From Siniperca chuatsi (lineage: Eukaryota; Chordata; Actinopteri; Centrarchiformes; Sinipercidae): a DNA stretch of 64,000 bases. The notes beneath the pieces are model-generated. The model did no database searches. It had not been told where the DNA came from and was given only the letters and a program-made list of their open reading frames with translations. Shown piece by piece: positions 1 to 64,000 of this stretch; positions within the stretch are counted from its first letter, which is position 1, and each line of letters opens with the position of its first letter. The stretch is from contig NC_058058.1 in NCBI RefSeq assembly GCF_020085105.1, positions 7,403,175-7,467,174 of the forward strand, read 5' to 3'. The position numbers and the translations under genes were made by a program.

Positions 1-506
1 TATATCTGCTAAATAGTGCACCAAATAATAAATATTTCCCTTGGAAATAGTGAAGTACAAAATGGAAATACTCAATTAAAGTATGGTACTCAACTAAATG
101 TAACTTCAATTTCTCTCACTGCACTTTGTACATCGTCATTGATGACTGCAGAGGAAATGACGATGTGATCAGACTTTTTCTGTCAAGGGCCAAATACTTC
201 TCTGTCTTCTTTGGAGGAAACCTCTCTTGAAAGTAACATTATGATTTAGGAAACTCATTTGTTAATAATATTTTACAACAGGCTTGTGTTAAATGTATAT
301 TGACTACTAATGCACATGCTGCTGCATCATCTCTTTGTGCTGCATGTTATAGTAGCTCTGTTGGACTTGTGCCATGCTGTCTGTGTTTACTGTGAAACTC
401 AAGGGTATCAATATGCTTCTGCGAGAGCGTCACAAAAATCCTGCACATTTAACGGTACTGGGAAAATACAGTGATTGGGATGTTCGCATGTTTCTGCAAC
501 AGCAGG
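1..506. other. Gene-free upstream flank of tekt2
   Basis: AT-rich sequence with no convincing exon, RNA gene or recognisable repeat. The last part before the start codon at 507 presumably contains the tekt2 promoter and 5'UTR. No TATA box stands out, which is common for ciliary genes. Confidence 0.4.
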
Positions 507-3500
507 ATGTCTGCACTTCCTGCAAAGCCCGGACTGCGCCACAGTGTGTCAGAGTGGTACAGCAACAACCACCAGCTGTCTGGCACAGCACAACATGAGC
601 AATATGTTTCTAACGTGATCCGGCAGGAAGGGAGGTCACTACGCAACGAGACCAGCTGTAAGGTGGGTTCTTGTTTGTGAGGATGCCCACCATAACGCTA
701 AACAGTCAGCTTCACACTCTACAGGATGAAGAATGTTCCATAACACCATGCATTGTCCACGCAATCCTTTAAATTTCCATATTTTATCAACCTCTTTTCA
801 GTCATTTTCTTGCACCTTTTCTCTGCAGACAACCTGGGATGAAAGCGATACCTCTCGCAGGTTGAGTGACCGGGTCTGGGATGTTGCCCGGTGGAAAGAG
901 GCGTTAGAAACCTGCGCACAGAAAGTGGATGAAGAGATGGAGGCTCTGACCCTGGTGATTTGTCCAAAAACCTCTGAAACAACTGAGAGCGTGTCTTATT
1001 TTATGTTTATAATAGTACAAAGATGTCAGACCCATATATACTTTTATACCTGTGTGGATGTATTTGTGTGTTTCCCTTAGACTAAGTATCAGTATTCTCG
1101 GAATCATTCAATTTACAATTTAAAGAGAAAATGGCTGTCCTTCAATAGATAATGATCATACTTGTGAGTATGTAGGTTATACTTTACAAACTTCACTGCT
1201 TGAGTCTGACAGTGAAGTGACCTCAGCCTTGATGTGTGTTGGGACAGTCTAAAGAGCAAACCGAGCAGGCCCTGGCTGCGACTGCTGTTCCCCTGGAGGT
1301 CTGTAGCGAATGCTTGACACTGAGGGACAGACGGCGAGGGTTCGAGCTTGTCACTGACCCCGTAGACAAGCAGCTGAAAAAAGAAGCAGAGCTGATTGAA
1401 AGAGTGCAGCAAGTTCTGCAGCAGCACATAGACAAGGCCTTTGAGCAGCTGTGGTAAGAGACGCTATGGTGCGATGCAAAAATTGCAGAGGGACCATTTT
1501 CGTCTTTTTCTCTGACCACCTTTCTTTGTTCTTGTTCCCAGTGTTTTGCAGGAGGCTCGGCATCAGCTGACCGCTGACCTCCAGAACAAGATGGACGCCC
1601 TGGACATTGATATGTCCTGCTTGTCACTTACAATAAAGTCACCTCAGATCTCCCTGAAGACCAACCCAACTCGCATACCATCTGGGTTTTTAGAATTTTA
1701 TATCCGAATTTTAACCATTTTGCTAAAACTTTGGTCGACAGCCAAAAAAGTTTAAACTCTTAGATTACTGATTTATGGGATTTTGACTCATAATTGCAGA
1801 GAAGTTTCTCATTGCACGATATATCTGCATGTGGGTGAAGTTTGCCTTCAGGACTTTAGTAGTAGGGCGAAACATCTCCCATGTGCGATATATCCTGGTG
1901 TAATCCTTTAAGGAGAATGCTGTAGAATAATGCTTAAATGGTCAGTTTTTCTGGTTAACTCATGCCTCATTAAGTAAAATGCACAAATGTTGTCATTGTT
2001 GTAGTTCCTCCACCCCCCAAGAGTGGCTCCAGTTCAGCCAGTATAATGTGGCTCGTGCCCAGGAGGCCATACAGGTGTCCCAGCAAATGAGGGAGGACAT
2101 GAGTCTCACCAGAGCCCAGGTGTGTGTGATGTAACTACACCTGCCTGTATAGTATTTGTAGTATTGGCTATATAGTATTTGTTTTGCAAATAAATGGCGC
2201 GTAAGGTGCAGATGTGTTACTTTTGCATTTGTAGTATTGTCAAATCCCAACAATATGACAACCTAACTCCTTTAATACAAACCAGTTGTAAAATCCTTTA
2301 GCTGAATGAAACACAAATATCGAAGCAAAACATAACTTAAAGTTTAATTCATGTTTCCCTCTTTGGTTTTCCTGACAGTCTGGGAATATTGTGTACCAGT
2401 CTTGCTCTCATTTCTTCTGTGGTCAACATGGCACATTTGAAATTAATTCTTCTTCTTTCTCTGTTCTCTATTAAGCTCCAGAATGAGTTGAACACTCAGC
2501 ACAGGGCCACAGAGTTTGCTCTTCGTAAGCGTAATCACCATGAAGAGCAAGCCCGCGATGAGCTGGAGTGGCAAATAAGAAATGTAAGATAGTAATAATA
2601 ATAATGATAATAATAGCTTGTAATGTCAGGTATTTATCTTTTTGACTGCAGGTTACAGTTTTACCAGTTTTTAACATGCAGGGGCTCAAAGATGTTGTTT
2701 ATAGCTCAGAGATTATTGTTTATAGCAAAGTGTTTCTGACTGTCTGCCTGTAGACTGAAGATGAAATGGCAGAAATGGAGAGCGATATCCACGGGCTGGA
2801 TGCAGATCTGCTGGCGAAGACGGCCTCCCTGAAACTGGCTCACACCCGACTGGAGAACAGGACCAACAGACCTGGCATGGACCTGTGCAGAGACGAGGTT
2901 TAATTTAAGCGCATACTGTAGTATATCAAATATAGAATATTAGCAGCAGCAGTGGAAGTAGCAGTAGTTAGGTTACTGTAATGTTTTAAAAAACAGTAGG
3001 AGGCTTGGTCCTAGTTGATCTTTTCCTTCCTGTTTGTTTGCAGGTGCAGCACGGCCTCGTTAATGAAGTCCATCAGCTGGAGGCCACAATCATGGCTCTG
3101 AAACAGAAGCTGTCTGAGGCTCAGTGAGTCAGAGTTTTGCTGCTATGATCACCAAGTGGAGCTAATAGTTTATCTACATGTTTATTTACCGGTTCATCAG
3201 CAAAAAATGTTTTTTTTGGGCCAAGCAAGGTGGCACATACAGGGAAGTCAAACATCACATTCATCATCAAAATACACAAAAATACCCATTTAGGAATACT
3301 GCCTTTACTCTACAGTATGTAATGAACATAGTGATGTTTTAAACCCAGCAAACTAAACCGATATGAAGCCACTGGAGTAAATATCAGAAATGATTCAAAA
3401 TAAAGGATACAGACCTACAGATCAGAAGTAACACATTTTTGTTTTGAATACCAAAAGAAATCACTCTGAAACTTTCCCCCCTGCTTGTTTCTCCCGTCCC

Positions 3501-3717
3501 ATGCTCACTCAGGCACTCCCTGCAGAAGATGAAGCTCCATCGCGCTCGCATGCTGCAGGATCTTTCCAGAAAACAGGAAGCTCTGTCTCTGGAACAACGA
3601 AGCATGAACACCCGGACCCGCCTCACATCCACCTCCTGCACTGATAAAACCCCGGTGCTGCTGGTCCCACTCACAAACTCCAGTGGGAGGAGCAACCTGC
3701 AGCTGCTGGCTCAGTAA
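507..3717 (+). CDS. tekt2: Tektin-2, 9 coding exons, 427 aa
   Basis: Tektins are coiled-coil filament proteins inside the doublet microtubules of cilia and sperm flagella. Coding exons: 507-662, 829-954, 1248-1453, 1542-1685, 2005-2119, 2476-2583, 2754-2897, 3044-3123, 3513-3717. Phases match throughout and sum to 1284 nt (427 aa; human TEKT2 is about 430). Diagnostic stretches are IRQEGRSLRNET near residue 40, ECLTLRDRRR in exon 3, RATEFALRKR in exon 6, and NEVHQLEATIMALKQKL in exon 8, which fits tektin-2 better than tektins 1, 3, 4 or 5. The tektin signature usually written RPNVELCRD reads RPGMDLCRD here (exon 7), so three positions differ. The ATG at 507 gives a start like MSALPAKP, comparable to the human MATLSVKP. 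The donor after 1685 (GTTTTT) is weak. Human TEKT2 also neighbours the AGO3 cluster, which supports the assignment. Confidence 0.93.
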
Positions 3718-4760
<1,043 letters not shown>

Positions 4761-4764
4761 CTCA

Positions 4765-5470
4765 GCTTCACTGAGGTACACTCTGGACTGCAGTGTCTCT
4801 ATATGGTGAAATATTTTGAAAAATGTAACTGCAGATCCATGCAGTGTGTATTTAATCTGTTCTAAAATGAAGAACATCTCTGATCCAAGCCTCGTGAGAT
4901 GGAGGAGAGGATGACTTCCAACAAAGTAATATCAGTCGTCTAGCCAATAAGGTCAAGAAGGAAGGACCACTGTATTCAGTATTACCCCAAAGAGTGCTAC
5001 TGATGCATTTGAATAAAAGGGCACCTGAAGTATCCCTGATAACGTTTCAAAAATATTGGACCAATAGTGAGACCAAAACATATGAATCAGTGAGGCAGGA
5101 GCTTGTCAACACTTGTCGCAAACAGGGTTAATATCAGATTAAATTTGAGAAAGTCCAGGTTTTGTCCAGTGAGTGCGCTGTATGATTTTACATTGGATTA
5201 TACCATGTTTGCTACATTTAGATGAAGAGTGGACCCAGAGAAAGAGTATCATTCCATAGGTCATCGTTAATTTCTTCACCCATATCCTGCTCCCATGATG
5301 TTTTGACAGCTAACAATGAAAATTCTCTCATATCCACATGAGATGATACCTTTTGATGTAGGGGGTGGTAATATTTTATGAGGATTTAGATGAGAGAGAA
5401 AGATCCATTTTTAAAAAATGTGTCTTGTCTCTGAAAGAGAGATCTTCTCAGATAAATCACAGTATAATAC
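4765..5470 (-). mobile_element. Decayed L1-type LINE fragment (ORF2 C-terminus)
   Basis: Minus-strand reading of about 4980-5150 gives a decayed peptide ending QAPASLIHMFWSHYW, preceded by a CDKC motif and an in-frame stop. The cysteine pair followed by HMFW is typical of the C-terminal region of vertebrate L1 ORF2 proteins. The rest is probably other parts of the same dead copy. The outer limits are estimates. Confidence 0.6.
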
Positions 5471-5559
5471 AAATGGATGCTTTCCTGTAGACAAATTTCA
5501 CACAATTGCATGTTGACTTGCAGTTGATAAGAATCAGTTAATTGAAAGTGTTTTCAGCC

Positions 5560-5960
5560 GCAGCAGGCAGCTGTTTTCTGTGAAAATGCTCTAAAAACCC
5601 ACATTACACTACCTGTTCAGCACCAAACAGCAGACAGGCACAGTTAGCGACTTGCTACAAAACATAGTGGAGCATTTAGCAGTTAAAGAGCCAGATATTT
5701 CCCTCAAGAGTTGGTAGAGACCAAAAACAGAGCTTAAAGAGAGGTACTATTGGAGTTACGTTCATCAGGTGGACAGAAACACAACTCCAAATAAATTAAT
5801 ATGTTGCTCCGTAACTGCTGGATGTGTAAATAAGCAACTATTTGCTGACAAGTTTGCCATATGAACTTAAAATGTGATGATACGTTAATGTGTGTTCACA
5901 ACTTGTTTCTGCTCCCCCCAAGTGGCCAAAAGGTCCGTTATTGCAGGTTTAAGGGTTTGG
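5560..5960. repeat. Dispersed repeat ('ccaagtggccaaaa' family), copy 1
   Basis: The segment with 'aacacaactccaa', 'tttgctgacaagtttgccatat' and 'ccccaagtggccaaaa' recurs in the same order at 34060-34265 inside ago3 intron 1. Two diverged copies in one window mark a dispersed element. No coding capacity or clear terminal inverted repeats were seen. Confidence 0.6.
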
Positions 5961-7266
5961 TTTTTGTTTACTAAATATATTAAGTTTTGAATTTAGGGGA
6001 GATAAAAACAAAAGGGCGCACTGTGGGATTCTTGCTTTTTTTTTATATGAGCAAAATTAATAATTGAGACAATCATATCATTGTCCTTAAAAACCCTAGT
6101 TTTTGTGATTGACAACTTAGCTGGGTCTAATTAAATGGCCCTTATGTTGGAAATATCCACTGCAACCTCCTTCCTGGGAGGCTTCCTGAAAAACAAAACA
6201 AACTGTATGAGAGGTGAAAAGGCCTGTGCTAATGTCACTCTCACTTCAGCTAATAAATAAGGTAAATATGTAGTCATTACTTTGCAAACATTCATGCCAC
6301 TATATCAGAAGAGTAACTATACACACATTTGTTTTGAACAGTAGATCAATAGACTAATCAAACAGCTAGCAGCCATGTTTTGAACTGCTGCAGGTCTTTT
6401 CTTGGAAAAGCTTTTCTTGGTATCTGTCATCCTGCTCTAATAAAATGCCTCTGCAACAAGTCACAGTGATTTTCTGCTCCATTTTCTTCACCGAAAGCCT
6501 TTTGCATGACACACCCACTCTTCTCTCACATATAAACACACTGAAGAGCTCATTCTCTACCATAAAACTGTGAGAAGCGACATCATGCCACAAACATGTC
6601 ACCGTTTCCCAAAGCCCAACCTATCCTGTCCTCGCATCGACCATCAACTTCAGCACATTTATGACTTTACTGCCTGGCCCTCCAGTTCATTTAGACAGCC
6701 TCAGCTTTAAGGGGATGGCCATGTGCTTCCTGACACGCTGAATTATTCTGAATCATTTCACTTAAGGGCCCAGATGCTACCTGTCTGTTGCCCTCCACTG
6801 AGAGGGCAATTAAGGCAGCCTGGTGCCTGCTAAATGCCCCCTACTTCTGCATGAATGGATGCATCTCCTTATCTGAATCTCTGTCATGATGTCGTGTGCA
6901 CCTCGCCCCCTTCGTACCCACATGCATCTTTTTTTTTTGCTGTCACCTGTCTCAGAGCTGAGTCTGAACATGACAGAGGGAGAAACTCAGCGCTACAGCA
7001 GCTCTCGTACCAGCTTGGAAAAGGACATTGCTGCCACGAATGGAGAATGTGTCTTTTGAAATATGTGGTTTATAAATGGAGAGAACATGAGGACAACTGT
7101 GCCCCTAGCTATTCAAATAATCCGTTTGCTTGCTTATTTTAGTCGAGACTTTCCCGTCAGCTTGAGTTTGTTTGATTTATCCCCGTCATGGTAAATTGGA
7201 GGCAGTGCTACTTTTTTGCTGGACTTCCTACTCCTCTCAGCAGTGTCTATGTCCTGAACTGTTGAG
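5961..7266. other. Intergenic region upstream of the FFAR1-like gene
   Basis: No gene is recognised. Just before the start codon, a pyrimidine-rich stretch ending 'ctcctctcag' at about 7240 could be a splice acceptor for a 5'UTR exon, which is a common arrangement for intronless-CDS GPCRs. No donor or leader exon was identified. Confidence 0.35.
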
Positions 7267-8241
7267 ATGCAGGTGACTTACAAGGATTGGGTCGCTCTCT
7301 CTGTCTACACCCTCACCTTTCTGCTCGGTCTTCCCGCCAACCTGCTGGTCCTGTTTGTGTATGTACGCAAGGCCCGCAAGCGTGGCGCCACACCAAACGT
7401 GGTCTACGCCCTCAACCTGTGTCTGGCCAACTTGGTGCTCGTGGCCTGGCTGCCCGTCAAGGCTCTGGAGACTTTCCTTCAGGCCTGGAGGCTACCAGCA
7501 CCAGTCTGCCCCGTCTACAGCTTCTTCCTCTTCTCCTCGCTGTATGGCAGCTGCCTGTTCATCACCGCTGTGACAGTGGGACGCTACCTCAGCATCGCAT
7601 TCCCAATTATCTACAAGAGATACCGCCGTGCTCGAATCTCTTGCTTCATCAGTGCTGCCTTGTGGGCCTTCGTGCTCCTTCACCTCAGTTTTGGCCTGGT
7701 GGCTGAAGGAGGAGCTCACTTTGTCTCCGTTAAGGATGACACCTCAGCCTGCTACGACCACTTCAACGCCTCCCAGCTGGCTGTTCTTCTGCCTCTACGC
7801 CTGGAGATGGCCATCGTTTTGTATCTTTTGCCTCTTATTGTGACGTCCTTTTGCACGCTGCGTTGCGTGACCCTGGTGTGGCGCTCAAATTTGCGTCCTA
7901 TGGGGAAGAGACGAGCCCTGACAGTTGCATTGTCCACGCTGGCTGTGTTTGTGGTGTGCTATGCACCCTACAACGCCTCGCACATTGTGGGGTTTGTGTG
8001 GAAGGAAAATGTTGAGTGGAGGACATACGCTATGCTGACGAGCTCCTGTAATGTTTTCCTGGAGCCTGCAGTCATGCTGATGCTGTCGCCAGCAGTGTCG
8101 AGGGGAATCATGGGAAGAATCTGTGGACAGCAAAGCCAATTCAGCCATATTGAGGGGTGTCGGCATCGATGTCATAGTGCTAATGTTGCAAATGTCAGGG
8201 CACCACCTACACTATCTGAGAGGAGCCAGGCGGGGGCCTAG
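7267..8241 (+). CDS. FFAR1-like free fatty acid receptor, 324 aa
   Basis: Class A GPCR of the free fatty acid receptor group (FFAR1/2/3), a plasma-membrane sensor of carboxylate ligands. The CDS is a single exon with seven hydrophobic segments, beginning about residues 10, 45, 82, 124, 174, 215 and 255. Cys81 and Cys162 can form the TM3-ECL2 disulfide. VVYALNLCLANL in TM2 and a TM3 end reading GRY (105-107) rather than D/ERY resemble FFAR1. In contrast PLRLEM (Arg178), YNASHIVGF (His239) and WRTY (Arg252) match the carboxylate-binding Arg/His/Arg trio of FFAR2/3; FFAR1 has Asn at the His position. The TM7 motif is EPAVM instead of N/DPxxY. It could equally be named an FFAR2/3-like paralogue. 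Mature coding sequence is intact. It is followed by AATAAA at 8937-8942. Confidence 0.85.
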   Translation: MQVTYKDWVALSVYTLTFLLGLPANLLVLFVYVRKARKRGATPNVVYALNLCLANLVLVAWLPVKALETFLQAWRLPAPVCPVYSFFLFSSLYGSCLFITAVTVGRYLSIAFPIIYKRYRRARISCFISAALWAFVLLHLSFGLVAEGGAHFVSVKDDTSACYDHFNASQLAVLLPLRLEMAIVLYLLPLIVTSFCTLRCVTLVWRSNLRPMGKRRALTVALSTLAVFVVCYAPYNASHIVGFVWKENVEWRTYAMLTSSCNVFLEPAVMLMLSPAVSRGIMGRICGQQSQFSHIEGCRHRCHSANVANVRAPPTLSERSQAGA

Positions 8242-8936
8242 GTGACTAAAGTAAGTCAGGAGTGAGGTCACAGTGGGCGGAGACTTCAGAGATTTTGGCA
8301 AATGGCAAATCCAAAAGGAGGAACAGGATAAAAACATTCATGGACAGTCTGATGGAAGACGACCATCCTTTGTGTGTGCTTTCCAACAGCCCCAGAAAAT
8401 CTAGCATCACCACAGCTATCAGATCAGATCCAGCAAATGATCTAGATAATGTCTCTGTGTCTGTCATTTCAAGGCACAATGACTTAATCAAAGCTACATC
8501 ACTCTGTGTCATCAGATAACAACTTTTTTCCTCAGATCAAATGTTTCTAAAGAAAAAAGTATTGATGTATCCCATGTTATGGCAGTATTTCTCCTGATGA
8601 TAAAGACTCGTTATGCAGTTTTTCCTGTGAGTGTTTCTCACACTGGGAATGGCCGAAGGTGTTGCCAATTTGCCAGTAAAAAGGAACTATTAGCAGACCT
8701 GGAAATTCATGCTTTTGGCCAAGGAAGCTGCACATCTTTGAAATGGACGAAGTGTTCTTTTTCAAACTACATAATTCAACAAGTCTTAAACCAGTCAGTG
8801 GAAAACAGCTGAACTTTACATCAGACAGTTAGTTTGGTGACAAATGGCTCCATCTGGTGTCTGTCAGTTACTGCTCCAAGCTGTAACGGGGATCACTTCA
8901 AACAAAATATGTGTTTTCAATGTTTTTTCCATAAAG

Positions 8937-8942
8937 AATAAA
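8937..8942 (+). terminator. Candidate poly(A) signal of the FFAR1-like gene
   Basis: AATAAA about 700 bp after the stop codon, in AT-rich sequence on the sense strand. It would give a 3'UTR of roughly 0.7 kb. Confidence 0.5.
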
Positions 8943-10169
8943 GATAAGCTGATATTTTGATTTATTAAACACATGTGGAACTAATATCATGAATTATGGC
9001 TGTGTTTTGACAGGGCCCTGGCTTAATTGCATGGCTCACTGGCACACCTGAATGGAACAGATCGTAAATGTTATTAGTTGCACGTGTGCTTTTCTTTGAT
9101 GAGTCAAAACAGGTGTACTGAGGTATAAAGGTTTATCAACAATTTGATGTTTGAAATGAATTATACATTTTAATAAGTATGTGTTTGTGCATTAATTGAT
9201 TGGTTTGTGAACATGTTCATTTACTTTCTCAATTAAGTCTGTTTACTAGTAAAATGTTTCTAAAATGTCCAATAAACTAAAGTATGACGTTTATAAGTGT
9301 ATTGTGTCGATTGTCTACAGTCTTTAAAGAATAAAGAAAAAATGTTAAAATACTTTTACTAAATATTTATAACTTCCTGTTGGCTACAACACACACATGC
9401 GTTCAGCTGGAGGATGAAGTCAATGACACCAAAATTAAAAGATTCAGTTTTGGAAACTGAGTAAATCAATTAAGTTAAATACTGAAAAATTTAATGATTG
9501 TCATGCTTGAGTTCATAATTTTAATGAAAAACACTTCTCAGCAAAGCATCATCAATGTTCAAATCATTTGATGCTTTACTCTGCTATAAAAGCTTATAAA
9601 GCGTGACATTTTTCATATGCTGAATGAATGATCCATGTTTATCTTTACTGGTGAGCTTATTAGTTTTATCACATTCAGTTGATGAATGATTAATTACCAC
9701 ATTACCACAGAGGGTGCAAGATGACCACTACTGCTAGAAATACAGTACACGCTACATGTACTTTAGATGAACCCTGACTAAATATAAGAGTCATTAGAGT
9801 GAACATGTAAAGATTTCAACTTAGTCATCCTGGCAGTACATTCAGTACAGACAAAAACCTACAATTTCACACACAAAAGAAATTTAAATATCATGGATGA
9901 AATCACATGATGATGTTATTGTTATATAGATAAAACAATACTCAGAAAAAAAGGAGGGGAGCCGTTGAATGCAAAAAAGGGAGAGAATTTAATATGCTCA
10001 ATATGTGCACAAATAAAGGCACTGAAGAACAAGGCATCAAGAGGCTGAGAAAATGCTGACGTGCCTCTAGAAATAGAGAAAAGGCAGGAAGTGATATCAT
10101 AATATAAAATCACGAATACAAAACAATAATGGGATGCTTGCATCATTGATGAAGAGTATTAAACATGTG
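8943..10169. other. Gene-free AT-rich intergenic stretch
   Basis: No exon, RNA gene or recognisable mobile element was found between the poly(A) signal and the hAT element at 10170. Confidence 0.4.
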
Positions 10170-10512
10170 CAGTGGTGGAAAGTAACTAAGTACATTTACT
10201 CAAGTACAGTACTTAAGTACAGTTTTGAGGTACTTTTACTTTATATCTATTTTAGGGTATTTTATACTTATACTGCACTACATTTATTCAATAGTTGCTA
10301 GTTACTTTCCAGATTAACATTTTACTCACAAAACATATGGACTTGTTGGACCAGTTTATAAAACAGACTAATACTTTAAGTACACTTTGTTGCTAATACT
10401 TTCATACTTTTACTTACTGAATGCAGGACTTTTACTTGTAATGGAGTGTTTTAATAGTGTGGTATTGCAACGTTTACTTAAGTAGATGATTTGAATACTT
10501 CTTCCACCACTG
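10170..10512. mobile_element. Non-autonomous hAT element, CAGTGGTGGAA family, short form
   Basis: It begins CAGTGGTGGAAAG and ends TTCTTCCACCACTG, an inverted terminal repeat. It is flanked by AACATGTG (10162-10169) and AACTTGCG (10513-10520), a probable 8-bp target duplication with two mismatches, as expected for hAT elements. The interior is 'aagtacttt'-rich with no ORF. Related copies lie at 38831, 44895 and about 58130-58460. Confidence 0.82.
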
Positions 10513-11001
10513 AACTTGCGACTTTTCCAACATAATCACATATTTAACACAAAAACAATATTCACAAGGGTCAGATATGCTGAAACAAGTACTGCTCTGG
10601 AGGTAACCCACTTAACATACCAATAATATGTCAAAAAAGAGGTGATAAGGAAACAATAAAATAAATACAAATAATGCAAAGTGAACATAAAATAAGAAGA
10701 AAATTAAAAATTGATTTTGAAAGTAATACACATTGTTCTCCTTGTGTTGGATAACTTCTGATTTTAATGATTCTCCAGTACTGAAAACATCGTTCAACAA
10801 AGATAAACACTGAATCTTGGTGGGTATACTGTGCTACTGTACATACAAACTTGTATATGAACCACTTGATAAACATATCTGGTCTTAATGTGTCTTAAAT
10901 GTTCAACCTGCACCCGTACAAATCAGCCAGGGATCATCTGGCACCATGCTGCAGACTTATCACAGTTTTGTTGTTGAGAACGTTGTTGTGCAGACAGACA
11001 G

Positions 11002-11008
11002 TATAAAA
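11002..11008 (+). promoter_or_regulatory. TATA box of the FFAR2/3-like gene
   Basis: TATAAAA followed by a G-rich stretch. It sits about 190 bp upstream of a good donor (CCTAACAG|GTGAGT) at 11197/11198, so transcription would start near 11030 and give a first exon of about 165 bp. Inference; no transcript data. Confidence 0.6.
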
Positions 11009-11029
11009 AGGGGGTGGGAGGGGTTGTGA

Positions 11030-11197
11030 TACAAACTGACTGAGTGACAGACCACAGTGGAGCTGAGAGACTCCACAGGCTGCAAACTGAACCCATCTGT
11101 TCCCTCGGGCAGCTTGATCCTCAGTGACCGAGCCGGACACCAACACCAGTCAGCTGCCAGAAGTGGAAAACATGTCACCGGTAATAACGCCTAACAG
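11030..11197 (+). other. Probable 5'UTR exon 1 of the FFAR2/3-like gene
   Basis: Predicted leader between the TATA box and a consensus donor. It contains an ATG at 11172 that opens a short upstream ORF. If the leader is spliced directly to the acceptor before 13445, this uORF ends after 10 codons. If a candidate middle exon (11887-11973, acceptor 'gcttccag', donor GTGAGT) is included, it runs 35 codons. Either way it ends before the receptor start codon. Confidence 0.5.
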
Positions 11198-12149
11198 GTG
11201 AGTCAGACTTCTGTTCTCCTTGATTTGTAAACATTAAATTGTATTTAAAGTTTTTCCTTATTAATCAAGCACATTTACAGCTTTCTTGATTCTCATTGGG
11301 ATTTCTTTTATTTAATTTTTTAATGCAGAACCCTTATTAATAAAATACATACTTTTTGCTGCATAATCAGATTATGTTGGTCTTGTAAAAAGATAAACCT
11401 TCATAATTGATGAAGGACTAAATTTCAACCTCATCTGTAAATAAAACTAACAAAGGAAGATGTAGCTTCCCCCTTTATAGCCACTGCATATTCTTTGAGC
11501 ATTGTTGTGAATACAAGATAAAAGTTGCGATTTTTCACTGGGAACCTGTAGACTGAACATGTAAATCTGAGTCCTCTGTTCTCTGCTGGCCACTACAGAC
11601 AAAGTCTCCCTCTTCTCTGGTCAGAGCTGTAACTGATGCCACATCTGCCCTTCAATTTGTCACTTGTCAAGACCTTTCACACAAAAAGTTATTGCAGTAC
11701 ATTTCCACCTACATCACTTCGAGCTTTTAAACGGTTGCTGGGAGATGATGTTTGGAGAGCGAGGTGAACAAAGATTGCGTCCAGAAGCTTATTAAATTTC
11801 CCCTATTGAAGGCGAGATAGCAGATATTCAGTGGGACATCCATATTAAGTGCAGTCTTGTGATCTGATCAAACAGTCTGCTTCCAGGAGGTGGAGTATGC
11901 TGCCAGAGTGCTGCAGCACCAGACAGGACAGCCGCACAGTGATGGAGAGCCTGTTTTTTCAAGCTTGACAGAGGTGAGTTAGTCACACTTCTTATAACTT
12001 ATGAAGGGACATATTTTACTTCTGTTCAGTGGCATGGATGGATTGGTATATATAAGAGTCTATTAGCAGTTAATTGAACAATGAATTGATCCTACTAACA
12101 AATATTGTCTGTGTATCAGAAGGCTCAAAGAGCTTCTTCCACGCTGTTA

Positions 12150-12490
12150 TACTGGGTGTAGTTTATTTTTGTCAATCCCACAAACACTGTCCTAATACTC
12201 ACTATAGCAACAAATCCACAGCTGAAAATAGTCCCCAAAATATTAACAATTTACTCCTATTTGAGTAACATATGCTACAAACTACAGTACCCAGCTTTTT
12301 AAATTATTTAGCCTTTTTAAAAGAAATGTATACATACTATTTGTGACCTGTTTTTTAAGATTTAAGTGAAGGCTTGGTGCTGAGTGCCAAACACAAGGTA
12401 GAGAAGTTGGAAACATTGTTGGTTTTGGTCTTTTCATGGGATTTGTTGACAATAAGAAAAATATAGAATAACGGCAGCTTTATCCTTTTT
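12150..12490. repeat. Dispersed repeat ('agctgaaaatag' family), copy 1
   Basis: The segment from 'cagctgaaaatagt' through 'gagaagttggaaa' to 'ataagaaaaatatagaataac' recurs in the same order at 55260-55590. It lies in the leader intron of the FFAR2/3-like gene. No coding capacity. Confidence 0.65.
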
Positions 12491-12889
12491 CATGTAGATT
12501 TCTGTACTCTCTACTTTATCAGTTTGCATCTATCAATTTAAATCCCTGGATTGAATTTAAAAGAGTATGTGAAGTTTTTAAGAAGGTGATGTATTATTTT
12601 GGTTTGTCAGATATTTGAAGCAGAAGTTCTACATCTTGCAATAGTTACAATGAATGAAAAGAGATTCTTTGAGTAGTTCATTTTTAATTTCCACTGACTT
12701 GTTTAAGTATTTCATTTTGTCATAACTTTTTTTTTAAGTAGAAGAAAGAACTCATTGCCTTTACAGAGGACTTAGAATCTGACCTGATGTAGGTTTCCTT
12801 AGAAATTAATCTCTTTTAAAAATCTTAAAATTTATGTAATTGTATGTCTTGATGCTGGACAGGCACAGTTTCCTTCAAGAAATTGTTTA

Positions 12890-13345
12890 ACAGAGGTGGT
12901 AAGCAAGCTAACATGCTCACAATGACAATGCTAACATGTTTAGCAGGTATAATGTTTGATGCGTAAAGGCTGATGGGAAATTCATTAGTTTTACAGGTAC
13001 TTGGTCATAAAACAAAGTGTTGTTTTATACTTTATAAAAATAAATAGATAAAATGTTGACCTGATTACAATTCAACCTGAGTTGAACATGAATATCTATG
13101 GCAATAGTTAGACATCTCACTCAAAACCACAAATGTCAACCCCATTGTGGCACCACAGGAAAAGAGAGGGGGTCACCAAAGTCAGTAGGATTCGTCCTCT
13201 GGGGACCATGAATGTCAAAATTATAGAAAATTTCATGGCTGTGCATCCATCAGTTGTTGAGATATTTCAGTCTGGACCAAAGTGGTGGACCGACCGATAT
13301 TGCCAGGCCTAGAGCCACAACGCTAGCGTGGCTGAAAATGAGACC
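12890..13345. repeat. Dispersed teleost repeat ('gctaacatg...tttagcaggtataatg')
   Basis: Contains the modules 'gctaacatgctcacaa', 'tttagcaggtataatgtt', 'gctgatgg', 'tctggaccaaagtggtgga' and a terminal 'gctagcgtggctga'. The same modules occur in the same order at 17495-17835, and parts appear at 51000-51060 and 62350-62465. It ends about 100 bp before the acceptor of the receptor's coding exon. Confidence 0.75.
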
Positions 13346-13481
13346 AAACTTTTCAAAAGTCTGTCAAAAATGTTAAGTTTTCAGCAAAATCAGGCTTGAC
13401 TGCTTTGCTTTTATGAATGATGATTCATGTTTTTTTGTGTCCAGTGTCTGAGAGAGTCTGTTCCTGGTGTGAGCAGCCACC

Positions 13482-14477
13482 ATGCTGTGCAGTTATCTGT
13501 TGCTTTCCATCTACATCCTCACCTTTCTGATGGGGGTCCCTGCCAACATCCTGGCCTTCTGCACCTTCTGGCGGAAGGTGCGCCGCAAGGCAGCCCCAAT
13601 AGACATCCTCCTCCTCAACCTCACCATCTCCGACCTCATCTTCCTGGCTTTCCTGCCATTTAAAATGAAGGAGGCCTCCGACGACATGGCCTGGATGCTG
13701 CCCTACCAGCTGTGTCCCTTCACAGGTTTTCTGTTCTTCGTCACCATCTACAACAGCACCCTGCTCCTCACAGCTGTGAGTGTGGAGCGCTACCTAGGGG
13801 TCGCCTACCCCCTCAGGTATTCCCTGTGCCGCAGACCTCGCTACGCCGTGTTGGCCAGCATCATGTTCTGGGTGGTGACCTCTCTGAACCTCAGCATCGT
13901 CTACATCATGCCTTACGCCCAGTGGAGCAAAGGTGCAGACAGTGACAACAACAATGGCAGCACCACCAGCAACCCTGCCCTGCCTCCCCCCACCTGCTAC
14001 CTGAATTTCACAGAGGAAGAGCTCGCCATCCTACTGCCAGTCCGCCTGGAGCTCTTCATAGTTCTCTTCTGCATGCCCTTCCTCATCTGCTGCTTCTGCT
14101 ACGTCAACTTCATCCTCATCCTGTCCCGTCTTCCAAACATCGGCAGGCGCCGGAGGCTGCGTGCCATTGGTCTGGCGCTCGGCACACTGATACTATTCGC
14201 CATCTGTTTTGGGCCTTACAACGCCTCCCATGTGGTGGGGTTTGTTCATCAGGACAATGAGGGATGGAGAAACGTGGCATTGCTCTCCAGCACCTTCAAC
14301 GCCTGCCTGGATCCATTTATCTTCTACTTCTCCTCAGCGGCTGTAAGAAGCATGTTAAATCACTGCTTCAGGAACATCATGGCAAAGCTGCACATCCTGA
14401 GGTGTGGAGGGGCTCCTCACTGTCCTCACCAGAGACCCTCAAAGACTGAAAAATACAAGGAAGCACCCCTTCCTTGA
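13482..14477 (+). CDS. FFAR2/3-like free fatty acid receptor, 331 aa
   Basis: Class A GPCR of the short-chain fatty acid receptor type; FFAR2 and FFAR3 couple to Gi (FFAR2 also to Gq) and sense acetate, propionate and butyrate. It has seven hydrophobic segments, ERY at the end of TM3 (102-104), Cys78 and Cys172 for the disulfide, and the Arg188/His250/Arg263 trio equivalent to FFAR2 Arg180/His242/Arg255. TM7 carries DPFIFYF, as in human FFAR2 (DPLLFYF). ECL2 carries an insert of about 20 residues rich in Asn, Ser, Gly and Pro between TM4 and the conserved Cys. The start ATG has a strong Kozak context (CCACCATG). An acceptor 'gtgtccag' ends at 13444, so the CDS sits in the last exon. FFAR2 and FFAR3 cannot be separated by eye. 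Confidence 0.9.
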   Translation: MLCSYLLLSIYILTFLMGVPANILAFCTFWRKVRRKAAPIDILLLNLTISDLIFLAFLPFKMKEASDDMAWMLPYQLCPFTGFLFFVTIYNSTLLLTAVSVERYLGVAYPLRYSLCRRPRYAVLASIMFWVVTSLNLSIVYIMPYAQWSKGADSDNNNGSTTSNPALPPPTCYLNFTEEELAILLPVRLELFIVLFCMPFLICCFCYVNFILILSRLPNIGRRRRLRAIGLALGTLILFAICFGPYNASHVVGFVHQDNEGWRNVALLSSTFNACLDPFIFYFSSAAVRSMLNHCFRNIMAKLHILRCGGAPHCPHQRPSKTEKYKEAPLP

Positions 14478-14661
14478 AAGTTCAGGAGGAGTTATTAATG
14501 TAAATGTGAGTGTTTGTTTATTTCATGCAAAAGAAATATGGACAAAATGAAGGGTTGGGAGTTGTTATTCCATTCTAACCAATGAGAGGGGCTACAGACA
14601 CGTTAGTGTCATGTCAGTACCTTTTACAGGCAACGCTTGCTCCAGAGCTGAAAAGGGATGC

Positions 14662-14667
14662 AATAAA
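14662..14667 (+). terminator. Candidate poly(A) signal of the FFAR2/3-like gene
   Basis: AATAAA 185 bp after the stop codon on the sense strand, giving a short 3'UTR. Confidence 0.55.
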
Positions 14668-14861
14668 CATTTCAGTGTGCAAGTTTGTTTGCTGGAAGAC
14701 AGCACCATAGTTGCTGAATTCATCCAAAAATAACCCAGAAATTAACTTAATTAAGTCGCAGTTTGTGAAAAAAAGTTTTCTCAACAGCGCAATCTTTAGC
14801 TTCGGCCCGTCGTTACAGAATTTTAAGCTCATTGATTGGATGCTTCTTGCCGAAGTGTATG

Positions 14862-15853
14862 GAGCCCCCTAAAGGTCACGCTGAGAATTTATTTTTTGCA
14901 TTCTCTTGCAATAAATTTTGCGTTACCTCACAATACTTTTCTTCTTCCATTCCTTCAGAGCCGCATGTCATTTCCACTCAGCTGCTCCCAGTGCAATGCC
15001 CCATATCAGCTCATTGAATTTGACTTTGAACTGGGCATTAAGTATGCTGATATAGTACTACTGCTCAATAGGCACGCATGGTTATGTAATTAGTGAAAGT
15101 AAACTTAAACTAATTCTTAGATCAAGAGATCTCTCCAGAAGAAAGCAGTACGGTAATCTGCAGGATGCTGTCGGTTTCATTAGTGAACAGTTACTGTACT
15201 TTACCCCAGAGGGGTTTCACTGAGGAAGAGGAGACGTCTCCAGAGGCGGAATTACAGATGTGCAGTTGAATCTACCTCATAAAGCTAATGTGCTGTATTT
15301 GTCAAAAAAGCAACAATTTTTAAAATAGTAGAATTGTAATCGTAGTGTTAATATTAATAAATTAATAATGATAGGAATGACAGCTATAGGAAATACAATG
15401 TCAGTATTAGTAACAGAGCCAATAACAACAACTGTAGTAGCAGTTGTCGAGCAGGAACACGGGGGCAGCAGGTGGCCCACAACCACAGATCCAAACTCTG
15501 CAGCTCCGGAGGCAGAAATACCTGCTGAAAGCAACAGAAGGAGAGACGAGAGAAACGAGAAGGAAAGGTAAAGGTAACCTTCAGTGCTGAAACAGGGTTT
15601 GGTAGAAGGCCTGTTGCTATGTGTGGAGCAATAATTGATGTTCCTTATACGTACAGCTCCTACTTTGAACTGATTTGAACTTTGATAATGTTCTATCTGA
15701 TAACTTCTTTGCAATGGACATCATATAAGATGAGGTTTCCATAAACAATGCTAAATACATTAACTTGAGAATTTCAACACTACGAAGAAGAAAAGTATTG
15801 CGAGGAAATGCAGAAGTACTCAAAAAATTCTCGCTGTGACTTTTAGGGGGCTC
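14862..15853. mobile_element. ~1 kb non-autonomous DNA transposon with ~100-bp inverted repeats
   Basis: The left end GGAGCCCCCTAAAGGTCACG and the right end (reverse complement GGAGCCCCCTAAAAGTCACA) are inverted. The inverted homology continues for about 100 bp, including 'caatacttttcttcttc' on both sides. The flanks 'gta' on each side may be a short target duplication. There is no transposase-length ORF, so it is non-autonomous. The superfamily cannot be assigned by eye. Confidence 0.8.
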
Positions 15854-17490
15854 CGTAGAAATGCCCCTTTATAGGCATTCATAGAAGTCGGAGTTAACTT
15901 CTACCCCAAAGAACCAGATCTTTTCTAACACAGTTGATCATCTTTTGTACTGATGATTTAACCAGGAGATATTGTATATCCAAAGTGTAGAAGTGGTTCA
16001 ACTGTGAGTCATGTAACATTGTCTATGAGTAAAATTAATGGGACTTTTACCTCCAGAACCAGAGGCGCCCAAAATAGCTCCTCCCATTTTGCAACTCTCA
16101 TGGGTATTGTAGTCTAGAGCTGACCACCGTGTCAAACTGATGGACAAAGAATGATTTCTCAGAAACAAAGTTGAAACAATTATAACTGGTGGCCATAATA
16201 TAAACCTATGGGATCATTACATTATGCAGCAGACTCTTTCTGTGTTGACGAACGTTGAGAATGCCTTTAAAAGATGAATATGAAAAAATATTTCCAGAAC
16301 CAGATTTAACCGGCATGATACAAATTATTTAACAAGGAGAGTTTCATGCCCATCCAAGCAGTGGAAGTGCTCCAACTGTGAGTCACATAACATTGTTCAT
16401 GGAAAAAATAGTTTTACTGTTCTCAGAGTACTGGGGTAACCGTGGAAACCAAATGTGTCACAGTAACAAAAGTGTTCATTTTCACCAAAAAGACTAAAGC
16501 TGCATTTTCTGCAACCTTTGGGTATAAATGAAGCAGGAAACTGTCCCGTCAGAGCACATACATAAAGTATCCTGGTTAAATATCCTTTTCTGTGACTCAC
16601 AGTGCAACAAGGACACTGTTTAATCAAAGATGAGTGTTTTATAGCAGCGAGGGATAAAGCAATTAAAAAACCAGTGGATACTACATAAGCAGGAAGTGGA
16701 GACTGTACACAGCCAAACTCATTTGGAGTTATAAGCACGGACAGCCGGGAGTGTAAACACGTAGTCTACACAACACTGTAGTGAAGCGCAGTTATAAAGT
16801 GAGCCTCTGTCTGGGGTCTTCAAACAGGAAGTGACTGATAACCGCCCTCTGGCCATTTCCTGCCAGTAACAATGAACCCAGCGCTCCTATGCAGGTGGAG
16901 TGCATGTACACACAGATAACATCTCTTTATAGTGTCCTGTTGTATACTTTACAGAGTACAGCCAGGCATGTTGGTTCAGCAGTGCACTTTGATCATTTAT
17001 TAGTTTATTGTGTACTCCTACAATTTATAAAAAGTGTAATGAAAGCTGTCTAATCTCCTCATGTTCCCGCAGCCTGCTGAAAAAGACATTATACTGTTGC
17101 TTGCTGTGGGTTTTTTTTTTTTTGGCTCAAATTCACCTCAAACATCCCCATGTCAGCGTCATTTCATTCATTTACATGTTTAATATTATGATACACTGTT
17201 ATTTATGGGTGCCATAGTTTCCTAATCAGTATTATAAGTTTCCTGAAAATGGCCATTTAATTTGGTACTAACAATCTGTACACTTTGAATTATTTCTAAT
17301 TGATTAGTATTGCAACCTACCTTTTTACCAGTAAAGTAACCATCTTTTATTCAGTACACATCAGGCCAGCTGAGCGTGCAAAAAATGTTCATCTTCCTGT
17401 GGAGTTGCAAGCTTGAAAGTCATCAAATATGGAGTTTACGATATTTAGTTTACAATAATAAATACCCAAATATAATTCCCTGGGTCTTGT
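15854..17490. repeat. Intergenic stretch with a locally repeated block
   Basis: No gene recognised. Two diverged blocks sharing 'caactgtgagtca..taacattgt' occur at about 15930-16060 and 16300-16400 in the same orientation, suggesting an old local duplication or two related repeats. Confidence 0.4.
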
Positions 17491-17494
17491 CTAC

Positions 17495-17835
17495 ATCAGC
17501 ATGCTAACATGCTCACAATAACAACGTTAACATGCTGATGTTTAGCAGGTATAATGTTCACCCTCTCTGTTTAGCGTGTTAGCATACTAACATTTGCAGT
17601 AAACACACAGTACAGCTGAGGCTGATGGAATGTCATTAGTTTTGCAGATACTGGTCAAAATTTCAGTTTCAGTGCTACAGGAAAACTTATTTTAACTTAA
17701 ACTGTAAAGTTATTACAATTCATCCTGAGGGAGACATGACTGTTTGTACAAAGTTCAAGATAAAGATGAAAGATAATTCAGTCTGGAACAAAGTGGTGGG
17801 CTGACCTTGCCATCCATAGGAGACAAAACCTGAGT
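17495..17835. repeat. Dispersed teleost repeat ('gctaacatg...tttagcaggtataatg'), second copy
   Basis: Same module order as the copy at 12890-13345: 'gctaacatgctcacaat', 'tttagcaggtataatgtt', 'gctgaggctgatgg', 'attacaattcatcctgagg', 'gtctggaacaaagtggtgg'. This copy is internally shorter. Confidence 0.75.
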
Positions 17836-18489
17836 GGCAACTTATGTAATATGTCTACTGTCTCAGAACATTGTCTCCATTTTTACCTATAATCAGTAGA
17901 AAAGAAGAAGAAATTAACCCCTTAAAACTAGAATTACCGCCCTGCGGTTGTATGCCTCTGCCAGCCAGTCAAGTTGCAGTTTACATCCATGTTTGTCCAG
18001 ACTCATATAATATATGCAGTGAGTACTTGGAAGGAACTGAATAAAAAGGTAAAAGTGTATTTTTGGCTAAATGGAAGTTATCACTATATTGATGATACAT
18101 ATGTACGAGTCCAGTGAATATACATTGTTGAACTGATTAATGAAGGATTGTCATAGATGTATTGGATAAACATGTACTTGATTTCTATGTAAAGATGGAT
18201 TCTTATAAGAGTATAGCTACACAAAATGTGGTGTTTTTGTTTTGTCCTGGCATTATTAGATGCAAAGCCTCTCTGAGCTGTACGTGAAACTAACTCACAG
18301 GATCACGATTAGCTAGATGCGCGCCAATACATTGTTTGCAGTCACGTGATTCCGATGACGCTCGAAATTCAGAATGAGGCAGGAAGTGAAAGGCAAAATG
18401 GACGAGACGGAGGCAAGCCCGTACCGTGCTAGTTATTGTTTACTCATTGTGTCGTCCTAGTCAACATGTGTGAATCTGGATTCGCCCAT

Positions 18490-18685
18490 TTCATTCTTTT
18501 GAGGTCACAATGACCTTTAAACCTTTGAGTCAAAAGTGTCTCCTATTCGTTGTCCGACCAACTGTAAAATATGGTCATCAATTCTTGAGTTATGGCCAAA
18601 AATGTGTTTTGTGAGGTCACAGTGACCTTGACCTTTAACCTTTAACAACCAAATTCTAATGAGTTCATCCTTGAGTCCAAGTGGA
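18490..18685. repeat. Dispersed repeat carrying two ERE-like palindromes
   Basis: Holds two blocks of 'gaggtcacaatgacctt' type followed by 'tgagttatggccaaa' and 'gagttcatccttgagtcc', a module arrangement I recognise from teleost interspersed repeats. The palindromes are at 18503-18515 (GGTCACAATGACC) and 18614-18628 (AGGTCACAGTGACCT), each fitting GGTCAnnnTGACC. The second is followed by a further TGACCT half-site. Confidence 0.6.
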
Positions 18686-18699
18686 CATTTGTAATAATA

Positions 18700-18750
18700 A
18701 GAACTTTATTATAATAATAATAATAAATTATTATTATTATAATAAAGTGT
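18700..18750. repeat. AT-rich near-perfect inverted repeat
   Basis: 'actttattataataataat' is followed by its inverted complement ending 'attataataaagt', giving two arms of about 22 bp with almost no loop. It probably arose from a TAA/TTA microsatellite. Confidence 0.7.
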
Positions 18751-19344
18751 CACAAAATCAGATCTGAAATTAATTAGGGAGTATTACTTGTACAGTTGTT
18801 GTGGTAAGATTATCCTAAACAGGAAGCAGTGAAATTACTTGTGTTAAACAAAAACAGTAACACTCACTTAATAAAACTGGTGACTGACAGTAAAAGGGCT
18901 GGTGTGGCATCTTAACTGGAAGTGTTTGAATATAAAACAAATCTGCGTTGCTCCTTTTTGTTGCCCTTTGAAGGGACAAGACGAGATTAAAGCCAACTAA
19001 AATGTGCTGCAACCATAACTTTTGCTTTCGGTAAGTTGTTGAGTGGAGTTGAACCACTAAGTTGAGAAAGGAGACTTAGCAGATTTATATTGTTGTGCAA
19101 ACAACTCGAGGCGGCGATACCCGATGTGAACGTCATCACATGAAATTAATTTTATGATTGTGCAAAGAGTATGCATGGGTTCAAGTGTGAATCTGTGATC
19201 AGTGTTCTTCTTCACACCTGCCACCTCCTCTCTGGATTATGAACTAAGAGCGTGTTCACTGCTTTCTAAACCTTTCCATTTCCTCTTATGAGTGCAGATT
19301 TCAACAGGGCGAAACATCCTGCTGATGTCCAAATAGCAAAAACA
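18751..19344. other. Gene-free intergenic stretch
   Basis: No exon or recognisable element seen between the AT palindrome and the probable 3' end of ago3. Confidence 0.35.
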
Positions 19345-19366
19345 AACGTGTTTCATACATAGAGTA

Positions 19367-19372
19367 TTTATT
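19367..19372 (-). terminator. ago3: Candidate distal poly(A) signal of ago3
   Basis: AATAAA on the minus strand, preceded in the transcript by a run of T. It is the most distal clear signal before sequence looks unrelated. Proximal sites may also be used. Confidence 0.4.
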
Positions 19373-21829
19373 CAAAAAAAAAAAAAAAAAATTAAATATG
19401 ACAACCAAATAAAAAGGCTCAACGTAGGACCGGGTCAGATGAGTGTTAAGACAAAAAAAAAAAAGTCTTGACATACAGTTTTACTTTTAAAAGTGACACC
19501 ATTTAATAATCAGGCAAAAAACAAAAAAAGCACATTAATATACTGTGAAACCCAAACATTATTTTTCTTTTTGAGTATGATATGCAGCCAACCGCAGAGG
19601 TTTAAACATTTATTATTGTGGGGAATCCCTTAACATGGGAGACGGGCACTCGTGGAGTTACAACTCAACCAAAGAACTATCCCAAGTCTGTAAACGTCTA
19701 AATTTCACATTAGAAGATAAAAGAAAAACTAAAATCATAAAAAGGGTGGTGACATGCATAAACTGAGGGAAGGCCAGACAAACTGATTGCACAGAAACTT
19801 TACGATATCTTCATTATTGCCGTCCATTCAAGAATGAACACATAAATTAAACGCTAAAGGAGGAAAAATAAACGTGTTTACAGGCAGTAAGGGAGGCATC
19901 ATGTCCCTATAGAAATAAAGTTAAATAAATAATGCTACATAATCTCTACACTGAGCTACTCGTTACCTATGGAGTCATGAGTGTTCCCCCATTTTTTATT
20001 TTTCAGAAATGTTAGTTTTTGGGTTGTGCTTGAGAGTGCCCGTCCACGAAACCAATCCCCACAGGCCTTTTGGTCCTGTCAGCTCCACACTGATCAGTTC
20101 TGCATATTTTTGTGTTCTTGGCAGAGGTATCCACACACACACACACACAAACAAATACATATACGCGCACAATCACACCTTACAGTATTGTCATGTATCA
20201 ATATATACTTATCAATGTAGACTCGGGCCTCAGCGCCCTTTCTGAAAGTTAAGATTTCTTTGATTTACTTGTTTGTTTGTTTTCAGCACCATCAGGAAAG
20301 GCACAGTCTGTTAACGGACAAATCGGTCTGAGGATGAACTTTCAACCCTCCTCCTCTCATGAATATGCAAAAAGAGTTAAAAAACAAACAACCAAACTGA
20401 TGCAGTTTGCAGCACATGCATTGATAAATGTCGTAAACCCCATCAAATTCAAAGTCTTTCACTTCTTTGATGAGCTTTTGAGATGATAAAATAACAGCAG
20501 AGGGAGGTCTTCACAGGTCTTTGCAGAGGAGGGTTGATGGTTCATCTGATCACTTACATGACAAAACAACCCTCAACAGTCTCCACAAAGCAGGTCAATG
20601 CAGCAAACACATCAGTTTTGCTTGTAACACAAGTAAACCTATTGCATTATCAAATTTGGAAAAATGATCACAGACCACTACGATTATTAAACACCATATT
20701 TCAATATAGCTATTATGCTTCTACTTCAAATAGGACTTTGTTAGAAAAAAATAAGTGGTGTGTGCATTACATCAGTATCCTTACATATAAATATATCTCA
20801 ATTCAGACTTAAAAATGCTTTTATTTTTGAGGAAAAAGGCATCTGATGTCCAGCGCTGTAAGACACAAAGCTCTGCCTACAGGCTCCAGAGGTCGATTTA
20901 CTGTACGTGGCGTTATGAGTGTAAAAGGGATTCCCGTAATAAGGCTCTAAATAGACTTTCAAAAACAAGAAGAGCACAAGCCAACAATGTTAAACATGCC
21001 CACAACTAATTTTTCTTCAAGTAAAATCAAATGCTGGTAATGTCTGACATTAAGAAACAGCTTCAACAGGACAACAAGCACAGAGGGGGACAAACCATTC
21101 TGATATTTTTAGAATGAAAATGCTTTTAACTGTAGGTCGACTCCAAACATGAAGAATATCCAATCCAGCACAAACTTTGCCCGGACACAACACACATCTC
21201 ACAGCATCACGTCTCTGTTCAACCATAAACACATGCATCTTTCTAAGTGCAGTAAAATACCGTATCCTCTTAGTCTTTCTGTATTAATATATAGCCTATA
21301 TGTATCTGATGAAGTATTTAATACATGTGTTTTCTTATAGCAGCGTAAGTTTGGTTCTGGTGGCATGTGGCTAAGCACAGTTAGCAGTACAGAGCCCATC
21401 AGCACGATGCTGTAAGGCTGTGAGAGTAGAGAGCTATCCGTACAGTACAGCAACCCCTCCCCCCAAGTCCTCCACCCTCACCCCAACCAGGCACGTTGGT
21501 TTGGTCCAAGTGATGAAACCTGAAGGCTTCGTTTGTGTTAAACTATACTGCAAGGCCATGACAGACAACACCCTCAAGGGCTGGGCATTGAAAAGAAGTA
21601 GCACTGTGACTGATATCTGGCAACGTTGATTAAAAGGCATAAAAAATATTGATGAACTTCAAAATGTTGGATTCTTGCAAGAAGATGTCTTTTTATGTGA
21701 TTATATTGATAATTATTTGGTTGTAATTTGAAATTGATGAGCCACCGGTGTGTCCAAACATAGCAGAAAAAAGTTTTCTCCAAAGTAAATAGTTGCTTTT
21801 TAGTGCTTTCTCTGAACTACAGATTAGTC

Positions 21830-22156
21830 CATTAATCAATTAGTCGATTGACAGAAAAATGATCTGCAACCATATTGATAATCGATTAATCTTTTTAGTC
21901 ATTTTTAAAGCAAAAAATGCGACTCAAATGTGAGAATTTGATGCTTTTCTTTGTCATATATGATAGTAAACTGAATATCTTTGGGTTTTAGACTGTCGGA
22001 CAAAATAAGAAATCTGATGCATCTCCTTGGGCTGTGAGAAATTTTAACAAATATTAAATAATAATAATAATAATTATAAGACATTTTATAAACAAAACAA
22101 TTAATTGGGAAATAATGGGCAGATTAATCGATGATTAAAATAATCCTTAGCTGCAG
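21830..22156. mobile_element. hAT-type short element ('gggctgcaactaa' family) in the ago3 3'UTR
   Basis: Contains 'aatcgattaatctttt', 'actgaatatctttgggtttt' and 'attaatcgatgattaaaataat', the same modules as the copies at 35835-36030, 36720-37064, 43350-43760 and 59641-59962. No ORF. It lies in the probable ago3 3'UTR. Confidence 0.7.
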
Positions 22157-23456
22157 GATGAAAACCAGTTTTGGAGATGCCCAGCCCAGACCTCCTCTGA
22201 AAGCAAACGCAACAAAGCGAGGTGATAAAGACTGAAATCTGAATATGAATGAGTGCAAACAGTGAGTCCTATCAGTGCACCAAGTGAGGACACACATCCA
22301 AGTAGACAAGTTTCTGCCTTCACCTGGCCGCATGTAACACCTGCTCAGAAATTCACATTTATAACTGCATCTTAAGGAAGGCCAGAGAAGCAATGAGTGT
22401 GATTATTTATATTTTTGTTTTCTCACTGACAACTTCAAGCTTTTTTTTTTTTTTTTAAATCATGACACTATCATCATGAAAAAAAACAAAGCTGGGAAAA
22501 AATTGCAGAAAACTACAGTTTGTCATATTTCATAAGCAATGTAAGCTTTGTTTTTTGTGTTATGGTGAAACTTTTGTATGATCTCCCATAAATGCGTGAT
22601 ATTTTGCGATCACAAGGGCACGAAGCGTGTTAAGTCGATGCGAAAGTAATTATTTCCTGATCTCGAGAAAACAAAACATTGAATGATGATGAATAATCAC
22701 ACAAACTTGGCATTGCGTTGAGATCAACTACAGTCCAGCCCCATGTGTCGGGCAGTGCAGTACTTTTACAGTTCACTGGGATTCTGGGACTGTTTCACTA
22801 AATGCAACAGAGGCACCCAAACCAACATACGATTAAAAACCTTCCATCCAACCAACAGTTCACTCTCTAACCAAATCAGGCACTTTGTTTGATCTCTCCA
22901 AACACCATCAGATCTCACGACTCATCCACACATCTGCGGCATCAGTCCTACTTGTTCATAAGAATGTTAAATACTTCAAATACATTCCTGAATCCAAGTT
23001 CATTGTCACTTGCCAAAACTCACTCAAACAATTTTAGCACACCAATGCTCATTGGAAACATTCACCACTGAACCTGCTCGCTCTGTATTAACACCTTATT
23101 GCACTGAAGGAGTTTTTGACAACTAAATTGGTCAGTTCCTCGTGTAAAAACTGGGAAAAGTCAAAAGGTTTGTGGTCGTCAGAAGATATAAACGGTCTAC
23201 TCTGCTCTATTGCTGAAAGCAAATATTAATTTAAGTTAAAGAGAAAACAACAACTCATAAATAGCAAGAGGAATAAAACACACAAGAAACGTTTGGTATA
23301 ACACTTTGTACCAAGCTGAACTATGACTGAGAGAAGTTTAAAATTGTCCATTTCCTGGCCATGGCATTGTATTCTAGCAGTCCTCTTTATGCACCTCGCC
23401 ACGCAGTAAGGCATCAAGCGATACACAATACCTCATTGATGACTGTACGTGGCTTT

Positions 23457-23460
<4 letters not shown>

Positions 23461-23494
<34 letters not shown>
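23461..23494. repeat. A34 homopolymer
   Basis: 34 uninterrupted A on the plus strand, which would be T34 in an ago3 transcript. Prone to length error in assemblies. Confidence 0.95.
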
Positions 23495-23496
<2 letters not shown>

Positions 23497-24253
23497 TTTC
23501 ATTCAGTGTCTGTGGTTGGTAGAGTGCCGAGTTACGTTTCTTACTGTCTGGCTAAATGACCATGAGGAACCATTGGCTTAAAGGGAGACAGAAGAGTAAC
23601 CGCTAAGGCAGCCTGCTGTTTACGAGCGTACTCGACTAACGTGTTGCCATGGCAATCACACATTTGCTCAACAGAGAAATAACACATTGTATTGACAAGT
23701 TGAAAACCCACAAACAAACATGTAAAAACCATCTACAACATAAACCAGCAACATTAGGCTCAACATGAGGCTACGGAGCAAGTCAGGTCCTCACTGGTCC
23801 TGCGTCATGCCCACCCATGCACCAAAAAAAGCATCAGTTTTTGTATTCCCTGCTGCTCCGTCATTCTTTAAAACACACAGGGGGAAATAACAGCAAAATA
23901 AAAACTTTGAGCTGCTGTCAAAACTGGAAGGCGAGGACATGACTTGCGAGCTTTAGGAGATAAAATCCATTGTAATTTAAATACAGCAGAGGAGATGTAG
24001 GTGAGAAAGAGATGCACGGGCGGGAGTACAGAAATGATTGGCTGGTTTCAAATTGCATAATGTGGCTGTAACTCCTCTCTGGCTTATTACATCCTTACGC
24101 AGCCTGCAGTCGCAGCCGTTGTCACCGAGTTCCAGTGACCGAAGCTTCACCAGCCCGGGGGTCGCTCTGCGTGATGAGACGAGGCGACGATGGATGTCGG
24201 ACACTGAGACTGGCTGAGAGGCCGGGAAAGATGGAGGGAAGTGGAGGGGGCAT

Positions 24254-37999
<13,746 letters not shown>

Positions 38000-38022
<23 letters not shown>

Positions 38023-38640
38023 TCATGAGGTATCTGTCCGGATGACCCGGCACCCAGTGATTACTTCTCCCTGCGCCGGTTAAAACCTGACTATAGATCC
38101 GATGGCCGACACGCCGCTCCCCGGCTACGCGGCTCCCCGCTCCCAGAATTTGGTCGCTGATGTGGAACCGGGCCGCTTGGGGTTCCCCTCGGCTGGAAGT
38201 CTTCGCCCCCGACCTGCCTTACCGCAACTGACAGCTCAAAGTTGTACAAAATGTCCCCGCTTCCGTTCTTTGAAGTTCTTTCTCTTGTATCTGAAAGAAG
38301 AATAAGATTATTTTCACTGTTGGAAATGTTTGTGACAGTTTAGATTAGACACAGAGTCGGTTGAATTTCACCGATAGTCGTTAGCTGCGGTGGGTACGTT
38401 AAGCTAACAGCGTTAGTTAGCTTTAGCCGACGACAACTAGCAACTAACTGGCAACTCGACACACAAGACGGATATGAATATTTACCCGGTCAGTGTATCA
38501 ATTCGTCGTCCCGGTTAGTTAATGTGACAATCCGGTGTTCTTCTTTATCAAACAAATATGAGGGGTTCACTACCCCGGCGTCCTCTTCGATATCGACTAG
38601 AAACCGGTCTGAAGTCTGCACTTTACACCGCCCTCTCACT
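38000..38640 (-). promoter_or_regulatory. ago3: CpG-rich ago3 promoter/5'UTR region
   Basis: Notably GC- and CpG-rich against an AT-rich background, surrounding and upstream of the ago3 start codon (for example 'ccgacacgccgctccccggctacgcggctcc'-like sequence near 38105). This is the expected character of a housekeeping-type CpG promoter. The exact transcription start is not determinable. Confidence 0.55.
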
Positions 38641-38830
38641 CACCAACATAAAGCTAGCGACAATAGAAAATCAACACTTCCGGAATACACCTTCAAAACA
38701 AAAGTATAGCTAACGAATAAATTGTGAGAAGTGTTGCAAGGCAGATGTTTTAGCATCTGTATTAGAGCTATAGTGCCACATATATTTTCTTTATAATTTC
38801 TATTATTATTGGTCTATACGCTGCGATAAT

Positions 38831-39560
38831 CAGTGGTGGAAGCACATTTACTCAAATACTGTACTGAAGTACAATTTTGAGGTGTTTCCATTTTATGCTG
38901 GCCTACTTTATATTTGTACTCCACAACATGTCAGAAGGTTGTATTGTAGTTTTTATTCCACCACATTTATTTGACATCTGTTAGTGGTTGCTTTTCAGTT
39001 TACAGTTTTACATAAAAAAAAACACATGATCAGCTTGCAGAATGTTGAATAAATCAGCTTGTGTGCCATTAAAATGAAGCCATGTCGACTTGCAACCCCT
39101 CATCACAGGTTGCAGATGTCACTGGGTGGTGGTGGTCAGTTCAACCAAAGGCTGGTTTTTCATTCTTATTTGAACATGTTTAGGGGCCTCAATAAAAGCT
39201 AAATAAAAGCCTGGATTAGAAATATCATACAAATACACAGAATTTTGTGCAGCAGAAATGTATTTTTTCTGCTTTCCAATTCTGTATGCTCTCGCCCCCT
39301 CAGACTGGGAACCGCTGCATAGATTAAACTACTCTACTATATAAAATTGTGAAAATTGGCTCCATGTTGACCAAATACACCATTAAAATGCTGCTTACAA
39401 GTTGATGCATTATAACAATAAAATAATATGATATAAATAACAATGTAAACTTCTAGTAAAGGTCCATAATGCATAATGATTACTTACTTTTGATACTTTA
39501 AATACATATCTCTGATAATTGTCTCCCTCTGAAGGCCTTTACTTGAATGCAAGTTTGAAT
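38831..39560. mobile_element. Composite hAT element, CAGTGGTGGAA family, long form, degraded right end
   Basis: It starts CAGTGGTGGAAGCACATTTACTC and carries the family's 'tacttta' and 'gctgcttac..gttgatgcatta' modules. About 39050-39318 holds a foreign block ending 'gactgggaaccgctg', homologous to the nested insert at 45108-45385 and followed by the same 'agattaaact' junction. The right terminal inverted repeat is not recognisable. It lies between the divergent ago3 and olah genes. Confidence 0.7.
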
Positions 39561-40193
39561 GCAGGATTTTCCGGTATTACCCCCGTTTAATTTTGTCTAA
39601 CTTGACGAAGCTGCTACTCCCTCCTCCTCCACCACCGAGGGAAACCCATCAGGAAATACCAACTGCAGAAAACAACATCACTTCCGAGAAACTTTTTTCT
39701 CAACTATTTACGTCATGTTTTGAATTAATTGCTTGTATTTCAGGTATTGAAAGTTTATATCCTATCCTATCCTTTCAGTAATTATAAGTAACATTCTACA
39801 AAATTATGACATGAACTAATAAATTAATTGTTCAATTGTGAGCATTTTTCATGGACATACACACTCCATGCTGTAGATGTCGCCAGAATCCATATAATTT
39901 TACACCAGCTCCATGCATAAACCGTAGAAGAAAATAACCAGGAAATGCTACACTTTAGCAAGAGGAATTAACACTGTTTTCCTGGCAGAAGTTGATGGAG
40001 CTGCCAGCAACAAACAGGTAACATTTTTTTATAATTCCCCCTAAATGTTTTAAATCACCTTTGCTTTAAGGTGAATTGTTTTGGTGGTGTAACAACAGTA
40101 TTGCATGTGTGATCTCTTGTTAAACAGAAGTATAAACTACAGTCCCAGCAGATGTGAATCAGTCTTGGATCTTCGCCCTTATGTTAAATTAGA
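39561..40193. other. Upstream region of olah
   Basis: Probable promoter and leader of olah. The stretch ending 'ccagcaacaaacag|gtaac' at about 40018 looks like a 5'UTR exon with a donor. An untranslated segment then precedes the ATG at 40194. No TATA box is obvious. Confidence 0.35.
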
Positions 40194-43153
40194 ATGGAAA
40201 AGGTGATCAACTGTTTCAAGAAAAAGCCAGATGCTGTGGCCCGGCTGATCTGCTTCCCCTGGGCAGGTGGAGGGTCCATACACTATGCACGCTGGGGAAA
40301 CCTCCTAAACAGCTCCATAGAAGGTAACACGCCTGGAAGATGCTGTATAAATAATAATAATAATATCTTTATTTATATAGCACTTATCAAAACAAAGTTA
40401 CAAATCACATAGCAAACAAAGAACACATAAAACATAACATAAAAACAAATAAAACACAGCACTAATAGAATAAAAATATTAAACAAACGTGCGATAAAAG
40501 TACATTATACACTTAGATTTAAAAGAAGCCACTGACTCAGCCTGACGTATTTCCTCGGGCAGGGTGTTCCAGAGCAGCCGAGAGTCTGGAGCACATAAAA
40601 GGCCCCTGTCAGAGGATCTCACGGTGCGAGCAGGGTCGCACGAGGAAGTGCTGCACTTTGCACTGTTAATCTAAACTGTTTGCGCTATATTCACACTTCC
40701 TCAGATGTTTGTAAATATTACTAATGTCTTTTATCTACAGTAAAAATCAGCTAAAAAAGGAATTATTGGAACTGGAACTTGAACTTAAAAATGATATTCT
40801 TGTACTGTGAAAACAAAGTCTACACATGTTACTGTATGATTAAATTTCTACTTGAAATGTTTTTAACACGTTTTCTGTCACTTTCAGTGTTTGCTGTCAA
40901 ACTTCCGGGCAGAGAGAGTCGCGCCAAAGAGCCGTTCTTTCAGAACATGCAGCAGATTGTGAACGAGGTTATTGGTGTGCTGTTACCGGTGCTGAAAGAG
41001 AAGCCGTTTGCTCTATTTGGCCACAGGTATGGTAACATTAGAGGTTTCATATCTGTCATGACAACACACCTCACTTCTCTCCTTTTCTCACTTTTTTTTG
41101 TTTAGTTTTTATTCCACCACTGACAACTTCTTTTCCGTTAACGGTCGCACTATCCTGATCTGTTTTAGTTTTGGTGCCTTCACGAGTTTCGCCGTGGCAG
41201 ACGCTCTGAAGAGACTGCACAGCCTCGAACCAGTTCACATCTTCCTGTCTGGTGCTTCTGCACCTTATGTGAGTTTATTTATTACATTTAGCTGTACTTC
41301 GCCAGGATTATCCACTCAGTATGCACCCAAGGGATAAAATAATAAAAACAGTCTGCACTAACACAACACTGATTAAGTGTACTAATGTCCAGATTTCAGT
41401 TTATATTTAAAAGCCTGTAGACATGTTTGTTCCTTTGTAGAACTGTCTAATTGATTATAATGGATTGCAGATAATGGCACCATAATAATGAAGGCTTGTA
41501 ATTAACATAGACAGTATCAAATCTTAACCACCATAATATTTTAATTTCCATGGCTTTAGTTTTAAAGTTTGCTATGGTTCAAAATGACAATGATATTCTT
41601 TATAATGCTCTGCAAATAAAAACATTTAGGTTAAAATGGTTATTTATTCACGACAAAGTAATTAAACCAGCATTGCGAGGCTGCAAATTTGCCTGATTGA
41701 GAGAATTTTGCTAATTATTCAGTGAGGTAAGTCAGTCAGTCCAGTTTAGTACAACACCGCCTGAAGAAAAAGAACAAAGTTTAATAAATTTAATCGATCG
41801 CACAAAATCCTGATTCAACATGCATCCATTCCATTTTCTAAACCACTTCTCCTGTTCAGGGTCGCAGGTAGTTTATACAATGTCTTCATTAAATATCTTT
41901 GATAATGTGTGGAGGAAAATCTTCAAAGATGTTGATAAATAGACGACACCATACAGTCTTTAATGACAGGTGCATATGACCAAAAAAGCCTGTAAACTGA
42001 GAAGGAAGTATCCTGCACGCTGTTCTTCACTTATTATTCAGAAGGAACTGGTTTCGATTCTAATCTTAACTGATGAAGGTCTATGGACCAAAACATCTGG
42101 TTCCTTCTATATATACAGAGTAACAACTGAACACTTTAGACTCTTTAATAGAAGACAAGGGTTTGGTGTTGATAATATACCATTAATGTGTTGTCTTTTA
42201 GTCAGAGATACGCATCAAAGCCCCAAAGAGAAGCGACTTATCTGATGACGAGTTTCTCAAGTGGTTGATTTCGATTGGAGGAACTCCCCCTGAGCTGCTG
42301 GCAAACCCTGAAGTCCTGAAGCTCTTCCTTCCTGCCCTGAAGGCCGACCTGCACATTGTGGAGAACTACAAGTGGGCTGACAACTCTGTTGCTTTATTTA
42401 ATCTGCACTTAACACATTCATTTTAAATAATTAGTGAAGAATTTCAGAATGAATGTTTGTAGTGAATTGGAGTTGCTGACTTTCCCGCAGGTGTAACAAG
42501 CCAGACAATCCATTCCTCTCCTGCCCAGTCACATGTTTTGACGGAAAGGAGGACATTTCTCATGACTTACAAGGTCAGTCCTCTGATTATTACTCACTCC
42601 ACCCTTTAATACACAGGGCCTAGGTAGGTTTCTGGATGCTCAGTATCAGAAATCATGGAATATTTGGTCTAGGCAAATTAATTTTAGATATACAAGTTGG
42701 CAGTTTGTTTACATGGACTGCATAGGATTTGAAAGATTATTGATTTAGTGCCAAATACATACAGTGCACATCAGAAAGTGCCCCACAGAAAGACACAAAC
42801 TCCTCTGGAAAAAGCTAATATTGCTCCAAAATGCATATCAGACAATAGGCAGTGTCTGTAGGTGCTCACATAAAGTATAAATGTATGTTAGTACAGTGCT
42901 GTACGTGCCCTGTGTGTGTGCTGATGACAGTGAATGAAAGAATGACATGAAATGAAAGAATGTGTCCCTGTTTTTAATTAATTAATTATATGCATGTATT
43001 TTATCAACAGCTTGGAAAGACATCACATCAGGAGATTTCACCGTCAGGATGCTTGACGGATCTCATTTTTACCTGAAGGATTCTGGAAATGAAAAGATTC
43101 TATTAGACTACGTCACGAAACACCTGGAAACATCCGAAATGGATTATTTATAA
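40194..43153 (+). CDS. olah: Oleoyl-ACP hydrolase / thioesterase II, 6 coding exons, 254 aa
   Basis: Type II thioesterase that releases acyl chains early from fatty acid synthase, yielding medium-chain fatty acids; cytosolic. Exons: 40194-40323, 40888-41026, 41169-41268, 42202-42371, 42491-42573, 43011-43153, with matching phases, 765 nt in total. The alpha/beta-hydrolase core begins [17 protein letters not shown] (residues 18-34) and continues KLPGRESR. The nucleophile elbow GHSFG gives Ser90. Asp201 in CFDGKEDI and His226 in DGSHFYL complete the triad; the 25-residue Asp-His spacing equals that in human OLAH. Length is slightly below human (about 265). It is convergent with slc9a3 (gap 1.4 kb) and divergent from ago3. 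Intron 1 contains a dispersed repeat at about 40350-40640. Confidence 0.93.
40350..40640. repeat. Dispersed repeat in olah intron 1
   Basis: Starts with (AAT)n then 'tctttatttatatagcacttatcaaaac', and ends with 'gcagggtgttccagagc' and 'ggatctcacggtgcgagcagg'. I recognise this combination as a common teleost interspersed repeat. Family assignment is uncertain. Confidence 0.55.
41822..41868. repeat. Short fragment of a common fish repeat in olah intron 3
   Basis: 'catccattccattttctaaaccacttctcctgttcagggtcgcagg'-type sequence, the recurrent core of many teleost repeats. Only this short piece is present. Confidence 0.5.
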
Positions 43154-43302
43154 TGAAATATGTACAGTACAATCACTGTATATTGTAGCTAATGACTTAA
43201 ATGTTTTTGTACTAATTTATTGTGATGGAAATTAATTCTTTATGCATTTCAGAAGTGTAACATATTGTGTGACAAATTTAATTGAACAAGTGTCGAGTGG
43301 AT

Positions 43303-43308
43303 ATTAAA
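43303..43308 (+). terminator. olah: Candidate poly(A) signal of olah
   Basis: ATTAAA 150 bp after the stop codon, the common variant hexamer. Confidence 0.45.
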
Positions 43309-43349
43309 GAGTCAATACAATTTGATTGGCCCCACATCTATCAATATTA

Positions 43350-43760
43350 GGGCTGCAACTAACAATTATTTTTATTATTGTTTAATCTGATGATTATTTT
43401 AAGATTTTGAATCAGTTAATAGGTTAGTTTACTAAATAGAAAATAGTCAGAAGATAGTGAAAAATGGCCATGACTGCTGAAGGTGACGTATTTTTATTTA
43501 CCTTGCTTTTATGTATTAAGTACATCACTCATTAATTAACATCAGTTTTCATCTGCAGTCCAGTTAAATGTGCTTGTTTTGTCCAGACAATACTCCAACC
43601 CCCATAGCTGTTTATTCTACGATAATGTAAAAACAGAAAAGCAGTAAAAAAACAGCGTTTGGCATTTTTTTCTTGATAAATTAATTAATCAATGATTAAT
43701 CAATTATCAAAGTAGCTGTGGATTAATTTTCTCTAATAATTGATGAAATTACTAATTATT
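43350..43760. mobile_element. hAT-type short element ('gggctgcaactaa' family), intergenic
   Basis: Starts AGGGCTGCAACTAACAATTATT and contains 'ttaatctgatgattatttt'. The right end is degraded, with no recognisable 'gttgcagccct'. It lies between the convergent olah and slc9a3 genes. Confidence 0.7.
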
Positions 43761-44551
43761 TCACTTAATGCACGGTGTAACTGACTCCACAGAGACTTTT
43801 TTCTTCATTTTTATTTCTAAATCCATCTTTTAAATGCATACAGTTCAAAACCATGCCCAGTCAGCCAAAGTGTTCTTTGTCGGAGGTACATAAAATATAT
43901 GTAACTGTTCGCTTGTGCACAGGTTTGAGATGATGGAAATGTCCACACAATACCAAACTTAATTTGTGAATAAATATATGTCTTTATCATACATGTGACA
44001 TTTTTACAGTGGTCTTATTCTTCAAATTCAATATTCAACTTCAAGTACTGTTCTGAGATAAATGAGAAAACACACAAAAATGTTATATTCAGATTATAGA
44101 GGAATTATTTTTGCAACACTAATCAAGTTTATTATCTTTATAAATAACACAATTCGTAAATAGTTCTTGAAAAAGGTTTCTGGATCACATTCATGGATGA
44201 GATACTTCTCAGGGACTGATTTGCAATGTTTGACTGGTTTACTATGAGGAGGAAATAGGACAATGCTCAACATAAATAACACGCCACTGTGCATACAGGA
44301 TCTGTCACTTTATGTGCAGCTTCATTTTGCTTAGTGAAGGGTGAAGTTAGAGCAACACAAGAAACTGCCTCAAGAGCACAAAGGTTATGTGATTGTGAAT
44401 GTTTTGTCTAGAAACTCTGGAATTAGATTAAACAATGGCACGGAAAATAAAACATTCCCTAGTCAATATTTTGAGAGTAGAAAAGTCTGAGGTTGGGTTC
44501 TGTGTCTTTGGCAACCAGGTTCGAGGGAGATGAGGGAGGGGAGGGACGCTG
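43761..44551 (-). other. slc9a3: Probable slc9a3 3'UTR
   Basis: Sequence beyond the slc9a3 stop on the minus strand. AATAAA is present at about 43810-43815. The intergenic distance to olah leaves little space for anything else. Confidence 0.4.
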
Positions 44552-47500
44552 CTACATTTGGCCTCCGTCACTGTGAGGTGGTGGAGGTGGCGGCAGCTGC
44601 TCGTTGTCCCATTCCTGCGTGTCAGGAGTGTCGGCCAGCATGAAGGAGTCGGTGGAGTGAGCGCTGATGCGAAGAGGAGCCAGGCGGCGCAGGTTGCTGG
44701 GCGTCCACGGCAGCCTCACCTGGGCTCGCTGAGAAGGAGCCACCATGCTGCTGTCGAGCTCGGCCTCCGCCAGCCACGGAGGGATCTGACCCTGTGCCGT
44801 GGGGTCCATGTCCGGTATGAAGGCTGGATTCTCAATTCCAGCTGGATGAAAGAAAGAAACTGAATTAGTGCTGACAGGGTTTAAGGGTTAAAGACATTGG
44901 TGGAAAGTAATTAAGTATAGTTATTTAAGTACGGTACTTAGAATTCTGAGGTACTTAATTGAGTATTTCCATTTTCTGCTATTTTATACTTCTACTCCAC
45001 TATAATTCAGAGGCAAATATTATACTTTTGCTTCACTTTTATCTGACAGCTATTTACTTTTCAGATTAAGATTTTACGTTAAATATAATACATTTTAAAG
45101 ATTAAACCGGTGGTTACCAACCTTTTTGGCTTGTGCCTTACTAAAAACAGTGTCTAGTTGGGGCCCCTTGTCACTTTTCAAATGCTTTTGAGTTTTTAGC
45201 TGATTTCCCCTCTAAACTTCTCAAATGGTTTCATTTAAAGTTTGAAACCCAAAGAGGTAAAATTATTCAGTGTTTCACAAAAACAGCAAAGCTTAGAGAA
45301 AAGTCCAAAAAATGAATACAAATTTGTGTAGCAGAACTTTGTTTTTTCTTCTTGGAGGGGCCCGACCCCCAGGTTTGGAACCACTAGACTAAAATACCTA
45401 ACTGTATATAAAGTAAAAAACTAGCTACAACAGTAAAATGCTTTTTACACATTGATGCATCAGTATTAACAATCTAATAATGTCAAATATAATATCAGTC
45501 ACAGGGGACATTTTACTCCAGAACCAGTACTTTTAATTTAGATACTTTTGTACATTTTTCTGATAATACTTGAATGAAGGGCTTTTATTTATAATGGAGT
45601 ATTTCTGGAATGTTGTACTGGTACTTTTACTTAAGTAAAGGATCTGAATACTTCTTCCACCAGTGGTTAAAGATAAGTGGACAAGATGGTGGACTTTTAC
45701 CTCCTGCTCTGTAGGTGACCCTCGTGTGGAATGAACTGCCTGATGCCTCATAGCCAAAGGTGCTGTCTCCTTCTGAGAACTCAAAATCTAGAGAAAAAAA
45801 GAGAAAATGTTTTTCAAAAAAGTACTTTTTCATTAACTACTTGGACTATTATATATATTATTATGTATATTTTTTTAAACTGAAATACAAACCTTCATCA
45901 CCAGAGTGGTAGCTTTTAGTTTTGTCCATTGATTTTCCATTTGGCATCTGCAGCAAATAGAGTAGTCATTATATTTGTAAATTACATCTTAAAACTAAGT
46001 TACAAAATGTGAAAAGCAAAGCCGTAATACGCATGTTTTGAATATTAAGGCTGGGTATTATTTGCAATTTTTGGTACTAGTGCAGAGTGGGTACAATACC
46101 AAAATTATGCTTTTTTAATACCTTACTTTGATAAATATAATCATGTTTCTCTGCAAAACTTTTTTTTGATTTAATAAAAGAAACCAAAGTCCTAAAAAAA
46201 AAGTTATGTAAACAATCAGTCGCACAAGAACTTTTAATAAAAGAAACCAAAGTCCTAAAAAAAGTTATGTAAACAATCAGTCGCACAAGAACTGTCTAAA
46301 TAAATTAGTATGAAATTAGCAAAATTATGATTTAAATCAGGTTATATCTGATCAGAAAATAAGTTTACAAGATTACAAATCTGGACAGATATTTGATTAC
46401 AGCTTTCGTTACTTGGCAGTTTTTGATACTTAGTGCTGTGAACACCTTTTGGTTGCTACCAAAAAAGTATTGAAGTTCAGGATCCTTTTGGCTGTTGTGT
46501 AAAACTCTATGTATGTCATACTGTCTAATAAAAATGAATTCTGAGGCTCTGACCTTTTGCTGTTGGTCTTTCTTTGTGTACTTGGTAATTGGCTTTGGTG
46601 GAGCAATGCCCATCTTTGCAGACTTAAAGGACTCCAAGCGATTCCTCATGGTCCTCTGGAAGATCTCCTGCACCTCATTTTCATCCTGGTTGACATCGAA
46701 ATGGCTCCGGCTGTACCTGTGCCGGTGCTTTAAACCAGAAAACCAGAAACAAAAATGGAAGAGTCAGTATGAGAATTTGAGAACTTGTTTTTGATAAGAC
46801 AAAGAGGACAAGAAGTCTGTAACTTGTTACTCATCCAGAATGTTTATCAAGTTTCAGACATTGTTTTTAAAGGGACACTCCACCAATTTTACACATAAAA
46901 TTCAGTTTCTCTCATGAGGAGTACTACTCAACCTCTGAAAACAGGTGTATAATGTCTTCTGTGGCTTCTAAAGTTTCAAAAAATAACCATGATGATGGGT
47001 TATCTTGCATTACAAACTGGGGATGTAGGGTTTGAAAGAAGGGGGTGATTAGGTTACAGGTGGCATCAAAGAAAGCTGTTATTGTGTTGCATTATGGGAA
47101 ATGTAGAATACAGCATTTCTGGGGATGGAGGCATAGTAGGGAATAAAAATCTGAATATATTGGCCTCTGCTGCATCAATTTTACTTTTCTTTTTAAAAAT
47201 CTGTCATTTAACTATATGGAAGCGTAATACTAAACTGCTGTAGTACACTTGTCATGTGATGAATGTAGTGTATATAGTGATGTGACTGAAAATGCTTACC
47301 TGTTTCCTGCCCTTGTACAGATGCTGCTGCAGCAGGTGGTGAGTGTTAATGTCCTCTGTTTCCCTCATACCCTTCATGTTCTGTTCATGCATTTCCAGGC
47401 TCACTGATGGCACAGGGTCTCTTCTACAGCAGGAAAAGTCATGCCAGTTACTTCATGTCTTTATCACACTCAAGTATGGCACTAATTTAGGCTTCTCATA

Positions 47501-50500
47501 CAAAATATGGTGAAGAATTGGAGCTAGATGGTCAGTGCAAGATCATTTCTACTAGTTTGGTTTGTTTGGAAGTGTGAAAGAAAAATGCTGTGACTGCTTG
47601 TGGTCACCAGGGGCCAGTGTCTGTGCAGATCTAATGTAAGTAGATGTTCAATGAAAATAGCAGAAAAGATATGTCCATCTTCAGATTCATAGCTTAAATG
47701 AAAATAATGAAAGGAATTGGAGAGCTTTTTAGTAATTGTTCTTAAAGAGTTCTTCACCAGCTGATTGTACACTGGCTTGTATTTTCTGTGATTGTGGTGT
47801 ACATCTGGTAAAAGTGTTTATTCACCTTATATGGGACATTGCAGCGTAATCGTCTGACATGTCAGCCATGATGTCAGGCATGATTTCTGAGAATTCGTCA
47901 CCAAACTTTTTCTTGAAGTCGATAAATGCAGTTTCATTGCGGATAAACTCCAGAGAGCCTCTACGTTCACCCTGCAACAGGGAGACCATTTCATGTTTGT
48001 TCCCTTTAATGTCCACTTGAACAAAATACACTTGAATATACAACAACAAACGTATGCAGCATATGACCCTCACCTCAGCCACGTAGCTCATAGCATCCTT
48101 GAGGTTCAACTGATGGAAGACGTTGACGACGTGGTTGAGGTTCTTCCTCGCCGACGGCTTCATCAAAATTCTCGTCATCCACTTCTCCTCAAAATTATTC
48201 CACCTTTATAGCAAGAGAAGAAAATTGTAGCTTCATTCAAACAGTTCAGAAATTTTACGAGTTAAATCATTAAAAATGTCTTTACATACTTGTCCCTCAT
48301 GTAGTTATGTCCTATTTGTCCAGATATATCTTCTATGGCAACAAGCATGTGGTCAAACACCTAAACAACAAAAACAGAGATTCTGTAATAGTTGGACTGT
48401 AGCCCGGTAGTTTATGGTTCTCGGTGTTGTTTAATTTTGAGCTTTACCTTGTTCTGCACTTTTTCTATGAGTGTGAGCTCAGCCAATGCAGCTCTCTTTA
48501 CTTTAAGCCAGGTGACCAGAGGTTTCATCGTTATTCCCTGCAACAGAAAGAGATTCAAGCAAAGGTTTAGCAAAATTAAGCTGTTATGTGTTTTGTGTAA
48601 GTAAGCTGCAAAAAAAAAAAAAAAAATGTACCAATAACTATTTTAACTTGGTAACAAGACAGAAAAGTGGTTACCTGAAGAATGACAGTGAAGTACACTA
48701 CAATGAGAGTAGTGCAGATCATCAGATTCTTCTCCTTTATCTTTTTCTCATCCAGCAAAGTAGCCAGACCATATGCCACAGCCCCTCGCAGGCCACCGTA
48801 GCTCATAATCAACTGATCTATGAACTCCACGGGGACCAGCCTGTACTTGTTCAGCATCCAGGTGAGAATAAAGACGCCTGTAGTATACATGTAGACAAAC
48901 ACAAACACAATCTGTTTTGTGACCTCTGACATCAGATAGTGTACTGTTTGCATTCAAAACTGACAGCAAAAGACAAAATCTCACCGATGAATCTATACAC
49001 AAAGATGAAGAAGAGCGTGAGGAGGATGAAGCCCGTGTTCCACACCCAGATTGTCGTATCAATGGCAGAGATGCCGAGGAACACGAAGATGATGGTTTCT
49101 GATCCGTTGGCTAAAACCTTCATGACATATCTGACTGTGAGGACAGACTTCTCGTCCATGTTTGCATTTATGTACTTCTGGCAGCACACACCACAGAAGA
49201 CGATCCTACAGAACAAAAACACAGAAATAAACTTAGTATGAACAAGCTTGATTTTAATAATAAAAACAAATGAGATGTTTTTCATGGAGTACTCACGAAA
49301 GGATGGAAGAGAGGGAGAGCATCTCAGCAGTCAGGTAGGAGAGGTAGCCCAAGACAAAGATGAAGCCTGCCTCGATGATCTGGATGTTTTTAGTGCATCT
49401 GGTCAGAAGAGAGACCAGCAGGCCAAACACAAAGCCCATGAGGGAACCACCAAACGCCACCACAAAGAAGGAAACTAGAGAGAGAGAAAGAGGACATATG
49501 TATAACTTGGATTATATGCTGTTTGAACACTTTTATCCAAAATAGCCCTATGTAAACATGTCTGCATACATACAGCATCTCTGAAACCAACCCCCAGTTG
49601 AGTCTATTGAGCCAGGCAGGTAAATAAATGTCACTTCTTACTTATTCCTTTGATGATCTCCACAGCATCAATTCTGGATCCTCCCAGTGACACAAACGCA
49701 TCAAATACATTGAAGAGCACCTAGGAGAAGAAGAAAAAGAGAAATGGATATAACATATAGACATGCTATAATTACTGGACTGATCTTCATCGTTTCCTGT
49801 GTTTTAGGCTAAATTGAGATTGTGTATTAGACATTAGGCTACGCACATAAATTTACTTGACTTCTTGTTTCCAAACTTAAGAAAAATTATCTTGTTTTTT
49901 AACTGGCTTCCACATCACTTGAACACATTTTAGAAAAGTGTTTCTTCAGCTCCCAGTAGTTAAATAATTAGGAATATTGTCCTCACATGTATATTGTCGA
50001 TTATCCAATTCACAGATGATGTGTGAGGTGTCATCACACCTCATCTATACATGATGAAGACCATGTGGTCAAAACATTGTCATGTCCACGTAGAATGAAA
50101 GAAGAACTGGGAATGAAAGAGCAGTGTGCAGATATTTTTTCGTATTTTGGTGCAGATTATTGTTACACAGCACCTGCAACAAATGAAGGGATGTTCAAAC
50201 ACCAAAATTGGAGCTTCAAAGTTTTGATGTGACAACAGTGCAATGCTTTTTTCAATAAGCCTCAGAGATGACATAGTGTCTTAAACACTGTTTTTAGAAA
50301 GTTGAAAGTAACACCTTTTTATTCCCTTTCACTCCTCTGTGTAGTTTCAGCAATCATTAGAGTGGAGTAAGAGTTTCATGATTCATAACACATAGAAGCA
50401 ATATTTCTTATTAGAACAACCACCTCAAAAAGCACTTTAATTGACCAGTGAAAGACAAAGTTCAGGCAAGGTAAAGGTCCTTACTTTGAAGAGCAGAATC

Positions 50501-53500
50501 TTAGCATTCTTTAAACTTCATGTCTTGGAAGTGTACTTTCCAATGATAGATGTCTCAGCAAACTCACAACTGTTCCACTTCTTAGGTAACATCAACAAAA
50601 AGTTAAGCACAGCAGTTGCCTAGCATCATAGCATACGAACCACTGTCACACCGTCGTTGAGCAGCGACTCTCCAAACACCAAGATGAAGAGGACCTCGTT
50701 GACGTGGACTTGCTCAAACACGGCGATAACGGCTACGGGGTCCACAGCAGCAATCAGACTGCCAAAGAGAAGATACTGCAGCAGACCAATTTCCAGGTCA
50801 CCTGTAGCATGCAGGGCAGGAGATACACTAAATCAGGCTTTTATTTAATGTAGCTGAGCAAGAAGTTGAAAGAACCTGTAGGAAATCAAGCCCTTTAACA
50901 ACCCTACAATCCACTAGTTACCTTAAAATCCTATGACAGGCCCTTCTAAATCGCTATAGCCATACCAGCAGCATGGCTCTATGGATGATAAAGTCCAGAC
51001 TAATATCTCAACAACTATTGGATGGAATGCCATGCAGTTTGATACAGACAATCATGGTAATAACTAGTATAACTCTGTCTCAGACCTCTCTCCAATCCCT
51101 CTTATCAAATAAAAGTATTTGTCACCGTAGTGCAGTGGTTTTCAAAGCCTGACACTGTGGGCACCCTTTTTTTTGCCTACATTTGTTGAAACTCACAAAT
51201 GGCCCTATCTAGAGCCAGTGTTTGGTTTGTCCGTTCTGGGCTACTGTATAAACATGGCAGTGCAACATGGCAGTCTCCGTGGAAGGAGACCCGCTCCCTC
51301 TGTAGATAAAAACGGCTTATTCTAAGGTAACAAAAACACAATGATTCTTATTTTCAGGCGATTATACACTAATGAAAACTTACTTATATTATATTCCATT
51401 TCTGCCAATGGCTCCCCCTAAATGTTACACACTGGACCTTTAAAGTATGCCGAATTAGCCATTAGCACTTCCTGTTTGCAATGTACCCATTAATGTACAG
51501 ACAACTATTACTGGACTTTGATACTAAAGAAAACTTCAAAAAGTGATGATTCTCAGTCAAGTTCTGGAGTAAAAAGGAGTGCCTTTTTTCTATGACTTCT
51601 AAGTAGGTTTATGGACGTTTATTCGCAATGGAGATAACGATATTGTCAGCAAATGAAAGTCACACTGACTCTAAAAATATGTGTCATATCATGTCTGTGT
51701 GTTCAGATTTGAGTGAGTTATGACTCAGAGAAGGAGTGCAGTTTGGTTTATATTGTCACTCTGAATAATCCCTTCCTATCTTAGACCCCACCACAAATAT
51801 CCAGTTTCAACTAGAAATAAATAACAGAAAGAAATCAGTGGCAGGCAGCCACCTGAAGTGAATTAAAGTGAAAGTCCCTCTTACCCATGGCTCCTCCCTT
51901 GTCACACCCCCACAGCGACAACCCTAAGGTGGCAGCGTTCCAGACGGTCCCGATGACGGCGTAGACCAGGATGGCCCCCATGTTGCTGAAGAAGAGCTTG
52001 TTTGGCATGGAGTAGCCCGTGTCCAGGATGATTTGAGGCAACAGGAAGTAGAAGAACACTGTTGGGTTCAGCTTGAAGGTTTGCACCTTGTCTGCACCCC
52101 AAACTATCCCACCCAGAATGAAGCCAAAGCAGATGAGTAGGGCGCTCTCTGGGATCACATTGGTCACATGGTGGTTGGCCTCGATGACTGAGAGAAGAGA
52201 AGGATAGTTTTTCTTGAAATTGATCAAAAACAAATAAGATTTAATGTGAGACTTTCTCTAGTGGGTTCCAACACAAGAACCAGCACGTGTATTTTCATAA
52301 TAACCAATACAACTGAATTTTCTTAAGATTTGGGACAAGGCTGTCTGTATTCAATTTTGGTTGTAGTTTAAACCATAAAACTAAAACCCTTTGTGAGGTT
52401 GCAAAATTTGCAAATGATCAACTGTTGCACTCAACTGAGAAAGTGCGATCCTGGGCATAGGATTAACCAGCATGGAAGTGTGTATTAAGGTTTAAAAATC
52501 TCTCTACGTAACTAAAGACAGACTTTTGCTTAAGGTTACTTGACTTAATGGCCTGACAAAGTGTCACTAAAGCTTATTTAATAATCAAACCTACTGAACC
52601 ATTAGGATAGACCCAATTACCCAATGTTGATTTCTCTGTCGAGCCCACAGCGCGAGACTTTTGTTGTGCTGATATGTTCCATTTAAAAGTACTTGAAGAT
52701 TAAATTAAGGAAACTTTGGATGAAGGTCTGTTACATTTCAATACTGTGTTTATATTTGTACATGAGAGTGGAAGAGAAGAAGCTAAGAGAGAAGTGGAAG
52801 ATCAGTGTAAAACTGTAAATATGATGCATCTTTTTTCACTTATTTTAGCACACAAGCTTTGCGGTATTTAGTATTCAATAAGATCAAACATCAAACAATG
52901 AAGTGATTATAAAGGGTCTAAAACTCTTGACAATCTGTGGAATTTCTAATACATTACAAACATGAAGAAACTCTTCTGTTCTCAGGAACAGCATGCTGTG
53001 CTGATAACACAGACTACTGATCACTGCTGCAACCAGTGACACTGTTTGTTACAATATTAGAGGCACATCACAGTGCATGGTTAAAGGCCCTGAACGGCCA
53101 TTTTCTCAATCAGCTTCTTACTATTAGCAATGGGGTCCTAGATGAACATACAGTTTTCAGCCAAAGATAGAACAACTTTGGTTATTTCACATTACAGATT
53201 TCTGTATTTGTGTTTTTGTTCTTGCTGTCACTGGTTTTAAGTGGGCAGATCGTTGGAAAAACGTGATGTCAGGTATTTCTGTGCACCAATCAGATTTCAG
53301 CAATATTTGAATCAAAATCTGACAACAGTTATGTGGTTGTTTTGTTGGAGGCACTGTCAGTCAGATCTGATTAAACCACACCCGCACAGTCCCGATGAAG
53401 CAGATCAGCTGAGTTTTATGAGAATAAATTATAAGGATATTTTTTTCAGACTTTAACTTTAATTGTTGCTTGTTTAGTCATGAATATTTAATGTCATAAA

Positions 53501-54717
53501 GAAACACTTGAAAAGTAATTGTTCAGCGGCTTTAAATAAACAAATATAAATGAATCTTCCCTCCTTTCACAAAACTACTTTTAATGCGTATTCTAACATA
53601 GACCTAACAAGAGTTTTCCAGTGTGTATAACAACATTGTAATTATTTTTCATTGGGTGGGTTACAAATAGCTCAACATTATCTTCTTGAACAGAGGAATT
53701 TGTCGGACTGCAACATCCAAACTACGTGTGACATAACTCTTAACAAGCTGACGCATTGCTATTTGGGCTCTTCTTAACTTCTTTTCTCATCTCATAAGAC
53801 TAATAGTCATATGAGATGAGAAACTGGTATTAACTGGTAACTGGTAGTCCATATTTCCAGTCTAAAACACCTTTCAAGCACATTTTATTTCCTAAAATGT
53901 TTGTTACATACCCAATTTAGCCAAACCAGCCACCAATATCCATAATGCAACTAGATAAGGGGTCTTCACATGGTGCCACTTAAAGGTCACGATCTGTATT
54001 CCTATGATGCTGGAGCCAAGGTCAGGTTCAGTCTGATTCAAGTTCGATTTTGGCTCTGATGGCTTCAGGTGGGATTCTTGATGTGTTAGCGCCACGCCCC
54101 CATTCACCCTTGTGACCCCTGAGATGAGGCAGATCAGTAACACTGACCCCAACAGCCAGAAGTGTACATATCCACAGTGTTGCATTTGATCAGATGAATT
54201 TAAAAAATAGAATGAAAAGAGAGGCCACACTCCAAAAAACGTCCTTCGTCTTAAACTGTCTGTTCAAGGCCTGGCTGAAAACTGACAGACAATGTGTCAC
54301 ACTTTGGATCCCTCCTTTTTTTTGTGGGTTTCTGCTTCCTCTGTCTCACTAGTTTACTATCACTGTCTTTTCACTACTCTATCTCCTCCTCTTTCCCTCT
54401 AGTGTTCTATCTTTCTATCTCAGTCTGTGACTTTGTATCTTCATTCCTCTCACAGTCTGCGGTCAGCAGCGAAGTGTGCAGAACCCTGGACTCAGCCTTT
54501 TATATGGACAGTATCTCCTCTATGACCAAGGTTGTGTGTGCGTGTGTGTGTGCGTGTGTGTGTGTGTGTGTGTTTAGGTTTGGAGTATTAAAGGGGGAGT
54601 AACGGATGTCCAAGAAAGGTCTCCAGTTATTCAGTCACATTTGAAACATTCACCAGTCATTGCTTTACTTGTGCTTTCTGGTCTCTAACGCATCCTCTCA
54701 GGTTTGTCATGACACAT

Positions 54718-54795
<78 letters not shown>

Positions 54796-57700
54796 AGTGA
54801 GGAAGTAAGTGATGGAGCAGAGGTCATTTGATAGATGTTGAACGAATACCTGTGTGTGTGTTTAGGAACATTTCCACTTGCTTCATCTCACAGCTTTGTG
54901 CTTATTAATGATTGACACTGACGTTACTCAATCCTGGTTAAAGACTCCCAGTCACTTGACGTGAGAGAAATGAGAAAGCTGTCCTCTAGAATGTCCCTAA
55001 ATAAACTACTACTATGATATAATGGAGCTATGATTCAGTTAATATTCAGCCTATTCCTTTGAAATTTTTTACATTAACTTACACTAACTACAAAATTAAA
55101 TATCCGTAATTTATAGAAAATTGTACAGATTCTATGATTTTCTTATTGTCAACAAATCCAATGGAAAGACCAAAACCAACAACTGAAACTACTGAGAAGT
55201 ATTGCCTGTGTTGCAAAAGCCTGATATATTTTATTCTAATGGGTTATAGAACTCCATTGTTGTCCAATGCAGCAAACGTGTGTTAATCTGCAGCTGAAAA
55301 TAGTTCCCAAAAAAGTTCACCATTTACTCTTGCTTGAGTAACGTTTGCTAAAAGCTAACACTGCCCAGCTGTTTTAGGAAATTACTGAGTCATTTTTAAA
55401 AACTGTATATTTCCAAGCCATTGTTAAAGATTTATGTCTTCAGTAGTAATCAATGGGTCAATGAGTTCCACAGACAGAGTAGGGAAGTTGGAAAGTATTA
55501 AGAGATAGACTCAGGAAAAGCCCAAAACCAATAATGTTTTATGAGTTGTTGACTATAAGAAAAATATGGAATAACTGCAGCCTTATCCTTTAAATGACCA
55601 CTACAGTTTTTAAAAAGGAAGCAAACTCAGGTCTGTGCATGGCTGACAACACAAACATCTCTCCATAGAGAAACTGTGAAATGGACTCTCTGCATCCTCC
55701 TGTACATACTGTACTTATTCCCATAATCGTTGATTCACTGTGTGAACCAGTATGTCTCTACTAAGAGCTTTATGTAAGGGACAAAAATATCTGACATTGC
55801 TCAAATGGAAATTAATTGTGTAATGTATTATTTGGTAATTTATTCATTTATTGTATTTGGTAAGTTATTCATTTCACAGTGGAGTTAATATAATTCAGCA
55901 TAATTACTAATTCAGTTAAATAATTTGACAGCCATTAATAAGTTTGGTCTATTGAAAAATTAAAGCAGCTTTATACTGTATCTGATAGACATCTTGATGG
56001 ATTCTGATGTACTCTAAATGCTGTAAATCATTCCTAAAGAACATTTAGCTGCACAGCCTGCACACTGAAGCGTGAACTTATTAACTAATGACCTAATATA
56101 TCTTGCAGTATCTAACAGTGGCTGGCCATTCACTTAAACCTTTCAATCATTCTAAAATGGCCACAGCTATGTGCACACTTTTAACAGCTACAGAGAGAGG
56201 TCAACTTCATGGTGAAAAAGAGAGGTCACTCAAAGGTTGTTTTCAGACTGGGAGGTACGGTAGCTACAGTTAAGGAGTGTTACTGTTTGTCAGGCTACTG
56301 TGAAAAATCTATTTTTGCTCTATGAAATGTAATTTGTGACCTCACCCAGCAAACGCTTTAGTGTGAAAGCAAACGCTATTCATTTTGAGAAATGTCAAAT
56401 GAGTAACTCTATGAGGGACAAGCTGTAGGGAGTCAAAAGATCAGAGACACTGACACTGACAGTACATGTGAAAAATGTCCCTGTGTCCCTGGACTGAAAA
56501 GAAATTAACCTAAACTTCTGAAATGTGTAATAATTCCATTTTGATTATACAAAATGTTTCCAGGTGAGGTCAGACCAGAGAAGTTACGTTCATGCACTGA
56601 CTGACGGGTGAAAAGGAAGCGTTCCAGCCCATGACAGATATGTAAACCTGCATTTATTGTCAATTGTCCTTCAGTTAGCTTAGAGCAGAGGGAATAGACT
56701 GCATTTCAGCGAACTACAATGAGTAAGCATAATGTCAACATTTATAATGTGCACATATTGTTTGTGTTTTGGTTTATAACTTACTTCGATTACTTTATGT
56801 AACCGATTTGTTCCAGTTACTTTAAAAATAAGTTTGACAAACCAACAACATCAATTCTTAAATCATATTGAAATTCATAACACAAAGTAAAGTACATGCC
56901 AATGGTTTCCAGATTCAAAACAAATTTGTCCTATTATCTCTATATCCATAAAATTTGCCTATATGAAATAGCAGACTTAGTGGTAACATTTTAGAGATGT
57001 CCTCTAATCCTCGTGTAAATGTTTGCCTTTTACACAACCTTTGCTTTTTCTAATGTTTTTGTTTTAACTATTTCAAGAGTGAACTGTAAATTAATTAACC
57101 ATAAATTACCTCGAGGGAATGTGGCGATTTTGATAGATAAGCTGTCGTTTTAAAATCTTTCCAATTCAAGAAAATTGTTAAAAACCCATACTTGCAAATC
57201 AGTTTTTAGATTTTAAATAAACTTAATCTATGTTGAGTCAAATTTAAAGTATTTAACTTCTCTAAAATTTGGAAGCATTTCTTTGCACAAAAACTCAACT
57301 CAAGACAAATGTCAGTAGCTGCAGAAACATCTGCCAAAACCATTCATAACATATTTCTTTGTTATCATTAATAACCTCTTGTGCAAGTTACTGTCAGTAC
57401 AAACACGGCTGTAACATTTTCAGCCAAAACTGATCTATCTACTGTAACTACACGCAGTCATTTCCTGCATCATATACAGACAACCACAGTCCCATATGTA
57501 TGTAATTGGAGGTGTACACAACCGGAAAATATGCACACATACACATACAGTGCTGCATTTGTTGTGTATACATGAAATGCTAATGACCATGTTCCGTAAT
57601 CACTGCAGGACAATACAAGTAGGCTTAGGTCAAGATCTCTTTAGGCCCCATTTATGTCCAATTCAGAAGCGTATTTTGTCCGGTTCAATCAAAGCATCTG

Positions 57701-59000
57701 AATTTGAAACACAGACATCTTGTAACGTGATACTGGGTGACAGCTTTTATCAAAACTGCCTGACAGTACCATGAATTGATGATATTTTACAGACCCAGTT
57801 GCAACCAATCCCTAAACTTTGGAATGAGGTTGGGCGATGTGACGATATATACAATGAAGGCAGCTACACCTTTAATATCTGTGATTAAGTACTTCGATTT
57901 TTCAGGTATTTAATTCACTGATTTAATTCAGTACATGTAACCAGATACTCTCATCTGGTTATTTTATCTATTAATGGTTTCTTCATTGAATTTCCATAAA
58001 GATTGTTATGCAATACAATTCAACAGCATCACAAACTCTCAGCTTCCAGAATGAGCATCAAGTTCAATCAACACCTCAAAAACTGCTTATAACATAACAT
58101 GAAGGTTGGATTTATTTCAGCAGTGTTGTTTTGGACTGCATTAGTTTTCTCTAGGTATACCTAATAAACTGGTAACAGAGTGTGTGATCAGCTTATAAAA
58201 TATGATGCATTGCTATAGATTAAACTACCCAACTGTATTAAAGTAGTTAAAATCCAGTAATATTATATATATAATAATATAACAACTCTTCACATTACTT
58301 TAACTTTTGATCCTTAAGTAGATATTGCTGATAATATTTCTGTACTTTTGCTTAAGTTAAATTATAAATCCATGACTTTTACTTGTATTGAAGTCCACTG
58401 TGGTATTGATACTTTTACTTAACTAAACCAGTTACTTAACCAGTACTTCCTCCACAACTGCTATCAACCACCCTTACCTCTGAAGTGTTCATTTTGCACT
58501 CTACTCACTGACAAAACACCCTAATCAGTCAATTGTTAACTCTAATTACCACAATAAGTTTATCAAAAATATACTAATCTAAATTGTATTTACTATTAAA
58601 ATAATCGTTTTTAGGGCACTGAGCTGTATTAGATGTAGCTAGAGTCAGATCAGCCCTCCATGGACAAGACTTGTTAGGACTCACCGAGTTTGCAAAGCCA
58701 GCTGACCAGGACCCAGAGAGCCACCAGGTACGGGGTGGATACATGTCCCCACTTCCAGGTCACAATAGGTAGAGTGGTGATGGGCTTTCCTCCATGACCA
58801 TCGCCACCTTCTCCGGTGTCTCCGCTCGTGTTATGGCCTGAGTCCGTCCCGTGGCTGGTGCCCGAGTCTGAGCTTGAGGTGGTCCCTTGACCACTGCTCA
58901 CCGCACTGCTGCGCTGTGTGACTTTGTTGGCCAGGCTCGAGCTTCTGGACACCATCAGCAACATACAGAGAAAAAGTGCAAATCGCCAAGTGGCTGCCAT
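44552..59000 (-). CDS. slc9a3: Na+/H+ exchanger 3 (NHE3), 16 coding exon positions
   Basis: Apical electroneutral Na+/H+ exchanger; in fish, used for gut absorption and for Na+ uptake/acid secretion by gill ionocytes. Exons in transcript order: 1a 59000-58685 (or 1b 54185-53912), 52187-51885, 50801-50641, 49720-49642, 49474-49297, 49205-48985, 48877-48675, 48537-48448, 48360-48290, 48203-48074, 47971-47826, 47423-47300, 46727-46554, 45947-45893, 45787-45701, 44841-44552. Phases match; 2628 nt via 1a (875 aa), 2586 nt via 1b (861 aa); human NHE3 is 834. Transport core: [40 protein letters not shown]. The C-terminus shares QIFRTMRxRLESFKSxK-like sequence and [13 protein letters not shown] with NHE3, against NHE1/2. 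Donor after exon 3 is GTTCGT. The tail lacks part of the human linker. Paralogue (3.1/3.2) not resolvable. Confidence 0.94.
44895..45665. mobile_element. Composite hAT element with perfect 8-bp target duplication, slc9a3 intron 15
   Basis: CATTGGTGGAAAG at the left and TTCTTCCACCAGTG at the right form the terminal inverted repeat. GTTAAAGA occurs directly on both sides (44887-44894 and 45666-45673), a perfect 8-bp target duplication. The interior contains a second element at 45108-45385. No transposase ORF. Confidence 0.88.
45108..45385. mobile_element. Nested hAT-like element (CAGTGGTTCCCAACCT type)
   Basis: Left end CGGTGGTTACCAACCTTTTT and right end AGGTTTGGAACCACTA are inverted. Flanks GATTAAAC (45100-45107) and GACTAAAA (45386-45393) agree at 6 of 8 bases, a probable old target duplication. 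It is inserted inside the element at 44895-45665. Confidence 0.75.
46865..47200. repeat. Dispersed repeat ('aaagggacactccaccaatttt') in slc9a3 intron 12
   Basis: Begins 'ttaaagggacactccaccaattttacaca' and contains 'gaggagtactactcaacctctga', matching a common teleost repeat as I know it. A related copy, split by a hAT insertion, lies at 59565-60120 (shared 'aaggagtactactcagc'). Confidence 0.6.
51150..51440. repeat. Dispersed repeat in slc9a3 intron 2
   Basis: Contains 'tctccgtggaaggagacccgctccct', 'aaaacggcttattctaaggtaac', 'gcgattatacactaatgaaaac' and 'ccctaaatgttacacactggaccttt', a module series I recognise from teleost interspersed repeats. Upstream, 51000-51060 carries a piece of the 'tttagcaggtataatg' family ('caacaactattggatggaatgcc'). 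Confidence 0.6.
52188..53911. other. Intron between slc9a3 exon 1b and exon 2
   Basis: No coding exon detected. About 53080-53460 ('ttaaaggccctgaacggcc' to 'caccaatcagatttcagcaatatttg') looks like another dispersed repeat, not confirmed by a second copy here. Confidence 0.4.
53912..54185 (-). CDS. slc9a3: slc9a3 alternative first coding exon 1b
   Basis: Encodes [23 protein letters not shown], a good signal peptide, a short linker with an NQT glycosylation site, and [18 protein letters not shown] leading into the first exchanger-domain helix. The donor GTATGT leaves phase 1, so it joins exon 2 (52187) in frame. It is homologous to exon 1a (58685-59000) only over the last ~28 residues. An in-frame ATG at 54230 would add 15 residues before the signal peptide and is less likely. 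A TATA box lies about 310 bp upstream (54496-54504). Confidence 0.8.
54496..54504 (-). promoter_or_regulatory. slc9a3: TATA box of the slc9a3 exon 1b promoter
   Basis: TATAAAAGG on the minus strand, about 310 bp upstream of the exon 1b start codon, implying a start near 54470 and a 5'UTR of about 285 nt. A (TG)n tract begins about 30 bp further upstream. Confidence 0.55.
54533..54574. repeat. (TG)n microsatellite beside the exon 1b TATA box
   Basis: About 20 TG units with two C interruptions ('tgcgtgtg'). It sits immediately upstream of the TATA box with respect to slc9a3 transcription. Confidence 0.93.
54722..54793. repeat. (TG)n microsatellite upstream of exon 1b
   Basis: About 36 uninterrupted TG units, roughly 220 bp upstream of the exon 1b TATA box. 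Confidence 0.96.
55260..55590. repeat. Dispersed repeat ('agctgaaaatag' family), copy 2
   Basis: Same ordered modules as 12150-12490: 'cagctgaaaatagttccc', 'tttgctaaaagctaac', 'gtagggaagttggaaa', 'ataagaaaaatatggaataactgcag'. It lies between slc9a3 exons 1a and 1b. Confidence 0.65.
55591..58129. other. Gap between slc9a3 exons 1a and 1b
   Basis: I looked for further exchanger exons here, which a whole tandem gene duplicate would leave, and found none. The sequence is AT-rich. 'tgggcgatgtgacgatatat' near 57830 is a fragment of a common fish repeat. Confidence 0.5.
58130..58460. mobile_element. hAT element, CAGTGGTGGAA family, right portion, no nested insert
   Basis: Contains 'gatgcattgctatagattaaactaccc', 'ttttacttgtattgaagtcc' and ends 'cagtacttcctccacaactg', a degraded form of TTCTTCCACCACTG. 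The 'agattaaact' site is uninterrupted, unlike the copies at 38831 and 44895. The left end is not visible. Confidence 0.65.
58685..59000 (-). CDS. slc9a3: slc9a3 first coding exon 1a (distal)
   Basis: Encodes [20 protein letters not shown], a signal peptide, then an ~55-residue Ser/Thr/Gly/His/Asp-rich extracellular segment, then [19 protein letters not shown] and the start of the first helix. The donor GTGAGT leaves phase 1 and joins exon 2. Compared with exon 1b the linker is longer and unrelated. No clear TATA box was seen just upstream. Confidence 0.85.
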
Positions 59001-59564
59001 GTTTGGGAAAATTGCTCCACTCTTAGTTAACTGTGATTTAGGCTGACTTAAGTGCTCAGGTCAACCTCAGATTGTGTGCGAGTCTCTCATTCCCTTTCTG
59101 TGTTTCCTCTTTCCCACTCAGATATCTTTCATTTTGTTCTTACATACACCCACATCTTTATCTGGCCTGAGCACTGCGGCTCCCTTTCTGCTCTCCTCTC
59201 TGACAGGGATACAGCTTTTTACAACAGGTGAGGTTCAGCCCATCCTGATGCTAGTCTGTCTCCTCCCACTTTGTACCCAGACCAGCTAGTTTGACCACTT
59301 TACTCAGAAGAAGATTTGATGCTCTCGTACTTTCTTTATTGGCTGCGAATGCTTTATAAGAATGTTTTCACTGATGTTAAACTTCTCGCACATAATTTAT
59401 TGCAAAATACCCTCACTTTAGAAGAAATTCCTTCTTTGAATTGAAGTCCTTTTACAAATTTCAAGGAATCCTGTCCTAAGAGCTTGGTTGAAGTATATTA
59501 GTGGTATGTTTCTACATTTGATGGTTGAAAAATTATTTGTTTTATTTTCTTATTTTTGGCCATG
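59001..59564. other. Upstream region of slc9a3 exon 1a
   Basis: Presumed distal promoter. No convincing TATA, exon or repeat. A TTATAAAG on the minus strand near 59350 is a weak candidate only. Confidence 0.3.
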
Positions 59565-60120
59565 ATGAAGGGCCACTCTTCACACATCAAGTTGAGTTTA
59601 CTAGTCATAAGGAGTACTACTCAGCAGTGGTATAGTGTCCATTAGGGATATAATTATTGAAATGAAACAATTAATGAAGTAATCAATTAGTCTATCGACA
59701 TACATCCTTTAGTTTCAGCTTCTCAGTTGTAAAGATTTTGTCTTATGTGATAGTAAACTGAATATCTTTGGGTTTTAAATTGTTACTAGAGCAAAACAAG
59801 CAATTTCAAGACCACACCTTCGGCTTTAGGAATTTGTGATGGGCACTTTCTGTATTTTTTGACATTTTTTAGACCAACAATTAATCAGTTATTCAAGAAA
59901 ATATTTGGCAGATAAATCAATAATAATAATTGTATATAATAATCAACAATTAGTTGCAGTCTTAGTGTCCATCATGGCTCTGGAGGAGCTATTTCCAAAG
60001 TCTGAAAACATAAGCCTGATGATGTCATTAAGGTTATCTCAGCTTGGGCTTGGATATTACACATTTTTAATGGAAAGTCTGCATCACAAACTGGAGTATT
60101 TTAGAGTTGTGGGTATATGA
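59565..60120. repeat. Dispersed repeat split by a hAT insertion
   Basis: The left part (to 59640) and right part (from 59963) together resemble the 46865-47200 family ('aaggagtactactcagc'). The middle is the hAT element at 59641-59962. Confidence 0.5.
59641..59962. mobile_element. hAT element ('gggctgcaactaa' family) with perfect 8-bp target duplication
   Basis: 322 bp flanked on both sides by TAGTGTCC (59633-59640 and 59963-59970). The right end reads 'aattagttgcagtct' and the left end is a mutated inverse. The interior holds 'actgaatatctttgggtttt', as in the other copies. This fixes the family as hAT-like by its 8-bp duplication. Confidence 0.85.
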
Positions 60121-60330
60121 CAAGACCGCTGAACACATCTTTGTAATGGAGTCCATGTGGACCGGCAACACAAACTGACCACATCTGCCTTTTATCACTT
60201 GAAAAATATTGTGCCCGTTTCTCTCCCAGGCCAATACTGAGAAACTTGTGCACACTTTTATCACTAGTAGGCTGGACTATTGTAATGCTCTACTTTCTGG
60301 TCAGGAGCCAAAAAGATTGGTAACCACTGC
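60120..60330 (+). mobile_element. L2/CR1-type reverse transcriptase fragment
   Basis: Plus-strand reading gives SAFYHLKNIVPVSLPG, then after a frameshift NTEKLVHTFITSRLDYCNAL, which matches the thumb-side region of fish L2/Rex1-type reverse transcriptases. It is truncated at both ends. 'aaaaagattggtaaccactg' at about 60311-60330 is the end of a CAGTGGTTCCCAACC-type hAT fragment. Confidence 0.7.
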
Positions 60331-62345
60331 TAAATCACTTATTTGGAAGTGACAATAAAGGTATATATTAAAGCAAGTATCCAAACAGTTTGTTGTAAAT
60401 GTACATTAGTTTTAGCAGAGTTACTTCCCGGTTCAAACCTGACCTCTCATGTTCGCTGTAGTTGTGCATGAATGTCATTTTGTAGTGCAAGATTTCAGGT
60501 AAATTCACCTGTATTTTTACTTTCAAGTAAGTAGTCTAGAAAATTTGTTTGAACTTGTTTTAAGACTGTATAATTGTTGCATAGTTTGTGTTGTTTGCCC
60601 TAATAGAATGTATAGCATGTCTAGCAATGCAACCATATCCCCAGATTACAGCAATGAAACTTTAACCAATAGGAATGATGGGCAAAACTACAAAAATAAG
60701 ATCCAGGTTGTAAGAGAAATAGAAATGTTTTATCAAATACATTTTGTATTTCATATGGCCTTCTGAAACCTTAACACCTTACACCTTAACCAGGATTTTC
60801 TGGAAGAAGAAATATTATACTTTATCTTACTTTATCACCTCCTCCAAGTGGCTTTGTTCAGTAAAACAGACCCTTCTATCCCTCACTGTATCCTTGTGTG
60901 TTTGTGACTATCACTGTGTGTGCATGTCTTTCTCAGAGTTTTACATAAATGTATACAGTAATTATCCAATGATGTGAGGACAGGAAGGCAGTTTGACTCA
61001 TTTGTCTCCCTTATTGGAAAGGCGCGCCTGTACACCCAACATCCCCTCCTCTCGCCAAATTGCACAACAGTGACTGTGTTGAGCCTTTATTGCCAGTATG
61101 CATGTGTGTTTAGGTGACAGAGACTTTTAAATGAACCTTAGTTTTGACATGCAGTTTCGTTTCCATGAGGCAAGGTTTGCTTCCCTGCTGGGCAGAATCC
61201 CTTTTGTTAAAATTTAAACAGCCGTATCAGCTCCCAGAACCTCAGGAGACTTTCATTCTCACTCACTCAGATAAGTCAGGGCATACATCTGGGATGTTGA
61301 GGAAATGTGCAATCAGGGTCTTTCCAGAAATCCAGTATTTTACAAAAATCCCAAAGAACAAATGTACCAAAAAGAGAGTGTTTAAGTACATATTTTCCTT
61401 GTAACTTGTTGGCCAAGAGTGTTGGGGATGTTTAATGAGGAAATTAGACCCTTTATGTATTAGCCTTACAATGAATAACCTGAATTCTTAATTTGGCTCT
61501 CTTCAGTTTGACATATTTTTTGGATCTATAAGACATGTCAAACTTACATATCTTGATGTGACTTCGCAGATTTTTGTATCCTCATAAGTGCCGTAGATAA
61601 CAAAAAATAACATTGTTATAAATACATACATACTGTTATCACTTTCTCCTTATCGCATGGCTTAACTTTTCACTAAATTTCCTTGAAATCTGTAAACAAG
61701 TGTTTGAGATATATCAATAACCAAAAAAAGCGAGCAAACATTCTACATACTACAAATGCTAAGAACTACAAAGACGCAAACAAAATCCTGTTACTTTTAG
61801 CTGCATTAAGCAGAAAATTAGACTCATCTTAACATGTAAATCCACACGGAAACCTGCACAGTCAGTTTCATGCTGGTGTTCTCTTCCGGGACACCAGCAC
61901 AGACTTTAGGGGAGCTGTTTGCAGCTCTGTTGACAGTTTATGAGTAAACGGGCTACATTGATTGCTACCCAAGATAGATCAGACACCTGTATCTGAGGTC
62001 AGTGGTAATCAGAGGGTCTCTGTGAGGGCAGCAGTCAACAAAGAAGTGCCTGTGGCTGTGACTTGACCTTTAAGTTCGGGCATCAACAGGAAACTTGTTG
62101 GAAGGAACCAGATCAGACTCGCACCAGGACACCATGGGGGTTTTGGTATAAATAAAAGGGTTAGCCTTTAGACCTCTATGTAATATCATCAGAATTACAT
62201 TTAATTGAGTCACAAATGCAATAAATCAACATCAGTCTGTTTAAACGTAGTGCAATTATGATTAGTCAACGATTCCATTACACAACCGACAAAAAAATTA
62301 TGAACAAATCCGATAATAAATTGTTCGATCATTTATCAAGCAACA
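60331..62345. other. Gene-free AT-rich stretch
   Basis: Several short open frames but none with recognisable protein features. No RNA gene seen. Confidence 0.4.
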
Positions 62346-62470
62346 ATACTACAGCCATGCTAGCAGAGGCTGGCGCTTTGAGCTAAATGCTAACATCAGC
62401 ATGCTGAACATGCTGAACAAAGACTTAGTTTAGCATGTTAGTGTGTTAGCATTAACACCTCTGGCAATTT
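62346..62470. repeat. Fragment of the 'gctaacatg' repeat family
   Basis: 'gctaaatgctaacatcagcatgctgaacatgctgaac' and 'tttagcatgttagtgtgttagcatt' are modules of the family at 12890 and 17495, in rearranged or inverted order. Confidence 0.55.
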
Positions 62471-63049
62471 TACCTATTTCATAAACTAAATGATTAATTC
62501 ATTAAATGGGAAAACAACAAAACAAACAATTTGAAGACGTCACCGTCTATTACAGTTATAGTCGTGTCTTAATAATACTGTTAGGGCTGCAGCTCGGTCG
62601 TTGTATGTACACATGAAACACACAGTGCCACACAAAGCTTGCACACCAGACTATATACAGCATGTCATTCTACAGATTGAAATACAGACCATGAAAACTT
62701 ATCAATGAGAGTACTGACTTGCATGTTATGTGATGGGAACGTTTACAGTAGAGAATGCTGAGTCACAGAGAGGAAGAAACATCAGCGAAAATAAAACCTA
62801 ACTGGAACTTTCCTCATTATTAACAAGTTTTCAGTGTTTATATTTAGATTAGTGATCGTCCCTGCCAATATCTTATTGATTGATTTGACATGCTTATGTC
62901 TATTAATACATTCAATACAGTCAATAAATGCCCAGTGACTGCTTTTTTTCTTTTATCATACAAAGCATGCTCACAAACACTCCACATAAGTAAATTTATG
63001 TTTTTTTAATTCTCTGCCACATTTTTGAGACTGCAAAGTACTTTCTGTC

Positions 63050-64000
63050 ATGACAAAATGGAACGAGATGAGGATGAACTTGGGGCTTTCTACAACAAAT
63101 CAAAATGAGCCTCCTCTCAGGAAGGAGAGAGAAGGCACACATGACCCCATCCACATTAACAGGATGGCTGTTGAGCGTGTCTCCATCTTCAAGTTCCTGG
63201 GGACTCATATTTTGGAAAACCTGTCCTGGACCACCAACACCTCCTGCCTGGTCAAGAAGGCTCACCAGCGCCTCTTCTTCCTGAGGACACTGAAGAAGAA
63301 CCGACTGTCCTCAGCTATCCTGGTGAACTTCTATCGCTGCACAGTAGAGAGCATCCTAACCAACTGTGTCACAGTCTGGTATGGGAACTGCTCTGCTGCA
63401 GAGCGCAAGGCACTGGAGCGGGTGGTGAAAACTGCCCAGCACATCACAGGGACTCCACTTCCAGCCATTGAGGACATCCAGAGGAAACGCTGTCTGTGTC
63501 GAGCCTGCAGCATTCTTTAGGACTCCGCCAGAGACAGGCGCCTCAGGTGCCTCCGGACAAGGACCAGCAGACTGAGAAACAGCTTTTTTCCCCAGAGCTG
63601 TCTTCCTACTGAACTCTGCCCTCCGCTGATTCCACTGTCCCCTCATATACCTTAACTTTAAATGCTGTTATATTGTTTTTGCTACATGTACCACATGTTC
63701 ATTTGCACTACTGGACTATTTATTTATACATATACTGCATCATTTGCACTCCAGTACTATGTACTGAATACTGCAATAACTCATCTACTGCACTGTTAAC
63801 TATTTCCATAAATTGCACTCCTTTATATTCATTGCACTACTGTTCTGCCTAGTCCAATTCATTATTCTACATATCCATCAGTATACTTCTGTTTATAGTA
63901 ATGCCATCTGTATATAATGTCCATAGTACCACTTGTAAATATTTTCATAATATTGCTCTATCCTGCATTTATGCACACACTTTATATCCTGCACTAACTT
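63050..64000 (+). mobile_element. Decayed L2/CR1-type LINE, RT C-terminus and 3'UTR
   Basis: Plus-strand reading from about 63170 gives FKFLGTHILENLSWTTNTS, QRLFFLRTLKKN, FYRCTVESILTNCVTVWYGN and RLRNSFF, the conserved C-terminal part of fish L2/Rex-type reverse transcriptases. There is an in-frame stop at 63518-63520, and a frameshift in the T-run near 63585-63590, so it is not functional. The sequence after about 63650 is the AT-rich LINE 3'UTR and continues past the window end. Confidence 0.82.

Follow-up and report, generated by a model that had tools for sequence, protein, structure and literature searches.

Genes with alternative first exons have been described before, as in the case of claudin-10, where this exon codes for the first membrane-spanning helix and loop. 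In fishes the exchanger NHE3 takes up Na+ and performs acid-base work in the gill, the gut and the kidney, and mammalian NHE3 is not known to have an alternative first coding exon. Claudin-10a and claudin-10b have been reported in different nephron segments, the exact pattern being disputed (PMC7140793). For NBCe1 (SLC4A4), PMC5979485 describes tissue-specific forms, naming variants of kidney, of intestine/pancreas and of brain, and a promoter in intron 3 is cited among its references. For mosquito (aegypti) NHE3, splice variants are described in terms of sites in the carboxy tail and a form that is truncated, with no alternative first exon described in the part of that source that was available. 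Stickleback slc9a3.2, lowered in kidney, has been termed a splicing variant, and the accessible text leaves it ambiguous whether a splice form or a second gene is meant (PMC12181344); nothing on slc9a3 forms was found in the available part of PMC8215749. No report of an alternative first exon of slc9a3/NHE3 in vertebrates was found in sources that were in part accessible, most subscription papers and database gene models lying outside the search.

Here we analyse a stretch of 64,000 nucleotides of Siniperca chuatsi, hereafter the window, which corresponds to C17:7403175-7467174 of the genome assembly (718.8 Mb, 65 contigs). A preliminary description had proposed that it contains two tandem first coding exons, 1a and 1b, for slc9a3. 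We consider it probable, from comparison of the sequences, that the window holds one intact slc9a3-type gene with two alternative first coding exons that would have arisen when exon 1 was duplicated in tandem long ago. Both forms may already be present in the automated annotation of related fishes.

Gene model and gene identity

All exons after the first were assembled manually on the basis of splice sites and open frames, with hand-set boundaries (Table 1). The minus-strand NHE3 gene is intact: 15 shared exons, bounded by AG acceptors and GT donors, occupy 52187 to 44552, and joining them to 1a or 1b gives proteins of 875 and 861 aa respectively, each from one open frame of 16 exons with a single terminal stop. 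Our check confirmed the coordinates proposed for the first exons, their two ATGs and phase-1 donors, and the continuation in frame into exon 2 at 52187.

Table 1. Features of the window and the second NHE3-like gene (positions in the window unless a contig is given; a slash in a motif marks the splice site).
Feature	Position	Strand	Details
Exon 1a	58685..59000	-	ATG, hydrophobic leader, linker, EL1 and TM1 core, donor TCG/GTGAGT, phase 1
Intron from exon 1a to exon 2	52188..58684	-	6497 bases, 1b inside; gene model
Candidate TATA box of a putative 1b promoter, TATAAAAG	54497..54504	-	in intron 1a, 319 bases before the 1b ATG
Exon 1b	53912..54185	-	ATG, hydrophobic leader, linker, EL1 and TM1 core, donor TGG/GTATGT, phase 1
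Exon 2, common to both forms	51885..52187	-	acceptor CTCTCAG/TCATC
Exons 3-16, whole span	44552..50801	-	AG acceptors, GT donors, open until stop
Exons 3-6	50801-50641, 49720-49642, 49474-49297, 49205-48985	-	hand-built gene model
Exons 7-10	48877-48675, 48537-48448, 48360-48290, 48203-48074	-	hand-built gene model
Exons 11-14	47971-47826, 47423-47300, 46727-46554, 45947-45893	-	hand-built gene model
Exons 15-16	45787-45701, 44841-44552	-	hand-built gene model
163-aa open frame	63029-63517	+	Pfam PF09004 (ALKBH8_N), E 6.6e-16
Second NHE3-like gene	C1:747212-753865		exons 2, 3, 5-7 recognised; 49-76% identity to the window gene, exon by exon

The protein contains a Na_H_Exchanger domain (PF00999, E 4.7e-81, 273 bits against a cut-off of 26.2). 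Its closest solved relative, taken over the whole protein, is the NHE3 of PDB 7x2u (866 bits, residues 62-695), followed by NHE1 (446 bits), and exon 2 alone is 63% identical to the former over 100 columns. In an exon 2 tree of nine rows the window gene, which forms a long branch, and the 7x2u NHE3 join at 89/92, below the star threshold of the tool, with the second NHE3-like gene on C1 joining next at 92/89. With NHE1 and NHE3 as references, similarity places the window gene closer to the NHE3 type than to NHE1 and to the other exchanger copies of the genome that are presumed to be of NHE2 and NHE5 types.

Some further features of the window were observed. The intron between exons 13 and 14 contains two head-to-tail copies of 61 bases with 96% matches (46170-46293). 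Neighbouring the gene, at 32949-33601 (-) and 40188-40409 (+), are Argonaute-like frames, with ArgoN matches at E 2.1e-6 and 9.7e-4, as well as a frame resembling a thioesterase (E 0.0022). Each of these matches is under the Pfam cut-off, and human NHE3 is not known to have such an Argonaute neighbour. The 163-aa open frame at 63029-63517 resembles the end of a LINE-type reverse transcriptase.

Homology and age of the two first exons

Signal peptides had been proposed for both first exons. A hydrophobic leader is present in each as determined by Kyte-Doolittle hydrophobicity alone (best 11-residue mean 3.01 in 1a and 3.05 in 1b), its cleavage being a prediction. The linker, counted from residue 21 to the core, is Ser/Thr/Gly-rich in 1a, where it has 58 residues (13 S, 9 T, 12 G, 3 H); that of 1b is 44 residues long. 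The preliminary description had given a Ser/Thr/Gly/His-rich linker of about 55 residues for 1a and a short one for 1b. The NQT sequon considered typical of 1b is not distinctive, since each exon has one sequon, NTS at residues 57-59 in 1a and NQT at residue 50 in 1b. The first 70 residues of 1a lack a recognisable family, the sole Pfam match scoring 22.8 bits against a cut-off of 40, and no relatives of exon 1a were found in bacterial/archaeal and viral collections, which were searched as a contamination check. Such a beginning, with a match so far under the cut-off, could be taken to mean that 1a belongs to another transcript, coding for instance for a short secreted protein, and is never joined to NHE3; with the last 35 residues being NHE3-type EL1/TM1 and a donor phase that fits exon 2, we hold this to be very improbable.

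The homology of the 3' ends, correctly recognised in the preliminary description, covers 35 residues with 63% identity. A tblastn search of 52200-64000 (11.8 kb) with the 1b-form protein matched exon 1a with 22/35 identical residues (E 3.6e-9), and only these two first exons were found, the next match having an E-value of 1.4; no other exchanger exon was thus found between them. Genome-wide, 1a as query identified 1b at E 8.7e-6 and 1b identified 1a at E 2.2e-5, first exons of other exchangers appearing at E 0.12 to 6.9. No further NHE3-type core was detected with either first exon in these searches, which missed three of the five first-exon cores known from other members of the family (C9, C12, C24), such that a diverged copy could escape. 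The 40 kb upstream, beyond the window, contain no exchanger exon at E 1, and no second NHE3 gene copy was found in these 40 kb. As judged from the protein sequences, the homology of 1a and 1b is not a matter of chance.

In the last 27 codons, 20/27 residues and 48/81 bases are identical between 1a and 1b, with 17, 22 and 9 of 27 identities at the first, second and third codon position. NG86 analysis of this 27-codon core gave a pS of 0.87, which is saturated, and a pN of 0.27. In keeping with such saturation, the DNA match of the core is at chance level (E 0.35) when 3.0 kb surrounding 1a are compared with 3.3 kb surrounding 1b, and no flank or intron aligns any better. The saturated pS and limited pN therefore indicate that the duplication is old and that its common end has been kept by selection on the protein; this signal of lasting constraint is a sum over time, obtained from 27 codons of the core alone, and would be compatible with a recent loss of one exon. 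Chance similarity and a recent assembly duplication were both rejected, given the strong protein match, the saturated synonymous sites and the chance-level identity of the flanking DNA. Of the interpretation suggested before, exon duplication is supported, as are the intactness of both copies, their compatibility with exon 2 and the lasting constraint on the common end.

The core of 1b shares 18/27 residues with the NHE3 of 7x2u and that of 1a 14/27, and with five other first-exon cores of the genome these counts are 8-12 for 1b and 7-9 for 1a. Since 1b is closer to the 7x2u NHE3 over these 27 residues, it is probably the older type. The simplest reading, suggestive at this number of residues, is that 1b retains more of the ancestral sequence and that 1a is the copy that evolved faster and arose once this lineage had separated from that of the tetrapods. 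The larger distance of 1a, as well as the fact that fishes have tandem NHE3 duplicates, such as zebrafish slc9a3.1 and slc9a3.2, would also agree with 1a being a decaying, unused remnant of a former tandem NHE3 copy of which the other exons were lost. This we consider unlikely, as no trace of exons 2-16 was detected between 1a and 1b, in 52200-64000 or in the 40 kb beyond, and as 1a, despite saturation of synonymous sites, retains its open frame, its ATG, its donor and the greater part of the TM1 residues. If such a remnant had been taken into use as an alternative exon, the outcome would again be two alternative first coding exons.

Neutral simulations of unconstrained change without indels were performed with 4000 runs each. 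Exon 1a remained stop-free in 3.9% of runs at 0.5 substitutions per site and in 1.7% at 1.0; it remained stop-free with its ATG kept in 1.1% and 0.15% respectively. At 0.5 substitutions per site, 0.075% of the runs preserved a core with at least 18/27 identical residues.

Promoters, start codons and other exchanger genes

Separate promoters for 1a and 1b, as put forward in the preliminary description, are predicted as likely from the anatomy of the gene, 1b being placed 4.5 kb inside the 1a intron. The candidate TATA box of 1b, TATAAAAG, occurs six times in the window versus 3.72 expected and so lends weak support; upstream of 1a there are only TATA-like variants, at 59358 and 59221. HNF1-type sites are at chance level (4 versus 5.24 expected), and neither kind of promoter motif exceeded chance. 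Just upstream of the candidate 1b promoter are TG/CA microsatellites at 54722-54793 (36 copies) and 54533-54573 (about 20 copies), a candidate source of length variation in the control of 1b. The start context is good in 1a (AAAC/ATGG, the slash here preceding the ATG) and poor in 1b (TCAA/ATGC, with C at -3 and C at +4). The 600 bases preceding the start contain nine upstream ATGs in 1a and seven in 1b, and a short uORF of 9 aa at 54444 is located between TATAAAAG and the 1b ATG.

It could be that both exons are transcribed with one form dominant everywhere, the other representing a low-level start without a distinct role. The strong start context and GC-rich sequence of 1a (57% GC in the exon versus 36% in the intron), the weak context of 1b and the lack of a convincing promoter motif at either exon would fit this. 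A constrained protein combined with saturated synonymous divergence is, however, unexpected for an exon without a role, and we regard this as a rather improbable explanation.

With two functional alternative first exons, which we prefer, transcription that starts upstream of 1a would yield a first intron that skips 1b, 1a being spliced to exon 2, and a start in the 1a intron just upstream of 1b would yield 1b spliced to exon 2. The mature exchangers, predicted to have lost their leaders by cleavage, would be the same from exon 2 on. The outer linker would differ, long, Ser/Thr/Gly-rich and perhaps O-glycosylated in the 1a form and shorter in the 1b form. Different promoters would probably lead to different expression by tissue or salinity. 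If both forms are used, N-terminal antibodies, start-codon morpholinos, probes and expression counts based on one form will miss the other.

Exon 2 of the window gene matches six further loci in the genome. Five of these six contain exactly one first-exon core each, and no second first exon was found in these five genes, in 10-20 kb searched per locus. The joined pieces of the second NHE3-like gene, on C1, score 469 bits to the NHE3 of 7x2u versus 350 to NHE1 by phmmer. No first exon of this gene was recognised in part of the 40 kb upstream, an absence that means little. PMC5979485 assigns zebrafish NHE3b (SLC9A3.2) to the apical membrane of one type of gill/skin ionocyte. The preliminary description had envisaged a gut versus ionocyte use of the two forms; this idea has a competitor because of the second NHE3-like gene, which could carry such a division of labour instead of 1a and 1b.

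EL1, TM1 and the comparison with known systems

In the NHE1-CHP1 structure, according to PMC8190280, EL1 (before TM1) of one subunit covers TM8-9 of the other, D95', H98' and V99' help to build the cariporide pocket, and TM1-TM8' contacts are formed by positions 99, 103, 106, 107, 109, 110, 114, 117 and 121. We aligned 1a and 1b to NHE1 numbering 90-117, contact position 121 being beyond the alignment. The two exons differ at 8 of the 28 aligned positions (90, 94, 97, 100, 109, 112, 113, 115). They are identical at seven of the eight TM8'-contact positions in the alignment, position 109 being I/V, and have the same residue at pocket positions 95, 98 and 99; the scarcity of differences is not significant for contact positions (P 0.24) or for contact and pocket positions combined (P 0.12). 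This pattern, not significant by itself, fits a TM1 of 1a that would still work in the dimer, and the mature forms would differ in EL1 and at positions of TM1 that mostly lie away from the dimer contacts of NHE1. At pocket position 95, which is D in NHE1 and E in the NHE3 of 7x2u, both 1a and 1b have a lysine, a charge reversal that might alter inhibitor binding in Siniperca chuatsi.

The two forms had been described as differing in the extracellular N-terminus. This holds for the outer linker and is too narrow otherwise: as TM1 and EL1 are part of the same exon, the difference would extend beyond a loosely attached N-terminus to the dimerisation domain. The 1a and 1b forms would also provide a natural test of the role of EL1 and TM1 in the NHE dimer. 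Since EL1 of one NHE1 subunit covers the outer pocket of the other, exon choice might even tune the exchanger, by way of the pocket-adjacent residues (NHE1 positions 94, 97, 100) and TM1, with differences in affinity for Na+, response to pH or sensitivity to inhibitors, including in mixed 1a/1b dimers. We consider such tuning, proposed by analogy with NHE1, unlikely; if true, a single fish gene could supply forms of NHE3 suited to fresh water, to sea water or to the gut lumen.

A parallel to this predicted arrangement is claudin-10, of which PMC7140793 describes 10a and 10b as two splice variants of one gene with different first exons. Claudin-10 is a tight-junction pore of which both transcripts have been reported, whereas the window gene is an exchanger of which both transcripts are predicted. 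The variable end of NBCe1 is cytoplasmic, whereas that of the window gene would consist of the leader, the outer linker and TM1.
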